Below, in pieces: positions 1 through 64,000 of a stretch of DNA of 64,000 nucleotides; position 1 is the first letter of the stretch; each line of letters opens with the position of its first letter. The notes under the pieces are model-generated. The model was not told the DNA's origin, did not search any database, and saw only the letters and a list, made by a program, of their open reading frames with translations. The DNA lies in contig CAMNNQ010000195.1 in assembly GCA_946545645.1 (NCBI GenBank), forward strand, positions 1-64,000. Direction: 5' to 3'. Source of the stretch: an uncultured Clostridia bacterium (lineage in GTDB: Bacteria > Bacillota > Clostridia > Oscillospirales > Ruminococcaceae). The translations under genes and the position numbers were made by a program.

Positions 1-91
1 CCTTTAGGCATAAAAATGCCCCCTTTCGTTAGATTTCAAATTGGTATATCTCTATTATACCACATTGTCTAACAAAATGGGAGCATTTCAT

Positions 92-120
92 TTGCAAAGC
101 TCGGTGTGTTATTCTATAAA
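92..120 (+). promoter_or_regulatory. Promoter of the first double-glycine peptide gene
   Basis: TTGCAA at 92-97 and TATAAA at 115-120 are separated by 17 bp, a good sigma-A type arrangement. An untranslated leader of about 50 nt follows and ends in an AGGAGG ribosome binding site before the ATG at 179. Nearly the same promoter and leader recur at 619-703. Confidence 0.6.
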
Positions 121-181
121 CACAGAAGGGGGAAACACCCCGGAACATCAGAAACAAGAATAACAGGAGGAACTGACTATG
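92..181 (+). repeat. Duplicated promoter-leader, copy 1
   Basis: The block running from TGCAAAGCTC through GTGTGTTATTCT, CACAGAA and GGGAAAC to AATAACAGGAGGAACTG is shared with 619-703 with only a few substitutions and short indels. The similarity stops near the start codon, so only the promoter and 5' leader are duplicated, not the coding sequence. Confidence 0.75.
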
Positions 182-394
182 AACAGGAACACTAACAAGA
201 ATGATAACAACATGACCGACTTCGACCGCGAGCTCAACCTTAACGCTCTTGAGTCTGTAGCGGGAGGTAATACCGGCTCCAGAAAGGGTGAACATGAAGT
301 ACACATGAGACATAACAAAGCAGAAGCGTTAGCAAAAATCAGAGAAGATAGGCGTAAAATATATTACAGTATGGTTTATAATGCGATGACATGA
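179..394 (+). CDS. Double-glycine leader peptide, bacteriocin-like precursor
   Basis: This 71-residue protein begins with a hydrophilic leader ending in LNLNALESVAGG, the classic double-glycine cleavage signal recognised by C39-peptidase ABC exporters. Cleavage would release a roughly 41-residue, strongly basic, His/Arg/Lys-rich core (NTGSRKGEHEV onward) without Cys, so a lanthipeptide-type product is unlikely. AGGAGG sits 8 bases before the ATG. No modification enzyme, exporter or immunity gene lies next to it, so processing would have to occur from elsewhere. The leader class is clear from the sequence; an antimicrobial or signalling role is inference. Confidence 0.7.
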   Translation: MNRNTNKNDNNMTDFDRELNLNALESVAGGNTGSRKGEHEVHMRHNKAEALAKIREDRRKIYYSMVYNAMT

Positions 395-467
395 TCAAGG
401 GTCGGTAAGCAGCCGCTCATCACTATTTCTGACGGGACGCAGGCCGATCGGTATAAATGAAATAAGA

Positions 468-505
468 GTCCGGAGCTTCCTGATGCGGAGTCTCCGGGCT
501 TTTCT
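468..505 (+). terminator. Intrinsic terminator after the leader peptide gene
   Basis: The stem CCGGAG...TCTCCGG is followed by CTTTTCT. The hairpin is closely related in sequence (TCCGGAGCTTCC...CTCCGG) to the hairpins at 6927, 48263 and 48889. A weak promoter-like pair, CTGACG (429-434) and TATAAA (452-457) with 17 bp spacing, lies just before it. Confidence 0.65.
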
Positions 506-618
506 GTTAAGCAGCCTTTATCAAAAATGCATAAAAGATCACAGCCGGAAGAATAAAAACAGTTGAACAGGCAGAAACCGATCGGGGGAGGCCTGAATGT
601 GTTTTTTTTGCAAAGATT

Positions 619-703
619 CTGCAAAGCTCAGTGTGTTATTCTTTAATCACAGAAAGGGAAACGACCCAAAAAGGAAAGAAATAATAACAGGAGGAACTGC
701 AGT
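619..703 (+). repeat. Duplicated promoter-leader, copy 2
   Basis: Second copy of the block at 92-181. Its promoter would be CTGCAA (619-624), 17 bp, TTTAAT (642-647). The conserved AACAGGAGGAACTG ribosome binding region lies directly before a GTG at 702. Confidence 0.75.
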
Positions 704-800
704 GTTCATAAACGAAGAAAAGAAGCTAAAACCGAATAGGATGAAAAAACAAGCCGAGAATTGTTGTAAAACAGCGATCATCGGCTTGTTCTGTTTTTAA
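702..800 (+). CDS. Possible 32-residue peptide behind the duplicated leader
   Basis: A GTG codon 7 bases after AGGAGG opens a 32-codon frame (MFINEEKKLKPNRMKKQ onward, ending GLFCF). The peptide has a charged first half and a Cys-containing hydrophobic tail, but no double-glycine motif. Its 3' half coincides with the terminator hairpin, which is unusual for a real gene. It may be a truncated relic left after duplication of the leader, or a leader peptide of an attenuator. The ribosome binding site is the only strong support. Confidence 0.3.
   Translation: MFINEEKKLKPNRMKKQAENCCKTAIIGLFCF
748..798 (+). terminator. Intrinsic terminator
   Basis: AACAAGCCGA (748-757) pairs with TCGGCTTGTT (781-790) and is followed by CTGTTTTT. 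It closes the duplicated leader unit. Confidence 0.75.
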
Positions 801-838
801 TCTAATTTTCTGCTTACTGAAGCAGGCTCGATCTGTCA

Positions 839-2398
839 TTAGCTTTTTGTCTGAAAATAAGTTTCAACAGCGCTTATCAGTTCGTCCTTGCTGTCTGTAT
901 AAGCAGCTTTGCATTCTAATTTGTACGGCTCATATTCTTTCCTGTGAGCGAAGAATTGCTCCTCTGTTAAGTTCTGATTGCTTATCGTGCTGCCTTCTAG
1001 CTTATACAAACAATATTCTCTTGATGCAAATCCAATGTACTCTTCTCTTAGTATCAACGAATATCCCTTGTCGGTATTGTCCTTAAATCTGTAAAACATT
1101 TCTGATACCGTTCCATCTGCCTTGTTATGTATCACTGCACCGCCTTTAAAGGACATTAGGATATTTTCGTGTTTCTTATACTTGATTATGATCGTAGATG
1201 TATGATTGTTGAGCTGCTCTTCATATTCAGGGTTTAGGTCATAGCCGTAGCTGACATCTATCTCGGATAACCCATCTCCGTCGATATCCTCAATTATATA
1301 CCGGATATCGCCGGCATCATCGGGCACCAGTTTTTTGAGCATTTCAATGTATTTTATTTTACACGCAGAAAGTTCGGCTGCATGAGGATCCTCGGAAGGT
1401 TCAGAGCTTTCCGTTTTGCTGCTGGTAGTCTGACTTGACACTGCCGAGGTCGTTGTCTGCACGCTGGTAGTTACAGTAGTTACGGTAGTTTCCGATCTTG
1501 ATGTTTCAACAGACACGATGCTTGATGTTTTGTCATCGCTGCCTTTGTTAATACTCATCAGAGCGAAAGTACCGGCACCTATTGCCGCAGCTGCTGCGAC
1601 CGCAATGACAGCGATTTTGAGTCCGGATATTCCCGTGGTGACAGCAGCTGCTGCTTGTGAACCGACTCCAGCTGCCGCCTGACCGGCTGATGAACTGCCT
1701 GCCGCAGAACAGCCTGCGGCTGTGTTTTCAAACATATCGCTGAAATGCGGTATAAAGTTCGTGAACGGAACAGCGCACAGCACGATGCCTTTCTTTTTGA
1801 GTTCTTCAAGTTTCTTTTTAAGGTTGCTTCGTGCGTAGCTGAGGTTTGCTTTTACGCTGCTTTGCGAAGAACCCGTAAGCTCTGATATTTCTGCAATACT
1901 TTTGTTTTTGTAGTAGAACAGGAAAAGCGTTTCTTTTTGTGCAGGGCTGAGCGAGTTTATCTGCTCGGCAATAAGCCGCTTGATGTCCTCGTTCTCGGCG
2001 TAATCGACTGGGAGCATCACGGTATCTCCGTAAGCCTCCTGAAAAGCAATATCAACCGCTGCCGAGTCGCCGCCGCTTGCAGACCCGTTATCGCTGTCCC
2101 CGCTGTTAAGCTCAACACGCTGGTACCGTCCTGCTTTTTCCCTGTATTCGCCTGCTGTGCGTTTTGCTATCGTGTGGAGCCATGTGCTGAATTTTGAGGT
2201 GTCCTGAAGCTGTCCGATACTGTTCATAGCCTTGATAAAGGTCTCCGAGACAACATCCTGAGCGTCAAATTCATTCAAGCCCTGTTTGATAACGAATTTA
2301 ACAAGCGGCTCGCTGTAAGCTCTGTACAGCTCGTCAAATGCAGCCTTGTCACCGCTTTTAGCCCGCTCTGCAAGCTGCTGTGTGTTTAAGTCGTTCAT
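839..2398 (-). CDS. ECF-type sigma factor fused to a membrane anchor and exported domain
   Basis: The first ~200 of 519 residues are a sigma-70 family ECF protein: region 2 (about residues 15-85, with DAQDVVSETFIKAM and FSTWLHTIAKR) and region 4 (about 145-195, with LSPAQKETLFLFYY and the SSVKANLSYARSNLKK helix-turn-helix). One hydrophobic segment (AVIAVAAAAAIGAGTFALM, about 262-280) follows, then a Thr/Ser-rich linker and an exported ~170-residue C-terminal domain I do not recognise (IDGDGLSEIDVSYG and onward). Most ECF factors are ~180 residues and rely on a separate anti-sigma factor; here sensor, anchor and sigma are one chain. Its ATG overlaps the stop of a 35-codon ORF. An ECF-like promoter upstream suggests autoregulation (inference). 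Confidence 0.85.
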   Translation of the reverse strand: MNDLNTQQLAERAKSGDKAAFDELYRAYSEPLVKFVIKQGLNEFDAQDVVSETFIKAMNSIGQLQDTSKFSTWLHTIAKRTAGEYREKAGRYQRVELNSGDSDNGSASGGDSAAVDIAFQEAYGDTVMLPVDYAENEDIKRLIAEQINSLSPAQKETLFLFYYKNKSIAEISELTGSSQSSVKANLSYARSNLKKKLEELKKKGIVLCAVPFTNFIPHFSDMFENTAAGCSAAGSSSAGQAAAGVGSQAAAAVTTGISGLKIAVIAVAAAAAIGAGTFALMSINKGSDDKTSSIVSVETSRSETTVTTVTTSVQTTTSAVSSQTTSSKTESSEPSEDPHAAELSACKIKYIEMLKKLVPDDAGDIRYIIEDIDGDGLSEIDVSYGYDLNPEYEEQLNNHTSTIIIKYKKHENILMSFKGGAVIHNKADGTVSEMFYRFKDNTDKGYSLILREEYIGFASREYCLYKLEGSTISNQNLTEEQFFAHRKEYEPYKLECKAAYTDSKDELISAVETYFQTKS

Positions 2399-2502
2399 TT
2401 TTCCTGCTCCTCATCATTTCTGTATTTTTCGATCATATCGTCGAGCAAACCTTGCTGTGCCATATATAAAAACACAGCGATCAGAAATTCATCGAAGGTC
2501 AT
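2395..2502 (-). CDS. Small 35-residue protein coupled to the sigma factor
   Basis: Too short for the ORF track. It reads MTFDEFLIAVFLYMAQQGLL onward and ends DEEQEK. AAGAAGGTG lies 5 bases before its ATG, and its TGA overlaps the sigma factor ATG (ATGA), which argues for translational coupling. The N-terminal half could form a short amphipathic helix and the C-terminal half is acidic and charged. I do not recognise a family. Possible roles are a coupling leader or a small regulator of the sigma factor. The overlap and ribosome binding site are seen directly; function is unknown. Confidence 0.6.
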   Translation of the reverse strand: MTFDEFLIAVFLYMAQQGLLDDMIEKYRNDEEQEK

Positions 2503-2542
2503 ATGCACACCTTCTTTTGACGATAATATCAGCTGATACCAT

Positions 2543-2571
2543 ATTATATCACTCCCCGTTATTATATTCAA
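2543..2571 (-). promoter_or_regulatory. Sigma-A promoter for the small ORF and sigma factor
   Basis: On the minus strand TTGAAT (2571-2566) and TATAAT (2548-2543) are separated by 17 bp, about 40 bp before the small ORF. This would give housekeeping expression alongside the ECF-like promoter further upstream. Confidence 0.6.
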
Positions 2572-2687
2572 GAGACCGCCGCCGCGGTATGCAATGCCCT
2601 CGCCGATAGGTTTTGTGCATAGTTTTCATTTGATTTGGCTCGGGGCAGAGCTGCCCGCGATCGTTTTGCACTAAGCTGCCTCTTTGT

Positions 2688-2717
2688 ATATTAGAGGCTC
2701 CGGCAGCTCAAAAGGTT
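2688..2717 (-). promoter_or_regulatory. ECF-like promoter motif, copy a
   Basis: The minus strand reads AACCTTTT, 14 bp, TCTAATAT. The same two blocks with identical 14-bp spacing occur at 5465-5494 and 5541-5570. The AAC in the -35 block is typical of ECF promoters. It points at the sigma operon, so the sigma factor probably drives its own gene (inference). Confidence 0.6.
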
Positions 2718-2791
2718 AACGGGTAAAATGATTATTTTATTCAAAACAGCAGCCTGCACTTTTCGCACAGACTGCTGAAATGTAGTTGTAA

Positions 2792-3637
2792 TTAATCCTT
2801 AAGTCTTTTAACTATATCATACCTCGCATCATTTTCTCCTTTGGTGAGCTTATGTTTTCCTGAAGCAAAGCTTGAAAAATCCAATTCGTTGATGTAGCTT
2901 TCAATATCTTTGATAGGCTGTGGTGTCGGCAGCTCGTGTATGAGGCTTTTATCCTTGGGCAATTTCTCAAGGCTTTCCCCTCCTAGTTCTTCTGTATCCA
3001 GCACCACAATACTATAACGTTCTTCGTCAAGTCCTTTGGAATCGGTCATCATAACCGTTCCACAGCCTAATTCAGCGGAATCAGATAATTGCTTTTGTTC
3101 GAAAGTATATGCTTTGGGATTCTTTCCGTTCCAGTAGAAATATCTGGTAGTTGATGCATTATGCCAAGGACCTCTATATATTACTTCTGTGCCACTTCTG
3201 CCTTCAAGCCCTGAAATGAGGAGACAAGCGGTAGCGTTTTCAATTTCATCGCTTTTCCAGAAAATAAACAGATCAGGCAAGCCGTTTTCTTCAACGTCGA
3301 CTGCGACGGCAGAAAAGGCTTTGTTTTCTAATTCATCACTGTGATGTGACTTAATATCCTTGAAGCACTCAAGATAGTGTTGTTTCCAGTACTGCGCTTC
3401 TGAATCGTCAGTGCTTTGTGTAGTCTCACTTGGCTGTGTTTGTTCAGATGTTGTTGTCTCTGTCGGCTGGGCAGTTGTCGTCGTAGTCGTTTCGGTCCTT
3501 GCGTCCAAACCGCTAATTGTTTGTGCGGGTACCGCTTTTGATTCGGAAACTGTCGTGCTTGAGCTGTCCCCGCAACCCGTAAAGCAGGCTGCTGCCATTG
3601 TGAGTGAAAGTACGATAGCCAAAATTCTTTTTTTCAT
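2792..3637 (-). CDS. Secreted lipoprotein with Thr-rich linker
   Basis: The 281-residue protein starts MKKRILAIVLSLTMAAACFTGC, a lipoprotein signal peptide with the modified Cys at about 22, then a Thr/Ser/Glu-rich spacer to about residue 80. The rest is a ~200-residue globular domain with acidic patches (VAVDVEENGLPDLFIFW resembles the IDGDGLSEIDV stretch of the neighbouring sigma fusion). AAGGAGAG precedes the ATG. It is a paralogue of the next gene through its first 30 residues only. It is likely displayed on the outer face of the membrane. Function is not recognised. Confidence 0.8.
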   Translation of the reverse strand: MKKRILAIVLSLTMAAACFTGCGDSSSTTVSESKAVPAQTISGLDARTETTTTTTAQPTETTTSEQTQPSETTQSTDDSEAQYWKQHYLECFKDIKSHHSDELENKAFSAVAVDVEENGLPDLFIFWKSDEIENATACLLISGLEGRSGTEVIYRGPWHNASTTRYFYWNGKNPKAYTFEQKQLSDSAELGCGTVMMTDSKGLDEERYSIVVLDTEELGGESLEKLPKDKSLIHELPTPQPIKDIESYINELDFSSFASGKHKLTKGENDARYDIVKRLKD

Positions 3638-3671
3638 GATTATCTCTCCTTGTTTTAATAATATTATGCCT

Positions 3672-4655
3672 TTATTTTACTGCGATTGGTTTGAGCGTTT
3701 TCGGGTCAAGCGTTATCTCTCCCGAATATAGCTCCTTTTTTTCAATTTCGTCAGCTATCTTCAGTTCAAATATCTCGTTGCCATTTGCATCTTTTTTATC
3801 TGTCGGTGTCAGGTCGAACACAACACTTTCTTTGCCTGTGCATACCGTTCCGTCATTGAGCTTGAAGCCTACATACCATTCCTTATCGGCATTATAGAGA
3901 TTATCGTAGCTCGTTACGGTGATGTTGTTTTCGTCGGGCACTACTGCTGCCCAGCTTCCTCTGCTCTGTGAGGTGTGTTCTTCGGTAAAGCTTGAAAATA
4001 CAAGCATTTTGCCGCCGTCAAGCTTGAAGGCCTTTGTTCCTTTATCGCCTGCGCCCCTTAAACCTGCCGAAACGTAATACTGATAAGCATAATACTCACC
4101 GAGCATAGTGCTTGTTTCCGTACCGTTTTCGACATTGGAAATAAACTCGGGGTCATCGACCGTATGCCAGTTCTTGCCGTCCTCGGTCACTGCAAGAAGA
4201 TACCTATAAGGAGTAGATGTGTATGTTGACCCGTCCCACAAAAGCATATATGCTCTGCCGTCATCGCAGATATTGACAAATTGCTCGTGGTTCTTTATGT
4301 ACAGCTCATCTGTCTGATATTTTCCGCTGACTTCGTATTTCCATTCTCCGTCTGCCTTTTTATAGGTGCGGGCTTTGTCATACTCAATAGTACCCCTGGA
4401 CTTTATGATGCTTTCAAGATCACTTGGGTTTTCTTCGGGTGATTGCGTCGTAGTTTCAGGCTCAGGCTGTGTTTCCGAAGCGGTCTTAGTCTCGGGAAGT
4501 GTAGTTGTTTGCATTGTCGTCGTCTGCGTCGTCGATTTCTTGGATTTATCCTTTTCTTTTTCCTTGAACGGCGTGCTTGAGCTATCCCCGCAGCTCGTAA
4601 AGCAGGCTGCTGCCATTGTGAGTAAAAGTATGATAGCTAAAATTCTTTTTTTCAT
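3672..4655 (-). CDS. Secreted lipoprotein, paralogous signal region
   Basis: I start at ATG 4655 (MKKRILAI) because GGAGGA lies 7 bases upstream; the track start adds MEEFV, which contains that ribosome binding site. The signal peptide MKKRILAIILLLTMAAACFTSC is almost identical to the downstream lipoprotein, followed by a Lys-rich then Thr/Gln-rich linker to about residue 80. The C-terminal ~245 residues form a Trp/Tyr-rich beta-type domain without a motif I recognise. The gap to the downstream gene is about 34 bp, so the two are probably co-transcribed. The near-identical signal regions suggest duplication or recombination of the export segment. Confidence 0.8.
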   Translation of the reverse strand: MKKRILAIILLLTMAAACFTSCGDSSSTPFKEKEKDKSKKSTTQTTTMQTTTLPETKTASETQPEPETTTQSPEENPSDLESIIKSRGTIEYDKARTYKKADGEWKYEVSGKYQTDELYIKNHEQFVNICDDGRAYMLLWDGSTYTSTPYRYLLAVTEDGKNWHTVDDPEFISNVENGTETSTMLGEYYAYQYYVSAGLRGAGDKGTKAFKLDGGKMLVFSSFTEEHTSQSRGSWAAVVPDENNITVTSYDNLYNADKEWYVGFKLNDGTVCTGKESVVFDLTPTDKKDANGNEIFELKIADEIEKKELYSGEITLDPKTLKPIAVK

Positions 4656-4760
4656 AACAAATTCCTCCATCTAATTGTTAATGATTGTAGCATATATATG
4701 TATATATATATAAGGCAAAGCGTGAATGAAATGTAAATACGCTCGATTTTATGCCTAATA

Positions 4761-5417
4761 CTACTGTATCGAGTCTCGTGAAACGTAGCCGACAAATTTA
4801 CCTGCTGCGCTGAAAACGGGTATTTTCGGTACATCTACCGGCATAAACAGATCAAGTATTTTCAGGAATATCGACAGAAGAATAACAGCGCCTACGATCA
4901 TCAGTACAAGGTAAACCACATTCATCAACAGCACTAACATTGTTGATGCAGCAAGAAACAGGACACTTTTATGATGTTCTTCCTCGATTTTGTAAAGTAT
5001 GATCGCCGCAATTTCAGCACAAGCAATCACAATTCCTGGTATCATAACGTTCAGTGCAGGGAAAACCGCCTGTGTCTTGTACTTGACTATTGTAACGATG
5101 ACCGCACAGACTATCTGCACTGTTCTGACTGCGAGCATACCTATCTTAAGTCCTTTTCCGTCAGCGTTGATAAAGAACGATATCGTATTGAAAATGAATG
5201 CTGCGCCAAGCACGCCAAATGCGATGGTGTAAAGCGTTGTTTCACGAAAATCCGCATCGAGCGGATACATTAACAGGTCGCTCAAAAAGTTGTCTGTGCC
5301 CCGCTCTTTCAGCTCCTGCGCCTTTATGACCATAAGCTGAACAAGATTGCCGACTGAAATGAGCCCTGCGATGACCGCACCAACGATTGAAATGATACTT
5401 ATTGATCTGTGTTTCAT
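4761..5417 (-). CDS. Integral membrane protein, putative sigma regulon member
   Basis: This 218-residue protein has five or so hydrophobic segments: near the N-terminus (ISIISIVGAVIAGLISVGNL), about 60-85, 95-112, 122-142 and a long one at about 150-190. A short tail ends GKFVGYVSRDSIQ. I do not recognise a family. Two tandem copies of the ECF-like promoter motif lie 50-155 bp upstream, the strongest sign in the window that it is controlled by the sigma fusion at 839-2398. Start ATG 5417 follows a GGAGGAA ribosome binding site. Confidence 0.7.
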   Translation of the reverse strand: MKHRSISIISIVGAVIAGLISVGNLVQLMVIKAQELKERGTDNFLSDLLMYPLDADFRETTLYTIAFGVLGAAFIFNTISFFINADGKGLKIGMLAVRTVQIVCAVIVTIVKYKTQAVFPALNVMIPGIVIACAEIAAIILYKIEEEHHKSVLFLAASTMLVLLMNVVYLVLMIVGAVILLSIFLKILDLFMPVDVPKIPVFSAAGKFVGYVSRDSIQ

Positions 5418-5464
5418 AATTCTTCCTCCATTATTGTTTATTCTGAGATTTTTCTGTTCTCTGA

Positions 5465-5494
5465 CTATTAGAGGGTGCAGGTCTGAAAAAGGTT
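5465..5494 (-). promoter_or_regulatory. ECF-like promoter motif, copy b
   Basis: The minus strand reads AACCTTTT (5494-5487), 14 bp, TCTAATAG (5472-5465). It is the proximal of two tandem copies before the membrane protein gene at 4761-5417. Confidence 0.6.
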
Positions 5495-5540
5495 AAAAGA
5501 AATCTGAAAACTTTTTTAGTCCCTGCTATGCTCTCTCTGT

Positions 5541-5570
5541 ATATTAGAGGGAGAGTATCTTGAAAAGGTT
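5541..5570 (-). promoter_or_regulatory. ECF-like promoter motif, copy c
   Basis: The minus strand reads AACCTTTT (5570-5563), 14 bp, TCTAATAT (5548-5541). It matches copy a exactly in both blocks and in spacing, and is distal to copy b. Confidence 0.6.
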
Positions 5571-6314
5571 AAAGTGTTTTTCAGATTTTTTTCAATAGTT
5601 TATGTCAAAAACCCGCAAACAAGCAAATAGATTGTCGCAATTGCGAGGAAATTACATATGCTGACTGTTTGCTTGTTTACAGAATAATTGTGCAGTACAA
5701 TGGATTTTAATTGTGTCACAAAACTATACACTTTTAATTTCACGACCTATAGTATATACACGACCTTATGATCGCGAAAGTGTCATTCATAGGCTCAGCA
5801 ACAGTTCTGTGCGAACTGCTCTATCGCAAGTAAGGCGGACAATACTATCCGAGCCGAGTTACCCGTGACCTTGTTTGGCACACCGAGGAACTGAAAACGC
5901 TCGGAGTCAACTTTACCTCGACTCTCAACCACGGAACCGCATCATCAAACTTTAATATGACATCTCGGGTGACGTTAAGTCAAAAGCTCTGCTATATAGC
6001 AAGGTTGAGAACATTAGTGGCACCCAAAATCCCGCAAAGGCTTTACCTACGGTGATTGAGCAAAACACCGGGAAGCAAACGGGTGACGGCAACTGCCCGA
6101 ATGGGTGACGGTAGGGTGCCGGTAACTCCCGCGCTGTGAGCCGAAATTTGCCAGCCCTCTACCTCGGAAGACAAACTACCCGACCTCGCTGCACAAACTG
6201 CCGCACAGGGCACCGTGGCGCAATTGTGAGCGTAAGTGCTGGGGTGTATCTCCAATTTCGCCGAACACGCCGAACAAAGTGGTTAAAGGGTAGTATAGCA
6301 ATATATGCAAAAAT
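5571..6314. other. Intergenic region with no convincing gene
   Basis: No frame here is both long and supported by a ribosome binding site. Short coding-like stretches on the plus strand around 5770-6000 and 6050-6250 are broken by stops and frameshifts, consistent with an old degraded gene, but I cannot name it. The left end is AT-rich. Confidence 0.5.
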
Positions 6315-6342
6315 CTCCGAGGAAAAAACTCCTCGGAGATAC
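6315..6342. terminator. Strong hairpin, terminator on the minus strand
   Basis: ATCTCCGAGGA pairs with TCCTCGGAGAT around a run of A. Read on the minus strand it is followed by TTTTTGC, so it would stop minus-strand transcription. On the plus strand it lies 40 bp before the leader peptide gene at 6384 without a T-run. Confidence 0.5.
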
Positions 6343-6383
6343 CATACATATTTTGTTCGTTAAAGGACACGGGCAAACTGACA

Positions 6384-6695
6384 ATGGCTTTTACAAACGT
6401 AAACGAGGAAGTAATGCTCTCTGCGGACGATCTGGAAGCGGTATGCGGAGGAGTAAGTGTTAATCTCGAAGTAAAAAGGAAAATCGATTTCACTATAAGA
6501 TACGCACTCAAGAGCGGAGCTGATCCTAAGAATATTAAGAGTATACTGAGTGAAAAGATCCTTGACCGTTACGGGGAGACATTTCTTTCCGATCATTCCA
6601 GTACTATGAATATCCTTCTGGCAGAAGGTATCAGGGATTATGAGGAAAGCCTAATGGCAGGCGGGATATTCCAGATATACAGAGAATCGATCTGA
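6384..6695 (+). CDS. Double-glycine leader peptide, second type
   Basis: The 103-residue product has a short leader ending in LSADDLEAVCGG (about residues 12-23), again a double-glycine signal. The ~80-residue remainder is highly charged and helical, not a typical small bacteriocin core. The ribosome binding site is weak (AAAGGAC about 16 bases upstream), so the start is uncertain. A strong terminator follows at 6768. No exporter or modification gene is adjacent. It may be an orphan substrate of a C39-peptidase transporter elsewhere. The leader is seen directly; the role is inference. Confidence 0.6.
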   Translation: MAFTNVNEEVMLSADDLEAVCGGVSVNLEVKRKIDFTIRYALKSGADPKNIKSILSEKILDRYGETFLSDHSSTMNILLAEGIRDYEESLMAGGIFQIYRESI

Positions 6696-6767
6696 TCCGG
6701 GGCAGCAGACAGAGCTATAAGGAAGAGCTGAAATACAAGCGCTGAAAAGACAGCAGCAGATACAGCC

Positions 6768-6813
6768 GGGCACCGTATATCTCCGCAGCGGGATATACGG
6801 TGCCCGCTTTTTT
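6768..6813 (+). terminator. Intrinsic terminator after the second leader peptide
   Basis: GGGCACCGTATAT pairs with ATATACGGTGCCC, followed by GCTTTTTT. The stem is long and GC-rich at its base. Confidence 0.9.
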
Positions 6814-6878
6814 AACTGTGCAAGCAGGTAAGCGGGCTACGGAGCTGTTGGGAGATCATACCTGTATGTTACGATCTC

Positions 6879-6963
6879 CTGACGAATATAACAAATTGTG
6901 ATATTTGTCCGGATAGATATTACAAGTCCGGAGCTTCCTGAAAAGAGGGGCTCCGGATTTTTG
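6879..6963 (+). promoter_or_regulatory. Decayed palindrome-hairpin unit (copy 5)
   Basis: The 19-bp palindrome ATATAACAAATTGTGATAT (6886-6904) is followed 23 nt later by the hairpin TCCGGAGCTTCC...GGCTCCGG-ATTTTTG. The order matches the units at 48207, 48834 and 50581. Promoter boxes in register are poor (CTGACG and TATTTG), so the promoter has decayed while palindrome and hairpin persist. Confidence 0.6.
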
Positions 6964-7041
6964 CTTTTCAGGGGCATGGAAGCACGAAAAAATATCCGGC
7001 AGCACGGCTTGTAAATGCTTGAAATATGCGGATAGATTTGG

Positions 7042-7220
7042 TATTAAAACCCCCGGCTTTTATATCATAAGCAAACGTTAAGCATCATCTCGCAAACGAA
7101 GTAAAATCGCTAGTTTAAGTGAAGATAACCCAAATCACATTCGTACATCTTCGGGCAGCTTCATATAACTTTGTTGACCAAAAGTTGTCAGGGACTGGCT
7201 AAGACAGCGGAATATATCGT
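7042..7220. repeat. Dispersed ~180-bp repeat, uninterrupted copy
   Basis: From TATTAAAACCCCCGGC to GCGGAATATATCGT this sequence matches 19264-20106 closely, apart from the 660-bp insertion there. No frame of useful length is present. It may be a miniature or truncated mobile element; there are no obvious terminal inverted repeats. Confidence 0.75.
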
Positions 7221-7359
7221 GAAAAATATCAGAAAAGCTGACCGAGTATTGCCTTCAAAGCATTATCCGGTCAGCTTTAATTCTTTGGTTATGAATATCA
7301 TTATCAGTCTGCCGCAGGTCATATCCCGATGACAAACACCGACTGCGGGCAGCTATTCC

Positions 7360-7968
7360 TCATTTCTTCTCCCCGTCCCACCAAAGGCGGTAATCGCAGC
7401 ACTCATCACCCTCTGCCACCGACTTGGTGCGGCGGTACTGAATGTGCCTAAAGCCCGTCATATATACCTTATCCATAGCACATATCGTCTGACATACCTC
7501 AGGCAACCCGATCATCTTCGCAAGCTCATGGATAGGGCAGCTAAGGACATCGACCTGCGAGGTAGTCTTTGTCACCGCAAGCCCCTGTCTTGTGTAGCCA
7601 AGCTTTTCGCTGCTCATATAATCGCTTATACTGCCTATGTTTTTCCATATCAGGTAAGGAGCACCCGGAAGCATAGTGACGGCGTGTATCAGCTTTCTCA
7701 TTCGTTCACCGGTCTTGGTGCCGTAATCCTTTAGCATATCCATAGCCGGAAAGTCCGGCTGCCGCTTACGCAGTGCAAGATATACCGCAGCCGCCGGGAA
7801 AAGCATATCTGCATTGCCGTATTTGTCCGGAGCGGAGTATTTTTCGTAAAGGTGCCTATTCACACGCTCGGCAAGTGCCCAGAGCTTATGCGCCTCATCA
7901 GAGCCGAACCGTGCTTCAAGGTCTTTGTAAAGACCTTTGTAAATAAATGATCTGCTGATAGTTTTCAT
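7360..7968 (-). CDS. L-2-amino-thiazoline-4-carboxylic acid hydrolase family protein
   Basis: The 202-residue protein fits the ATC-hydrolase family: a helical N-terminus (about 1-90), a central region containing CPIHELAKMIGLPEVCQ, and the C-terminal CCDYRLW block typical of the family. Members were named after an enzyme opening thiazoline rings during cysteine formation, but most clostridial members are uncharacterised and their substrate is unknown. It lies 17 bp downstream of the alpha/beta hydrolase gene on the same strand and is probably co-transcribed with it. The ATG follows GGAGGGAAATT. Family assignment is from recall of motifs, not a search. Confidence 0.6.
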   Translation of the reverse strand: MKTISRSFIYKGLYKDLEARFGSDEAHKLWALAERVNRHLYEKYSAPDKYGNADMLFPAAAVYLALRKRQPDFPAMDMLKDYGTKTGERMRKLIHAVTMLPGAPYLIWKNIGSISDYMSSEKLGYTRQGLAVTKTTSQVDVLSCPIHELAKMIGLPEVCQTICAMDKVYMTGFRHIQYRRTKSVAEGDECCDYRLWWDGEKK

Positions 7969-7985
7969 AATTTCCCTCCTGCGGA

Positions 7986-9107
7986 CTATTCAACCGACTT
8001 TTCATTGACCGACACTATCCACTTGCAGATAGTGTCAAGTGCCAGCTTTCCGTTGCCGACGTTACAGTGGTTCTGCGCGTCCTCTTTTGCGGTGAACAGA
8101 CGGAAGGTCAGGCTCTTGGTATTTGTGAGCATATCTATCTCCCTGTCAACAAGGTGATAGTCGATAAAATGGTCCTCGCTTGCACCGAGGATAAGCATAT
8201 CCTGCTTTATCCGTTTGGCAACAGGTGCAAGGTCATAGAGCTTCAGCTTTCTTGCATAGTCGTATGCGTCTTTAGCTTCGTATGCAAAGCAGCCGTGCTT
8301 TAAGCCCCAGTCGATGACGGGTTCTTTCTCCGCCTTTTTGCCGAAGATATAGTTAATAGCCCTTCTTGCGCCGAGCACCATAAGGATATGAAAAGCCTTT
8401 TGAATGACCGGCTTCTGCATACCCACGATAACGTCCTGAAAGCAAGGAAACACCGACCAAGCGACCACCTTTGTTATACGCTTGTCAAATGCAGCCGCCC
8501 TCGGAGCCAAGTATCCGCCGAGAGAGATACCTACTATACACACATCATCAAGCCCGAAATGGTCAAGCACTGCTTTGACAGGCTGCTCCCACTTGTGGGT
8601 AAAGTGCATACACTGCACACGCATAACACCGCCCTGACCGGGACCCTCGAACATATACACCTCAAAGCCCTGCTCCTGCAGGTAGAGCAGCGAAAACAGG
8701 AACTCCTCAAAATAGCTGTCGTTGCCGCCGTGGAGCAGTATCGTACCCTTGCTCTTGCCAAAGGGCTTGACGTGCATGACGGGCAGCTTCACGTTTTTAA
8801 ACGGCACCTCCGTCAGATCTATTCTTGCATTTTCGCCCTCAAAATAATCTGCGTAGTATTCGTAGAAAAGCTTTGTGGCAAGCTCGTAATATTTCCGCTT
8901 GTCGGGGTCGCCGTCATACATAAAGAACTCGCTCATTCGATAGTAGCTCATATACATAGCCATTTTCGTATTGCTCTGCCGCATACCCGTCATGTGAACA
9001 AGCACAAAGCTGTCGCCGTGGACACGTTCAAGCTCTGCTCTGTCCTTGTTCACCATAGCGGCATACATCTCATTGTAGAGCTGTATAATCTGTTCTCTGT
9101 CGGTCAT
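7986..9107 (-). CDS. Alpha/beta hydrolase with N-terminal SnoaL-like domain
   Basis: I start at ATG 9107 (MTDREQ) because it overlaps the upstream gene's stop as ATGA. Residues 1-65 resemble a SnoaL/NTF2-like domain (SFVLVHMTGMRQS). From about residue 100 an alpha/beta hydrolase follows: LLHGGNDSY near the oxyanion position, the nucleophile elbow GISLGG (Ser at about 200) and a late EDHF segment likely to carry the catalytic acid or His. Length (373) suits this two-domain type. The substrate is unknown. It forms a minus-strand operon with the broken flavodoxin upstream and the ATC-hydrolase-like gene downstream. Confidence 0.7.
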   Translation of the reverse strand: MTDREQIIQLYNEMYAAMVNKDRAELERVHGDSFVLVHMTGMRQSNTKMAMYMSYYRMSEFFMYDGDPDKRKYYELATKLFYEYYADYFEGENARIDLTEVPFKNVKLPVMHVKPFGKSKGTILLHGGNDSYFEEFLFSLLYLQEQGFEVYMFEGPGQGGVMRVQCMHFTHKWEQPVKAVLDHFGLDDVCIVGISLGGYLAPRAAAFDKRITKVVAWSVFPCFQDVIVGMQKPVIQKAFHILMVLGARRAINYIFGKKAEKEPVIDWGLKHGCFAYEAKDAYDYARKLKLYDLAPVAKRIKQDMLILGASEDHFIDYHLVDREIDMLTNTKSLTFRLFTAKEDAQNHCNVGNGKLALDTICKWIVSVNEKSVE

Positions 9108-9619
9108 ATGCTTTTCTTTGCCCAATCAGCGATCTTGCTCTCGCTCTCAGCGGCCTCTGCGCCGTGAACAGAAAGCCCTGCCTTGACTGTCGCACCCTTG
9201 CAGAGAGCTTTCAGGTCACGTTCGCTTGAACCCAGACCGCTGCCCTCGTTGGTGCAGAACGGGATTATCGTCTTGCCTGACAGATCATACTTTTCAAGAA
9301 GCGTGAACATACACATCGGCATAGTGCCCCACCAGTTTGGGTAGCCGACAAAGATCGTATCATAGTCCTCGAAATTGTCGGGATAAGCCTTGATCTCCGG
9401 ATGAGCCTTCGCACGAAGCTCAGCCTTTGTTTCTTCAATGCAGGTCATGTAGCTCTCGGAATAGGGCTTTACGGTGTCCACCTCAAAGAAATCACCGCCA
9501 ACAGCATCATGAATGAACTCAGCAACTCGCTCGGTGTTGCCCTTTGCAATTGTTTTCAAGCCCCCGTTTCAGTAGTTTTCACCCTTGCGGGAATAGTAAA
9601 CGATAAGAATATTAGCCAT
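9104..9619 (-). pseudogene. Flavodoxin gene interrupted by an in-frame TGA
   Basis: The ORF track starts at an internal TTG (9559). Reading upstream in the same frame gives MANILIVYYSRKGENY, then TGA, then NGGLKTIAKGNTERV, ending at ATG 9619, which follows GGAGATAATCACT. The FMN-phosphate loop region is therefore split off by one stop at codon 17, where related proteins usually carry a sense codon. The rest (YPNWWGTMPMC, FCTNEGSGLGSS) is intact flavodoxin. Either a recent nonsense mutation, a sequencing error, or expression from the internal TTG without the full FMN site. Confidence 0.7.
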
Positions 9620-9791
9620 AGTGATTATCTCCGTGTTTTATTTGGTAAGTATATTGTATCACAGGTTTTCAGATAAATCAATCTGGATTTTGGGAATTTA
9701 TGATAAGTTTTGCTTATGTATACACTCAGGCGTGTTCCGTTGATATCAGAGCCGATCACATACAGTTTTTTATTATCCACTCCAAAAATAT

Positions 9792-9819
9792 AAGGGGCAG
9801 ATCGAGATCTGCCCCTTTG
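9792..9819. terminator. Bidirectional terminator hairpin
   Basis: AAGGGGCAGATC pairs with GATCTGCCCCTT, flanked by A/T runs. It lies between the surface protein stop (9897) and the flavodoxin operon promoter side. Confidence 0.7.
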
Positions 9820-9896
9820 TTACGCTCACATGTAAGCCTCCGCAGTTTCCTGCGAATCGCTGTATTTAAATCTTATGTCGCAGGCTCATAGCTTAC

Positions 9897-12800
9897 TTAT
9901 TTTCGCTCACTGCGCCTTTTTCTTTGAACTGCGATGATGCCGATGATAGCAGCTATCATCACGATCGAGAGCATTCCGCCTTCGGTACCCGTTATCGGGT
10001 TGACGGCAGTATCGCCTGCGTATTCAGGTGCTGACTTCGTATCGGAAGCTGACACCGTATCGTCGGCAGGTCTTTCAGGCTCTGACTCGCTGTTCTGATT
10101 CTCAATCTCAGGAACTACGGTATCATCTGTCTTTGCCCACTTCGCATAAACGGGAGTGTCCGCCGTGATCGGTTCATCGAAGTCAAATGCTGCGGTAAAG
10201 TCTTTATCCTTGTACCAGCCCTCAAATGTGAAGCCGTCTTTTGTCGGGTTTTCGGGCTTTGTAGCCTTTTTGCCTTCTTCAACTGTCTGTTCAGCCACAG
10301 CAGAACCGCCGTCAGTGTCAAATGTAACTGTGTAAACATTGCCGTCAACGACTGTCAGGTGAAGCGGAAGCCCGTCAGACCATACACCGTCTAAGTTCGA
10401 GCGTATGCGGAAGAAGTATGTTCCCGCTTCGAGATATATCGGGCCTGTGTAAAGAATATGCTCAGGATCGTCCTTCGGGCATATGCCGTTGGTGGTGTAG
10501 TAGATAACTGCACCCGGGGTTGAAGTGGTAAGTGTCAGATAGCCCTTTGAAACTGTGTCATTATCTTTGACTGTCTTGCCGTTCATAGTGGCTTCTACCT
10601 TTGCAGGGACTGTGGTGTCAGCCGTAACGGTATAGGTTACTGTCAGGGTATCACTTGGTTTCATGCCCGTTCTGAATGCCTTTGCCTTGATAGTCATATC
10701 CTCGTTAATGAAGATAGCCGAGCTGTAAACGGTGCTGTTTTCATCAGGCTCACTGCCGTCTGTTGTGTATCTTATAACAGCACCCTTTGTCTGTGTGGAA
10801 AGTATCACGCCTGTGTTCTTCTCAACTTCGCCTTCTTCTACATCTGCTGTGGGCTTCTTCACCTGCTCGGGCTTTGTAACCGTAAGCTCACCGCTGTCAT
10901 ATCGCTCGTCCATCTGAACCCCTGCGTAGCTTTCTACAAGGTTTTCAACTGCAAGCTGTATCTTGTCGCCCTCTGCTGAATTCTTATAGGTCAGAAGCAG
11001 ATTGCTTGTGTAGCTTGGTGCTTTTTCATCTGCACTGCTCTTTTCGCTGTCTATTTTTGTAATGATAAAGTCCACAGGCCTGCCGTTTACAAGAAGCGTA
11101 AAGTTTGCGTTTTTAAGCGTGCTTTCATTCATGTATTTGTCAAATATCACCTCAACGCCCAAAGTGGTTGCCTTAACGTTCTTTATCTTCGGTGCTTCAT
11201 AGCTTACAAGAGGGATATTCACATCAAGCTGAACGGGCAGAACGGGCATATAGTAAAAGCCGTCTGTGCTGTTCTTGACAGCGTCAAGTCCGAAATCCTT
11301 GCTACTGCCTGTGTCTGCGTCTTCATAGCCCTCGGCTGTTACCTTTACTCTCCACCAACCTTCGGGTACGAACCACTGATAGCGTCCGTCCTCGCCTGTG
11401 ATCTGTGGATTAGGCTCTATGCCGAATTCATTTGAGTCTGCAACGATAACTGTTCCTCCCGAAAGCCCTGTTGCCACGTCGTATTCGTTTCTTGTAACAT
11501 CAACGCTTCCGTACAGGGTGTACAAAGTAACTTCAGCGCCCTCAACACGGTTGCTCGGAACTGCCTCGTAAACATAACCTGAGGGATCATATCTTCCCTT
11601 TGGTCCGGAGGGAGCACTTACCTTGCTGTAGTTTACTGGTGTCATCATCTTATTGTGATAGCGGTCGAGCAGCCTGCTCTCACGCTCACGGTCATCATAG
11701 CTGTCCCATGCATTGGGATCGTATATTTTCTTTGGCCAGTTCTTCCAGTTGATTCCTTCGGAGCATAGCCCGCCGTTGTTGATATTGCGCTCGTATTTCT
11801 CGGCATATCTTGCCGCAAGATAGAGCCGCCTTCCCAGGTTCTTTGACTTGCGTCCCCATGCGTATTCACGAACGTCCTGCTTGAACTTATCCTCGGTGTA
11901 TTTTCCCGGATCAAGGTTTTCAACTACCTTGTCCCATGCAGCCTTGATACCCTTCTCTGAAAAATCCTTTCCAAATTCGGTAGCTGTGTCAAGTGCGTTT
12001 TTGACCTCCTGCGTCATGCGCTCACCGAACATCTGGCGTATTTCCGGCACGATATCAAACGGACCCGGATCGCCGTTTGAAGAATACATCTTATAAAGCA
12101 TCTGCAAGCAGTAGTTGTCTTTAAGGAACCTGTGGAGCTGCTCGATCTCCTCACTGGTAACGTCGATCTCCTGCATCCACTCAGCCATGTCGTCGCCTGT
12201 TTCTTTGGCTTCCTTTAGCTTATCAGCGGCATCTTTTATAGCATCCCAATCCCATTTTTTCTCGGGTGTCTTGAACTTTAAGCCCTTAGCGCCCGCTTTA
12301 AGGCTTCCTGAAGCGTATGCCATTATACTTGCGATAACGCTCACATTATCAGATTTTACGGTTGCCTTGTCTGTAATGGTTTCACCGTTCTTTTCAGCTG
12401 TTGCTGCCTGAGTTACAGCATTTGCATACTGGCTGTAGAAGGCCGTCCAGATATCATATATCTGCTGTGCATAGCCTGCTGATACTGCTAAGTTTTTCTG
12501 TTCGTCGGTTATGGTAACATTGTTTGCTATTCTTTCGTCAAGTTCCTTGTCGGAGGAAGGATTGTGAAGAACATTTCCGCCGATATCAATAACAGTTATG
12601 TACTTCTTATTTTGTGAAAGATCCCATGTGAGCTTAACAGTGCGTGTCGCAGTCATTATTGTCTGCTTGAATACTGTACCGAAGCTTTCATCATACCTCT
12701 TGATGGTCATTACTCCGAACAGATCTTCATCACCCTCAAAGCCGTCCTGATAGGCTGCATTGAACCAGCCCTCCTGATAAAGAACAACATTTGGTGCAAG

Positions 12801-15800
12801 ATCGCCTGTTTGATCACCGTAGTTGAATGCAGGCGTTTCAAACAGCATAAGGTCATCTGCCTCGTCCTGATCCCAGTTTAATGTATTCTGTGTTATTGAA
12901 ACAGGTATCTTTGCAGTTTTTCCTTTAAGGTCAAAGAACAGGTCCTCATCCACAACTGTCAGGTCAGATATAAGGTCTGTGCTTTCAAGCCTGTCATAGA
13001 CTCTTTTCAGCTGTGCTTCGGTATAGCTTGATTCCTCTGCCTTTGAAATGTGGTCTGGTCTTGTCTTTACAGAATATGACACATAAGCCCCGTCCGGTGC
13101 AGAGCCCGGAATATAAGTCAGAGGTGTGAGCCATGTGCCGTCCTCTTGTTTGACGGCATCAATTATCATCAAATATCCGTTTCTCGGTATGTTGACAGCT
13201 GCCGCAGCTATCTGTCCGGGGTTGTCAAATGTCATTTTCCACTGAACGCCCGCCTTTTCATTGCTGCCTGCGCTTCTGTACCAGCTCAGGTCACGGCTTA
13301 CGGGATCACCGTCGTCCCAGATGACCATGCTATTCATCCATCCCTTTTCGGCATCGCCCTTGTGGTTCTCCCAGAAAAGCTCGTACTTGTTCAGCACACC
13401 GTCACCGGGTGTGTAGAGCACCGGTACGGTATCAGATGTTCTTGCAAAACTGCCGTCGTCATACATGCCTGCTGCGGTGAATTCCATAGAGTCATATTCC
13501 CCGAACACTGATGTGTCTACGCTCACCTTTGCCTTGTACTGACCTCTGTAGTCTGTTGTGGTTTTGCCGACAGGTGCGCCGTTGCAGTAGATAACAACAT
13601 TGTAATCCTGCTGCTTATCCTGTGCATATCCCTGGAATCCCTTGGTTGACGGCATAGCCTGCCCGTAAACGGTGAATGTGCCGTCTGTTGTGTCAAGGGG
13701 CGCTTCAAGGCTTATAACTGCAAGGTCCTGCTCAAATGAGCCTATCAGGTCGGTGTGCAGCTGCCTGTTTTCATCATACTGCAAGAAAGCATAGCAGCTC
13801 ATGCTCTCAAATTCGGTCTGGCTGATAACAGTCGAAACAGTCATAGGGAAGCCGCCTAAAGCCTCAAGCTGTTCCTTGCTGAATGTAAGAGTTATGCTGC
13901 CGTCCTGCTGTATGATGCCGTTGGTGCCGCCCCAGCGGTCTATCTGAATGGGTGTTCCGTTGACCGAAAGAGCATAGGTGTTTACATATCCCATACCCTG
14001 AGCAGTCTGCGGCTGGTTGGTCATAAGTTTAAGTGTTACGCCGTCGTCAGGCTTGAAGCCCTCAGTCGGGATAACGTCAGCATCTACGGTGATAAAACCG
14101 CCCCATGTCTTTGACATAGTTACCTTTGAGATATCCCGATCTACCTTGCCCTGCCCTTTGAACGCTGAGGCCTCGGTACTCAGGGTAATGGTGCCGCTCT
14201 TATAGTTGTTTTCGTCGGTGACATCTATGGTGGTATAGCCGCTGTGTTTTAGCGCCATGCCCTCTGCTGCGGTGTCGTAATCTCCGGGCAGCAGTGTGCT
14301 GAAATACTCTCTGTTCACAGCCACGAATGTGTATTTATCCGGCAGCAGTCCGCCTGCCCAGCTGCTCTGGTCGCCTGCTCTGCTGTTGAAATAGTCATTC
14401 CTGTTAATTATAAGCTCGCCCTTGCCGTTGTAGACAAGCAGCTGCAAAGCCCCGTTCATAGGTCTGCGAAGGTTAAGATATACCGTCCTGCGGTGAACAA
14501 AGTCAAGCCCGCCCTTGGCATAAAGCTTGCCCTCGCTGTCCTTCCGGACTGTGACTGTGGCGGTGCCGTCGTATTCGGGGCCGCAGGCTTCCGGCCAGCC
14601 CTCGGCGTAAACGGTCAGCCTGTCGCCTTCCTTTATCTGATCGGTGTCTAAGACCGTGACAGCGCTTTCTGTGATCTTAGCCGCCAGTTCAGTGCCGTCT
14701 GCCTTGGTGACCTTTACCTTACGGAAATCAATTATTCGTCCCCGTCTGTTATTCCCGTCAGGCTCTGCAACGGTCACATCGAGATAGATACGCCCTTCAC
14801 GAAGCGGAACATTAAAGTCCTTGGAAAGGCTTCCTGCTGCTATGTCCTCGGCGGTCACGGTATAGCTGACACTCTGGTGATAGTCGCCGTAAACGCTCAC
14901 AGTGATAACAGTGCCCTCGGTTATACCGTCAACAGAATACTGCGCCCCTGACCGGAATGTCTTTGACTCAATTACCATAGCACTGTTTTCACCCGGTCTG
15001 GATATATCTATCCGGTAATACCAGAAATCATCACCATAGCTTCCGCCCGACAGATCCTCTGCCTTGACAAAGCCTGTCATAGTCATGCTGGGCCTTTTTA
15101 CAAAGGGTACGCTTATTTCTCTTTCACTGTCAAGTGTTACCTTGATAAGCTCGCTTTCGACATACTGTACGGCATAGCTGTCCTTGGGTACTGCACGGAG
15201 ATATACCGCTTCATCGTCAAGTACTGTATAGTTGTCAGCCTCGCTGAGAAGCTGCTTGCCGTCAGCGTCGGAATACCATTCATAGCTCTTGCCCCACCAG
15301 GAAACGCCATTTCCGTCAGCTGTCGCTTTTGCATATACCCTCTTTGCCCTGTGATCGGTGAGCTTCAGGATAACAGGGTTATCAATGCCGCTCTGGAGCG
15401 TTATTTCCTCTGAGCCAAACGTCATATTGCCGTAATCAGACACATATGCCACAGCCTCAAGGGTATACCTGCCAGAGGCGATGTTACTAAGTGTGACAGG
15501 TGCTGAAGTATCGTCTATGTAGGACTGATATACAATGTATCCGTCTGTGTTCTTAACATACAGATAAGGTCTTGCACCAGAGGTGATCTCCCCTTCAAAG
15601 GAAATGGTCATAGTCGGGGCAACGTCAAGGTTTATATCCTCGCTGTAAATCTTTTCATTGTTCAGTAACAGGTCAAAGCTGTCAACACTCTTGGCATCAG
15701 CGGGAATCGTGCTTCTGTAATAGGCATAGTTGCTGTAGGTGTAGACAGTCATTTTAAAATCTACAGTTTTTGAAGCGCCTTTTTTGTCTGTATAGCGCAT

Positions 15801-17279
15801 AACGCCCGAAGCTGTTTCGTCAGCTTCAAAGCTGCGATTAGTATACAGGAACACGCTGTATTCGCCCTGATCACGCAAAAGGATATCTCCCACATACGAA
15901 AGCACTATCTGTGGGGCATTGTTCCCGTCAAGCGCGATTGGCTTGTTTGCAATGTTGATAATAAATGTCTTGCTTGCGCTTTCACCGTCTGCCTCCGAAG
16001 CGGTAACAGTTGCGCTGTACCTGCCCACGGTTGACGGTGTACCCGATATAACGCCTGTTTCGGCATTTATAGAAAGACCGTAAGGCAGACCTGTGGCATC
16101 CCATGTGAGAGCCTTTCCTGCAACATAAGGCGTTGCCTCTGCTTTAGCGGAGTATTTCTCGTCCACTGTGCCGTCAGCAAGCTGCTGCGTGGTGATAACC
16201 GGCGGGTCTGTAGCTATCGTGACAGTAAACTGCTTGTCAGCCACCCCGCCGTCAGCTTCGGCAGCACGTACAGTAAAGCTGTAGCTGCCCTTAGCTGAGG
16301 GTGTGCCCGAAATACTGCCATTACTGCTGAGTGTAAGGCCTGCGGGCAGCTCGCCCTTTGCAATGCTCCAGGTAACAGCTTTGCCCGAGACTGCAGGTGT
16401 TGCCGTTAAAGAAGCAGAATAATCCACAGCAACCTTGCCGGAAGGCAGTGAGCTTGTAGTTATCTTGGGCGGGTCAAGATCCTTGACACTTATAGTGAAG
16501 AACTTGCTTGCAGAATTGCCGCCCTTTTCGGTAGCAGTTGCCTTGAATGAATAATTGCCAACTGTCGTTGCTTTGCCCGTAATAGCACCTGTTGTGCTGT
16601 TAATGCTAAGTCCGTCGGGAAGTCCGGGAGCGTCCCAGGTTATAGCTCCGCCATAGACAGCATCCGCTTCAAGCTTGGCCGAATATGCCGCACCCTTCTT
16701 GGCTTCGGGGAGAGCATCCGTAGTTATTGTGGGAGGCTGCTTAAGATCACCTGCATCGACAACATGAACAATGCCGTCAGTGCTGTAATATTCGTCTGTA
16801 TAGGCTTCTGTATAGAAAGTCTCCCTGCTCGTGACCACTTTCAGCCTGTAATCTCCTACTGCGACACTGGGTATTGCGATATTCTGGATCCAGATATCCA
16901 AGCCGTACTCGGTCTTGCCGGTGTCAGGGTTGTCATAGGAAAACACTTCAGGCTTGCCGTCACCGCCGTAGGCCAGCAGGTCGTACTTCTGGGCCTTAGT
17001 ATCGGCATCGACCAGATAGATGCCCTTGATAGTATCATTTCCCGAAATGGAAACGAATGCGGATACAGACAGATCCACTCCGCCTGATGGATCTCTGGTC
17101 AGATATCCGTCATTAGTTCCGTAGCCGTAGTCCTCCATACGGTTGTTGTCATACCAGTTGGCTTCGAGCCATTCCTGACTGCCTGCTGAAACTGTCAATA
17201 AAGATATGGGCATCAAGCTCATGAGCATAAGCATTGCCAGCATCAGCGACAGAGACCTTTTCCCGAAACTCAGTTTCAT
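9897..17279 (-). CDS. Giant multidomain surface protein with NPITG sorting signal
   Basis: I start at ATG 17279 (MKLSFGKRS), with GGAGGG 8 bases upstream. The ~2460-residue product has a signal peptide (1-33), three putative Ig-type repeats (about 185-450; patterns like GLPDGLSINSTTGAITG), a long unassigned middle, a carboxypeptidase-regulatory-like fold (ITGEDGRYQWFVPEGWWRV), an SbsA/Big_5-like segment (VEVIFDKYMNESTLKNANF), two chitobiase C-terminal-like repeats (IRYTTDGSEPDENS; IYYTTNGICP), an InlB-type repeat (VTFDTDGGSA...FEGWYKDKDF) and an acidic spacer. The C-terminus NPITGTEGG, hydrophobic stretch and RKRRSERK form a sortase signal of the (N/S)PxTG class. A cell-wall adhesin or carbohydrate-binding scaffold is likely. 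Confidence 0.85.
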   Translation of the reverse strand: MKLSFGKRSLSLMLAMLMLMSLMPISLLTVSAGSQEWLEANWYDNNRMEDYGYGTNDGYLTRDPSGGVDLSVSAFVSISGNDTIKGIYLVDADTKAQKYDLLAYGGDGKPEVFSYDNPDTGKTEYGLDIWIQNIAIPSVAVGDYRLKVVTSRETFYTEAYTDEYYSTDGIVHVVDAGDLKQPPTITTDALPEAKKGAAYSAKLEADAVYGGAITWDAPGLPDGLSINSTTGAITGKATTVGNYSFKATATEKGGNSASKFFTISVKDLDPPKITTSSLPSGKVAVDYSASLTATPAVSGKAVTWSIAKGELPAGLTLSSNGSISGTPSAKGSYSFTVRAAEADGGVADKQFTVTIATDPPVITTQQLADGTVDEKYSAKAEATPYVAGKALTWDATGLPYGLSINAETGVISGTPSTVGRYSATVTASEADGESASKTFIINIANKPIALDGNNAPQIVLSYVGDILLRDQGEYSVFLYTNRSFEADETASGVMRYTDKKGASKTVDFKMTVYTYSNYAYYRSTIPADAKSVDSFDLLLNNEKIYSEDINLDVAPTMTISFEGEITSGARPYLYVKNTDGYIVYQSYIDDTSAPVTLSNIASGRYTLEAVAYVSDYGNMTFGSEEITLQSGIDNPVILKLTDHRAKRVYAKATADGNGVSWWGKSYEWYSDADGKQLLSEADNYTVLDDEAVYLRAVPKDSYAVQYVESELIKVTLDSEREISVPFVKRPSMTMTGFVKAEDLSGGSYGDDFWYYRIDISRPGENSAMVIESKTFRSGAQYSVDGITEGTVITVSVYGDYHQSVSYTVTAEDIAAGSLSKDFNVPLREGRIYLDVTVAEPDGNNRRGRIIDFRKVKVTKADGTELAAKITESAVTVLDTDQIKEGDRLTVYAEGWPEACGPEYDGTATVTVRKDSEGKLYAKGGLDFVHRRTVYLNLRRPMNGALQLLVYNGKGELIINRNDYFNSRAGDQSSWAGGLLPDKYTFVAVNREYFSTLLPGDYDTAAEGMALKHSGYTTIDVTDENNYKSGTITLSTEASAFKGQGKVDRDISKVTMSKTWGGFITVDADVIPTEGFKPDDGVTLKLMTNQPQTAQGMGYVNTYALSVNGTPIQIDRWGGTNGIIQQDGSITLTFSKEQLEALGGFPMTVSTVISQTEFESMSCYAFLQYDENRQLHTDLIGSFEQDLAVISLEAPLDTTDGTFTVYGQAMPSTKGFQGYAQDKQQDYNVVIYCNGAPVGKTTTDYRGQYKAKVSVDTSVFGEYDSMEFTAAGMYDDGSFARTSDTVPVLYTPGDGVLNKYELFWENHKGDAEKGWMNSMVIWDDGDPVSRDLSWYRSAGSNEKAGVQWKMTFDNPGQIAAAAVNIPRNGYLMIIDAVKQEDGTWLTPLTYIPGSAPDGAYVSYSVKTRPDHISKAEESSYTEAQLKRVYDRLESTDLISDLTVVDEDLFFDLKGKTAKIPVSITQNTLNWDQDEADDLMLFETPAFNYGDQTGDLAPNVVLYQEGWFNAAYQDGFEGDEDLFGVMTIKRYDESFGTVFKQTIMTATRTVKLTWDLSQNKKYITVIDIGGNVLHNPSSDKELDERIANNVTITDEQKNLAVSAGYAQQIYDIWTAFYSQYANAVTQAATAEKNGETITDKATVKSDNVSVIASIMAYASGSLKAGAKGLKFKTPEKKWDWDAIKDAADKLKEAKETGDDMAEWMQEIDVTSEEIEQLHRFLKDNYCLQMLYKMYSSNGDPGPFDIVPEIRQMFGERMTQEVKNALDTATEFGKDFSEKGIKAAWDKVVENLDPGKYTEDKFKQDVREYAWGRKSKNLGRRLYLAARYAEKYERNINNGGLCSEGINWKNWPKKIYDPNAWDSYDDRERESRLLDRYHNKMMTPVNYSKVSAPSGPKGRYDPSGYVYEAVPSNRVEGAEVTLYTLYGSVDVTRNEYDVATGLSGGTVIVADSNEFGIEPNPQITGEDGRYQWFVPEGWWRVKVTAEGYEDADTGSSKDFGLDAVKNSTDGFYYMPVLPVQLDVNIPLVSYEAPKIKNVKATTLGVEVIFDKYMNESTLKNANFTLLVNGRPVDFIITKIDSEKSSADEKAPSYTSNLLLTYKNSAEGDKIQLAVENLVESYAGVQMDERYDSGELTVTKPEQVKKPTADVEEGEVEKNTGVILSTQTKGAVIRYTTDGSEPDENSTVYSSAIFINEDMTIKAKAFRTGMKPSDTLTVTYTVTADTTVPAKVEATMNGKTVKDNDTVSKGYLTLTTSTPGAVIYYTTNGICPKDDPEHILYTGPIYLEAGTYFFRIRSNLDGVWSDGLPLHLTVVDGNVYTVTFDTDGGSAVAEQTVEEGKKATKPENPTKDGFTFEGWYKDKDFTAAFDFDEPITADTPVYAKWAKTDDTVVPEIENQNSESEPERPADDTVSASDTKSAPEYAGDTAVNPITGTEGGMLSIVMIAAIIGIIAVQRKRRSERK

Positions 17280-17333
17280 ACTACATCCCTCCATTTATGT
17301 TGAAATAGCAAATATATACAATAAGCCAATTTA

Positions 17334-17362
17334 ATCATAGCATGCTATAGACTATTTGTAAA
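17334..17362 (-). promoter_or_regulatory. Promoter of the surface protein with palindromic operator
   Basis: On the minus strand TTTACA (17362-17357) and TATGAT (17339-17334) are 17 bp apart. The spacer contains the perfect 12-bp palindrome ATAGCATGCTAT (17337-17348), overlapping the -10. A second inverted repeat, GGTAGGG-AAA-CCCCTACC, lies just upstream (about 17363-17381). The adjacent LuxR-type regulator is a candidate binder (inference). Confidence 0.5.
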
Positions 17363-17490
17363 GGTAGGGAAACCCCTACCATCCCCGCAGATCGCGAAAA
17401 TATGAGGGTTATTGATAAATGCTGATCTGTGCCGCCCGACAGCTTCGATCGACAAAAAAAAGATCAAGGTCAGCGTGAGCAGAACCTTGA

Positions 17491-18873
17491 TCATTTTCCT
17501 GTCATGGTCTTGTGAAACAGATCTGTCAGTCCCGAACGGGTAGAGGTGTCTGTTTTGCGGTAGAGTGAGGTAACATACTTTTGCAGCCCCTTTACCGTTA
17601 TCGACAGTCTTTCGCTTATGACTGCCTGTTTGTCTTCAGTGGTGACAAGCTCATAAAACACCTGAGTTTCTCTTGAGGTAAGGGCATACTGTTCACGCAG
17701 CCGTTCCAGTGCTGCATCAGCGGAAAGCGCTGCAGGAGCAGCATCAGCCTTCGAGTCCGCAGAAAGGTCAAATCCGCCGCTTACCGCCAAAAGCACGATC
17801 GTCAGAACAAGCCCTCCCAGATTAAGCCCGAGAACCATTGGTGCCGAAAAACTTGAAAGCTTTATGCCTGCGCTGACAAGCACCATAACGCTATCCATTA
17901 TACGCCCCATAGCTGCCCACAGGGAAGGGAACTTAGTACCTGGCGCAATTCTCCAGAAGGTAATATAATAGTAGGAAACTGCTGCCGCCAGAGAGAAGTA
18001 GAAAAGGCACATATTCAGCCAATAAGTCCCCGAACTTCCGATAAGCACGCAGTTCAGCATTCCTGCAAGAGCTATGCACAAGGCTGTCAAAGGCACAAGC
18101 TTGCCGTTTCTCTTATCCCCAATATAGGCAAAAAGTATGTAGCAGGGGATCATAATAAGCCTTGGCCAGGAGTAGACGTTGTAATCCGTATAGCCGCTCT
18201 TTATCTGCAAATGGTGGATATACAGGTTATAGAAGCTTGCCAGCAGCAGAAGTGAGGCTGCGATAAGGCAGACGAAGACTACACTTTTGGTAGCAGTCCT
18301 GTTGACCGCTTGACCCGGCTGCGTATCCGGAAGTTTCAGGATGCGGAGCATATAGAGCGTTAGCAGCAGTGCCGCAGGCAGCATCACGATAAGAGCTCTG
18401 CTCTCTCCACGCCAAATGCCGAACAGATACTGGAGCAGTATCGCAGCAGCCATTCCACCGCCCATAGAAAGCGCAAGCGGCTCGCCTGCAGTGCCGCCTT
18501 GAGACATTCTCTGCTGAACGGCTCCGCCGAGACAGCCAAGCCCGAAACAGCTTACAAAAGTCACTATAAGATAGAAGGCCGAACCCTTATTCGCCAAGGG
18601 CATTACTACTGAGCCGATCAGAAGAAAAACTGCGATAAGCTTTTGAAGCATGCTTCTTACAGGACTGCGCTTAAAGAAAGACTCCGCCACAAAAAAGGAG
18701 ATATAACCGCCGATAACGAACAGCTGTATCATAAAGTAGACCTTCTCCCTGTGCACTGTAGAGAGATAGCCTTCTCCTGCACGGTTACCGAGCCCGAGAA
18801 TGGTCAGCTGAAAAAGCATATAAGAAAAAAACAGCCAAAGAGGCTTTGGTATTCTGTTGTATATTACCTTCAT
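17491..18873 (-). CDS. Membrane-embedded LuxR-type regulator
   Basis: Residues 1-370 contain about eleven or twelve hydrophobic segments in an MFS-like layout, without the usual MFS signature motifs. After a linker, residues 395-460 are a LuxR-type helix-turn-helix (LTSRETQVFYELVTTEDKQA...KGLQKYVTSLYRKT). Such MFS-LuxR fusions are known mainly from Eggerthellaceae and related Actinobacteria, where they regulate adjacent genes in response to small molecules. It lies about 210 bp upstream of the giant surface protein on the same strand, and no other target is close. The LuxR part is confident; the MFS relationship is by topology only. Confidence 0.75.
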   Translation of the reverse strand: MKVIYNRIPKPLWLFFSYMLFQLTILGLGNRAGEGYLSTVHREKVYFMIQLFVIGGYISFFVAESFFKRSPVRSMLQKLIAVFLLIGSVVMPLANKGSAFYLIVTFVSCFGLGCLGGAVQQRMSQGGTAGEPLALSMGGGMAAAILLQYLFGIWRGESRALIVMLPAALLLTLYMLRILKLPDTQPGQAVNRTATKSVVFVCLIAASLLLLASFYNLYIHHLQIKSGYTDYNVYSWPRLIMIPCYILFAYIGDKRNGKLVPLTALCIALAGMLNCVLIGSSGTYWLNMCLFYFSLAAAVSYYYITFWRIAPGTKFPSLWAAMGRIMDSVMVLVSAGIKLSSFSAPMVLGLNLGGLVLTIVLLAVSGGFDLSADSKADAAPAALSADAALERLREQYALTSRETQVFYELVTTEDKQAVISERLSITVKGLQKYVTSLYRKTDTSTRSGLTDLFHKTMTGK

Positions 18874-19263
18874 AGCAAAGCCTCCCTTGAGTTATCGACC
18901 GATCACCTGAACTGACAAATCCAAATATTATGTATTAGTATAGCATGGACTGAAGGATTTTTCAAGTGCCGATCTTACATGCTTAGAATGCAGTGTAGTA
19001 CTTTACGATCCCGCAGAATGGTTTTCGCTCTATAAATTTCAAAGAGCTATGTTCAAAAATATATCTCCTTCATATTCTGCGGCATAGAAGCAGACATCAT
19101 CTGCACGACGACGACAGACTCTGCCTGTGGCTGATTGTTCGGCTATACATTCTTCATTACATCACCTTATGTAAATAATATAACTACTCCAAGTTTTTTC
19201 GCCATTATATCACGCAAACCTACCGCTGTCAATTAAATGAGCTTTATTTCAGCGAATAGCATA
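18874..19263. other. Intergenic region without a gene
   Basis: No supported ORF. It holds the upstream region of the LuxR-type gene and AT-rich sequence leading into the dispersed repeat. No convincing promoter pair could be fixed. Confidence 0.4.
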
Positions 19264-19292
19264 TATTAAAACCCCCGGCTTTTATATTTTAA

Positions 19293-19952
19293 GGCAATAC
19301 CGCACAATGCACACTAAAAACGAGATATATCCCACCTGTTTCAGTTCCGCAGGGCGCACTTTATCAAGCCGGCAAGTTTTTCTTGTCAGCCAGATAAAGA
19401 TTCGCCAGTGCGAATATCATATTAAATTTGGCCTGCTGTTTTCGCAAGCCTTTGTACTGCGTTCGTCGGAATCGAAATAGTCGCTTTACAACTCCGAAAA
19501 CGTGCTCGACATTCAGATATCCCGAATCACCATAAATTTCATCTTCATCACCATGAATAAGGTCGTTGGCGGCTTCCGTATCATGCACATTTGCCGCTGT
19601 CGCCTTGACATGATGGACCAGACCGATATCTTTGTCAACACCGATATGCGCCTTGTAGCCAAAGTACCATTGGTTCCCTTTCTTGACAGAATGCGCTTCG
19701 GGGTCACGCTTTCTGTCAGCATTTTTCGTAGAGGAGGGCGCTGCAATGAGGGTCGAATCGACTATAGTGCCCTTTTTGAGTATGAGGTTATGTTTGCTTA
19801 AAATCGACAGCACCTGAGCAAATATCTGCTCATCGATGCCGTGCTTGATCAGCAGATTTCTGAATCTGCCGATAGTATCCCCATTGAAGTTTACTTTTCA
19901 TAGTTCTATTATATCATATTTTTGACTGTGGCGCAAGTTGTGCGGTGTTGCC
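19293..19952 (-). mobile_element. Defective IS5-family element, 660 bp
   Basis: The terminal inverted repeats are GGCAATACCGCACAA (19293-19307) and TTGTGCGGTGTTGCC (19938-19952), 15 bp with one mismatch. They are flanked by a TTAA target duplication (19289-19292 and 19953-19956), matching the 4-bp YTAR preference known for IS5 relatives. At 660 bp it is far below the usual ~1-1.2 kb for an autonomous element. Confidence 0.8.
19364..19897 (-). pseudogene. IS5-family transposase remnant
   Basis: The frame stays open from 19897 (VNFNGDTIGRFRNLL...) without an N-terminal start. The first catalytic Asp region (IVDSTLIAAPSSTKN) and the GNQWYFGYKAHIGVD block are intact. GDSGYL is then joined directly to NVEHVFGVVKRLFRF, skipping the several dozen residues that normally separate the second Asp region from the C-terminal Glu block. 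It lacks the N-terminus and has an internal deletion, so it cannot transpose alone; it could be moved in trans. Confidence 0.8.
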
Positions 19953-20136
19953 TTAAGCAAACGTTCAGCATCATTTCGCAAACGAACTAAAATCGCTGGT
20001 TTAAGTGAAGATAACCTAAATCACATTCGTACATCTTCAGGCAGTTTCATATAACTTTGTTGACCAAAAGTTGTCCGAGATAGGCTAAGACAGCGGAATA
20101 TATCGTAAACATCATTACAGCTCATCAATTTAATCA

Positions 20137-20865
20137 AAACCACCACTAAAGTGGTGGTTTGCACTACCCCTAAAAGGGGTTATTACTGGCTTAACCCCTC
20201 AAGGGGCGTTGAAAGTTCAGCACCGCATTGCTATCTCAGGCAGCCGCTAAAGCGGCTGCCTTTTTTTGCCTACTTGGTCTTACTACCCGTAAACGGGTCC
20301 ATAAACTCTTTCAGGCTCATTTGATCCTGCATATAATCTTCTTCTGTCTGATTCTTTATGTAGTCGCGTATGACTTTTTCGTTACGTCCTACTGTGTCCA
20401 CATAATACCCTCTGCACCAAAAATGTCTGCTGCCATACTTGTATTTCAGATTTGCGTGTCTGTCAAATATCATCAGGGTACTCTTCCCCTTGATATATCC
20501 CATAAACTGTGCTATACTTATATACGGTGGAATACTCACCAGCATATGTATGTGATCGGGCATTGCTGTTGCTTCCAATATCTCAGCGCCCTTTTGTTCA
20601 CACAGTTTACGTAGTATTTGCCCTATATCCGCTCTTAACTGTCCGTATATCACTTTTCGACGGTACTTTGGTGCAAATACTATGTGATACTGACATCTGT
20701 ACGTTGAATGTGCCGTATGCTTTATTTCGTTTTTCACGCTAATGACCTCCTTGTATTTTACTTTAGTAATGCGGTCGCCAAACCTTTACTATTGTATCAT
20801 ACTTGGAGGTTGTTTTAAAGCGCTCGCTGAAGCTTTTTTATGTCCCCCGGTATAACCGGGGGTTT
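20137..20865 (-). mobile_element. IS200/IS605-type element
   Basis: A TnpA gene is bounded by subterminal hairpins instead of inverted repeats: AACCACCAC-taaa-GTGGTGGTT (about 20138-20160) on one side and CCCCCGG-tataa-CCGGGGG (20844-20862) on the other, as is usual for single-stranded IS200-type transposition. Exact cleavage ends cannot be fixed from sequence alone. No tnpB is present. Confidence 0.65.
20270..20737 (-). CDS. tnpA: IS200/IS605 family transposase TnpA
   Basis: The 155-residue product matches the Y1 HUH transposase family: the ATAMPDHIHMLVSIPP block carries the HUH pair (HIH), and the catalytic Tyr is in the late helix (KVIRDYIKNQTEED, about residue 125-130). Length is normal. 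The protein acts as a dimer on single-stranded hairpin ends. The AAGGAGG ribosome binding site precedes the ATG. It appears intact. The GGCAGCCGC-taaa-GCGGCTGCC-TTTTTTT hairpin just beyond its stop points the other way and may block plus-strand read-through. Confidence 0.9.
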   Translation of the reverse strand: MKNEIKHTAHSTYRCQYHIVFAPKYRRKVIYGQLRADIGQILRKLCEQKGAEILEATAMPDHIHMLVSIPPYISIAQFMGYIKGKSTLMIFDRHANLKYKYGSRHFWCRGYYVDTVGRNEKVIRDYIKNQTEEDYMQDQMSLKEFMDPFTGSKTK

Positions 20866-20932
20866 ATTTGTGCTAAAGCGACCAATAAAATCGCCCATAT
20901 ACTGCTGTTTCGCAGTCTATGGGCGATATCGT

Positions 20933-21169
20933 TTATTGTCTGTCTTTTCTCCTCAAAAGCATTTCAGGATCTTTCACATAGCTTTTTACTACAACTCCGC
21001 AGCGTCTGCATATCAGGTGATAGAGTGGTGTTCCACCGAGTTTATTGTCTAACGCAGTAACGTTTGCGTAAGTTTCTCCTTGTATAGCCTCTATCATTTC
21101 CTCATTGCCGCAGTATGGGCATCTGTTCCCTTCGTTTGTGATTATTTTTGATTTCTCCTTTGCTTCCAC
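20933..21169 (-). CDS. Small zinc-ribbon protein
   Basis: The 78-residue product carries two Cys pairs, CPYCGNEEM and CRRCGVVV, separated by about 33 residues, a typical zinc-ribbon spacing. It starts at a GTG and overlaps the end of the upstream helix-turn-helix gene, so translation may be coupled. The GTG start has no ideally placed ribosome binding site; AAAGGAG occurs inside the frame. Function is unknown; such proteins often bind nucleic acid or act as partners. Confidence 0.55.
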   Translation of the reverse strand: MEAKEKSKIITNEGNRCPYCGNEEMIEAIQGETYANVTALDNKLGGTPLYHLICRRCGVVVKSYVKDPEMLLRRKDRQ

Positions 21170-21443
21170 GTTTCCGGCCAGTATTTGTAATCGTCATAGT
21201 CGCTGAAATCGTATATCGAAAACCATTCCGAATCCTCTGCTCTCCGTTAAGAAGCTCACGCATATCCACATCATAGAATTCCGCAAGCTCTATAAGTATG
21301 CTTATGTCGGGCATATTGTTTCCGTTCTCCCAGCGGCTCACAGTCCTGTTAGATTCCCCGAACTTCTCTGCAAGCTGCTCCTGTGTCAGAGCCTTTTCTT
21401 TTCTGAGTTCTTTAAGAAAGCTCCCAATCTTGACTTGATCCAT
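21142..21443 (-). pseudogene. XRE-family regulator with a probable -1 frameshift
   Basis: From ATG 21443 (MDQVKIGSFLKELR) an XRE helix-turn-helix runs through TQEQLAEKFGESNRTVSRWENG and ELLNGE. After about residue 68 the track frame becomes low-complexity (NGFRYTISATMTITNT). In another frame a natural-looking tail continues: RAEDSEWF, YDFSDYDDYKYWPETW, stop at 21142. A one-base deletion near 21240 would explain this. The DNA-binding domain remains intact either way. Confidence 0.5.
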
Positions 21444-21563
21444 TTTGCTGCCTTCCTTCATCACAACCATACCAAAAAGCCCTTCAAAAGTCCACGACAC
21501 AAAGTGAGAAATGCCGTTTTTGCTATAGGACAGGGTGTGTCTTGTGATTATTGCATAAATATA

Positions 21564-22114
21564 TTACTTGGTATCATCTACTTCCTCGGCATCAAGCCTT
21601 GCCTGATACCTTCTGCAGCTTCTGACCCTATGCTCGCAAACCGTTATGTTTATTGCAGAAAATATGATCACCGTAATAACTGCATCATAGAGTATCGATT
21701 CCGTCACCTTTTTGTCCGTATATACATCAAGAGCAATAAGCACCGCACCGTAGACAAGTGACTCGATAATGCACAAGCCTGCCCTCCTTGCAAATGCCTT
21801 TCTGCCCCGTGAGCAGTCAACGTCCTTCCCCAGAGAGTGTGCGGCGGCTTGACCGTTTTGCTTGCAAATGACATCAGTGCAAACACTACTGCAATGACGA
21901 GCAGCTGCGCCCAATAAGGATATGACTTCTCAATATTTCTTGTTATAAAATAGTAGAGTATCATTACGCCGTCAAATATCAGCCCGAATACAAGAGCTGT
22001 ATTCAGTGCCTGAGAATTCTCCTGCATTTCTCGCTCATCAGGCAGTCTTCCGCCGTTTTTGTTCTTCATCTTGACGATATAATATTGCTCCGGCTTAGTT
22101 TTCTTGTCTTTCAT
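21564..22114 (-). pseudogene. Small multi-pass membrane protein with frameshift
   Basis: Two overlapping track ORFs (21704-22114 and 21564-21914) are halves of one ~180-residue protein. The first half has two membrane segments and runs to KTVKPPHTLWG; the second continues GKDVDCSRGRKAFARRAG with two more segments and a basic tail. Adding one G to the GGGG run near 21836 joins them. It is encoded 3 bp after the XRE gene at 22117, a common pairing of a small membrane protein with an XRE regulator. The family is not recognised with confidence. Confidence 0.6.
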
Positions 22115-22116
22115 AG

Positions 22117-22323
22117 TTATTCTCCTTTCTCGTCAAACCCAAACAGTTCATCAAGTGTTTTTCCGAGTGCTTTGCAAATTGCAATGCACAGATTGAGCGT
22201 CGGGTTATAGTTGCCGAATTCTATCATACTTATAGTCTGCCTTGTAACACCTACCGCATAGGCAAGCTGCTGTTGGTTCATGTCGTTTTCAAGGCGTGCG
22301 ATCTTAATTCTTTTGTTTTTCAA
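22117..22323 (-). CDS. Small XRE-family regulator
   Basis: The 68-residue protein is almost entirely a Cro/C1-type helix-turn-helix (MNQQQLAYAVGVTRQTISMIEFGNYNPTLNLCIAICKALG). Length and the tail LDELFGFDE are typical of the stand-alone Firmicutes type that represses a downstream membrane protein operon. AAAGGAGTG precedes the ATG. It is probably autoregulated. Confidence 0.85.
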   Translation of the reverse strand: MKNKRIKIARLENDMNQQQLAYAVGVTRQTISMIEFGNYNPTLNLCIAICKALGKTLDELFGFDEKGE

Positions 22324-23410
22324 GGAAACACTCCTTTCAATTGTTCTGCAAATACTTAGTATAGCTATCCTATGACTGTATACTATATTTTTCTGTTTGT
22401 CAAGTATATTTTACATTATTTCTGATATTTTTTTATTTTGGCAAAGTAACAGCGGCAGTATTCATGCCAAATACTGCCGCTGCTGTCATACTATAAATGC
22501 TATAAATAGTATCATATATCTGCTTTTTATCCGAATTGTTTATGTGTTTTTTTAGCCGCTTCAAGTCCAGATAGCAGGCAATAGACGATGCACCCCCAGA
22601 GCAAACAACACAAAGCCCAATAACACAGAAAATGGCATGAACACCACCCCTGCAACAGGTGCAGCCATAGACATGGGTATTGCAGCACTTATCAATATCA
22701 AGCAGAAATACTAATAATGAGCTGACACAGCAGACTTTTCCGAGTGGGTGGTCTATTTTTTATACAGAAGTTAATCTCCTAAAGAAGTATACCATTCTCA
22801 AGCATACGTCAATACGAACATAGATTGTTTGTGCACTCTCAATACAATTGTTGAAAATGGAGATTTTTTCTTTTACCCTATAATTTTGCCTTAACTCTCA
22901 CACTAAAATCCTAAGTATAAGTGAGAGTTATTCTTTATTGAAATTTATGGATAAGACCTTTAGCTCCTCTTTATCAAAAAAGCTGTGCAAGTCACACATT
23001 TTCCATAGGGCTGATTTGTTTAATACAGAGATTATTATTACAATTCTCTCGAAACCGCTTTTATAATCGCCTCAAAGTGTCGTTACTAATGAAGGCTATG
23101 TTGCATTCGCTATTGTCTGCGCATGTTTTTCAACAACTAATAGCCCTCACACTTGCCATTTGTGCAATCTAACAATTTTTTAAAAACCCAATTAACTTTT
23201 ACGCTCGTCATTCAGAATTAACTTGTGAAAGGCACATATTTTTTCATGCCTCGCCAGCAGAAGAAAAAAGTACAAAGTCATACATCTAAACATTCAAACC
23301 TAAAAGGAGGAAACAGCGGCGTACATTAAAAAGCTAACTGACAAATAACATCATAACGCTTGACCTATCGCCAAGTCAGGCAGAATAAAAATCAGAGAGG
23401 AGAATGACAT
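22324..23410. other. Long intergenic region with hairpins and a gene relic
   Basis: Two hairpins stand out: AGCGGCAGTATT...AATACTGCCGCT (about 22450-22482) and AACTCTCAC...GTGAGAGTT with a following T-rich run (22893-22935). On the minus strand about 22560-22700 a ~45-codon hydrophobic frame (MPFSVLLGFVLFALGVH) without a usable start looks like the remnant of a membrane protein. AAAAGGAGG near 23303 precedes a very short frame ending KKLTDK. Otherwise nothing is evident. Confidence 0.4.
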
Positions 23411-23704
23411 TTGAATTTAACAGAAAAACAGCAGATCATTTCGCAGATAGTTCTTCTATTAGAACAACTTATTGAAACGCAGCCGCCTGAGCCTGTACCA
23501 AAACCTCAATCGAGCGAAACTCAGCCTCTTGAAATGCTCACCGTCAAGGAGTGCGCCGCACTTGTAAACGGCTTATCTGAGCACACAGTCCGCCAACTTG
23601 TTGCACAGGACAAAGTCGCCTATGTCCGTGCAGGCAGCGGTGTGAGGGGCAAGATATTGGTGATCAAAACGTCTTTGCTAAAGTATCTTGGAGTAGCAGA
23701 TTGA
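23411..23704 (+). CDS. Excisionase-like helix-turn-helix protein
   Basis: The 97-residue product has a helical N-terminus, a Pro/Gln-rich linker, then a winged-helix region (MLTVKECAALVNGLSEHTVRQLVAQDKVAYVRAG...ILVIKTSLLKYL) like MerR-type excisionases of integrative elements. It starts with TTG; AGAGGAG lies about 9 bases upstream. It sits ahead of mobilisation and integrase remnants, so it probably served as the Xis of the same element. The type is by pattern, not search. Confidence 0.6.
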   Translation: MNLTEKQQIISQIVLLLEQLIETQPPEPVPKPQSSETQPLEMLTVKECAALVNGLSEHTVRQLVAQDKVAYVRAGSGVRGKILVIKTSLLKYLGVAD

Positions 23705-23934
23705 CCGACAAAAAAGCGACCCTACCCAGGACGGCAGGGTGAAGCGTGTAAATGTGTATAATAGCATTTTTGATTTACATAATTACGCAAGTACAGAAAG
23801 TCCCGGCATTTTACCGGTACTTTCCCGCAGGCGTTAACGATGTTAACTCTGCGGTGTTTAGTGGCTTTGCAGCCCTAAACGAAGGCTCGGCAAAATCGAG
23901 CCGAAAAACTGAAATACATAAAAAGAGAGGACTG

Positions 23935-24382
23935 ATGAAAATATCAAGAAAAAACAAAACGCTCCGCCGAAAGGAGATAGTGTATTCAGCCGAGGAATGG
24001 GAACAGATTGAAAAGCAAGCTGCTGAGTGTCACTTGAAAACCTCGACTTTCAAAGCCTATCAAAGATCAGCCTGACGCTTTTCGTCTTACAGAGATGTTG
24101 TCTGTCATCAACAAGGATCATATTTCGTCAATCGGTAATCTGGAGGGTAGGATTCTGCGATTGAGGAAAAAGTATGAAAAGAATAAGGGTGAGAAATGTC
24201 TGAAGAAACTGAAGGAGTATTTGGGTATTCGGGATACCTACAACGAAATCTCTCAGGGTTACTATATCTCCAAGCTGGTAAATCAAGAAAAACTCCGCAG
24301 GGAGCAGGAGCAGAAAAAGCAGCCACCAAAAAAGAAACACCACCGATTAATATTCAAAGATTTAACGCAACTTTTATATTGA
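23935..24382 (+). pseudogene. MobC and relaxase remnants of a mobilisable element
   Basis: ATG 23935 opens MKISRKNKTLRRKEIVYSAE, the conserved N-terminus of MobC-type relaxosome proteins, but it stops after 46 codons at TSTFKAYQRSA. The next frame (from about 24070 to 24382) contains HISSIGNLEGRILRLRKKYE and a charged helical tail, which resembles the C-terminal part of MobA-type relaxases. A deletion has evidently removed most of the relaxase. The order xis-like, mobC, relaxase, int fits an integrative mobilisable element. Confidence 0.5.
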
Positions 24383-24492
24383 ACTAATCAGCGGAATGTG
24401 TTATACTTAGGGTACGATATATTCCGCTGTCGGAAAGGAGTTAAAATGATAAGACAGCAGAAAAATACCACCACTCGAAAGGTGGTGGCGGA

Positions 24493-25693
24493 ATGAATAT
24501 ACAAGAACGCAAAAACAAAGAGGGCAAGATCACCTCATATCGCATAAGGGTGTTTGACCACAGAGACGCTCAAACGGGCAAGCAGGTTTTCCGAACGCTA
24601 TCTGTAAAGTATGACGATATCAAGTCAGCGGCATGGAACAAGAAGAACGCCGAAAAGCAGGCGGTGATCTTTGAAAAGGGTATCGAGGAGCAGACAGCAA
24701 GTGACTCAAGAGTGACTTTTGATGAATATTGTGACTACGCTATCAGGATCAAGGAGCAGTCGAGCATATCTGCTTCAACAGCGTACAGCTACCGCAGCAG
24801 TAAAAAGCGTATCGCACCTTATCTTGGGCATATTCAGCTAAAGAAGATGACACCTGCGATGATCAACAGTGCATACTCTGCAATGCTTGAAATCGGCTTC
24901 TCTAAGAACTCGGTCTATGCAATGCACTTGTTTGTACACGCTATGCTTGCAATGGCTTTCAAGGAGGGGCTTATCCCCCGCAACTATGCCGATGCAGCCA
25001 CACCTCCAAAAAAGAATCAGCCCGAGGTCGATGCACTTTCAGAGGAACAAGCTTGATTTATTTTTCAAATTGCTTTACGAGGATACCTCTGTTCACAGCT
25101 ATACGTTTCAAGTGCTTTTCAGCCTATTGCTCGCAACGGGCTGCCGAATCGGTGAGCTATGTGCGCTCTCATGGGATAACGTGGATTTTGACGAGAATCG
25201 AATACATATTTGCAGGCATTTCATCAAAGACAGCACCGGCACACGCATTGAGGAAGGCTGTAAGACAAACGCAAGTGACCGCTGGCTTTACATGGACGAT
25301 GAAACTATGGATATGCTGAAGGAATACCGCAGACATTATGATGAGGTCGCAAAGTCCTACGGCAGCAAGTGGAATTACTTTGCAAAAGCCGTTTTCTTTT
25401 CGACACATAACCCAGGATTTTTTATGAACCCCAGTACAGCAAGAGCATGGCTGCATGAATTTACAAAGAGGAATCATCTGCCGAGGATACACCCTCATCA
25501 GTTCAGACACACAGCTATCAGCTTGCAGCTTCAAAACGGTATCAGCATACCCGAAGCGGCAAAGAGGGCCGGGCACTCTCGACCCGATGTAACCCTTCGC
25601 ACATACAGTCACACGCTCAAAGACAACGACCGTCATTGCTGCGAGGTAGTTACCAAAGCTATTCCGAAGATGCCCAAGCGAAAGACTGGCTGA
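24493..25693 (+). pseudogene. int: Tyrosine recombinase (integrase) split by a frameshift
   Basis: Track ORFs 24493-25056 and the C-terminal part of 24869-25693 are one integrase. The first gives the N-terminal AP2-like arm-binding and SAM-like core domains up to DALSEEQA; the second continues LDLFFKLLYED. A one-base loss near 25052 separates them. Catalytic residues are present after the break: Arg in GCRIGELCALSW, the HxxR box HPHQFRHT, and GHSRPDVTLRTYSH with the nucleophile Tyr. Restored length is about 400 residues, normal for ICE/Tn916-type integrases. A hairpin CCACCAC-TCGAAA-GGTGGTGG lies just before the start. Confidence 0.8.
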
Positions 25694-25953
25694 CAGCTTA
25701 CGGGAAGATACGTTAAATGCAAGCTCTGATAACTTGCAGCAGCGTAAAAGTTGACCGTTTGTTGACTAAAGCGATTGAAGGGCGGTAGGGCAAAGACGTT
25801 AATTGCGTGTTTTCGTGGGGTGGGGTTGCTTTTTTAGTGTTAATATGGTATAATCTGTATATATTAACCCGTCTGCGAAAATGCAATTTGATACCCGCCG
25901 ATATTTGTCACGATACCGACCTTATTTATGCTCCGTCAGAAGGAGGGCCTCTG

Positions 25954-27924
25954 ATGAAAAACACTAAGCGAAAGACTATCTGCCTTGTATCATCTCAGCT
26001 CACTACAGACCATGGAAAGCGTATCAGCCGAGGAATAGCTGCCCAGTGCGAAAAATACGGCTACGATCTGGCTGTTTTTTCTTCGATGGTGAATTTTGAT
26101 CTCTACTATCAGAGTTATGCCCGGGGCGAGATAAACATCTATGATCTTATAAATTTCAGCCTGTTTGACGGTGTTATACTTGATACTGTGAACCTTATGT
26201 CATCAGATCTGACCGAGGTCATGGATATGCTCTGCCAAAAGATCGGCAGAGAAGCTGATGCGCCTGTTGTATGTATAGGCATACCTTACAAAGATCTGGA
26301 TTTCATCGGCAACTCCAACGATGAACAGCTCAGGGAGATCTGCCGTCACGCAGCCCGGGTACACGGGTGCAGGGATATATGTATCCTGACGGGGCCGAAG
26401 GATAATCACGAGGCGGAGGAACGGCTGGAGATCATGCTGGACGAGCTGCATAAGCAGGGGCTTGAAGTCTCTGATGAGCACAGGATTTACGGCGATTTCT
26501 GGTACACAAGCGGTATAAAGCTGGCGCAGGATATAATCTCAGGAGCTGTCGGGAAGCCGGACGCTGTTATCGCCGCCAGCGATCACATGGCGCTGGGCTT
26601 TATCGATGAGTATACAAAGCAGGGGCGCCGCATCCCGGAGGATATGGTGGTCCTGGGGTTTGAGGCCACGAATGATGCTATGCTGGCGGATATCCCACTG
26701 ACTTCGATAGAGTCGAACTTTGCAAAATGTGCTGCTGATGCAGTCGATCATATCAGACGGATCATCGAGCCGGATATGAGTATATTGCCATACGAAACGA
26801 ATAACAGGACAATGATGCATTTCGGGAAAAGCTGCGGCTGCACACCCGATATGGAAGATATGGTGCAGGCAATCAGGACCTCTCTGTATCACATTGTAAG
26901 ATATTACTCGCAGGATGTTTTTGAGGATAATGTAGATATAGGTCTGCTTCTGGAAAACTTCATTCCCGAGCAGCTTACCGCTTCCGATACCCCTGACGAA
27001 TGTATAGAGAACATCTACAAATCGACCTATGTTATCTCGCCCTTCCTGAATTTCTATCTATGCCTGAGCCCGGACTGGCTGGACCCGAATAAAGATATCA
27101 TTTCGGGGCACCCCGACAAAACAGATATGGTCATCCTGAGATCCAATACTGGCCGAAACGATAGATACAGGCCGGAGGAAAAGATCACTTTCGATACATC
27201 CGTCATGCTCCCGCAGCTTTTTGAGCAGGCAGATGAGCCTTCTGCATATTATTTTTCGGCTGCCCATTTTTCGGATAAGACTCTGGGCTATGCCGTATTG
27301 CAGAGAAGATACTGCGACAGCAGCAAATTCAATATCGTCTATCGCAACTGGCTGAGATTCGTAAACAATGCTCTCGAAATGTCCAGGGCAAGGAACCGCT
27401 TTTTTGTCCTTTCGGTATATGACAAGATGACCGGGCTCTATAACAGGCGGGGCTTATACAGCGAATATGACAAGCTCGTTTCAGGTATATCCGGCGAAAA
27501 GGAGATATTCGTCAGCACGATAGATATGGACGGCCTCAAATACATAAACGACACCTTCGGCCATTCGTCCGGGGATGAAGGGATAATCTGTATAGCCGAT
27601 GCAGTAAGAGCGATAGCTGCGGAAAAAGATATCATGTGCCGCGCAGGGGGAGATGAGTTTATTATACTCGGTCTGCGCGAATGCGGCAGCTTTGACCGGG
27701 AACGACACATAAACGAGTTCTGCTCGGTGCTTGAGAAGCTGTCCGGGAACTCAGGAAGACCTTATCCGATAACTGCAAGCATCGGCTGCGCGGTGGGCAG
27801 GATAAATGATACCGAAGACCCGAAAGTTCTCCTTGAGGATCTTCTGGAAGAATCCGACGAGCAGATGTACCGCTACAAGAGCAACAGGCGGCGGAGAAGA
27901 GAAGACAGAAACGGCAGGGATTGA
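25954..27924 (+). CDS. LacI-like sensor fused to GGDEF diguanylate cyclase
   Basis: I start at ATG 25954 (MKNTKRKT), 8 bases after AGGAGGG; the track start lies in upstream noncoding sequence. Residues 1-290 resemble the periplasmic-binding fold of LacI-type regulators (RGIAAQCEKYGYDLAVFSS; PDAVIAASDHMALGF; PLTSIESN) but without an N-terminal helix-turn-helix or signal peptide. A GAF-like middle section follows. From about 490 there is a GGDEF domain (YDKMTGLYNRRGL, DGLKYINDTFGH, CRAGGDEFIIL) with intact signature, so it should make c-di-GMP. It probably couples a cytoplasmic ligand to c-di-GMP production. It is monocistronic by spacing. Confidence 0.8.
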   Translation: MKNTKRKTICLVSSQLTTDHGKRISRGIAAQCEKYGYDLAVFSSMVNFDLYYQSYARGEINIYDLINFSLFDGVILDTVNLMSSDLTEVMDMLCQKIGREADAPVVCIGIPYKDLDFIGNSNDEQLREICRHAARVHGCRDICILTGPKDNHEAEERLEIMLDELHKQGLEVSDEHRIYGDFWYTSGIKLAQDIISGAVGKPDAVIAASDHMALGFIDEYTKQGRRIPEDMVVLGFEATNDAMLADIPLTSIESNFAKCAADAVDHIRRIIEPDMSILPYETNNRTMMHFGKSCGCTPDMEDMVQAIRTSLYHIVRYYSQDVFEDNVDIGLLLENFIPEQLTASDTPDECIENIYKSTYVISPFLNFYLCLSPDWLDPNKDIISGHPDKTDMVILRSNTGRNDRYRPEEKITFDTSVMLPQLFEQADEPSAYYFSAAHFSDKTLGYAVLQRRYCDSSKFNIVYRNWLRFVNNALEMSRARNRFFVLSVYDKMTGLYNRRGLYSEYDKLVSGISGEKEIFVSTIDMDGLKYINDTFGHSSGDEGIICIADAVRAIAAEKDIMCRAGGDEFIILGLRECGSFDRERHINEFCSVLEKLSGNSGRPYPITASIGCAVGRINDTEDPKVLLEDLLEESDEQMYRYKSNRRRRREDRNGRD

Positions 27925-28063
27925 CGAAAGTGCCCGACACCTGTCATGCAGACAACACAATAGGATCTATGCAGTAACCAAAAGCAGTCTGTGCAATTCG
28001 TGCAGGCTGCTTTGTGCTTTCCGGAGGCCGTTTTTTCGGGGGATAGCGTTTTTTATACGGCAA

Positions 28064-28117
28064 TTGTAAACCTGTTACAAAATAACGGTTGACAACGGCC
28101 CGGAGCGGTGCTATAAT
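28064..28117 (+). promoter_or_regulatory. BirA operator overlapping the biotin operon promoter
   Basis: TTGTAAACC (28064-28072), 14 bp, GGTTGACAA (28087-28095) matches the known BirA box (TTGTAAACC-N14-16-GGTTTACAA). Its right half contains the -35 TTGACA (28089-28094); TATAAT lies 17 bp on (28112-28117). Biotin-bound BirA should therefore block RNA polymerase directly. Confidence 0.9.
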
Positions 28118-28122
28118 ACTGA

Positions 28123-28698
28123 ATGGAGGAAGTGATAAATATCAACAATGCAAACAAAACAAGAGACATGGCAATGACTGCGATGTTTACCGCACTGATA
28201 ACCGCAGGGGCATATATCCGTATCCCTGTACCTGTCTGCCCCTTCACGCTGCAATTCCTGTTTACCACCCTAGCGGGGCTGATACTCGGGAAGAACAGGG
28301 GAGCTGCCGCATCGGCTCTGTATGTCGTTCTCGGACTGGCAGGGCTCCCTGTTTTTACAGGCGGCGGAGGATTGACGTATGTGCTTCAACCGACATTCGG
28401 CTATCTTATCGGATTTATAGCGGGCTCATACATCACCGGAGCGATCGCCCGCAGCGGAAAGGCAGATACCAGGCGGCTGCTTATGGGCTGCTTTGCGGGG
28501 CTTGCGGTGGTTTACGCGCTGGGAATGATCTATTACTATGTGATAAGTGCGGTCTATCTTAACGAGCCTGTCGGTATAGGCGCTTTGTTCCTGTACTGCT
28601 TTGTGCTGGCAGTCCCGGGGGATATTGCCCTCTGCTTACTGTCTGCGGCTCTGGCAAAACGGCTCATGCCTGTAATTCACTCGAAAGGGACAGTATAA
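28123..28698 (+). CDS. bioY: Biotin ECF transporter substrate-binding protein BioY
   Basis: The ~190-residue membrane protein shows the BioY pattern: FTALITAGAYIRIPVPVCPFTLQ, the GAAASALYVVLGLAGLPVF block and FGYLIGFIAGSYITG, with six membrane segments. It binds biotin and works with a shared EcfAAT module encoded elsewhere. The first ATG (28123) coincides with the expected transcription start, while GGAGGA follows it, so the true start is probably just downstream, at a non-ATG codon or at ATG 28168. It is first in a BirA-controlled operon; its stop overlaps bioB's start. Confidence 0.9.
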   Translation: MEEVININNANKTRDMAMTAMFTALITAGAYIRIPVPVCPFTLQFLFTTLAGLILGKNRGAAASALYVVLGLAGLPVFTGGGGLTYVLQPTFGYLIGFIAGSYITGAIARSGKADTRRLLMGCFAGLAVVYALGMIYYYVISAVYLNEPVGIGALFLYCFVLAVPGDIALCLLSAALAKRLMPVIHSKGTV

Positions 28699-29681
28699 TG
28701 GAGATAAGGGAGATCACCGAAGAGATAATAAACGGCAGAAGGCTGACAAGAGAGGACGACCTGAGCTTTCTCCTGACCGTCGGGCAGGAGGAGCTAATGG
28801 GATGTGCGGACAAGCTGAGGAGACATTTCAGCGGGAACAGGGCGAACCTTTGCAGCATCATCAACGGAAGGAGCGGGCGCTGCCCGGAGGACTGCAAATT
28901 CTGTGCGCAGTCGGCGCGGCACTGCACAGGCATCGAAGAATACGGCTTTCTCGATAAACAGAGGATATCGGCGGAATGCCGCCATAATGAGGAGCAGGGC
29001 GTTCACCGCTTTGCGATAGTTACGGCGGGGCGGAAGCTCAGCGGGGAAGAGTTCGATAAGGCTCTGGATACATACCGTACTCTCGCCCGGGAGAGCAAAG
29101 TGGGGCTGTGCGCTTCATTCGGGCTGCTTGAAGAAGAGCAGTTTGCCTTGCTGCGTCAGGCAGGAGTTTCAAGGTATCATGCGAATATCGAGACTTCGAG
29201 AGCGAATTTCAGGAACATCTGCACGACACATACCTTTGAGGATAAGCTGGAATGTATCCGCAGAGCCAAGGCCGCAGGGCTTGAAGTATGCTCGGGAGGC
29301 ATCATAGGCATGGGTGAAAGCTGGGAGGACCGCATCGACATGGCTCTGACACTCAGCGAGCTGGGCGTGAGCTCCGTACCGATAAACGCTCTGATACCCA
29401 TCAAGGGCACGCCTCTGGAAGACCTGGAGCGTATCACCGAGGCGGATATACTCAGAACTGTCGCTGTGTTCCGCTTTATTGTCCCCGAAGCGGACATTCG
29501 CCTTGCCGCCGGGAGAAACCTTATGTCTAACTGCGGCGAGCGTGCTTTCCTTGCGGGAGCAAATTCAGCTATTACCGGGGATATGCTTACGACCTCCGGC
29601 AACCGCATCCGGGAGGATATAGCTATGTTGGAAAAGATAGGCTATCAAACCTATCACACAGGGAGGGATAACGATGGCTGA
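28698..29681 (+). CDS. bioB: Biotin synthase
   Basis: The 327-residue radical SAM enzyme inserts sulfur into dethiobiotin. The [4Fe-4S] motif CPEDCKFC (C62, C66, C69) is intact, followed by the usual YHANIETS region, CSGGIIGMGE and INALIPIKGTPL. LAAGRNLMSNCGERAFLAGANS fits the region carrying the second cluster ligand. ATG overlaps the bioY stop (TAATG). Length is normal. Confidence 0.95.
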   Translation: MEIREITEEIINGRRLTREDDLSFLLTVGQEELMGCADKLRRHFSGNRANLCSIINGRSGRCPEDCKFCAQSARHCTGIEEYGFLDKQRISAECRHNEEQGVHRFAIVTAGRKLSGEEFDKALDTYRTLARESKVGLCASFGLLEEEQFALLRQAGVSRYHANIETSRANFRNICTTHTFEDKLECIRRAKAAGLEVCSGGIIGMGESWEDRIDMALTLSELGVSSVPINALIPIKGTPLEDLERITEADILRTVAVFRFIVPEADIRLAAGRNLMSNCGERAFLAGANSAITGDMLTTSGNRIREDIAMLEKIGYQTYHTGRDNDG

Positions 29682-30372
29682 GGGTCTGTTCGTTACCGGG
29701 ACAGGAACGGACATAGGGAAGACCTATGTTACGGCTCTGCTGGTCAGGAAGCTCCGCAAAGCGGGCTTTGATACAGCCTATTTCAAGGCGGCTGTCAGCG
29801 GGAACGAAAGGGATAAAAGCGGCAGGCTCATACCGGGGGATGCTGCCTATGTAAAGAGAATATCCGGCACAGATCAGCCGCTGGAAACGATGTGCCCTTA
29901 TGTTTACGAGGCTGCGGTGTCTCCACACCTCGCCGCAAGGAAAGAGGGCAGCCCTGTGGAGCTGAGCGTTGTTAAGGCGCAGTATGAAAAGCTCTGCGGA
30001 GAATACGGATATGTCATCTGCGAGGGCAGCGGCGGTATCGTCTGCCCCATCCGCTATGATGAGGAAAAGATAATGCTGGAGGATATCATCAAAGCTCTCG
30101 GCCTCCCGACGGTCGTAACGGCAGACGCAGGCCTCGGGACGATAAACAGCGTGGTGCTTACCTGCGAATATATGAAAGCACACGGTCTGGATATCCGGGG
30201 GCTGATACTCAACAACTTTCACAAGGGCGATATAATGGAGGAGGACAACAAGCTGATGTGCGAGAAGCTGACAGGGATACCTGTTATCGCCTGTGTCGGT
30301 GAGAACGATACCGATATAGATATTTCGGCAGATGTACTCAGAAGCATCTGCGGCAGAGGAGGAAAACAATGA
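29674..30372 (+). CDS. bioD: Dethiobiotin synthetase
   Basis: The 232-residue protein starts with the P-loop VTGTGTDIGKTYVT (about 7-20) and carries YFKAAVSGNE, CEGSGGI and VVTADAGLGTINS, all typical of BioD. It closes the ureido ring using CO2 and ATP. It overlaps bioB by 8 bp and bioA by 4 bp, so translation is probably coupled. Confidence 0.95.
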   Translation: MAEGLFVTGTGTDIGKTYVTALLVRKLRKAGFDTAYFKAAVSGNERDKSGRLIPGDAAYVKRISGTDQPLETMCPYVYEAAVSPHLAARKEGSPVELSVVKAQYEKLCGEYGYVICEGSGGIVCPIRYDEEKIMLEDIIKALGLPTVVTADAGLGTINSVVLTCEYMKAHGLDIRGLILNNFHKGDIMEEDNKLMCEKLTGIPVIACVGENDTDIDISADVLRSICGRGGKQ

Positions 30373-31568
30373 TCTGGTATCCGTACGCTCAAATGAAAAC
30401 ACTGGATGCCCCCATAAAGATAGCCAGCGCAAAGGGGGTGCATCTTTACACAGAGGACGGTCACGATCTGATCGACTCGGTGTCTTCCTGGTGGAGCGTG
30501 ATACACGGCTACGGCCACCCGGAGATAAATGCCGCTGTCAGGGAGCAGCTCGACAAATTTGCTCACGTTATGCTGGGCGGCCTGACACACGAGCCTGTTC
30601 AGAAGCTCTCCGACAAGCTGGCGGAATGGCTGCCGGGAGACCTTGACTACTGCTTCTTCTCCGATTCGGGAAGTGTGGCGGTCGAAGTCGCATTGAAAAT
30701 GGCTTTGCAGTTCAACACCAACCGGGGCTCCCGAAGGGATACGATCCTTGCTCTCGAACACGCCTATCACGGAGACACCTTCAAGGCTATGGAGGTCGGG
30801 GACGATGAGGATTATCATTTCGCCTTCGGAGTCAACAGTGAGAAAAAGCGGGGAGTTGTCCATATACCAACCGAGATCCCGGCGCTTGAAAAAGCCTTTG
30901 CGGAATACGGAGAACGTCTGACCTGTTTCATAGTCGAGCCTCTGCTTCAGGGCGCGGGGGGAATGAGGATGTACGGTGTCAGCTTCCTTGAAAGAGCAAG
31001 GCAGCTCTGCGATCAGTATGATGTGCTGCTGATCTTTGATGAGGTCGCAACAGGCTTCGGACGTACAGGCAACCGCTTTGTGGCTGATCTTGTCCTGCCG
31101 GACATACTTGTTCTGGGAAAGGCTCTGACAGGCGGGTATATCGGTCACGCTGTGACAGTAGCGAACCGCAGGGTATGGGAGGGCTTCTGGAGCGACGACC
31201 CTGCTCATGCCTTTATGCACGGCCCGACATTTATGGGCAACGCCCTCGCCTGCTGCGCAGCTCTCAAATCCATCGAGCTTTTCGAGCGGGAGGATTATAT
31301 CTCGAAGATACGCCGAATAGAGGAGATAACCCGCCGAGAGATGGCAGGCTTCTCTGACCCTCGCATCAAGGAAGTCCGCATCATGGGCGGCTGTGTCTGC
31401 ATAGAGGTATATGACGGCAGAGTGCTTGAAGGCTTCAGAAAATTCGCATACGAACACGGAGTATTCAGCAGGACTTTCCTGAAATATATGTATGCTATGG
31501 TCCCCTATGTGATAAGCGAGCAGGAGCTGGTCAAGGTGCTTGATACAATGAAAGCGTGGTTTGCATAA
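30369..31568 (+). CDS. bioA: Adenosylmethionine-8-amino-7-oxononanoate aminotransferase
   Basis: The 399-residue class III aminotransferase converts KAPA to DAPA with SAM as amino donor. WYPYAQMKT and SWWSVIHGYGHPEIN are BioA-type substrate-site motifs. FDEVATGFGRTG and LVLGKALTGGY (PLP Lys about 251) complete the active site. It is last in the operon. bioF and pimelate-forming genes are not here, so the operon covers only KAPA to biotin plus import. Confidence 0.95.
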   Translation: MIWYPYAQMKTLDAPIKIASAKGVHLYTEDGHDLIDSVSSWWSVIHGYGHPEINAAVREQLDKFAHVMLGGLTHEPVQKLSDKLAEWLPGDLDYCFFSDSGSVAVEVALKMALQFNTNRGSRRDTILALEHAYHGDTFKAMEVGDDEDYHFAFGVNSEKKRGVVHIPTEIPALEKAFAEYGERLTCFIVEPLLQGAGGMRMYGVSFLERARQLCDQYDVLLIFDEVATGFGRTGNRFVADLVLPDILVLGKALTGGYIGHAVTVANRRVWEGFWSDDPAHAFMHGPTFMGNALACCAALKSIELFEREDYISKIRRIEEITRREMAGFSDPRIKEVRIMGGCVCIEVYDGRVLEGFRKFAYEHGVFSRTFLKYMYAMVPYVISEQELVKVLDTMKAWFA

Positions 31569-31615
31569 CAGACCGGGCGGGGAGATGTGCTGCCCGGTCA
31601 AAGATATGAAAGAGA

Positions 31616-31640
31616 AAAGGCAGCCGTAAGGCTGCCTTTA
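31616..31640 (+). terminator. Terminator of the biotin operon
   Basis: AAAGGCAGCC pairs with GGCTGCCTTT about 50 bp after bioA. An additional GC-rich hairpin GACCGGGC...GCCCGGTC precedes it at 31571-31599. Confidence 0.65.
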
Positions 31641-31705
31641 AGTATGTTGTATCCATCATCCGAAACAGATCGCTTCATTGCTGTTTTTATTTTGTTCGGT
31701 AGTTT

Positions 31706-31737
31706 GAAAAAGCGGCGGGGAGTTCCCGCCGCTTTTA
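31706..31737. terminator. Bidirectional terminator between convergent operons
   Basis: AAAAAGCGGCGGG pairs with CCCGCCGCTTTT. A-run and T-run on both sides allow use by the biotin operon and by the minus-strand operon ending at 31767. Confidence 0.85.
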
Positions 31738-31766
31738 TCTGTAATTTCAGAGAGCGCCGTTAAGCA

Positions 31767-32522
31767 CTATTTCAGCTTGTTGTAGTCGTCGTCCGAAACA
31801 GCCTCGCACCATTCCGTTCTGCTGTCCTCGCCCTGTATCTCGACTGCAAGATGAGCGAACCAACTGTCCTTGGCAGCGCCGTGCCAGTGCTTGACTTCGG
31901 CGGGGATATTGACAACATCTCCTGGGCGGAGCTCTCTGGCTTCCTTGCCCCATTCCTGATACCAGCCGCGTCCGCCGATACAGATGAGCATCTGACCGCC
32001 GCCGCTTTTTGCGTGATGTATATGCCAGTTGTTGCGGCAGGATGGCTCAAAGGTCACGTTGAAGATCGGTATCTGCTCCGAGGAGACCGGCGCAAGATAG
32101 CTCTGGCCTGTAAAGAATTTGCCGTAGGGATTGGGCTCGCCTATGGGGAACATTATCTCGTTCTGGAACCTTTCCTTTTCGGAAAGAGCCGGAGCGCTGT
32201 CTGCATAGACCTCCTTGGCGATACCGAATACCGCCCAGGCATGAGGCCAGCCGGCATAGAAGGCTGTGTGGGTTATGACCGCAGCCATTTCCTTCTGCGA
32301 AACGCCGTGATTTTTGGCGTTCTGGATGTGGTAGCGGATGGAACTGTCTGTCACGCCCTGCGACATAAGAGCGACTACTGTGATGATACTGCGGGTCTTC
32401 AGGTCGATATCTGTGTTGTTCCAGTTCTCTCCGAAGAGGATATCATCGTTGAAGCGGGCAAAATCGGGAGCGAACTCTCCGAGCTGAGCTCTGCCAGCTG
32501 TCTGCACTATTTTTTCAGCCAT
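31767..32522 (-). CDS. Carboxymuconolactone decarboxylase-cupin fusion
   Basis: Residues 1-115 are a CMD/AhpD-like helical domain (LKTRSIITVVALMSQG; HIQNAKNHGVSQKEMAAVITHTAFYAGWPHAW); here the AhpD CxxC is absent, so peroxidase activity is not expected. Residues 140-240 form a cupin (NNWHIHHAKSGGGQMLICIGGRGWYQEWG; LRPGDVVNIPAEVKHWHGA) with His residues suited to a metal site. Such fusions are common in gut Clostridia next to small oxidoreductases, as here. The substrate is unknown. It is the last gene of the minus-strand operon. Confidence 0.85.
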   Translation of the reverse strand: MAEKIVQTAGRAQLGEFAPDFARFNDDILFGENWNNTDIDLKTRSIITVVALMSQGVTDSSIRYHIQNAKNHGVSQKEMAAVITHTAFYAGWPHAWAVFGIAKEVYADSAPALSEKERFQNEIMFPIGEPNPYGKFFTGQSYLAPVSSEQIPIFNVTFEPSCRNNWHIHHAKSGGGQMLICIGGRGWYQEWGKEARELRPGDVVNIPAEVKHWHGAAKDSWFAHLAVEIQGEDSRTEWCEAVSDDDYNKLK

Positions 32523-32530
32523 TGTGATAC

Positions 32531-32863
32531 CTACTTTCTTATAAAATGTTCGTCTTTTTCGGGCAGACCGCCCTCATCGCTGACATAACGCTCCACTGTC
32601 ATGTGGAGATCGTATTTTTCGCGGAGCTCTGCGATCTTCTGCATCATAGGCGATGCGTGGTGGCGGTCTATTGCAGACTGATCTGTCCATTCGTCTATCA
32701 GCAGAACAGTCTCGGGATCGTCAAGGGAAACATAATACTCATACCGCAGATTTCCGTCCTCGCTGCGTATGGCTCCGACCGTTCCGCCGGAAGTCATTTC
32801 CTCTGCGAAGGCTCTTGCGGAGCCGTTTCTGCCGGTATATCTGAGATTAACGGTAATACTCAT
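32531..32863 (-). CDS. Antibiotic biosynthesis monooxygenase-like protein
   Basis: I start at MSITVNLRY (32863); the four extra track residues lack support. The ~110-residue protein has the ABM dimeric ferredoxin-like pattern: an N-terminal strand, RYEYYVSLDDPETVLLIDEWTDQSAIDRHHASP, and a C-terminal strand with MTVERY. Related YgiN/LsrG-type proteins act on quinols or small metabolites without cofactors. It is 8 bp from the CMD-cupin gene and probably acts in the same pathway. Confidence 0.75.
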   Translation of the reverse strand: MSITVNLRYTGRNGSARAFAEEMTSGGTVGAIRSEDGNLRYEYYVSLDDPETVLLIDEWTDQSAIDRHHASPMMQKIAELREKYDLHMTVERYVSDEGGLPEKDEHFIRK

Positions 32864-32904
32864 CCTGCACCTCACATTTACAGCCGCTGAGCGGCAGTAT
32901 TTTG

Positions 32905-33447
32905 TCAGACATTTCTGCCAAGCTCATAGGCTGCGTTCATGTAAGACCCGTTCTTTTCCGCATCTGCCGGATCGCCCAGACCTCCGCCGGACAGCACGCT
33001 GACGAGCCTTGCTTTCTCAAAGCAGGCGACCCAGCCCTGCAAGCCGCCCCTGGCTGTATGACAGACCTCCTCGCCGTCCTCGGCGGAGGCGGTTATCAGA
33101 TAGACATCTCTGAATCTGTAATCCGAGGGATAAAGGGGATTGCAGCGGTCGAGCAAGGTCTTGAGCTGGCCGCAAAGCTCATAGTAATAGATCGGATTTG
33201 CAAAGATCAGCACATCGGCATTGCCGACTTTCTCACATATCTCCGAAGCATCGTCCTTGATGACACACTTCATGGTTTTCTGACAGGCAAGGCAGCCCTT
33301 GCAGAAATTCAGAGTTTTACCCTTGAGAGTTATGAACTCAACATCGTGCCCTGCATCCTCTGCACCCTTTGCTGCCTGCTTTGCCAGTGTTTCGGAATTG
33401 CTGCGGTCCCGCAGGCTGGACGATATGACAAGTACCTTTTTAGCCAT
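32905..33447 (-). CDS. NAD(P)H-dependent FMN reductase, flavodoxin-like
   Basis: The 180-residue protein has the FMN_red fold: VLVISSSLRDRSNSETLAKQAAKGA (phosphate loop), the CKGCLACQKTMKCVIKDD cysteine-rich segment of the iron-sulfur flavoprotein-like subgroup, and ANPIYYYELCGQLKTLLDR. It reduces or carries electrons to FMN substrates. It lies between the hydrolase and monooxygenase genes on the same strand, AGGAGAA before the ATG. Confidence 0.85.
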   Translation of the reverse strand: MAKKVLVISSSLRDRSNSETLAKQAAKGAEDAGHDVEFITLKGKTLNFCKGCLACQKTMKCVIKDDASEICEKVGNADVLIFANPIYYYELCGQLKTLLDRCNPLYPSDYRFRDVYLITASAEDGEEVCHTARGGLQGWVACFEKARLVSVLSGGGLGDPADAEKNGSYMNAAYELGRNV

Positions 33448-33458
33448 AGTATTTCTCC

Positions 33459-34457
33459 TTATTTCAGATATTCACGGTAAAACGCTTCCAGCTTGTCAAA
33501 GGGGATAGCATCCTTGCCGCCGCCGTCATAGAGGTCTGTGTGGACGGCATCGGGGATGATGAGCAGCTCCTTGTTGCCGGTATATTTGCTGTCCTTTGTC
33601 ATAGCGGCATAAGCATCCCTGCTGAAATAGCAGGAGTGCGCCTTTTCGCCGTGTACGATGAGGACAGCGCTTCTGATCTCGTTTGAGTATGTGTTTATGG
33701 GCTGATTCATGAAGGACATACAGCCGATAACGTTCCAGCCGCCGTTGGAGTTGAGAGAGCGGGGGTGATAGCCTCTCTCGGTCTTGTAGTAGCTGTGGTA
33801 GTCCTTTACGAAGAAAGGTGCATCCTCCGGCAGAGGATCTATAACGCCGCCGCCGAGGGTATACTCGCCGCTCTGATAATCCTTTATGCGCTGCGCATTG
33901 AGAGCGGCTTTCTTCTCATAACGCTTTTCTTCTGTGTTCTCGGAATCGAAATAGCCGTTGGCATTGACACGGGCCATATCATACATAGTAACTGCGGCAG
34001 TCGCCTTGATACGGGTATCGAGGGCCGCTGCATTTATCGAAAGTCCGCCCCAGCCGCAGATGCCGCAGATGCCGATACGGTCTGCATCCACATTTTCCTG
34101 AACGGAGAGGAAGTCAACGGCTGCCTGAAAGTCCTCGGTGTTGATGTCAGGGGAGGCCATATATCTCGGCTGTCCGCCGCTCTCGCCTGTGAATGAGGGG
34201 TCGAAGGCAACGGTCAGAAAGCCGCGCTCTGCAAGGGTCTGAGCATACAGACCGCTGCACTGCTCCTTGACAGCGCCGAAGGGCCCGCAGACAGCGACAG
34301 CAGGGAGCTTTCCTCCGGCATTCTTTGGGATATACATATCTGCTGCGAGGGTGATACCGTAGCGGTTGCGGAAGGTCACTTTCCTGTGATCTGTTTTGTC
34401 CGATCTCGGAAAGGTCTTGTCCCATTCCTGTGTCAATGTCAGCATCTCGTTATTCAT
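33459..34457 (-). CDS. Alpha/beta hydrolase with Cys in the nucleophile elbow
   Basis: The 332-residue protein is of the dienelactone-hydrolase/YcjY-like type: VTFRNRYGITLAADMYIP, the oxyanion loop VAVCGPFGAVKEQCSGLYAQ, AFDPSFTGESGG, the elbow GICGWGG (Cys near residue 143), and late D and H residues (IPDAVHTDLYD). Cys instead of Ser at the elbow is known for dienelactone hydrolases and for this subgroup. It is in the redox operon; the substrate is unknown. Confidence 0.8.
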   Translation of the reverse strand: MNNEMLTLTQEWDKTFPRSDKTDHRKVTFRNRYGITLAADMYIPKNAGGKLPAVAVCGPFGAVKEQCSGLYAQTLAERGFLTVAFDPSFTGESGGQPRYMASPDINTEDFQAAVDFLSVQENVDADRIGICGICGWGGLSINAAALDTRIKATAAVTMYDMARVNANGYFDSENTEEKRYEKKAALNAQRIKDYQSGEYTLGGGVIDPLPEDAPFFVKDYHSYYKTERGYHPRSLNSNGGWNVIGCMSFMNQPINTYSNEIRSAVLIVHGEKAHSCYFSRDAYAAMTKDSKYTGNKELLIIPDAVHTDLYDGGGKDAIPFDKLEAFYREYLK

Positions 34458-34472
34458 AGCGATACCTCCGTT

Positions 34473-34997
34473 TCAATATGACAGCGTTACGGTGATATTT
34501 CCCTCACCGAACAGTTCTTTCAGTTCGTCTCCGCTGATGCCGGCGATGTGCCCCAGCTTTGTATAGCTCCATGAATTCGAGTCATAGAAGATCGTCATCT
34601 GATCTCCCTGATAGAGCATTATATCTCCCGCTTCGGTGGTCACGCTCTCATCCGATCTCGTAAGCGCCCAGGGCAGGCTGCCGACCTTTTCAAATCCTCC
34701 GTATTCATGGAGAGAAACGGTGACAGGCTCGGCTTTCAGCTTCTCCGCAAGCTCTCTTGCAGCGGTGCTGTCGGCAAGCTCTGCGGTAAGCTCTTTGCCG
34801 TTTACGGATATTTTCAGTTTCATATCATCATTCCTTTCGCCGGACGGGAGCGTTTCGGCCACGGAGCTTTCGGCGGTATTATCCGCTGCTCCTGCACCGG
34901 TGTTCTGCTGCGATGATACGCTGCTCCCGGAGCTCCCGCAGGCAGTAAAGAGCGACGCGCAGCCGCATATAGTCAGGATCAGTAACAGTTTTTTCAT
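34473..34997 (-). CDS. Lipoprotein with cyclophilin-like domain
   Basis: I start at MKKLLLILTI (34997), which overlaps the upstream stop as ATGA. Signal peptide and lipobox LFTAC (Cys about 20) are followed by a Ser/Ala-rich linker (20-50). The C-terminal ~120 residues match the bacterial cyclophilin-like fold: MKLKISVNGKELTAELADS, LHEYGGFEKVGSLPW, GDIMLYQGDQMTIFYDSNSWSYTKLGHI. No isomerase activity is established for this subgroup. It is the exported member of the redox operon. Confidence 0.8.
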   Translation of the reverse strand: MKKLLLILTICGCASLFTACGSSGSSVSSQQNTGAGAADNTAESSVAETLPSGERNDDMKLKISVNGKELTAELADSTAARELAEKLKAEPVTVSLHEYGGFEKVGSLPWALTRSDESVTTEAGDIMLYQGDQMTIFYDSNSWSYTKLGHIAGISGDELKELFGEGNITVTLSY

Positions 34998-35239
34998 GGC
35001 GCACCCCCGCTTTCCATATTCCATATCAGATTGTCTATCTTGTCCAGCACAGCCTGTTTCTCGTGAATATTATCCAGCAGCGCTTTACGGGTCTTCCGCA
35101 GGATACGCACCTTTTCCGCACAGCAGCAGTTGTTCTCGCAGTGCCGGAGGAATGACTTTACCTCGCTGTCTGTCATCCCCGAGCTTTTCAGCAGATCTGC
35201 CAGTTCATTATCGGTTATTTCGGGTATCGTCACCTTCAT
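34994..35239 (-). CDS. Small MerR-C-terminus-like coiled-coil protein
   Basis: The 81-residue product begins at an ATG with an ideal GGAGGTGATC ribosome binding site, so it is a real gene even though it is short. Residues 25-75 resemble the dimerisation part of MerR regulators (CENNCCCAEKVRILRKTRKALLDNIHEKQ...IDNLIWNM), including a Cys cluster, but the N-terminal DNA-binding domain is missing. Either a truncated MerR regulator that kept a start, or a stand-alone partner. It heads the redox operon and overlaps the next gene by 4 bp. Confidence 0.6.
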   Translation of the reverse strand: MKVTIPEITDNELADLLKSSGMTDSEVKSFLRHCENNCCCAEKVRILRKTRKALLDNIHEKQAVLDKIDNLIWNMESGGAP

Positions 35240-35264
35240 CTGATCACCTCCGGCAAAAGAAAAA

Positions 35265-35319
35265 GAGTACAGAGTTTTTGTTCTGTACTCATTATAGCAT
35301 AGATTTGCTGATATGTAAA
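35265..35319 (-). promoter_or_regulatory. Promoter and inverted repeat of the redox operon
   Basis: On the minus strand TTTACA (35319-35314) and TATAAT (35296-35291) are 17 bp apart. Directly downstream, spanning the expected start site, lies GAGTACAGA-N8-TCTGTACTC (35265-35290), followed on that strand by CTTTTTCTTTTG. It could be an operator or a very short attenuator. Confidence 0.6.
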
Positions 35320-35463
35320 ATGCTTATATTTAATACATTAGTATGCCTGGAACGTATATTTGTATTGGCATTGCTCCGGGCTGAAGTCATACCGGACGGG
35401 CTGCTATTTAAGAGATAAGTGACAATAGATATTATCAGTATAAACGAAAGGATCTTACAGGTG

Positions 35464-36237
35464 TCATCTAACAGAATAATAATGCAAACAGGGAGAGCAT
35501 CGATTTGTGATACTCTCCCTGTTTATTTTTTCGGATAAGGCTTTTTTTCGTAAGTCAGACCCAACAGGTAATCCACCGCAGACCTCACCTATCCTGAGCC
35601 CCATTCCGTTTGCCAGGATTATACCAAGGGATATCAGCGAAAAGTCCATTCCTATGTAGAATTTTAGCCTTTCCTGTTCCTGCGGTGTGAGCAGGCGGAC
35701 TTCTGTCCTTGCAGGCTTTGGGATCACGATCCCGTCAAGCGGGTTCGGTATATGATAAACTCTCCTCGCATACTTGAACAGCGATTTCATCAGCACGAAA
35801 ATGTCCGAAATATACCGTGCAGAAAGCCCCGAGCTGAGCTTGAGATTAATAAGATCATAAAGAGCTTTCGATGTGATCTCATGGCACATAAGACTGCCAA
35901 ACTGTGGAATTATGTGTTTTTCGATCTTCATTCTGTAGTTCGCCAGCGTCGAGGGCTTAACTCGGTTGGATATTATCTGAAGCCACTCACGGCACAATTC
36001 TCTGACGGAAATCTCCGTTATATCGCCTGCATAGCTGTAAGCTATCGCCGCAACCCGTTTATGCAGGGCAGCTTCCTTGGTCTCGCCATAAAATGAGCGA
36101 TAACCGTGTTTGCCGTCATAGCTGTAGATCCTTGCCTCCCACCTGCCGTCTTTGCGTTTGTAAACGCCTCTTCCAGTCGTAGTTATTCCTCCGCTCATAA
36201 AATAATCAAAAAATGATAGATTTGATATGCTAAACAA
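35464..36237 (-). pseudogene. Truncated tyrosine recombinase
   Basis: The N-terminal arm-type domain (GVYKRKDGRWEARIYSYDG), the core-binding domain (VRELCREWLQIISNRVKPSTLANYRMKIEKHIIPQFG) and the first catalytic Arg box (NGMGLRIGEVCG) are present. The sequence then loses similarity (GLPVGSDLRKKALSEK onward) before the HxxR and Tyr motifs, so the enzyme is inactive. It borders the decayed LicD region, possibly its former mobile-element boundary. Confidence 0.75.
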
Positions 36238-36277
36238 TCCAGTTTGCCGATTTTGATTGATTTATATTCATCTTGCC

Positions 36278-36306
36278 TTGACATCGCCCTGTTCGTGTGA
36301 TATAAT
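36278..36306 (+). promoter_or_regulatory. Consensus promoter of the decayed polysaccharide region
   Basis: TTGACA (36278-36283), 17 bp, TATAAT (36301-36306), with an extended -10 TGTGATATAAT. It faces the LicD pseudogene. The right part resembles the TGTGATAT of the palindrome family, but the left half-site is absent. Confidence 0.75.
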
Positions 36307-36320
36307 TAAAAAGTTAAAAT

Positions 36321-37268
36321 ATGCTTTTAATAATGTGCAGACCATTATATCGTATTTTGTCGCAAAATGAATTATTTGGCAATAAAAATTTACCAAAAAT
36401 TTCAAAAAAGGCGAGGGCCTTTGATGAAGTTTGTACTAAGCATAATATAAAGTATTTTGTCTATGGTGGAACACTTCTCGGAGCGATCAGGCACGAAGGG
36501 TTTATCCCTTGGGACGATGATGAGGATGTTGCTTTGCTCAGGAAAGATTACAACAAGCTGAGATCTCTTGCGGAGAATGGGGAGTTGTTTCATCATCCTT
36601 ATTTTTTTCAAGGGCTATTGCAGACTGAGAAACAGCGACACTACAGAGATTCCATATGTTGATGTATATGAGAAATGCAATCATGGTATATTTATAGATA
36701 TTTTTCCGCTAGATGTTCTTCCAAACAGCCCGAAGGAGATAGACAGATAAAAAGACTTAAAATTGTTAGAACAGCTATGAATTCATACTCAAGATGGTAT
36801 TCCGGAGTTGGCCCACTGGGAATCTCTAAGGCAAAAAGAATCGCGTATTATCTTAGCGTTCCTTTGTTTAAGTTACATTTGGTCAATATGAAGAAGCTAT
36901 ACTCACTGTATGAAAAGGTTGCGACCCGATACTCAAAGAGTAATTGCAGCAAAAAAGGAAGTGTTGCTGGTACAATGGGTATCAAAAGGTTTGTGTATGA
37001 CAGAAAAGACTGGAACACAAAGGTGAAATTAAATCGTTTTGAAAATCTGCAGGTTCCGATACCAATCACATATTATAAAATACTGACTCATACATACGGA
37101 GATTATATGGTTCCTGTGCATGAATCATCGAATCATGGGACAACGCTGTTTTCTGCCACTGTACCATATGAAGAGTTCATAAAGGATAATAAACGAATGC
37201 TTATGAAAGAACGGTATAAGCTTACCAGCAGTGGCAAAAAAGAATTAAGTGAAGGATTATACAGATGA
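36321..37268 (+). pseudogene. LicD-family phosphotransferase pseudogene
   Basis: Three frames together give one LicD protein close to the intact gene at 59244: [26 protein letters not shown], then after a shift near 36610 [24 protein letters not shown], then after a second shift near 36750 QIKRLKIVRTAMNSYSRW to the end. The LicD nucleotidyltransferase-like Asp triad region (WDDDEDV) is intact but the frame is not. LicD proteins transfer phosphocholine or similar phospho-alcohols to glycans. Confidence 0.8.
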
Positions 37269-37651
37269 AAAATATTGCCTTAATTATAGCTGGCGGTGTC
37301 GGTGCCAGGATGAATCAAGATATTCCGAAGCAGTTTTTAAACGTTTATGATAAACCGGTAATTATTTACACGCTTGAAGCATTTTAGAAGCACCCTCAGA
37401 TTGACGGAATAGAGGTGGTGTGTCTTGACGGATGGCACGATGTTTTGAGGGCATATGCCAAACAGTTTGGTATACTCTCAGATACAAAAGTAAGGTATGA
37501 AATCCCTGATGAAACTGAGGTAAAAGGGTTTTCAAAGCCGCAAAACTGTGTTCTGAAAACCGATAAGATAGAGTCACTTGGTTGGAGCGGGAAATATGAT
37601 TTGAAAAGTGGTTTGAGTGAAACACTTGAAATACTTTGTGAGAGCAAGTGA
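37265..37651 (+). pseudogene. IspD-like cytidylyltransferase fused to an epimerase tail, decayed
   Basis: From ATG 37265 the frame reads [20 protein letters not shown], nearly identical to the intact 57578 gene, but TAG follows LEAF at 37385. Beyond it, IspD sequence continues to AKQFGILS and then, within one frame, changes to KPQNCVLKTDKIESLGWSGKYDLKSGL, which is the C-terminus of an NAD-dependent epimerase. A deletion has joined two genes that are adjacent in the 57-58 kb locus. Confidence 0.75.
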
Positions 37652-37758
37652 ATTTGCTTTAGTAATAAGAATTGCTTTTGGATTATTGGTCTGCTAGTAG
37701 TGCTATAAAACACAAACAAGAATATCATACTATAAACTAACTGAGTATTATATGGGAT

Positions 37759-38802
37759 GTGAAACAAATGCCAACCGAAATCTCACCTACGAAAAATGCA
37801 AATACAGAAAGGGATTATCGGTTTGATAATCTTAAAGGGCTGCTGATAATACTAGTAGTCTTTGCCCATTCGATGGAGGTGACTGCGCGCGGTGGAGTGA
37901 GTGCAAATACAGTGGTTTCGACAGTCTATTCTATGATATATTTTGTTCATATGCCAGCTTTTATTTTCATTTCAGGGTATTTTTCAAAATCATTTCGTTC
38001 TAGGGATACATGGGCTAAGAAAACTATTCAGTCGTCTTTATTACCTTTCCTGATTGCAAACCTATTCTACTGGATACTTGCCTCACGGGAAATTGATGAT
38101 TTTTTCTATCCGCAGTTTGCTATGTGGTTTCTGCTGAGTATGTTCTTTTGGAAGGCGATGGTTCATCCTATTTCGAGAATAAAAGGTTCTATTGTTATAG
38201 CAATACTATTATCGTTATATGTCGGTGTCACCAATGCAGATAAACTCCTTTCACTACAGCGTACCTTTTCGTTTTTTCCTTATTTTCTTGCTGGCTTTTT
38301 GACCCCAAAGACGATAGTAGAAAGAATCGCACTCATAAAGAAACGGTATTTATTCTCTCTAGTTATAGCCACAACAGTGGCAGTTATAGCATTAACATTT
38401 GTTAAAAACTTTAAGCATGGTGTTTTTACTATGTCTTATCCCTACCGGCATTTTGGCTACAGTAATATTCAAGGAATACTATTCAGATGCGCTGCCTTGT
38501 TTCTTGGGTTTACAGGTGTGTATTTGATGATTGCTTTGAGTAAGAGCAAAAAAACTGTTCTTTCACTTTTAGGGAAGAATACGATCACAGTATATCTTAT
38601 TCACCCGTTGTTTGTAAAAGGATATGAATTCTTGAAGTTTCCTATGTTTAATTCACCATTTATCGTTCTTGGTATTTCAATGCTTGCTTCAATATCAATA
38701 TGTCTTGCTTGCGGCAACCACTTTGTTTCTAATATATATTCTTGCTTAATTAACAAGATAAGCAGTCTAGTCTTCAAGGACAGTGTTCAGAGCACAGAGT
38801 AA
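37759..38802 (+). CDS. Acyltransferase-3 family membrane protein
   Basis: The 347-residue protein has about ten membrane segments and the acyltransferase-3 signature near the N-terminus: FDNLKGLLIILVVFAHSME with the catalytic-type His, YFVHMPAFIFISGYFSKS, and a late TVYLIHPLFVKG. These enzymes O-acetylate sugars on cell-surface polymers. It resembles fucose 4-O-acetylase-like members. It is the only intact gene in the decayed region, with GTG (37759) or ATG (37768) as start. It may still act on the polymer made by the 53-63 kb cluster. Confidence 0.8.
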   Translation: MKQMPTEISPTKNANTERDYRFDNLKGLLIILVVFAHSMEVTARGGVSANTVVSTVYSMIYFVHMPAFIFISGYFSKSFRSRDTWAKKTIQSSLLPFLIANLFYWILASREIDDFFYPQFAMWFLLSMFFWKAMVHPISRIKGSIVIAILLSLYVGVTNADKLLSLQRTFSFFPYFLAGFLTPKTIVERIALIKKRYLFSLVIATTVAVIALTFVKNFKHGVFTMSYPYRHFGYSNIQGILFRCAALFLGFTGVYLMIALSKSKKTVLSLLGKNTITVYLIHPLFVKGYEFLKFPMFNSPFIVLGISMLASISICLACGNHFVSNIYSCLINKISSLVFKDSVQSTE

Positions 38803-38851
38803 ACGCTTCCGAAACAGATCATGGTTGTAGAAAGATTTAGGATGGACAGAT

Positions 38852-39468
38852 ATGCAAGACATCCAAACAATAGGCGGCTTATTCACGGAAGAAAGCAGAC
38901 GAATCGTAGTCACAAATATATGTCGTGTCTTTAATTGCAATGAGGAAGATAATGAGAATCTTGTTCCAGTTCAGGCAGGACTAACAAATGTTGTTCTTTC
39001 ATTTAACTTGAACGGTGGAAAATATGTTTACCGTCACCCTGGGCTTGGCTCTGAAATACTGGTTGAGCGTGGTCGAGAGACTATAATGCAAAAAATCGTA
39101 GAGGACGCCGGAATAGATACTACTCTCGTTACAAATGGATGTTGATGAAGGCTGGCGTATAGGACGATTTATCGAGCACTATAGTTTTGATTATAAAAAC
39201 CTTAATGATATGGTAAGAGCAGTGATGCTGTTCAGAAAACTTCATTCAGCGCCGTGTCATGTACGTTGAAATTTTGATGTCATCAAAAAAGCTGAAGGAA
39301 TAAAAGCACAGATTGACCCGGAAAAGTACGGGCATTTCCCTGATTTTGAAAATGTCAGGAGAAAAATTTACAAACTGGCCGAGCTTGCTGAAAGTGACGG
39401 TATAAAGAAGTGCAATATACACGGCGATGCACGTGATGTCAATTTCCTAATAAACAAAGAAGAAATAG
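38852..39468 (+). pseudogene. Choline-kinase-like phosphotransferase pseudogene
   Basis: The first 90 codons match the intact kinase at 60256 (GGLFTEESRRIVV; VPVQAGLTNVVLSF). A frameshift near 39130 and an in-frame TGA within CHVR*NFDV follow, and similarity ends at FLINKEEI, before the DWE metal-binding motif. The catalytic HGDARDVNF is still readable. It is a broken paralogue. Confidence 0.85.
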
Positions 39469-39690
39469 TCCAAATAATATCTATGGTCGTAAATACAATC
39501 ATTGCTGCTATACTGATCAAATGCGGAGCACGTATCCATATTGTTAAGTTAGGTAGTGCATTTGCATTTGTGCTTAATCCGTTGCTTATCAACATTTATA
39601 CACGCAGACATTATAGAATTGATAAAAAAGTAAAACCAAATATGTCTCATATAAGCCAGCGTTGGGATGCGCTTGGACATGAGTTACTGT
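39468..39690 (+). pseudogene. Fragment of an oligosaccharide flippase
   Basis: The frame VNTIIAAILIKCGARIHIVK...INIYTRRHYRIDKKVKPN reads like an internal part of a Wzx/MATE-type polysaccharide flippase. It begins abruptly at the end of the kinase fragment and ends near 39690. No intact flippase is present in the window. Confidence 0.5.
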
Positions 39691-39787
39691 CATCAGATTT
39701 CAGAACATTAGTGAGCACAAACGCTGTGATCCCTCCTACAAGAAGAACAGCGGCGGTAACAATTGCGATTGTTTTTTTGCTTTTCAT
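39685..39787 (-). pseudogene. N-terminal fragment of an exported protein
   Basis: On the minus strand, ATG 39787 with GGGAGGAATTTCA upstream starts MKSKKTIAIVTAAVLLVGGI, a signal peptide or membrane anchor, which runs into the flippase fragment after about 34 codons. Two unrelated gene fragments are thus fused tail to tail. Confidence 0.5.
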
Positions 39788-40008
39788 TGAAATTCCTCCC
39801 AAAGAAGAATATAGCATCCAAATATAATCGTTAAGTGAAACGAATAATAATATGCAATTGTAATTCAGATAAGAAAGGGCCTGAACAACAGGAACTGTTT
39901 TCATCCTTGGCAAAGGTATTACATCTAAAAGTATTATAATTAATTTGCTGTCATTTGTCAATGTTTATTATTGCCTTAAGTAACTGCCCCCCTTCAGCCC
40001 TCAAAATA

Positions 40009-40040
40009 AAAAAGCCGCAGTATTCTGAACTGCGGCTTTG
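40009..40040. terminator. Terminator hairpin
   Basis: AAAGCCGCAG pairs with CTGCGGCTTT with A/T runs on both sides. It separates the decayed region from the XRE gene at 40117. Confidence 0.75.
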
Positions 40041-40116
40041 AATATTTTTGCTGCAATGACTGTAACCGTCAGTGTCATGCTCCGGGACAGATACCGTCAG
40101 ACATCCCTCAGACCTC

Positions 40117-40698
40117 TCATATCAAGTCATATCCCGCTTTGGAAAAGCGGTTGTTCCCGATCTCAAATCTCTTGCCTTCCACCTTCTTTGAAAGCTCGCT
40201 GTATTCGATAAAATCCTTTGAAACAGTAACGAAAAACTGCTTGCTGTCTGTCTCGGCAAGATAATAAGAGCAGACGTCATTAAGCTGGTCTGCTGCTTCA
40301 AAGCTCCCAAATCCCGGCATGACTGTCCATTCCAACAATTTCTCGAACTTTGACAGCTTTTTCTTCCTTATCAGCGGATAGATCTGCACCGCCTGCGGGA
40401 ATTTGGCTTTTGCCGCTGCGTCCTGTCTTGAACGGCACTTGCCGCCTTTTTCATAGTCGCCAAGATCAATGGCTTCTTTGAAAGAGCTGAAGGAGAGCAT
40501 TTCGCCGTCATCGAGCAGATAGTCGATCGAGACACCGAGAAGCTGTGAAGCAGCCTTCAGATTCTCGATATCAGGCATACCCTTGTTCGTTTCCCATTTT
40601 GCTACTGCGCTGCGTGAAACGTGCAGCTTCTCCGAAAGCTGTTCCTGTGACAGCCCCGCCTTTTGTCTTGCGTCTCTTAATTTCTCACCAAATGTCAT
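40117..40698 (-). CDS. XRE-family regulator with C-terminal domain
   Basis: Residues 1-65 are a Cro/C1 helix-turn-helix (FGEKLRDARQKAGLSQEQLSEKLHVSRSAVAKWETNKG). The remaining ~125 residues form a domain rich in aromatic and Lys residues (PQAVQIYPLIRKKKLSKFEKLLEW) that I cannot name. The start is well supported by GGAGGTACAGCACT. It is monocistronic and probably regulates itself or the barstar-like neighbour. Confidence 0.8.
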   Translation of the reverse strand: MTFGEKLRDARQKAGLSQEQLSEKLHVSRSAVAKWETNKGMPDIENLKAASQLLGVSIDYLLDDGEMLSFSSFKEAIDLGDYEKGGKCRSRQDAAAKAKFPQAVQIYPLIRKKKLSKFEKLLEWTVMPGFGSFEAADQLNDVCSYYLAETDSKQFFVTVSKDFIEYSELSKKVEGKRFEIGNNRFSKAGYDLI

Positions 40699-40860
40699 AG
40701 TGCTGTACCTCCGGAATTGTATTCAGCGGATCGTCCCCTTGCTGTGACTTTAGTATAGCATCGGGTCTCGGAATTGACAAGGGACGTCTGCGAACATCGG
40801 TGTTACTCTCCGTAACACAGCGTATTTACGGGCTTTACCGCCGCCACGGAACCGTTCTTA

Positions 40861-41157
40861 TCAGTACAGCTCCAGCTTGCAGTCATATCCGCTGCCGTTA
40901 TGGTCAGCGATGGTATCGAGTATTGCCAGCATCAGGCTGTCACCAAGATCCTCTCTGCTTTTCCTGTAGCTGAGCCATCTGATAACTATAGGTTCATCGG
41001 CCTCATGGAATCCGAAACCACCGGACAGTATATCCCTGAACGCATTGAGGTTATGTCCGGTCCTGAATTTCAGGCCTTTTGTCATGATACGGTCTATCTC
41101 GCAGTAGAAGCCTTCTATGTCGGAAAAATTATTCCCGTCTATGATGTATGTTGTCAT
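40861..41157 (-). CDS. Barstar-family protein
   Basis: The 98-residue protein fits barstar (ribonuclease inhibitor): TYIIDGNNFSDIEGFYCEI at the start, a central NLNAFRDILSGGFGFHEADEPIVIRW and an acidic surface. Barstars block barnase-type RNases by covering the active site. No barnase-like toxin is adjacent, so it may be an orphan immunity protein against a toxin from other strains. AAGGAGAAAG precedes the ATG. Confidence 0.75.
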   Translation of the reverse strand: MTTYIIDGNNFSDIEGFYCEIDRIMTKGLKFRTGHNLNAFRDILSGGFGFHEADEPIVIRWLSYRKSREDLGDSLMLAILDTIADHNGSGYDCKLELY

Positions 41158-41260
41158 AGCTTTCTCCTTGATATAAAAAACTCTTTCACTTTGTCAGGAG
41201 TTATTCCCGTAACGGATCCTCTTGATCTGTTCCGGGACCTTTGTTTACCGCCCTGCTGCT

Positions 41261-41626
41261 CTATACTACCGAATACCCCTCCGAGCCCAGTATTTCCAGC
41301 GCTCGTTCAAAGTTTTCTTCCTTGACGAGGATATAATCCGTGTTGTATGTCGATACGGCGAAGATACCGATCCTGTGTTCTGCAAGTATCGAGGACAGCT
41401 TTGACAGGATACCTATCAGTGAAAAGTCCAGGACTCCCTGTATACGGAATCCCCGCCAGCCGTCATCGCGTTCAAGGGTGTGTATCGGCGTGTCCTCTGT
41501 TTTGCATACGAGAGACAGCTCCTCATCGGTCCTGCCGATGAAATACAGCTCGCTGCTCAGATCTATATCCTCAACTGATGCCACCTTGCATACAGTGAGC
41601 CTATGCTCCAGTTTTTTCAGTTTCAT
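41261..41626 (-). CDS. ACT domain protein
   Basis: The 121-residue protein carries a CASTOR/ACT-type fold: EELSLVCKTEDTP in the first half and QGVLDFSLIGILSKLSSILAEHRIGIFAVSTYNTDYILVKEENFERAL in the second. Such stand-alone ACT proteins usually bind amino acids. It lies 36 bp downstream of the LysR regulator on the same strand and may be co-transcribed. Ligand unknown. Confidence 0.8.
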   Translation of the reverse strand: MKLKKLEHRLTVCKVASVEDIDLSSELYFIGRTDEELSLVCKTEDTPIHTLERDDGWRGFRIQGVLDFSLIGILSKLSSILAEHRIGIFAVSTYNTDYILVKEENFERALEILGSEGYSVV

Positions 41627-41662
41627 GATCGTCTTTCCTCCATAGTTCCCGAAGTGACAGCG

Positions 41663-42541
41663 CTATTCGGCGGTCTTGTATGTCTTGATATATTCAAGGA
41701 ATTTGCCTGCCGCACCTGCATAGGGGCTCAGCTTCTTCCATGCAAGCACCGATGTCATGGAGAGCTCAGGTGTCAGCGGCCGGAACGCAAAGCGTGCGGG
41801 GTCGTACATATCCACAGCTCCCTCAATGGTCAGGACACAGGCTATGCCCCGTTCCGCCAGCGGCGCGACATTGTCGATGAGGTTCATAGTCGCAACTGTA
41901 TCAAGCTCCGAGACAGGACATCTGAGCCATTCCTCTATCTCGCTGCGCAGAGCAGTTCGGCTGGTGATGACCAGAGGCAGTTCTCTGAGCTGATCTCTTG
42001 TGACAGCCTTTTCCTGCGCAAGCCTGTGGCCGGCAGGCAGCAGAACGCCCCATATTTCCTTTGCCGGCAGACGCAGATAATCGAACTTCCCGATATCTAT
42101 CGGCTCTAACAGGATGCCGAAATCGAGCAGACCGTGTTCGAGACGTTCCTTGATATTGTCGGCGTTGCCTGTGATGATCTCAAAGCTGACCAGCGGATAG
42201 CGCTCACGGAAATGTTCGATAAGCTCCGGCAGTATCTTTGCTGCCATGAGCCCTCCGCTCCCGACGGAGACCACTCCGCTGACCTCCTCCTGCTCGCGGA
42301 ACTCACTGTCTATCTTGTTTATCAGCGACACGACTTCCTCGGCTCGTCTGCGGAGCATAACTCCGGAATCTGTCAGCGTCAGCCTTTTGCCCCGGATGAA
42401 AAGAGTGGTATGGAGCTCCTCCTCAAGCTCTTTCATCTGCCGGCTGAGAGTCGGCTGAGTCACATGGAGCAGCTCTGCGGCTCTTGATATATTCTCCTCA
42501 CGCACTACTGTCAGGAAGTATTCCAGTAAACGCAGTTCCAT
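41663..42541 (-). CDS. LysR family transcriptional regulator
   Basis: The 292-residue protein has the LysR winged helix at 1-60 (LEYFLTVVREENISRAAELLHVTQPTLSRQMKELEEEL) and an effector domain (VGSGGLMAAKILPELIEHFRERYP; GILLEPIDIGKFDYLRLP). Normal length. The target and co-inducer are unknown; the DUF1349-like gene 27 bp upstream on the same strand may be in the same transcript. Confidence 0.95.
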   Translation of the reverse strand: MELRLLEYFLTVVREENISRAAELLHVTQPTLSRQMKELEEELHTTLFIRGKRLTLTDSGVMLRRRAEEVVSLINKIDSEFREQEEVSGVVSVGSGGLMAAKILPELIEHFRERYPLVSFEIITGNADNIKERLEHGLLDFGILLEPIDIGKFDYLRLPAKEIWGVLLPAGHRLAQEKAVTRDQLRELPLVITSRTALRSEIEEWLRCPVSELDTVATMNLIDNVAPLAERGIACVLTIEGAVDMYDPARFAFRPLTPELSMTSVLAWKKLSPYAGAAGKFLEYIKTYKTAE

Positions 42542-42568
42542 TTGTTTCCCCCCTTGATTATGAGCGCA

Positions 42569-43180
42569 TTACTGACCGTCAGGCTGCTGACCGTCATGGG
42601 CTTTCCATGCACATTCCGTGAGCTCCATATCTGTAAACACAGCTTTGAAGCTGGAATCCTCGGGGCTGCAGGCATAGACTCCGAAGCGTATCTTTCCTTT
42701 GCCTTCCCACATATGACAGACGCGCATCTGGGTGAAATCCTTTCCGTCATAGGAGCACTCGATGCAGTAATCGTCTTCGCGGCGGCTGAAACGGTACCAC
42801 ATCACCCTGACATCGGAGGGGACAGCCGTCGTTGCCCAGTCGGAGAAGCCGTGGTTGGTGACTACCGACCCTAAATGCTGGAACTTCTCGTTTTCGTATT
42901 CGACAGAGGCTTTCAGCCAGTTGTCCGAGTCGAGATACATAACTATCCCGCACTGATCGAAGCGGTGATGACTGTCGGAAAAATCTGTCCTTACAACAAA
43001 GGAAAAGTATTTTTCATTTGTCTCGATCTGAAGGACAGGGGCATTGTCGTTGCGGAAATGATAGTATGTCCTCTGCCAGAGGTCGGTATGCGGCTCGGTA
43101 ACTATCTCTATACGCTCATCGCTGACGGTAAACTCCGCAGGCTCTCTTATCCATTTCATCCTGTCTGTCATGTACGTCAC
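42569..43180 (-). CDS. DUF1349-like beta-sandwich protein
   Basis: The 203-residue protein matches the DUF1349/YesU-like concanavalin-type family: WIREPAEFTVSDERIEIVTEPHTDLWQRTYYHFRNDNAPVL, CGIVMYLDSDNWLKASVEYE, and DVRVMWYRFSRREDDYCIECSYDG. Members are thought to bind or process carbohydrate-like ligands, but the activity is unclear. It is a cytoplasmic protein with no signal peptide. GGAGTGACGTAC precedes the ATG. Confidence 0.8.
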   Translation of the reverse strand: MTYMTDRMKWIREPAEFTVSDERIEIVTEPHTDLWQRTYYHFRNDNAPVLQIETNEKYFSFVVRTDFSDSHHRFDQCGIVMYLDSDNWLKASVEYENEKFQHLGSVVTNHGFSDWATTAVPSDVRVMWYRFSRREDDYCIECSYDGKDFTQMRVCHMWEGKGKIRFGVYACSPEDSSFKAVFTDMELTECAWKAHDGQQPDGQ

Positions 43181-43308
43181 TCCTTTTTATTTTGCTGCGA
43201 TATTATCATCAACTTAATTATACAGTTATCGCAGCTATAAGTCAATATGAAACGCCGGGTTTTCGTCAGGCAGGGGAGTTATGGCGGAGGAAAGATCCTT
43301 ATACGCAA

Positions 43309-43340
43309 GATCGCCCCGCCGGGGATCAGCGGGGCGATCT
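43309..43340. terminator. Terminator hairpin
   Basis: AGATCGCCCCGC pairs with GCGGGGCGATCT, 12-bp GC-rich stem. It lies beyond the stop of the minus-strand secreted protein gene and before the DUF1349-like gene. Confidence 0.65.
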
Positions 43341-43376
43341 CTATATATATGAATTGTCATGAGGCAATATCTTTGA

Positions 43377-44057
43377 TTACGCCTCTGCGCTTTCCGCGGT
43401 CTTGCTTTGGTGCCTGTGTTTTCCGGAGACCTTGACCTCGTTAAGGGATCCGTTCTCATCGTATTTGAGCTTAAGGATATCTCCGACGGCGATATCGGAA
43501 GCAGATGCGCTCTCGCCTTTCCTGGTGACAGCTACGTCGTCAGTGATATTTACTTCTTCGGTAGTGCCGTTCTCTGTAAATTTACCGCGATGTCCGCCCT
43601 TGCCTCCGTGTTTTCTTCCGGCTTTTCCGCCGGCTTTTTCCTCAGCGGCCGCTGACTCGTCTGTATCGGCAGCCTCGCCTGACTTTGCCTTCCTGCCTTT
43701 ATTTGCGGGAGCAGCCTCAGAGCCTTCCTCTGTTTCGGCATCGGACTGCACATCGGTCATCTGAGCCTTGTTTTTACCGGAGCGGCGGGCCTTTTTCGCA
43801 GTATCGGAGCTCTCCCCGGCATCGGAGGCTTCGGCAGAGGCTTTCTTTCCGGAGAATTCGCCCAGAGCGACGGTCAGTCGGCTGCCATCTGCCTCTGTTA
43901 CCTTTCCGATCTTGATGCTGCCGGATCCTTCGGCGGTCTGAGATGCGGAAACTGCCTGACCTTCACTGTCTGCTGCATTAACGCCGAATGCTGCGGCGGA
44001 AGATGTTGCCATCATCAGTGCGCAGATACAAGCTGCTGCTTTTCTTGATACCTTCAT
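43377..44057 (-). CDS. Secreted low-complexity Lys/Ala/Glu-rich protein
   Basis: I start at MKVSRKAAA (44057). A signal peptide (1-29, cleavage after GVNAA) leads into an ordered N-terminal strand (SIKIGKVTEADGSRLTVAL) and a similar C-terminal one (DDVAVTRKGESASASDIAVGDILKLKYDENGSLNEV). Between them lie ~110 residues of disordered Ala/Glu/Lys/Gly with a His/Gly/Lys-rich patch. The ordered ends resemble short OB or beta-barrel halves split by a long insert. Function unknown; possibly metal- or wall-binding. Confidence 0.65.
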   Translation of the reverse strand: MKVSRKAAACICALMMATSSAAAFGVNAADSEGQAVSASQTAEGSGSIKIGKVTEADGSRLTVALGEFSGKKASAEASDAGESSDTAKKARRSGKNKAQMTDVQSDAETEEGSEAAPANKGRKAKSGEAADTDESAAAEEKAGGKAGRKHGGKGGHRGKFTENGTTEEVNITDDVAVTRKGESASASDIAVGDILKLKYDENGSLNEVKVSGKHRHQSKTAESAEA

Positions 44058-44236
44058 GGTGATCATCCTTTCTTTTTTTGTATCGTTTCAGCTCCTGTCT
44101 TTTTTGAGCTTATACACAGTATATATCACCGACCTTAAGTATAGTTTAAAACAAATATGATATTTTTTGCAGCAAAAACAATTATGATGCTGACCTTATC
44201 AGCGCAGTTGACTCTGTCACAGGCTTTGCTTTTGTG

Positions 44237-44265
44237 TTGACGTATCACCGTTGTTGTGATATAAT
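44237..44265 (+). promoter_or_regulatory. Promoter of the nitroreductase gene
   Basis: TTGACG (44237-44242), 17 bp, TATAAT (44260-44265). The spacer holds TATCAC-N7-GTGATA, an inverted repeat related to but not in register with the 19-bp palindrome at 48-50 kb. Confidence 0.7.
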
Positions 44266-44325
44266 ATAGGCGATAAGCGGGGGACCCTGCCCGGAACAGA
44301 AGAGATATAATAAAGGAGGTCAGTT

Positions 44326-44994
44326 ATGAACATCAGAGAAGCTATCAAAGCAAGACACAGCGTCCGTCAGTTCAAGGATATGCCTGTCGGTGAAGCCGAG
44401 GCTGCAAGGCTGCGGGAGATCATCGAAGAATGCAACGCAGAAAGCGGTCTTAACATCCAGCTCATAGAAAACGACCCCGATTGCTTCAACACGATGCTTG
44501 CTCACTACGGCAAGTTCAGGAATGCGGTCAATTATATAGCCCTTGTGGGGAGCAAGTCCCTTGATGACCTGGATGAGCGTGCGGGATACTACGGCCAGCG
44601 GATAGCTCTCGAAGCGCAGATGCTGGGGCTCAATACCTGCTGGGTGGCGGGGACCTACGGAAAAGGGAAGTGCAAGGCCGATACTGCCGCCGGAGAAAAG
44701 ATCGTCTGCGTTATAGCTGTCGGCTACGGCGAGACGGAGGGCGTGCCCCATAAGTCAAAGCCCCTCGCTAAGCTGTGCGCTGTAAAAAAGGACGATATGC
44801 CGGTATGGTTCAAAAACGGTATGCTCGCGGCGACCCTCGCTCCCACAGCCCTGAACCAGCAGAGATTTTTCATCGATATCGACGGCGAGGAAGCTGTCAT
44901 CACCGCTCAGAGATTCCCGTTGGCAAAGATCGATCTGGGTATCGTCAGATATAACTTTGAAGCGGCCTCGGGGCATAAATGCAGAGCGAAATGA
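44326..44994 (+). CDS. Nitroreductase family protein
   Basis: The 222-residue flavoprotein starts NIREAIKARHSVRQFKDMPV, the family's FMN-binding signature, and has YYGQRIALEAQMLGLNTCWVAG and VCVIAVGYGE. Its C-terminal half (NGMLAATLAPTALNQQRFFIDID) fits the TM1586-like nitroreductase subgroup. It likely reduces quinones or nitro compounds with NAD(P)H. AAGGAGG precedes the ATG. Confidence 0.9.
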   Translation: MNIREAIKARHSVRQFKDMPVGEAEAARLREIIEECNAESGLNIQLIENDPDCFNTMLAHYGKFRNAVNYIALVGSKSLDDLDERAGYYGQRIALEAQMLGLNTCWVAGTYGKGKCKADTAAGEKIVCVIAVGYGETEGVPHKSKPLAKLCAVKKDDMPVWFKNGMLAATLAPTALNQQRFFIDIDGEEAVITAQRFPLAKIDLGIVRYNFEAASGHKCRAK

Positions 44995-45071
44995 TAAAAA
45001 ATGGGTGCTTTTTGCGCTGAAAATACCCATAAGCTGAAAAAACACTTTTGTATTACATGGAGGAAACGATC

Positions 45072-45368
45072 ATGCAGTTTATTATCAAAGCCTATGACGG
45101 AGAGGGTATGCTTGAAAAAAGGATGCAGGTGCGTCCCCGCCATCTTGAGGGTATGGCAAAGCTGGGCAGACATATCATCTGCGCCGGCGGCCTGCTGGAT
45201 GATGAGGGGAAGATGAAGGGCTCGGCTCTGGTGGTTGAATTCCCTGACCGCGCCGCTGTCGATGAATACCTTTCAAACGAGCCCTATGTGATCGAGGGCG
45301 TATGGCAGAAGATCGAAGTCGAGACAATGAATGTAGTCCTTCTGAACGGCGAGAAGTTCGGGAAGTGA
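45072..45368 (+). CDS. YciI family protein
   Basis: I start at MQFIIKAYDG (45072), preceded by GGAGGAAACGATC. The ~98-residue protein fits YciI: RMQVRPRHLEGMAKLGRHIICAGGLLDDEGKMKGSALVVEFPDRAAVDEYLSNEPYV. The His of RPRHLE and the Asp in the second strand are the usual active-site pair. Its substrate is unknown. It follows the nitroreductase by about 80 bp and may share its transcript. Confidence 0.9.
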   Translation: MQFIIKAYDGEGMLEKRMQVRPRHLEGMAKLGRHIICAGGLLDDEGKMKGSALVVEFPDRAAVDEYLSNEPYVIEGVWQKIEVETMNVVLLNGEKFGK

Positions 45369-45388
45369 GGGCAGTTTTGGCGAATAAA

Positions 45389-45420
45389 AGCGTCTGTGAG
45401 GGATCACGGACGCTTTTTCT
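45389..45420 (+). terminator. Terminator after yciI
   Basis: AGCGTCTGTGA pairs imperfectly with TCACGGACGCT, followed by TTTTCT. Confidence 0.8.
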
Positions 45421-45557
45421 GTGTTCAGAGCTGATATTTTGATGAAAAGTAGTATAGTACCAGTTTGCGGTATTATATGTGTAGATTTTCTCTTTCGGGT
45501 GTAGTATAATATCAGACGGAGGCTATAACTTCAGACCGGATAACGGAGGTAACTATT

Positions 45558-45738
45558 ATGTCAAAAAGACCTGAATGGCTTGATAACGCGGTGTTTTATG
45601 AGGTTTATCCGCAATCCTTCAAGGACACGGACGGCGACGGTATCGGGAATATCAGCGGGATAACCCAGAAGCTCCCGTATATCAGGGATCTGGGCTGCAC
45701 AGCCCTCTGGATAAATCCCTGCTTTGAATCGCCTTTGG
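45558..45738 (+). pseudogene. Truncated GH13 alpha-glucosidase
   Basis: The first ~60 codons are the start of a family 13 glycosidase (WLDNAVFYEVYPQSFKDTDGDGIGN...YIRDLGCTALWINPCFESP), with its own GGAGGTAACT ribosome binding site. It ends abruptly at SPL, two bases before the stop of the convergent thioredoxin-like gene. The rest of the ~550-residue enzyme, including all catalytic residues, is missing. The following module appears to have replaced it. Confidence 0.85.
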
Positions 45739-45739
45739 T

Positions 45740-46117
45740 TTATTCATCAATGCACCCCGACTTATCTGTCATATTGCTTATCATAGCTGAGATCTCCGCA
45801 GACTTCAATACTCTGCCCACCGATACGACCTTTTCGTTCACCACAAGCGCAGGCATTGACATAGCACCATACTCCATGATCTTTTGCAGATCGGTAATGT
45901 ACTCGACCTCGATACCCATACCCTCCACAGCTTTCAGAGTGTTGTCATAAAGCTGATGACAGGCTTTACAGCCCGAACCGAGGACTTTGATACAGCAGAT
46001 ACCATTGACCTTTTCTCCACAACAGGTCGATGTGACCTCACTTGCAGACTGTGAATTTCCGCAGCAGCAAGTTGTTTCAGCCTTTGTTTCTTCCTTTTTC
46101 TTTCCAAACAGTGCCAT
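45740..46117 (-). CDS. Thioredoxin-like small disulfide protein with Cys-rich N-terminus
   Basis: I start at MALFGKKKEE (46117), with AGGAGGAACC upstream; the longer track ORF runs into the permease gene. Residues 16-50 are Cys-rich (TTCCCGNSQ, STCCGEKVNGICC). Residues 44-118 form a TM0996-type thioredoxin fold with GSGCKAC as redox motif and AMSMPALVVNEKVV as cis-Pro loop. Such proteins commonly accompany ArsP-type permeases. It is last in the ArsR operon. Confidence 0.85.
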   Translation of the reverse strand: MALFGKKKEETKAETTCCCGNSQSASEVTSTCCGEKVNGICCIKVLGSGCKACHQLYDNTLKAVEGMGIEVEYITDLQKIMEYGAMSMPALVVNEKVVSVGRVLKSAEISAMISNMTDKSGCIDE

Positions 46118-46128
46118 AATGGTTCCTC

Positions 46129-47130
46129 CTAAATGATATAGATTTGAATGATATTGAAGAAATATCCCACAAGGATAATTCCGACCGTACAGATTGCGAT
46201 GAAAATGCCGAGTAATTTCGGCTTGATAGCCTTTTTCAGCATGATCATCGAAGGCAGCGACAGCGTGATAACGCCCATCATAAATGCAAGAACAACACCG
46301 AGTTTTGCGCCCTTTGCGACGAGTGCTTCTGCAATGGGGATACAGCCGAATATGTCTGCATACATCGGTATTCCGCATATCGTGGCAATGATAACTCCGA
46401 ACGGATTTTCGCTACCAAGTACCTTGACGATCCATTTCTCCGGTATCCAGTTATGGATAACTGCACCTATCCCCACACCGCCTATGACATAGGGCAAGAC
46501 TTTTTTCACTGTTTCCGTGACCTGTTCCCATGAATATTTCAGCCTGTCACGCTTTGTCAGCTCGTTCTGCGGAGCGTCAATGCTCTTGCCGTTTCGGATA
46601 AACTCCTCGACCTCACTTTCAAGGTGCAGTTTTTCGATCAGCGTACCGCCGACCACAGCTATGACAAGCCCGACGATCACATATACCACAGCGACCTTCC
46701 AGCCGAATATGCTCATCAGAAGAATAAGAGAACCGAGGTCAACCATTGGCGATGAGATCAGAAATGAGAATGTCACTCCCAACGGCAGCCCTGTGCTTGT
46801 GAAACCTATAAACAGCGGTATCGACGAACATGAGCAGAACGGTGTGACCGTTCCGAGCAAGGCGGCAATGCAATTCGCACCGATGCCATGAAACCGTCCG
46901 AGTATCTTCTTTGTCCTCTCAGGCGGAAAGTAGCTCTGAATGTAGGATATAAGAAATATCAGCACACCGAGCAGCACCATGATCTTGATCACATCATAGA
47001 TGAAAAACTGCACACTTCCGCCGATTTTTTCGCTTGTATCAAGACCGCAGGTATTCAGCAACGAGCCGATCAGCCTGTTCAGCCATTTCATACAGAGAAT
47101 CTCGTCTTGTATGAAGTCCCAAATTCCCAT
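46129..47130 (-). CDS. Permease of the ArsP/DUF318 family
   Basis: The 333-residue membrane protein has eight or so membrane segments and the family's repeated signature TPFCSCSSIPLFIGFTSTGLPLGVTFSFLISSPMVD with a Cys pair. A second half-repeat follows (CGIPMYADIFGCIPIAEALVAKG). Relatives export organoarsenicals or other metal species. It is co-transcribed with the ArsR regulator and thioredoxin-like protein (11 bp gap to the latter). The actual substrate cannot be told from sequence. Confidence 0.9.
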   Translation of the reverse strand: MGIWDFIQDEILCMKWLNRLIGSLLNTCGLDTSEKIGGSVQFFIYDVIKIMVLLGVLIFLISYIQSYFPPERTKKILGRFHGIGANCIAALLGTVTPFCSCSSIPLFIGFTSTGLPLGVTFSFLISSPMVDLGSLILLMSIFGWKVAVVYVIVGLVIAVVGGTLIEKLHLESEVEEFIRNGKSIDAPQNELTKRDRLKYSWEQVTETVKKVLPYVIGGVGIGAVIHNWIPEKWIVKVLGSENPFGVIIATICGIPMYADIFGCIPIAEALVAKGAKLGVVLAFMMGVITLSLPSMIMLKKAIKPKLLGIFIAICTVGIILVGYFFNIIQIYII

Positions 47131-47210
47131 AAAGCACCCCCTTCCATAGATAAATTGAAATCAGTCGATTTATTCACGGGATAAAAAGCCGTATTTTTCA
47201 TACGGCAGAA

Positions 47211-47648
47211 TTATTCGTTTATCAGCTTTTCAGCGATCAGCACGGCACTCTCTATCATCTTAGGACATTCCGTCGCAAAGAGCCCCTTTGCCCGTGCATA
47301 AGCCTTGCCCTCGGCGGTGGAAATATCGCAGTCAAGCAGCTCGCGGCAGATGTAGGAGCCGTTCTGCTCTGCGAATTCATCAAGGAAACGCACGGCATAG
47401 CTGTTTGCTCTCTCTTTGCTGTCATAGTCACCGTCCTCGCACATACCGTATTTAAGCCCTAAAGCCATAAGTGCCCCCGTACACGCCCCGCAGACCTCAG
47501 CCTTGCACATACCGCCGCCGAAGCAAGCTCCGACTTTCAATGCCTGTTTCTTCGTCATTCCAAGCTCCTCGGCAAATGCCGCAAGCACCGCCTGAGAGCA
47601 GTAATACCGCTTTGAGAAAAGCTCGCTTGCAATCTCTGTGTGTGTCAT
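47211..47648 (-). CDS. C_GCAxxG_C_C family protein
   Basis: The 145-residue protein shows the Cys pattern of this family: YYCSQAVLAAFAEELGM, GACFGGGMCKAEVCGACTGALMALGLKYG, then YICRELLDCD and FATECPKMI. The conserved Cys residues suggest metal or redox chemistry, but no function is established. It sits between the ArsR regulator and the permease on one strand, so it is probably part of the same response. Confidence 0.9.
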   Translation of the reverse strand: MTHTEIASELFSKRYYCSQAVLAAFAEELGMTKKQALKVGACFGGGMCKAEVCGACTGALMALGLKYGMCEDGDYDSKERANSYAVRFLDEFAEQNGSYICRELLDCDISTAEGKAYARAKGLFATECPKMIESAVLIAEKLINE

Positions 47649-47693
47649 GGTTATTCTCCTCTATAATCATTTTTATCTGTGGCCAACGGATAT

Positions 47694-47999
47694 TTATTTG
47701 CAGCAGCATTCTCCGCTTTCAGGTACCTTTGTCAGCTCACGCAGACAGTTCACGGCTTTTTCCGTACCCTCCGCAGAAATGGAGTAGTACATCCACTTGC
47801 CTTCTTTTCTGCCGGACACAAGGCCGCTTTCGCAAAGTATCTTCATGTGGTGGGAAAGCGTAGGCTGGGTACACTGCATTGCTTCAAGCAGCTTGCAGGC
47901 ACATTTCTCGCCGTTTTGCAGAAGTCTGAATATCTGCACTCTGTTTTCGTCGCAGAGAGCCTTGAATATCGCTGTGATCTGTTTGTTTGTCATTTCCAT
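47694..47999 (-). CDS. ArsR family metalloregulator
   Basis: I prefer ATG 47999 (MEMTNKQ), which follows GAGGTGAGAG. The ~101-residue protein has the ArsR winged helix (ALCDENRVQIFRLLQNGEKCACKLLEAMQCTQPTLSHHMKILCESGLV) with CAC and C in the alpha-3 position known for arsenic sensing, and a C-terminal ECCCK cluster as an extra possible ligand. It represses the operon until thiophilic metal or arsenic binds. Confidence 0.9.
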   Translation of the reverse strand: MEMTNKQITAIFKALCDENRVQIFRLLQNGEKCACKLLEAMQCTQPTLSHHMKILCESGLVSGRKEGKWMYYSISAEGTEKAVNCLRELTKVPESGECCCK

Positions 48000-48011
48000 A
48001 TCTCTCACCTC

Positions 48012-48058
48012 ATATAGATGATTTTCTATATTATAGCATACATATCGAAGTTTGTCAA
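48012..48058 (-). promoter_or_regulatory. Promoter and operator of the ArsR operon
   Basis: On the minus strand TTGACA (48058-48053), 17 bp, TATAAT (48035-48030). ATATAG-N8-CTATAT (48012-48031) overlaps the -10 and start site, a plausible ArsR binding site. Confidence 0.8.
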
Positions 48059-48206
48059 TGCGTCATCAACGTTTTTTACAAAGAAGACAGCTTTAATTCC
48101 CGAGAGATCAGATAAGCCTGCGCTTGCCGGTGTCTGACATCCTAAAGGGGGATAAAGATAGCAGCAGGCCAGCAGAGAGCTTTGCATATATTTTTCTCTG
48201 ACCCCC

Positions 48207-48301
48207 TTGACAAATATAACAAAATGTGATATAATATAGTCAGTCAGAAAAAGTATAACAAGTCCGGAGTTCCATAGCGGGAGCTCCGGGCTTTTCTTTT
48301 T
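48207..48301 (+). ncRNA. Palindrome-promoter/terminator unit 1
   Basis: TTGACA (48207-48212), 17 bp, TATAAT (48230-48235): a perfect sigma-A promoter. Its spacer and -10 are filled by ATATAACAAAATGTGATAT (48214-48232), a 19-bp palindrome with one arm mismatch. Expected transcription from about 48242 meets the hairpin TCCGGAGTTCC...GGGAGCTCCGGGC-TTTTCTTTTT (48263-48301), giving a ~60-nt RNA. It may be a small RNA or an attenuated leader for the 47-residue protein at 48370. Unit structure is directly visible; function is inference. Confidence 0.65.
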
Positions 48302-48369
48302 GACGTATAAGTTTCCGTATGATTCCAATAATACAGGCGGAAGGATTTCCGCAGAAAGGAGAGGATGCC

Positions 48370-48513
48370 ATGAGCAGTAAGAAAACATCATCCGAGCTGG
48401 AGCTCAAAAAGAAGACGCTGGAGGCCTGGGCTAAGATACTGTATCGGGAGGGAAAGATAGACCTGAGCCGGTGCAACAGGATGATCGAGGCGATAGCAAA
48501 GTTAACGGCATAA
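48370..48513 (+). CDS. Small 47-residue helical protein downstream of unit 1
   Basis: ATG 48370 follows AAAGGAGAGG at the right distance; the longer track ORF contains this ribosome binding site. The product (MSSKKTSSELELKKKTLEAW onward, ending MIEAIAKLTA) is charged and predicted helical, with SxCNRMIEAIAKL near the C-terminus. I do not recognise a family. It is the only gene between unit 1 and its terminator at 48531 and so would be expressed when unit 1's hairpin is read through. Confidence 0.6.
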   Translation: MSSKKTSSELELKKKTLEAWAKILYREGKIDLSRCNRMIEAIAKLTA

Positions 48514-48530
48514 GGAAAAGAGACAAATAT

Positions 48531-48568
48531 AAGCCGCGCAGTCGGACAGGGCTGCGCGGCTTTGTCTT
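48531..48568 (+). terminator. Terminator after the 47-residue protein
   Basis: GCCGCGCAG pairs with CTGCGCGGC, followed by TTTGTCTTTT. Confidence 0.85.
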
Positions 48569-48572
48569 TTCG

Positions 48573-48744
48573 TTATGAAAGTTCTTCCAGCTTTGACCAG
48601 TCTATTTTCAGAGTCGCTGAATCGGCGGCGTACTTCATTACCTTCCGGGAGGGGATAAGGTGCTCACTGTCGTCCTCGTCGGGGATGATCAGGTATGCCC
48701 CTTTCTTCTGCCCTATGTGATCATTATAATTTATGCGGGGTCAA
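48573..48744 (-). pseudogene. C-terminal fragment of an unknown gene
   Basis: On the minus strand an open frame without a start codon reads NDHIGQKKGAYLIIPDEDDS and ends KIDWSKLEELS. Composition is protein-like and acidic. The upstream part is missing at about 48747, just before the unit 2 region. Family unknown. Confidence 0.4.
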
Positions 48745-48833
48745 AAATCAATACCCGGGGAACAACTTGCAAGTCTGGGAGCATAGGATGCAGGGGAGGT
48801 GGGGTCGCCCGCAAAAATTTTTTCTCAAACCAC

Positions 48834-48927
48834 TTGACAAATATAACATTCTGTGATATTATATAGACAGTACAAATTTACTTTGAAGTCCGGAGTTTCT
48901 ACCGCAAGGGAGCTCCGGGCTTTTTTG
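48834..48927 (+). ncRNA. Palindrome-promoter/terminator unit 2
   Basis: TTGACA (48834-48839), 17 bp, TATTAT (48857-48862) with the palindrome ATATAACATTCTGTGATAT (48841-48859). The hairpin TCCGGAGTTTC...GGGAGCTCCGGGC-TTTTTTG ends near 48927. The arms of palindrome and hairpin are conserved with unit 1 while the central bases differ. The next gene, 530 bp on, is the tyrosine recombinase. Confidence 0.65.
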
Positions 48928-49459
48928 CGTTATAACAATTCAGAGGGTCGGCCACAGCGCCCTCTTTTATATAGATCTTCTCCCTCATGGGTGAAAACAA
49001 GACGGTTATAACTCAGCGAGAGCTGAGGTGTAACCGGCTTGCAGAGATTTTCCGCGCTCCGTAAGTGCTCGGGGGCGGCTTCGGGAACGTTTCTGCGCAA
49101 CGTTTCAGGGTACCGATTTATGACGGTAAACGGCACGCCATAAGTGCTTGGCGGTCGGATTGTTAAATTGAGTATTAAGACGGCGTAGTGAGCCCGTAAA
49201 AGGGTTGCGCCATTATAAAACTTGGCTGATGCTGTTTTATCATAGATTTTTGGCATCAGCGGTCATAAGCAGGACTTGAAAAGGCTTGAATGGTCAGGAC
49301 TTGACCTTAAACGTCCGCGTCTTTGTGCTGACGTAAAACTGCACTGCCCGCCGCCGGGAGAGGACCAACTCCCATTCCCGCTTTGAGGAAAAAACAATAG
49401 TGTTATGATTTGCGGCATTCGATTTAACAGTCCGAAATATCGTACAGGAGGAGATCCAT
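48928..49459. other. Structured noncoding region before the recombinase
   Basis: No supported ORF. CGGTTATAACTCAGC-GAGA-GCTGAGGTGTAACCG (49003-49036) is a 15-bp stem with two mismatches and a tetraloop. GCTGATGC...GCATCAGC (49225-49260) is another inverted repeat. AACGTTT occurs twice within about 20 bp near 49088-49108. The region could be a long 5' leader or hold recombination or binding sites. Confidence 0.5.
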
Positions 49460-50518
49460 ATGAAAACACGCAACAAACAGCTGACCTATGCCCTGAGGGA
49501 GAATCTGGAAAGAATGACTGCTTACGGCGAGAGCAAGTATGCCTACCGTCAGCAGACCAACGAACTGCGCCGGAGAGCCAGGAACGAGCTGATCTGCCAG
49601 CACAAGACCCCGGAGGAGATCGAGAAGGCGCTGCTGCATATCGACGCAGCAAAGGACAAGATATTCAGCTACGGGACGATGCGCTCCTATATCAGATTTG
49701 TGGCGGATTTCGCCGCATTTGTTGCAGAGAAAACGGGTACCTCCCGCACCTCTGTGGAGGACAGCGTGAAATATATACAGCCCTATGTGGACTACCTTAT
49801 ATATAGGTGCAACTCTCCGAACACCATAAACCTGAAACTCTCCGCTGTCTGCAAGGCCACCGGGCAATACGTTGTCGATTATACCCACCCGGAGCGCAGA
49901 TATGCCGATGTGACAAGGGGAGTAAAAGCCGCTGTCCGGGATAAGTTCAACGAGCACCGCGCAGCAGAGGCATTGGAGCTCAACCGCGCCATAGGTCTCC
50001 GCAGGTCGGAGCTTGGCAGGGTAACTATATTCGATGTTTCCTGGGAGGGCGAGAAAAGCGCCACTATAAGGAGCATCGGCAAGGGCGGAAAGTGCAACGA
50101 GACCTATATCACAGACCCGGCAAAGCTGGATATCCTTACGAAATACTATTGCGATGCTATTGCCGACGGCCGGGCAGATCTGCTGACAAAAGAGCAGATG
50201 CACCACGATGCAGACCTGCATCACGCGAGAGCGATGTGTGCGATAGATGAATACAGGCGTGTCATGTCGGAGATCAAAGATAATCCCGCGAAGCGTGAGG
50301 AGTATAAGAGGTTTATAGTGGAGTTCTTCGCAAAACACAACAAGCCACTGCGGGAGAACCTCGACAAGCCCTATTTTCTCCGCGGAGCAGGGAAGGCTAT
50401 GCAGGAAAGCCGCGGGCGGGAGTTTAAGTTTGACAGGGTGGCGGTTCTCTATGTCAGCGCAACTATACTGCACCATTTCAGGAGCGATACCACCGTACAG
50501 CATTATCTCATCAAGTGA
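49460..50518 (+). CDS. Divergent tyrosine recombinase
   Basis: The 352-residue protein has an N-terminal helical part (1-75), a core-binding domain (about 75-165: YGTMRSYIRFVADFAAFVAE...NTINLKLSAVCKATGQYV) and a catalytic domain: Arg in AIGLRRSELGR (~180), Lys in GKGGKCNE, His-x-x-Arg in LHHARA (~255) and C-terminal LHHFRSDTTVQHYLIK, with the presumptive nucleophile Tyr 5 residues before the end. Spacing around HxxR is unusual and an extra ~70-residue segment separates it from the Tyr. ACAGGAGGAGATCC precedes the ATG. It is flanked by palindrome units and has a bare palindrome 12 bp after its stop. Confidence 0.8.
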   Translation: MKTRNKQLTYALRENLERMTAYGESKYAYRQQTNELRRRARNELICQHKTPEEIEKALLHIDAAKDKIFSYGTMRSYIRFVADFAAFVAEKTGTSRTSVEDSVKYIQPYVDYLIYRCNSPNTINLKLSAVCKATGQYVVDYTHPERRYADVTRGVKAAVRDKFNEHRAAEALELNRAIGLRRSELGRVTIFDVSWEGEKSATIRSIGKGGKCNETYITDPAKLDILTKYYCDAIADGRADLLTKEQMHHDADLHHARAMCAIDEYRRVMSEIKDNPAKREEYKRFIVEFFAKHNKPLRENLDKPYFLRGAGKAMQESRGREFKFDRVAVLYVSATILHHFRSDTTVQHYLIK

Positions 50519-50529
50519 TATTTGTGAAA

Positions 50530-50548
50530 ATATCACAAAATGTGATAT
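50530..50548 (+). promoter_or_regulatory. Perfect 19-bp palindrome without promoter
   Basis: ATATCACA-AAA-TGTGATAT: both 8-bp arms pair perfectly. In-register promoter boxes are absent (TGTGAA and TATGGA). It lies 12 bp after the recombinase stop and 40 bp before unit 4. It is the best match to the motif in the promoter units. Confidence 0.7.
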
Positions 50549-50580
50549 GGATGTTTGTGAAGAATTTTATCGCAGTGCTA

Positions 50581-50672
50581 TTGACAGATATAACAATTTG
50601 TGATATAATTTACCTGTAAGCAAAAGTGTGAAAAGTACCGAGTTCCAAATTTGGGGCCCGGTATTTTTATTT
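50581..50672 (+). ncRNA. Palindrome-promoter/terminator unit 4
   Basis: TTGACA (50581-50586), 17 bp, TATAAT (50604-50609), with palindrome ATATAACAATTTGTGATAT (50588-50606). A divergent hairpin TACCGAGTTCCAAATTTGGGGCCCGGTA-TTTTTATTTTT ends near 50672. Palindrome, spacing and hairpin position match units 1 and 2. Downstream lies the 36/512/90-residue gene set. Confidence 0.65.
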
Positions 50673-50710
50673 TTGCTCCGAAATATGTAAAAGGGAGGTG
50701 GTTTGTCCTT

Positions 50711-50821
50711 ATGGGACAGCGCAGTAAAAGGGCGTATATGCGCCTGAAAGAAAAGCCGCTTACAGCGGCGGATAGTTTACGGATGAGGGATCCTTTCGGG
50801 GGGTCCCTCAAAATATTGTGA
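50711..50821 (+). CDS. Small basic 36-residue peptide
   Basis: Too short for the ORF track. GGGAGGTGG lies upstream of ATG 50711 and the product begins MGQRSKRAYMRLKEKPL and ends GGSLKIL, strongly basic in its first half. It ends 21 bp before the 512-residue gene, so it is probably the first cistron of that operon. No family recognised. It could be a DNA- or RNA-binding peptide or a coupling leader. Confidence 0.5.
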   Translation: MGQRSKRAYMRLKEKPLTAADSLRMRDPFGGSLKIL

Positions 50822-50842
50822 GATGAAAGGAGTTATGATGCT

Positions 50843-52381
50843 ATGAGCATAAGTATTTCTGCGCAGCTGAACGCTGCAAACATTGACAGAAAAAAGTGGG
50901 AGGCAGTCTTTGAAGACTGCAAAAAGATCGCTGAGGCGGGACAGTTTGCGGACATCGAGAGTGTGACCGTCCGCGGGGAGGAACTGGAATGTCTTGTGCC
51001 AGTCCGGGAGAAGGACGGTAAGCTGCATATCGTCGGAGACCTGATCCAGGGCAGATGTATTCAGGACTGTGAGCTTGAGCGCGACGTGACAAAGTATATC
51101 CTGAAAGGCGTAAAACCGCTGCCCGGAGTTCCGGTATCAGAGCACTTGTATATGTGCCTTTACAACGGGATCAGCGAATATGAGGAGTATTTCGTACCCT
51201 GTTTCGACACCGAGACCTTCGGGGCGCGTCCGCACATATATCTGCTGGCAATGGGGGTGCTGATAGCAAGCGAGTTCCCGGAGGCAGCCGTTGTGTACGG
51301 CGACATAACTCAGGGGCAGTGTCAGGAGGCTTGCCGTCTGATAAAAGAGGTCACGGGCAGAGATGCAAAAATGCCGATTCAGTATGACTGTATTCGCCTG
51401 TTTGATGCGTTCCGTGACAGGGGTCATACCGGCATCGAGCTGCTGGACAGGTTCCTGACGACATATAAAGGCGTCAGGACGGAAGAGGTTTGTGAGTTGC
51501 TGAAAAGCAACTTCTTTGAGGATGAATTTACGGAATATTTCAAGCGCCACAACACAGATGTGTTCGGGCTTGTCAAAGGGTGGCTGGAGCTGGGTCTGTC
51601 GCCGGAGGGACTTTGCAAAGCGTACCGGCAGTTTTGGAAAGGCTGCGATGCGAAGCAGCTTGTGGACTGCCTTATCCTCGGAAAAGTCCAAGTTAAGGAA
51701 AAATCCGAGCTGGAGCTTTACGACTTCACCATACCCTCGGAAATAACAGCGGACACCTCGGCAATGTCAAATGCGAGAAAAACCGCAGACGATATGGATT
51801 TTAGGCACCGTATCATCAACGCATATATCCCACTGGAGGATATGAAAGCGGTCATCAGAAAGCACTTCCCGAATGAAAACATCGACCAGTTTTTTGCAGA
51901 TGCTCTGGCTGGAAAGGGTCGCCGTTTCAAGAAGCAGCGGTTCATTGAGCTGATGTATTCGGTCATCGGTGAGGATGCTCTGAAAATGGATGAGCGCAAT
52001 GCGGACATCATAGACCCTGAAAAGCTCTATATGTGGGAGGGTGAAAACACCACCATAGACGAATACGTCATCGAGGAGATGAAAGAGGTACTGCGGCTAG
52101 TTCTGCTTGAAGGCAAACAGATCATCGAAAGGCATCGGCTCGATGACCGGGCAGGCAGAGAAGAATACATCAAAACACACCTGATAAATCGGATCGCTCT
52201 GCCGGTGGATGTGGCCGAAAGTATAATCGACCGCGCAGGCGAAGAAGACTCGACGCTGTATTTCGGGCTTATCGGGACAAATGTCTTTGACTTCTGGGTA
52301 TCCCCGATAGTCAAGGCTGTGCTGATGGATCCGAAGCTGTACGACTATGTTTTGAAACTTATGAAGGAGGACAATCTATGA
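50843..52381 (+). CDS. Unrecognised 512-residue protein
   Basis: No signal peptide or membrane segment is seen, so it is cytoplasmic. Residues 1-80 look like a small alpha/beta domain (WEAVFEDCKKIAEAGQFADIESVTVRGEELECLVPV). A middle part includes MGVLIASEFPEAAVVYGDITQGQC. About 200-290 and 330-512 are mainly helical, with acidic patches (PNENIDQFFADALAGKGRRF; EVLRLVLLEGKQIIERHRL). No nuclease, ATPase or transferase motif is evident. Its stop overlaps the start of the 90-residue gene (ATGA), so the two are translationally coupled and likely interact. AAAGGAG lies about 11 bases before the ATG. Function unknown. Confidence 0.75.
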   Translation: MSISISAQLNAANIDRKKWEAVFEDCKKIAEAGQFADIESVTVRGEELECLVPVREKDGKLHIVGDLIQGRCIQDCELERDVTKYILKGVKPLPGVPVSEHLYMCLYNGISEYEEYFVPCFDTETFGARPHIYLLAMGVLIASEFPEAAVVYGDITQGQCQEACRLIKEVTGRDAKMPIQYDCIRLFDAFRDRGHTGIELLDRFLTTYKGVRTEEVCELLKSNFFEDEFTEYFKRHNTDVFGLVKGWLELGLSPEGLCKAYRQFWKGCDAKQLVDCLILGKVQVKEKSELELYDFTIPSEITADTSAMSNARKTADDMDFRHRIINAYIPLEDMKAVIRKHFPNENIDQFFADALAGKGRRFKKQRFIELMYSVIGEDALKMDERNADIIDPEKLYMWEGENTTIDEYVIEEMKEVLRLVLLEGKQIIERHRLDDRAGREEYIKTHLINRIALPVDVAESIIDRAGEEDSTLYFGLIGTNVFDFWVSPIVKAVLMDPKLYDYVLKLMKEDNL

Positions 52382-52650
52382 TCGAAAAAAAGGTGAACAA
52401 GGAAAAAGAGCAGGAACAGGGGTTATTCCCGAAAGCGGATCTTGACGAACTGGAGAAAGTATATCTTGAAATTGCCGACCGGGTCAGGAAGCTGGAAAGC
52501 CACCTGATATTCAATTTCGTTGACAAGACGCCGAAGCTCCGTGAATACCTGATGGAGCAGATCAGACTGATGTCGGTGGTGGGACACTATGAGTTTGCGC
52601 TCGGTTTCAAGGCCGGCGCAAGGCTGATGAGTGAATTGCTCAAGGAATAA
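52378..52650 (+). CDS. Small helical protein coupled to the 512-residue gene
   Basis: The 90-residue product is highly charged: a Lys/Glu-rich start, then helices LDELEKVYLEIADRVRKLESHL and a C-terminal FALGFKAGARLMSELLKE. The ending resembles small clostridial proteins of the DUF6809 kind, but this is uncertain. ATGA overlap with the upstream gene and a terminator directly after the stop make it the last gene of the operon. Confidence 0.65.
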   Translation: MIEKKVNKEKEQEQGLFPKADLDELEKVYLEIADRVRKLESHLIFNFVDKTPKLREYLMEQIRLMSVVGHYEFALGFKAGARLMSELLKE

Positions 52651-52654
52651 GAAC

Positions 52655-52689
52655 GGCGGCTGCATCTGGGACGGTGCAGCCGCTTTTTC
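52655..52689 (+). terminator. Terminator of the 512/90-residue operon
   Basis: GCGGCTGCA pairs with TGCAGCCGC, followed by TTTTTCT. Confidence 0.9.
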
Positions 52690-52876
52690 TGTGCAGCCTG
52701 GTCAAACAGCTGTCAATCGTGACATCGGTCTGCCAACCGCACAAAAATCCAGAGCAATGTGATATATAATGTTCTTTGTTCCTTTACAATATAGTCAAAA
52801 ATTCAATCCTGACAGCTAAGATTTATACTAAAATGCTGATTTGATCGCGCCGGAAGTTAATCTCAGGCACATCAAC

Positions 52877-52905
52877 TTGACAAAAAGCGGCTATTGTGTT
52901 ATTAT
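52877..52905 (+). promoter_or_regulatory. Promoter of the polysaccharide operon
   Basis: TTGACA (52877-52882), 17 bp, TATTAT (52900-52905). The transcript would have a ~230-nt leader before the aminotransferase gene. Confidence 0.75.
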
Positions 52906-52911
52906 TAAATG

Positions 52912-53143
52912 GTGTGAGTATGCCCATTTATAATAGGTGCAGCTCCTGTCAGCCTGGTTTCGCAGGATAGAGAGTTTTACGAGAAGTGGAATGGTTTAGG
53001 GCGGTTCTTTCTGCTCTGTGCGGATCATATTAAAGGGCGTAAGCTGCCATCGTGGCAGCAGCTATATAAATCCTACCTCAGCTGTCCTGTGCCGTTTGCA
53101 AGGCGGCACAGGGCGGTTGGAGGAATGAAAAGGAACGATTAAA
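52912..53143 (+). other. Long leader of the polysaccharide operon
   Basis: It contains a GC-rich hairpin CCTGTGCCG...CGGCACAGG (53087-53113) just before the ribosome binding region, and a short ORF MPIYNRCSSCQPGFAG. A second frame stays open for about 70 codons (REFYEKWNGLGRFFLLCADH) but has no good start. It may be a regulatory leader or hold a gene remnant. No known riboswitch was recognised. Confidence 0.4.
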
Positions 53144-54415
53144 TTGGAAATAAAACCTTTTGAAAAGAAAATCTGGCTTTCCTCACCCACAATGCACGGC
53201 GATGAGCTGCGCTGGGTGCAGGATGCTTTTGACAAAAACTGGATCACTACAGCAGGCGAGAACCTGAACGAGTGTGAGAAGATAGTAGCAGAGAAGGTGG
53301 GCTGCAAGTATGCGGTTGGCCTTTCTTGCGGTACGGCTTCGCTTCACCTTGCAGTAAAGCTCGCGGGAGAGAAACTTTACGGTATGCCGAAGCCAAATCA
53401 GGGCACACTGCAGGGACATAAGGTCTTCTGCTCTGATATGACTTTTGATGCTACCGTCAATCCCGTGGCTTATGAGGACGGCGAGGCTGTTTTCATTGAC
53501 ACAGAATATGACACCTGGAACATGGATCCTGTGGCTCTTGAAAAGGCGTTTGAGATCTATCCGGAGGTCAGGCTCGTTGTAGTCGCACATCTTTATGGTA
53601 CTCCCGGAAAGATCGACGAGATCAGAGCTGTCTGTGACAAGTACGGTGCCCTGATAGTCGAGGACGCTGCCGAGAGCTTCGGTGCTACATATAAAGGAGT
53701 ACAGACAGGTACATTCGGTGACTACGGATGCATATCATTCAACGGAAATAAAATAATCACCGGTTCCTCGGGCGGAATGTTCCTTACCGACAGCAAGGAG
53801 AACGCGGACAAGGTGCGTAAATGGAGCACTCAGAGCCGTGAAGATGCTGCCTGGTATCAGCACGAGGAGATCGGATATAACTACCGCATGAGCAACATCA
53901 TTGCGGGTATTGTACGTGGTCAGATGCCCTATCTGGACGAGCATATCGCCCAGAAAAAGGCGATATACGAGCGCTACAAAGAGGGCTTCAAGGGACTGCC
54001 TGTAATTATGAATCCCTATGATGAAAAGAACAGCGAGCCGAATTTCTGGCTCTCCTGCATGATGATAGACAAGGATGCTATGTGCAGGCAGGTGCGCAGC
54101 GATAACAAGGCGCTATACATACACGAGCCCGGCAAGACCTGTCCGACCGAGATCCTTGAGACACTGGCAAAGTACAATGCAGAGGGCCGTCCGATCTGGA
54201 AGCCGATGCATATGCAGCCGATCTACCGCAGCAATCCCTTCATCACCGCAAACGGCAACGGCAGGGCAAAGAGCAATGCCTACATCAAGGAGACCGGGAT
54301 GATAGATGTCGGCGCGGACATCTTTGAGCGCGGGCTGTGCCTGCCGTCTGATAACAAGATGACAGCGGAGGAGCAGGAGATTATCATTCAGATCATCAGA
54401 AAGTGCTTTGAATAA
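53144..54415 (+). CDS. DegT/DnrJ/EryC1 family PLP aminotransferase
   Basis: The 423-residue sugar aminotransferase has the family pattern: SSPTMHGDELRWVQDAF, AVGLSCGTASLHLAVKLAG, IVEDAAESFGATYKG and SFNGNKIITGSSGG, with Lys as PLP ligand (~205). It likely aminates a nucleotide-linked keto sugar for the surface glycan; the matching dehydratase is not in the window. TTG is the start, with AAGGAACG upstream. It is the first gene of the operon. Confidence 0.9.
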   Translation: MEIKPFEKKIWLSSPTMHGDELRWVQDAFDKNWITTAGENLNECEKIVAEKVGCKYAVGLSCGTASLHLAVKLAGEKLYGMPKPNQGTLQGHKVFCSDMTFDATVNPVAYEDGEAVFIDTEYDTWNMDPVALEKAFEIYPEVRLVVVAHLYGTPGKIDEIRAVCDKYGALIVEDAAESFGATYKGVQTGTFGDYGCISFNGNKIITGSSGGMFLTDSKENADKVRKWSTQSREDAAWYQHEEIGYNYRMSNIIAGIVRGQMPYLDEHIAQKKAIYERYKEGFKGLPVIMNPYDEKNSEPNFWLSCMMIDKDAMCRQVRSDNKALYIHEPGKTCPTEILETLAKYNAEGRPIWKPMHMQPIYRSNPFITANGNGRAKSNAYIKETGMIDVGADIFERGLCLPSDNKMTAEEQEIIIQIIRKCFE

Positions 54416-54421
54416 ATCGGG

Positions 54422-55183
54422 GTGAGATGCTTGAATAAGCTTATCAAAAACGGGTTGAAGATATTCGGCGGTGTTACTGCGATCGCAGTAGCAACGGGCT
54501 GTGCAGCATTTGTGAAGGAGCGCATCGACGAAGCAAAGGCTCCGAAAGATGCAAACAAGCACAAGCCTTATGGCGTTTATGAAAAGTACATCAAGCGCCC
54601 GCTGGATTGCTCGCTGAGTACGGGTGCGCTGATCGTATTGAGCCCGGTGCTAGGGGTGACGGCGCTGCTTGTAAAGACAAAGCTGGGGTCGCCGGTGCTG
54701 TTCACGCAGGATCGTCCCGGTAAAAATGAAAAGATCTTCAAGCTCTACAAATTCAGGACGATGACTGATGAACGCGACGAGAACGGTGAACTGCTGCCAG
54801 ATGATGTGAGATTGACCAGGTTTGGCAAGGCCCTTCGGGCGACAAGCCTTGATGAGCTGCCGGAGCTGATAAATATCGTTAAGGGTGATATGGCGGTTGT
54901 TGGGCCGAGGCCATTGCTGGTGAGGTATCTTGACAGATACAACGATCATCAGAAGCGCAGACACGAAGTCCGTCCTGGGTTTACTGGACTTGCCCAGGTG
55001 CATGGCAGAAACGCCATCAGCTGGGAAGAAAAGTTTGACTGGGATGTTAAGTATGTTGATAATGTTACTTTTGCAGGCGATACAAAGGTGATAATTGATA
55101 CGATTAAGGTCGTGCTGAAGAAAGATGGGATAAGCTCGAAAACTTCGGCTACGATGGAAGAGTTTTACGGAACAGAGGTATAA
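54422..55183 (+). CDS. Phosphoglycosyl transferase (bacterial sugar transferase)
   Basis: An N-terminal hydrophobic stretch (9-30) precedes a monotopic PglC/WcaJ-type domain from about 55: KRPLDCSLSTGALIVLSPVLGVTALLVKTKLGSPVLFTQDRPG, FKLYKFRTM, and the catalytic-region TSLDELPELINIVKGDMAVVGPRPLL. It attaches the first sugar-1-phosphate to undecaprenyl phosphate at the membrane. The GTG start or a TTG 9 bases later are both possible. It follows the aminotransferase by 6 bp. Confidence 0.9.
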   Translation: MRCLNKLIKNGLKIFGGVTAIAVATGCAAFVKERIDEAKAPKDANKHKPYGVYEKYIKRPLDCSLSTGALIVLSPVLGVTALLVKTKLGSPVLFTQDRPGKNEKIFKLYKFRTMTDERDENGELLPDDVRLTRFGKALRATSLDELPELINIVKGDMAVVGPRPLLVRYLDRYNDHQKRRHEVRPGFTGLAQVHGRNAISWEEKFDWDVKYVDNVTFAGDTKVIIDTIKVVLKKDGISSKTSATMEEFYGTEV

Positions 55184-55195
55184 GGAATCGGTTGT

Positions 55196-56800
55196 ATGAA
55201 GGAATTACATATACTTTTCACCGGTGTTGGCAGACGTATAGAGCTTATACAAGCCTTTCGTCAGGCAGCTTTGGTGCTTGATTGCAATTTGAAAATCTAC
55301 GGAGCTGATATGGCAGGCACAGCTCCCGCTTTAGCTTATTGCGATTTCACACGCAAGGTATGCGGTATGAAGGAAGCATCCTACATCAGTGAACTTACAG
55401 AGATATGCCGCAAAGACAAGATAGATTTACTTATACCCACCATAGATACCGACTTGCTTGTACTTGCCGAAAGAAAAGCAGAAATAGAAGCAGTCGGGAC
55501 AATAGTACTGATAAGCGCTCCCGATAAAATACGGATATGCAGAGATAAGAACAACACATCGCAGTTCTTTGTTGACTGCGGGTTGAAAGCTCCGATGCCA
55601 GTCAATGATTATAGACTTTATAACGGCGACTTTCCCGCATTTATAAAACCAAAAGATGGAAGCAGTAGTATCAATGCTTTTAAGGTCGATACTCCCGAAG
55701 AACTTCCGGTATATGCCGAGCAGATTGAGGACTATATCGTTCAGCCTTTCGTTGCAGGCACAGAGTATACGATAGATATTTTCTGCGATTTTAATGGTGA
55801 GCCTGTTTATATCGTCCCTCGGGAACGGATGCAGGTCAGAGCAGGAGAGGTCTTGAAGACCAAGATCTGCCTTGACAGAAAAATGATCGAGGAAGCAAAG
55901 GCTCTTATAAAAGAATTCAAGCCCTGCGGCCCGATGACGGTGCAGCTTATCAGAGATGATAAGACGAGAGAGGATTTCTATATAGAGATCAATCCCCGCT
56001 ATGGCGGCGGTGCTCCCCTTTCGATGAAAGCTGGCGCAAGATCGGCAGAGACAGTACTTAAAATGCTGCTTGGTGAAAAAACATCATACAGCGAGTTCGG
56101 AATTGAAGACGGCGCTGTTTACAGCAGATTTGATCAGTCCGTGTGCATTACCGAAGGCAAGGGACAGATAAAAGGTGTAATTTTCGATCTTGATGATACG
56201 CTATATTCCGAGAAGGAGTATGTGAGGTCTGGCTATAAGGCTGTAAGTGATTATCTTGGCGGTGGATACGAAGAAATGCTATGGAGCTTCTTTGAAGCCG
56301 GAAAGCCTGCAATTGATGAGTTGCTGAAAGAGCTTAACTGCGATGGAGAAAAGGACAAAGTCCTGTCTGTTTATCGTTCCCATAAACCTGACATTCATCT
56401 CTTTCCTGGTGTGGCAGAGATGATTTGTGACCTGAAGTCCAGAGGTGTTAAGGTGGGAATAATCACTGATGGTAGGCCGGAAGGTCAGCGCAATAAGTTA
56501 GAGGCTCTTGGTCTAAATGTTGATGATGTAATCATTACTGATGAGCTTGGAGGTATTCAATTCCGTAAGCCTTGTGATATTGCATTTAGAATTATGATAA
56601 TGCGATGGAGATTGAATCCCGCTGATATTGTTTATGTTGGGGATAATCCTGTAAAGGATTTTCACGCTCCGCAGCAACTTGGAATGAGAAGTGTTTATTT
56701 TGCTAACCAAGATGGATTATATCAGGAGAGGATGGATGTTGGTTGTCCATCAGTTAATTCTATTGAAAAACTACGGATGTTTGTAAAGGAAATAAGATAA
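55196..56800 (+). CDS. ATP-grasp and HAD hydrolase fusion
   Basis: Residues 1-320 are an ATP-grasp carboxylate-amine ligase of the carbamoyl-phosphate-synthase-like type (LFTGVGRRIELIQAF; FIKPKDGSSSINAF; FYIEINPRYGGGAPLSMKAG). Residues 327-534 are a HAD phosphatase (GVIFDLDDTLYSEKEY; GIITDGRPEGQRNKLEALGL; VYVGDNPVKDFHAPQQLGM), with the nucleophile Asp in DLDDT. It may ligate an amino acid or similar group to a sugar and process a phosphate. It overlaps the next gene by one base. The substrate is unknown. Confidence 0.85.
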   Translation: MKELHILFTGVGRRIELIQAFRQAALVLDCNLKIYGADMAGTAPALAYCDFTRKVCGMKEASYISELTEICRKDKIDLLIPTIDTDLLVLAERKAEIEAVGTIVLISAPDKIRICRDKNNTSQFFVDCGLKAPMPVNDYRLYNGDFPAFIKPKDGSSSINAFKVDTPEELPVYAEQIEDYIVQPFVAGTEYTIDIFCDFNGEPVYIVPRERMQVRAGEVLKTKICLDRKMIEEAKALIKEFKPCGPMTVQLIRDDKTREDFYIEINPRYGGGAPLSMKAGARSAETVLKMLLGEKTSYSEFGIEDGAVYSRFDQSVCITEGKGQIKGVIFDLDDTLYSEKEYVRSGYKAVSDYLGGGYEEMLWSFFEAGKPAIDELLKELNCDGEKDKVLSVYRSHKPDIHLFPGVAEMICDLKSRGVKVGIITDGRPEGQRNKLEALGLNVDDVIITDELGGIQFRKPCDIAFRIMIMRWRLNPADIVYVGDNPVKDFHAPQQLGMRSVYFANQDGLYQERMDVGCPSVNSIEKLRMFVKEIR

Positions 56801-57564
56801 TGAGACAAGAAATAGATCTTTCCAAAACGCATCAGGAATTACTGAGTCTCATGAGTGATATTCATGATTATTTGGTCGATCATGGAGTTAATTACAGTCT
56901 GACTGGCGGTTCGTTACTTGGGGCGATTCGGCATCAGGGGTTTATTCCATGGGATGATGACATTGATATTATGACAGATCGTAAAAATTTCAAAAGAATG
57001 CTGAAATGCTTTAAGAAGAATAGAAAATATGAGCTTGCACGAGGACATTATCTTGCTCCATGGTTGTACAGGATCTCAGCAGTACAATTTGAAGGTGTTA
57101 TTACTCCAACAATAGATGTTTTCATTGTTGAGAATTTACCAAATGGTTCTTTTCTTTCAAAAATCAAGCTTTTGAAGTTGAGATTCCTACAAGGAATGCT
57201 GAAGAAAGATATCCGATATAAAGAGTTTTCTGCTTTTTATCGTATTTGTATTTTTATAACACATATTGTCGGTTTACTTTTCTCACAGAGGACAAAGTTG
57301 AACTGGTATGACCGTATTTCGATGAAGCAGGGAAACCAAAAGGCAGAATATGTTTCCATTACAAATGATTCATTTGGATTGCTGGGTAAAAAATACAAAA
57401 GTGATTTGATGAATGACTATATGCTTCACGCGTTTGAAGATAAGCAATTTATGATTATAAAACGGTATGACGAATATCTGAAAGGAAGATATGGAGATTA
57501 TATGACTCTTCCTGATGAGAAAGATCGAGTACCAGGGCATTTAGACAGAAAAAAAGCAGATTAA
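56800..57564 (+). CDS. LicD family phosphotransferase
   Basis: The 254-residue protein has the LicD core near its start: [30 protein letters not shown] with the catalytic-type Asp cluster. The C-terminus GRYGDYMTLPDEKDR is the usual family end. LicD enzymes transfer phosphocholine or another phospho-alcohol from a CDP donor to a glycan. It lies directly before a CDP-forming cytidylyltransferase. Confidence 0.9.
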   Translation: MRQEIDLSKTHQELLSLMSDIHDYLVDHGVNYSLTGGSLLGAIRHQGFIPWDDDIDIMTDRKNFKRMLKCFKKNRKYELARGHYLAPWLYRISAVQFEGVITPTIDVFIVENLPNGSFLSKIKLLKLRFLQGMLKKDIRYKEFSAFYRICIFITHIVGLLFSQRTKLNWYDRISMKQGNQKAEYVSITNDSFGLLGKKYKSDLMNDYMLHAFEDKQFMIIKRYDEYLKGRYGDYMTLPDEKDRVPGHLDRKKAD

Positions 57565-57577
57565 TATGGAGGAAACG

Positions 57578-58294
57578 ATGAAAAATATAGCTCTTATAAT
57601 TGCTGGTGGTGTAGGAGCAAGAATGGGACAGGACATACCCAAGCAATTTATAAATGTTTATGACAAACCAGTTATTGTATATACAATGGAAGCTTTTCAG
57701 CAGCATCCTCAAATCGATGCAATAGAAATAGTTTGCCTTGATGAATGGCAGGGACCTTTAAAGGCTTATGCAAAACAGTTTGGGATAGCCAAATTAGAGA
57801 ATGTGGTCAGCGGCGGAAAGAACGGGCAGGATTCAATCAGAAATGGCTTATATGATATTGCTTCAAGGCATACTGATGACGACGACATTGTACTTATTCA
57901 TGATGCCATAAGACCAATGGTGAGTCAGGATATAATAACAGATAATATTCGTGTGTGTCGTGAATATGGAAATGCTATCACAGTTGTTCCCTGTACTGCT
58001 GCAATGTTAAAAACCTATGATGCTCTCTCGACGACAGAGCAAGTTCCGAGAGACAATTTGAAGATTACACAAACACCGCAGGCGTTTTTTGTTAGAGACA
58101 TTGTAGAAGCACATAAAGAAGCGCTGAGTAAAGGAATTACAAATTCTGTTGCTTCCTGCACTATGTACATTGAACTTGGCAGAGAGCTGTATATGTCAGC
58201 TGGTTCGGAAAAGAATCTCAAATTGACTACATCTGAGGATATTGAAATTTTTAAGGCTTTGTTGAATGCAAAGAAAGATGAGTGGATGCATTGA
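57578..58294 (+). CDS. IspD/TarI-type cytidylyltransferase
   Basis: I start at [11 protein letters not shown] (57578), with GGAGGAAACG upstream. All signature blocks are present: GGVGARMGQDIPKQF, GKNGQDSIRNGL, IHDAIRPMV and QTPQAFFV. In a polysaccharide operon this fits ribitol-5-phosphate or a related pentitol/alditol cytidylyltransferase (TarI-like) better than isoprenoid IspD. It supplies a CDP-linked donor, plausibly for the neighbouring LicD proteins. The stop overlaps the ATG of the epimerase relic. Confidence 0.85.
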   Translation: MKNIALIIAGGVGARMGQDIPKQFINVYDKPVIVYTMEAFQQHPQIDAIEIVCLDEWQGPLKAYAKQFGIAKLENVVSGGKNGQDSIRNGLYDIASRHTDDDDIVLIHDAIRPMVSQDIITDNIRVCREYGNAITVVPCTAAMLKTYDALSTTEQVPRDNLKITQTPQAFFVRDIVEAHKEALSKGITNSVASCTMYIELGRELYMSAGSEKNLKLTTSEDIEIFKALLNAKKDEWMH

Positions 58295-58485
58295 TGCTTT
58301 ATGAGAGTGTGAAGTATAAAAGAGCAGTTGGATGCAGTAGCCGCTGAGATTCCTGTAGACACGGGACGTTTTCTAATAACTGGTGCCAGTGGATTGATCG
58401 GCTCATCAAAGCATTAGGCTGGTCCGGAAAATATGATTTGGAACAGGATATTAGCGAAACGATGGAGATATTACGCGAAATGTAA
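58294..58485 (+). pseudogene. NAD-dependent epimerase relic
   Basis: ATG 58294 (TGATG overlap with the cytidylyltransferase stop) begins MLYESVKYK; after a one-base shift the frame reads EQLDAVAAEIPVDTGRFLIT, then GASGLIGS, the dinucleotide-binding Gly motif. It jumps straight to a C-terminus, KALGWSGKYDLEQDISETM to TAA at 58485. About 250 residues have been deleted. A similar C-terminal relic is at 37265-37651. Confidence 0.75.
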
Positions 58486-58500
58486 ATTGGAGACTTGGAT

Positions 58501-59202
58501 ATGCTTGAAGTTCTAAAGAAACAAGTTTGTGATGCAAACCTTGAATTAGTGAAACGCGGAGTTGTGATATACACGTGGGGCAATGTCAGTGGAATTGATA
58601 GAGAAAAGGGTCTGATGGTCATCAAACCTTCTGGCATCGATTATGACGGAATGAAACCGGAAGATATGGTGGTTGTAGATCTCATATCCGGTGAAAAAGT
58701 GGAAGGTGAATGGAAACCGTCGTCAGATACTCAAACACATTTGGAACTCTATCGCGCATTCCCTGAGATCGGAGGAATTACGCACACTCATTCAATCAAT
58801 GCAGTTGCATTCGCGCAGGCAGGCAGAGACATCCCGGCTCTAGGGACGACGCATGCTGATTACTTCTTTGGGTCAATCCCATGCACAAGAGAGTTGACAG
58901 AGCAAGAAGTCAAAGAAGCGTATGAACTGAACACCGGTAGAGTAATTACTGAATGTATACGAGAGCGGAGGATAGATCCGCTGGCTGTGCCCGGTGTTGT
59001 GGTAAAGAATCACGGACCGTTTAGTTGGGGGAAGGATGCTGCTGCTTCCGTATATCATGCTGTTGTGATGGAAACAGTTGCAGAGATGGGAATAAAAACA
59101 ATGTTCCTTAATCCGGAAGCAAACATCGCCCAGTATATCTTAGATAAACATTATATGAGGAAGCATGGTCCAAATGCCTATTATGGACAGAGTGATGAAT
59201 GA
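58501..59202 (+). CDS. Class II aldolase/L-ribulose-5-phosphate 4-epimerase family
   Basis: The ~233-residue protein resembles AraD/Ula[64 protein letters not shown] and [27 protein letters not shown]. The zinc-binding His residues (HTHS and a later H) are in place. It probably interconverts L-ribulose- and D-xylulose-5-phosphate, feeding a pentose or pentitol phosphate to the cytidylyltransferase (inference). ATG 58501 has GGAGACTTGG upstream. Confidence 0.9.
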
Positions 59203-59243
59203 TGTATCTCAGAAAAAGATGTATGGTATAGAGGTGTTGTATT

Positions 59244-60170
59244 ATGAGCATGAATTTAGTCAATGATGATAAACAACAATTAAACCACATATTAGTTGAG
59301 TTGCTTAGAACACTCGATGAGGTGTGCCAAAGATATAACATAAAGTATTTCGTTTTTGCGGGAACGATGTTGGGAGCAATTCGCCATAAGGGTATCATTC
59401 CCTGGGACGATGATGTGGATGTGGTTTTGTGGAGAGAGGATTACAATCGATTGATGCAGGTCGCTGACAAGGGCGCTTTTAAACCGCCGTTCTTTTTCCA
59501 AAATCCGAATACAGATTCTGGCTTTCCTAAAGGATACTGTAGATTGCGTAATAGCAATACCACAGAAATTCCTATTGTTGACGTATTTGAGAAATGCAAT
59601 CACGGGGTTTTTATAGATATTTTTCCGCTTGATAATATCCCGGATGATGAAGTAGCATTTTCGAAGCAGATCAGAAATCTGAAAAGAATACGAAATCTAA
59701 TGAATGTCTACGCAAGATATCATGCAGGAATTGGAACGCTTGGCGCTTCAGCTGCACAAAGCCTTGCCTACCATGCTGTTGCGTTGCTGTTTAAGACCAA
59801 GCTCCTAAGTATGAAAAGTCTATACAGGAAATATGAGAGTATAGCGACCAGATATTCGAATAACCGCACGAAACGCGTTGGGGCGATTGCGGGATTGTTT
59901 GACAATCAAAGATTTATTTTTGCGCGAAAACCATGGGAAAGCAAGCCAATACTGCTGGATTTTGAAGATATGAAAGTCCCTGTTCCGGAATCCTATGATA
60001 AATTATTGAAGCATTCGTATGGAGATTATATGACTCCAAAACAGGAAAAGAATAATCATGGGGAGACATTTTTCTCAGCGACAATACCATATGACAAGTA
60101 TTTCGAGGATAACAAGCAGATGCTTTATGCCAAAAGGTACAAACTGACTCAATCAGGACGAAAACAATGA
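59244..60170 (+). CDS. LicD family phosphotransferase
   Basis: The 308-residue protein has YFVFAGTMLGAIRHKGIIPWDDDVDVVLWRED and the [35 protein letters not shown] block, ending with YGDYMTPKQEKNNHG. It is the intact counterpart of the pseudogene at 36321. It probably transfers a phospho-alcohol from a CDP donor made by the adjacent genes. Confidence 0.9.
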   Translation: MSMNLVNDDKQQLNHILVELLRTLDEVCQRYNIKYFVFAGTMLGAIRHKGIIPWDDDVDVVLWREDYNRLMQVADKGAFKPPFFFQNPNTDSGFPKGYCRLRNSNTTEIPIVDVFEKCNHGVFIDIFPLDNIPDDEVAFSKQIRNLKRIRNLMNVYARYHAGIGTLGASAAQSLAYHAVALLFKTKLLSMKSLYRKYESIATRYSNNRTKRVGAIAGLFDNQRFIFARKPWESKPILLDFEDMKVPVPESYDKLLKHSYGDYMTPKQEKNNHGETFFSATIPYDKYFEDNKQMLYAKRYKLTQSGRKQ

Positions 60171-60255
60171 TTCTATGCTCAAAACAGTCGAAAATAAATG
60201 AAAATATGTTTTCCAGAGTGATTAGTTGTAAAAGGACGAGAAGGAGGTGCCGCAT

Positions 60256-61281
60256 ATGGAAGATATAAAGACTACCGGAGGCTTGTTCACCGAAGAAAGC
60301 CGAAGAATCGTCGTCAGAAATATTTGCCAGGTGTTTGAGTGCTCAGAAGAAGATATTGAAGAGCTTGTTCCAGTGCAGGCTGGTCTTACAAATGTGGTGC
60401 TTTCTTTCTGCCTAAACGGTGGCAAATATGTCTATCGCCATCCTGGTCTCGGTTCTGAAATCCTGGTGGAACGTGGACGAGAGACCATCATGCAAAAGAT
60501 AGTCGAGGATGCTGGAATTGATACCACTCTCATCGCTATGGAAGTGGATGAGGGATGGAGGATAGGTCGCTATATTGATCACTGGGATTTCGATTATAAA
60601 AACCTTAATGATATGGTGCGCGCTATAATGCTCTTCCGACGCCTTCACAAGGCGCCTTGCCATGTTCGTTGGAATTTTGATGTGATCAAAAAGGCGGAGG
60701 GAATCAGAGATCAGATTGACCCGGATAAGTATGGACATTTCCCGGACTTTGACAATGTCCGCTCACGGATTTATCAGCTTGCAGAGCTGACAAAACATGA
60801 CGGTATCAGAAAGTGCAATATCCACGGGGACGCCCGCGATGTGAATTTTCTCATCAATAAAGATGAAATTCACCTTATCGATTGGGAGTATGGTGGGTAC
60901 GGCGACCCTGGCTTTGATATTGGATCGTATGTGTGTGGTGGAGAACATACTCTGGCAGAGATTGATCGCATCTTATTCACTTATTTCAGGAGAAAACCAA
61001 CAGAAAAACAAAAGCGTCACTTCTATGCGTACATAGCAATTACCGGCTGGTTCTTTATGCACTGGTCGATGTTGAAACTCAGCAAAGGTCAAGGAGTTGG
61101 TCCGTTGAAGGAGCGTTGGTATCATTTTGCAAAGAATATGAGCATTGTGGCTCTACCCATGTATGGAGTAGAGGTCGATAAAAAACAGTACGATACTGCG
61201 ATGGCGGCACTTGTGGATTGTAAATTGGAAGACTTAGGCTTCCTGAATCATGAAATCGGCGTTTTCGAGGAGGTAAAGTGA
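60256..61281 (+). CDS. Choline-kinase-like phosphotransferase (LicA type)
   Basis: I start at ATG 60256 with AAGGAGGTGCCGC upstream. The ~341-residue aminoglycoside-phosphotransferase/choline-kinase fold shows VPVQAGLTNVVLSFCLNGGKYVYRHPG, the Brenner motif HGDARDVNFLI and the metal-binding IDWEYGGYGDPGFDIGSY. It likely phosphorylates choline or another amino alcohol. It is directly followed by a LicC-like gene, as in known phosphocholine loci. A degraded copy lies at 38852. Confidence 0.9.
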   Translation: MEDIKTTGGLFTEESRRIVVRNICQVFECSEEDIEELVPVQAGLTNVVLSFCLNGGKYVYRHPGLGSEILVERGRETIMQKIVEDAGIDTTLIAMEVDEGWRIGRYIDHWDFDYKNLNDMVRAIMLFRRLHKAPCHVRWNFDVIKKAEGIRDQIDPDKYGHFPDFDNVRSRIYQLAELTKHDGIRKCNIHGDARDVNFLINKDEIHLIDWEYGGYGDPGFDIGSYVCGGEHTLAEIDRILFTYFRRKPTEKQKRHFYAYIAITGWFFMHWSMLKLSKGQGVGPLKERWYHFAKNMSIVALPMYGVEVDKKQYDTAMAALVDCKLEDLGFLNHEIGVFEEVK

Positions 61282-61282
61282 G

Positions 61283-61999
61283 ATGATGACTTATATTATT
61301 CTTGCTGCGGGCATGGGGAATAATCTTCAACCTCTGACGCTGAAATATGCTAAGACAAGCTTCAGATTGGATGAGGAAACCACGGTTCTCCAGCGCATGG
61401 TAAGAAGCATCAGAAAAGCTGATAAGAATGCCGAAATAGTTGTGGTTGTCGGATATAAGGCCGACGAAATTAAAAAAGAGCTTGATGAGGAAAATGTTCA
61501 CTTTGTCATGAATCCGTTTTACGAAGTCACAAATTCTATTTCCTCATTGTGGTTTGCTCGAGATTATCTTGAGCGCGAGAATGTAGCAATTGTTCATGGC
61601 GATGTCGTTTTTTCTGATGATATTATTTTGAAGTATCTTACAAGACCTGCGGAATATCCTTACGTTCTTGGGGACTCTTCTTGTGTCCGTCCTGGTGCTT
61701 ATAATATAGTAGCTAAGGATGATCAGGTTCTTGTAATGAGCAAGAAACTGGAAAAGTTTACTGCGAAGTATTGCTGCATGACAAAGCTTGATCCTGTGTC
61801 ATCGCGGCTTCTCAAAGAAGAAATCGACAGCATGATCAACAGTAATATGTATGATCAGTATTTTGAAGATAGCCTTGTCCAGATGATCATGTTCCATGAC
61901 TTCCAACTTTCTTACGTTGATATTGCTGGTAAGAAGTGGTCTGAAGTTGATACAGTCGATGATCTCCTCACAGCGCAGGAGATTCACAGAGGAAACTGA
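61283..61999 (+). CDS. LicC-like nucleotidyltransferase
   Basis: The 238-residue protein has the nucleotidyltransferase N-terminus TYIILAAGMGNNLQPLTLKYAK, then VVVVGYKADEIKKEL, NPFYEVTNSISSLWFARDYL and VAIVHGDVVF, the layout of choline-phosphate cytidylyltransferase LicC. Two changes are odd: the usual GxGxR reads GMGNN, and KP reads AKTSF, so catalysis or specificity may differ. GAGGAGGTAAAG precedes ATG. Gene order kinase-cytidylyltransferase fits CDP-amino-alcohol synthesis. Confidence 0.8.
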   Translation: MMTYIILAAGMGNNLQPLTLKYAKTSFRLDEETTVLQRMVRSIRKADKNAEIVVVVGYKADEIKKELDEENVHFVMNPFYEVTNSISSLWFARDYLERENVAIVHGDVVFSDDIILKYLTRPAEYPYVLGDSSCVRPGAYNIVAKDDQVLVMSKKLEKFTAKYCCMTKLDPVSSRLLKEEIDSMINSNMYDQYFEDSLVQMIMFHDFQLSYVDIAGKKWSEVDTVDDLLTAQEIHRGN

Positions 62000-62002
62000 A
62001 GA

Positions 62003-63319
62003 ATGAACGTAGCATTGATTTTAGCTGGTGGTGTTGGAACCCGATTAGGAGCTAAGATTCCAAAGCAGTTTGTTGAGGTGCTTGGCAAACCGGTTCTGGC
62101 TTATACAATCGAAGCATTTGAAAAGCATCCGGAAATAGATGCTATTCTTGTTGCCTGCGTAAAGCCTTACATTGACTATATGTGGGAGATGAAAGAAAAG
62201 TATGGGTTCAGCAAATTGAAATGGGTTACTGAGGGTGGCGATACTTTTCAGGGCTCTGTTTTGAACGGAATCCGATATTTGGAGGATAAGGCTAAAAAGA
62301 GTGATATCGTCTTGATCCATTTTGGCGCATCTCCGTTTATTACAGGCGATATTATATCGGATTGCATCAGGGTGTGCAAGGAGAAAGGCAACGCAATTTC
62401 AACAACAGACTTCTACCTGCTGTCGGGGAAAAAGAAGATAGACTCTTCTGTTTCTGATCCGGAGAACTATACAGAGGAGTATATCAATCGCGATACTGTT
62501 GCAATAATGAACACGCCACACGCCTTTAATTATGGATTTGTGGCGGATATGTATAAAGAAGCCATAGAAACCGGTATTATAGATACTGTTGAGCCTCATA
62601 CGACTACTCTAATGTATGCTATGGGGAAGAAGATCTACTTTGCCATGGGTAGCCAGAATAATATCAAGATCACACGCAAAGAAGACCTGGAGCTTTTTGA
62701 GGGCTATGTTCTTGAGCAACAGCGAAAAAGCCAGGATATAGTGAATGGAGACGTGGTAGTTTTTCTTGCAGACGGCTTTGAAGAATGCGAAGGGCTTCTG
62801 ATTGTAGATCTTCTCCGCCGTTCAGGGCTAAAGGTGGTCATGGCTTCTATTATGGGGCGGAGAGATGTAAAGTCCTCTCGTGAAATCCTTATCCATGCGG
62901 ATTGTTTGGCTGAGAATGTAGATTATAACAGTGCTAAGATGATTGTTCTTCCTGGCGGCAGATTGGGGACAAAGAATCTGAGTAAGAGTGATATTGTTAT
63001 TGAACAGTGTAAAAACTTTGCTGAAGAAAAGTATGTCGCGGCTGTTTGCGCAGCACCTTCAATTCTGGCAGGATTAGACCTTATGAAGAAAGCAACAGTT
63101 CATCCCGACTTTAAGAACCATATGGGTAAAGTGGAAGTCACGAATGAATCTGTAGTGGTTGATGGGAATATCATTACTGGACAAGGGTTAGGTTCGACCA
63201 TTCCATTTTCCTTAGAATTGATAAATGTTTTGTATGGAGAAGATATAATGAAGAGAATATCACGAGAAATATGCTATAACTGTCAGGATTGTAGTGGTTT
63301 TGCCTATAAGCCTATATAG
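62003..63319 (+). CDS. IspD-like domain fused to DJ-1/PfpI domain
   Basis: Residues 1-235 are IspD/TarI-like: the N-terminal GGVGTRLGAKIPKQF is intact, but the IHDAxRP block reads IHFGASPFI and QTPQAF reads NTPHAF, so key residues are changed. Residues ~249-425 are a DJ-1/PfpI domain with the acidic residue in FLADGFEECEG and the nucleophile Cys in AAVCAAPSILAG (~349). The tail CYNCQDCSGF is Cys-rich. DJ-1 domains act as deglycase-like, chaperone or glutaminase-type proteins; pairing with a cytidylyltransferase is unusual. The gene lies 3 bp after the LicC-like gene. Confidence 0.85.
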   Translation: MNVALILAGGVGTRLGAKIPKQFVEVLGKPVLAYTIEAFEKHPEIDAILVACVKPYIDYMWEMKEKYGFSKLKWVTEGGDTFQGSVLNGIRYLEDKAKKSDIVLIHFGASPFITGDIISDCIRVCKEKGNAISTTDFYLLSGKKKIDSSVSDPENYTEEYINRDTVAIMNTPHAFNYGFVADMYKEAIETGIIDTVEPHTTTLMYAMGKKIYFAMGSQNNIKITRKEDLELFEGYVLEQQRKSQDIVNGDVVVFLADGFEECEGLLIVDLLRRSGLKVVMASIMGRRDVKSSREILIHADCLAENVDYNSAKMIVLPGGRLGTKNLSKSDIVIEQCKNFAEEKYVAAVCAAPSILAGLDLMKKATVHPDFKNHMGKVEVTNESVVVDGNIITGQGLGSTIPFSLELINVLYGEDIMKRISREICYNCQDCSGFAYKPI

Positions 63320-63522
63320 GAATGGTATCGGGTTAAATCTCATTCTTGTATTCAGTTAGCAGAGATATAGTTTGTTTTTGAGGTTAAAACTACTATATGT
63401 GCCTCGTAAACGTGATGTCGGTTTATTATACCTCATTCATCGGTTCATCCTACAACCTCTGATAGATGTTACTTGACAGAATTCGGATGAATAAGTGGGT
63501 GAAGAATCACGGCTTCAACTGC
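63320..63522. other. Intergenic region
   Basis: No supported gene or clear terminator. Sequence is AT-rich and seems to contain junctions between broken fragments. Confidence 0.35.
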
Positions 63523-63774
63523 GCATACTCTTGAATGGGACAAGGATGAGTTTTACAAAACTGTCCAGGCAGAGAAAGTACCTTATCCTGTCTTTGGAAA
63601 AACATATGGCAGATCTGCAAGTATTAGTATATCAAAAGTCTTTGATAAAGAAACAATAGAATTACTGTTCTCCTTTGAAGATGATCTGATGATTTCAGGA
63701 ATTCCTGGATGACCAGGAAATAGGTGCGGATGTGTTTATTGATTTGATTTCCGGAGAAGTCGTCTCCATGTGAA
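63523..63774 (+). pseudogene. Unidentified gene fragment with a frameshift
   Basis: A start-less open frame reads LEWDKDEFYKTVQAEKVPYP then VFGKTYGRSASISISKVF and stops at 63712. In a shifted frame protein-like sequence continues FQEFLDDQEIGADVFIDLIS to TGA near 63774. It looks like the C-terminal part of a broken gene; family unknown. Confidence 0.35.
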
Positions 63775-63839
63775 GCATAAGAATGGTATGATTATTTGCT
63801 GGTATTTTAAATATGTCCATCGCTGAAAGGATGATTAAT

Positions 63840-64000
63840 ATGGAACTGATTAAACTCACTGACAAAGAACTTAAAGAATTGCAAAGAAAAAGCCTGAATA
63901 TTGTTAAATATACCGCTGAGTTGTGCAAAGAACACAATGTTAAGTTTTTCTTATATGGTGGTTCTTGCCTGGGAGCAGTAAGGAATCATGGTTTTATTCC
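63840..64000 (+). CDS. LicD family protein, N-terminal part, cut by the window end
   Basis: ATG 63840 follows AAAGGATG. The 53 visible codons read MELIKLTDKELKELQRKSL and FFLYGGSCLGAVRNHGFIP, the beginning of a third LicD-type protein in this cluster. The gene continues outside the window. Confidence 0.8.
   Translation, partial: MELIKLTDKELKELQRKSLNIVKYTAELCKEHNVKFFLYGGSCLGAVRNHGFI

Follow-up and report, generated by a model that had tools for sequence, protein, structure and literature searches.

The question raised by this locus is which promoters are read by an ECF sigma factor that carries its own membrane anchor, and how such a protein might be controlled. The stretch of DNA analyzed (the window) comprised 64,000 nucleotides from an uncultured Clostridia bacterium. 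In the first-pass annotation, the motif AACCTTTT-N14-TCTAATA had been reported three times on the minus strand, once ahead of the sigma operon and twice, as a tandem pair, ahead of a membrane protein gene, and had been taken as the recognition sequence of the fused sigma factor and the mark of a local regulon. On comparative sequence evidence, the three sites are very probably promoters of the adjacent membrane-anchored ECF sigma, for which a mechanism is proposed below.

The motif was found in the 64-kb window in three exact copies, all on the minus strand and with the reported N14 spacing, at 2689-2717, 5466-5494, and 5542-5570. The base after TCTAATA was T, G, and T, respectively. The placement reported earlier was also borne out, since all three sites are intergenic and oriented toward genes: the 2689 site precedes the sigma operon, consisting of a small ORF (2395-2502) and the sigma gene (839-2398), and the 5466 and 5542 sites lie in tandem, 49 and 125 bp ahead of the membrane protein gene at 4761-5417. 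Allowing one to three mismatches gave no further match in the window. Further copies of AACCTTTT at 36920, 36991, 38188, and 53154 were rejected, being without a -10 block; the first three of them overlap listed ORFs. The genome scan that had been proposed as a check was run on 3,297,767 bases in 203 contigs (96.5% complete). It returned the window's three exact copies only and none at one mismatch, where simple arithmetic for 15 fixed bases at equal base frequencies gives a chance expectation of about 0.006 in the whole genome. With three mismatches allowed, 83 matches were obtained vs 198 for the reversed control pattern, which is background; therefore, only near-perfect sites are informative, and the relaxed whole-genome scan was rejected as a source of more regulon members.

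The conserved element is larger than the one first reported. It reads TTAACCTTTT-N12-CCTCTAA, continues with T-A-(T/G) and CAGA or CAAA, and is preceded by an A/T tract; ACAGA is conserved downstream of the -10, at the position expected for the start site. Judged by its sequence, the element TTAACCTTTT-N12-CCTCTAA is an ECF-type promoter. An AAC-type -35 is typical of ECF promoters, as here, and the -10 of the best-known Bacillus ECFs is CGTC, while here it is (C)TCTAA. Promoter 1 (2689-2719, minus) has its -35 TTAACCTTTT at 2710-2719, a 12-nt spacer, and its -10 CCTCTAATA at 2689-2697; its start is predicted at about 2683-2687, and it would drive the small ORF and the sigma gene. Promoter 2, the proximal one of the tandem pair (5466-5496, minus), has the -35 TTAACCTTTT at 5487-5496, the -10 CCTCTAATA at 5466-5474, and a predicted start at about 5460-5464. 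The corresponding positions of promoter 3, the distal one (5542-5572, minus), are 5563-5572, 5542-5550, and about 5536-5540. Directly upstream of promoter 3 lies an A/T-rich tract resembling an UP element (5573-5600, minus), and a similar tract lies upstream of promoter 2 (5497-5524, minus); at promoter 1 the tract is weaker than at the other two. The A+T fraction of the upstream tracts at the sites of this sigma clade (clade 1) was 0.68-0.93, and the runs of A and of T in them were phased.

The tandem pair precedes a target operon of three genes on the minus strand: a multi-pass membrane protein of 218 aa (4761-5417), which had no family match in Pfam/NCBIfam-type profile scans, and two lipoproteins (3672-4670 and 2792-3637). 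A homology of the last lipoprotein (2792-3637) to the sigma ectodomain was considered and rejected, as it was not significant. Two features between the operons had been overlooked in the first-pass annotation. An intrinsic terminator with a 13-bp stem and a T tail (2747-2777, minus) splits the target operon and the sigma operon into two transcription units. Moreover, a sigma-A-like promoter, TTGAAT-N17-TATAAT (2543-2571, minus; 10/12 and TG-extended), lies downstream of ECF promoter 1 and ahead of the small ORF and likely gives basal sigma expression. A comparable TTG...TATAAT was seen by eye near the sigma genes of the relatives G281, G160, and G307 and at other loci. With an ECF site and a sigma-A-like site ahead of the same operon, the sigma is therefore probably served by a basal and an autoregulated promoter. 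Elsewhere in the window, two short plus-strand ORFs (181-393 and 6384-6695) have N termini resembling double-glycine leaders (ALESVAGG and DLEAVCGG) and possibly encode secreted peptides, and a 2465-aa predicted secreted repeat protein (9897-17294, minus) ends in a hydrophobic segment, possibly a membrane anchor.

The sigma protein (839-2398, minus) has 519 aa. It is composed of sigma2 (24-91), sigma4 (141-192), a GIVLCAVPF motif (about 205-213), and an Ala/Gly/Ser linker, followed by one transmembrane helix (about 259-281; predicted from hydropathy, 1556-1624, minus), a Ser/Thr-rich stalk, and a C-terminal ectodomain with a DIDGDG motif. The protein was assigned to the ECF (group IV) sigma factors by matches to Sigma70_r2 (1.9e-11), Sigma70_r4_2 (1.3e-9), and TIGR02937 (3.9e-26), and its ECF part also matched PDB ECFs. 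A C-terminal transmembrane extension, seen as a single strong hydrophobic segment after sigma4, was present in 5/5 fused sigmas checked. No zinc-finger anti-sigma (ZAS) domain was matched in the window sigma at E up to 0.1 or in three homologues at E up to 0.5. Among relatives, the ECF part and a GVVLCAVPF-like motif after sigma4 are conserved and the ectodomains are swapped, which had escaped the earlier reading. The relatives' ectodomains have one or two DIDGDG-type domains, and that of a paralogue on contig C57 of the same genome has BspA-type leucine-rich repeats. A profile of the ectodomain gave no significant match against PDB.

Another feature that had been passed over is the small ORF itself, which encodes 35 aa (MTFDEFLIAVFLYMAQQGLLDDMIEKYRNDEEQEK; 2395-2502, minus) and whose stop overlaps the sigma start (ATGA). 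Of the 38 fused-sigma loci checked, about 20 have an acidic ORF of 35-51 aa that overlaps or abuts the start of the sigma gene: the window, L033, L073, L075, L077, L079, L083, L085, L086, L088, L091, L097-L101, L151, and L154-L156. The small proteins of close relatives have xxM...GMLDDL..KY in common, and those of distant ones LDEfI..iL...(l)teeq. Three examples scanned had no Pfam/NCBIfam match, apart from one weak NCBIfam hit far below the cut-off, and a profile of the small proteins gave no significant match against PDB. The C57 paralogue has no evident partner of this kind. From its position and size, the small coupled protein probably helps to regulate the sigma, perhaps as an anti-sigma or a stabilizing partner.

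The conservation of the element was studied in relatives of the sigma. A search of 398 family genomes gave three closest homologues with 49-60% identity (G281, G160, and G307), all with TTAACCTTTT-N12-MCTCTAA-type sites upstream of the sigma on the same strand; in G281, a tandem pair stands ahead of a membrane protein gene, which is followed by a small ORF and the sigma. Four more clade members (G400, G430, G519, and G417:C129) were found after the pattern had been fixed, in the genera of G281 and G307. Within 1.5 kb upstream of the sigma, the site of G400 matched 17/17 positions and those of G430 and G519 matched 15/17. At G417:C129 there was none within 1.5 kb, and the extended locus has three tandem copies, which precede a membrane protein, a lipoprotein, a small ORF, and the sigma; the window has its gene types in this order as well. 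The element thus stands ahead of the sigma gene or its operon in 8/8 members of the clade (support 100/98), the eight loci amounting to about six independent lineages because G160/G400 and G307/G430 are near pairs. Tandem copies also occur in G281, G417, and G519; in G519 (L167, 9982-10343), four near-identical tandem promoters in steps of about 112 bp precede one membrane protein gene. Among 394 genomes drawn from the order, no more close sigma relatives were found beyond the window's own genome.

The fixed pattern AACCTTTT-N12-MCTCTAA was present in 10/398 family genomes, namely 4/4 with the sigma vs 6/394 without it (Fisher p = 2.0e-7); the pattern was written after the four sigma loci had been seen, and therefore this test mainly shows its rarity elsewhere. 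The reversed control gave 7 matches in all across the 398 genomes. The six sigma-less genomes were rejected as regulon carriers: no sigma gene was noticed in them, and 5/6 of their stray sites overlap ORFs of more than 100 codons. With the 8/8 clade loci, the tracking in 398 genomes, and the shift in the sister clade described below, the earlier claim that the fused sigma recognizes this motif is supported by comparison.

The element has its own form in each group of sigmas. In the sister clade (clade 2: G403, G415, and G417:C99), the variant is AAAACCTTTT-N12-..ATCTAA, also written AAAACCTTT...ATCTAA, and the C57 paralogue (39% identity) has the local motif TTGAACCTTT-N15-TCTAAC. The base ahead of AACC is T in 17/17 clade-1 sites, A in 7/7 clade-2 sites, and G in 3/3 C57 sites; directly ahead of the -10 TCTAA, clade-1 sites have C and clade-2 sites have A. 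Both clades are represented in G417 by one locus, and each locus there has the motif form of its clade. Such co-variation with the sigma clade is expected if each sigma reads its own sites, and it is unexpected for one shared regulator.

Several further observations were made at these and other loci. The C57 paralogue (L065, 5517-7631, minus) is a further ECF sigma of the fused kind, and its ectodomain is a BspA-type LRR domain; genes for a lipoprotein and for a zinc-ribbon membrane protein lie downstream of its local promoters at 9231+, 12682+, and 12850+, and a one-mismatch site lies ahead of a flavodoxin-like gene (3828, minus). In the sister clade, C57, and RUG393, the non-sigma target promoters have an extra conserved block (GTTCATAAA / TGTTTACAAA) upstream of the -35, at L163 10083 and 10197, L164 6433, L165 7053, L065 9231 and 12682, and L162 1218. 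These promoters often have TGTAAG near the start, and the block is absent from clade-1 sites. It is possibly the site of a second regulator. Upstream of more distant fused sigmas (L097, L080, and L085), TATAACC-N17/18-TCTAA or ACTAA occurs, with CG before and ACAGAA after it, in tandem in L097. These ECF-like elements suggest that the arrangement holds across a wider family.

Other explanations of the sites were compared with recognition by the adjacent sigma. That they arose by coincidence in low-complexity, A/T-rich intergenic DNA would fit the background-level counts of the relaxed patterns, and yet the spacing makes it barely credible: exact AACCTTT-N15-TCTAA occurs 25 times at 13 sigma loci (118 kb), with 22 of the copies lying outside the window, whereas none of the 19 other spacers from 6 to 25 gave a single copy at the same loci; the expectation from first-order Markov sequences is 0.05. 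The exact site was present in 12/13 of the loci, the thirteenth (RUG393/G408) having one with a single mismatch, and the element recurred in genomes found later. The element might instead be bound by some other DNA-binding regulator that accompanies the locus, its likeness to an ECF promoter being incidental; this would account for conservation that reaches into the upstream A/T tract and the downstream CAGA block. However, two blocks at a fixed distance from each other, an AACC -35 like that of ECF promoters, and a start-site motif at the right distance speak for a promoter, an ECF sigma is adjacent in every case, and a non-systematic look noticed no other DNA-binding gene in common among the loci, so that we regard this explanation as very improbable.

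Somewhat less improbable, though still unlikely, is that the sites are real ECF promoters whose main reader is a different ECF of the genome, for example the C57 paralogue, in a sigma cascade. This genome encodes about 30 proteins that have a region 4 of the ECF type, which would allow cross-recognition, the C57 motif is similar, and some ECFs have been reported as expressed from the promoters of other ECFs (PMC3817407). However, the presence of the motif tracks this sigma clade across genomes, and the bases ahead of AACC and TCTAA shift with the clade, both kinds occurring in G417. Recognition by the adjacent fused sigma is accordingly the reading that we carry forward.

The local regulon proposed earlier was also borne out for near-perfect sites in the four genomes scanned. 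With the longer pattern (13 Mb in all), no site within one mismatch was found away from the sigma loci: G000, G281, and G160 had no other such site, and G307 had none better than its sigma site, which itself has two mismatches to the longer pattern; other matches at the two-mismatch level were also returned. Judged on these near-perfect sites, the regulon appears local in the four genomes, and weaker sites would escape the scan. The targets are multi-pass membrane proteins and lipoproteins, mostly non-homologous between loci, and no homology was detected among the target membrane proteins at E 1e-3. By this comparison, it is the promoter and the envelope destination that are conserved across loci, and not the target gene.

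The sites, their rarity, their co-conservation with the sigma, the variant motif of each clade, and the operon layout were computed, and a mechanism can be proposed in which direct recognition, autoregulation, the signal, the mode of release, and the part played by the small protein are what we infer. The two cytoplasmic domains of the sigma would read the -10 (CCTCTAA) and the -35 (TTAACCTTTT), and the single transmembrane helix would tether them at the membrane, beneath the extracellular sensor domain. A weak housekeeping promoter would maintain the sigma at a basal level. A signal may be sensed by the ectodomain, perhaps together with the neighboring envelope proteins, and the sigma thereby activated. 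Proteolytic release, which has been proposed for other ECFs fused to the membrane, is the most likely route; C-terminal sensing and release of the window sigma are suggested by this analogy. The active sigma would then fire its own promoter, giving a positive feedback loop, as well as the two tandem promoters that serve the membrane protein gene and the two lipoprotein genes behind it, and the small coupled protein would probably act as its co-regulator. More tentatively, and less likely than not, the locus may represent a clostridial family of one-protein transmembrane sigma switches, each with its own anchor and an interchangeable ectodomain, in which the small, translationally coupled protein replaces the normal anti-sigma and a private promoter sequence serves a strictly local group of envelope genes, in several orthogonal copies per genome.

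These results provide a concrete promoter for membrane-fused sigmas of gut and rumen Clostridia, which seem to be barely described. Parallel copies with distinct promoter variants are useful for regulon prediction and as orthogonal gene switches, and the small conserved protein, outside Pfam/NCBIfam in the scans run, is a candidate regulator of fused sigmas. Autoregulated ECFs are known; the clostridial membrane-fused form with a small partner appears to be new, and no description of that form was found in the literature searched, which excluded the 2021 ECF group classification, where it may already have a group number.

It is established practice to look for ECF promoters in sequence conserved ahead of the gene of the sigma itself, and in this way 29 subgroup promoter motifs of autoregulated ECFs were obtained (Rhodius et al. 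2013, PMC3817407). Like those ECFs, the window sigma has sigma2 and sigma4, a conserved promoter before its own operon, an A/T-rich UP region, and clade-specific promoters. Unlike them, it has its own membrane anchor and ectodomain and a CCTCTAA -10, and no recognizable anti-sigma gene was found beside it. Membrane-fused ECFs described to date include ECF48/52/53 of Actinobacteria and IutY of Pseudomonas putida, whose activation is known or proposed to be triggered by proteolysis (PMC8999054). ECF52/SCO4117 of Streptomyces coelicolor and ECF48/ECF53, for which activation by proteolysis was proposed, are ECFs likewise extended at the C terminus by a membrane-spanning part and an extracytoplasmic domain (PMC8999054). 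The window sigma differs from them in having no ZAS match, in being clostridial, in the small ORF ahead of it, and in the DIDGDG-type or BspA-type LRR ectodomains of its family. ECF243/IutY shares the C-terminal fusion to a membrane-spanning part; it is an iron cell-surface signaling protein of a Gram-negative bacterium, released by regulated proteolysis (PMC8999054), whereas no iron cell-surface signaling receptor gene was seen at the window locus. Furthermore, the SigI/RsgI systems of Clostridium thermocellum resemble the present case in that parallel sigma systems with their own extracellular sensors exist in one Clostridia genome (PMC4711584, PMC10766802). There, the sensor is on a separate anti-sigma protein, whereas here it is on the sigma itself. 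In addition, SigI is not of the ECF kind, while the window sigma is an ECF.
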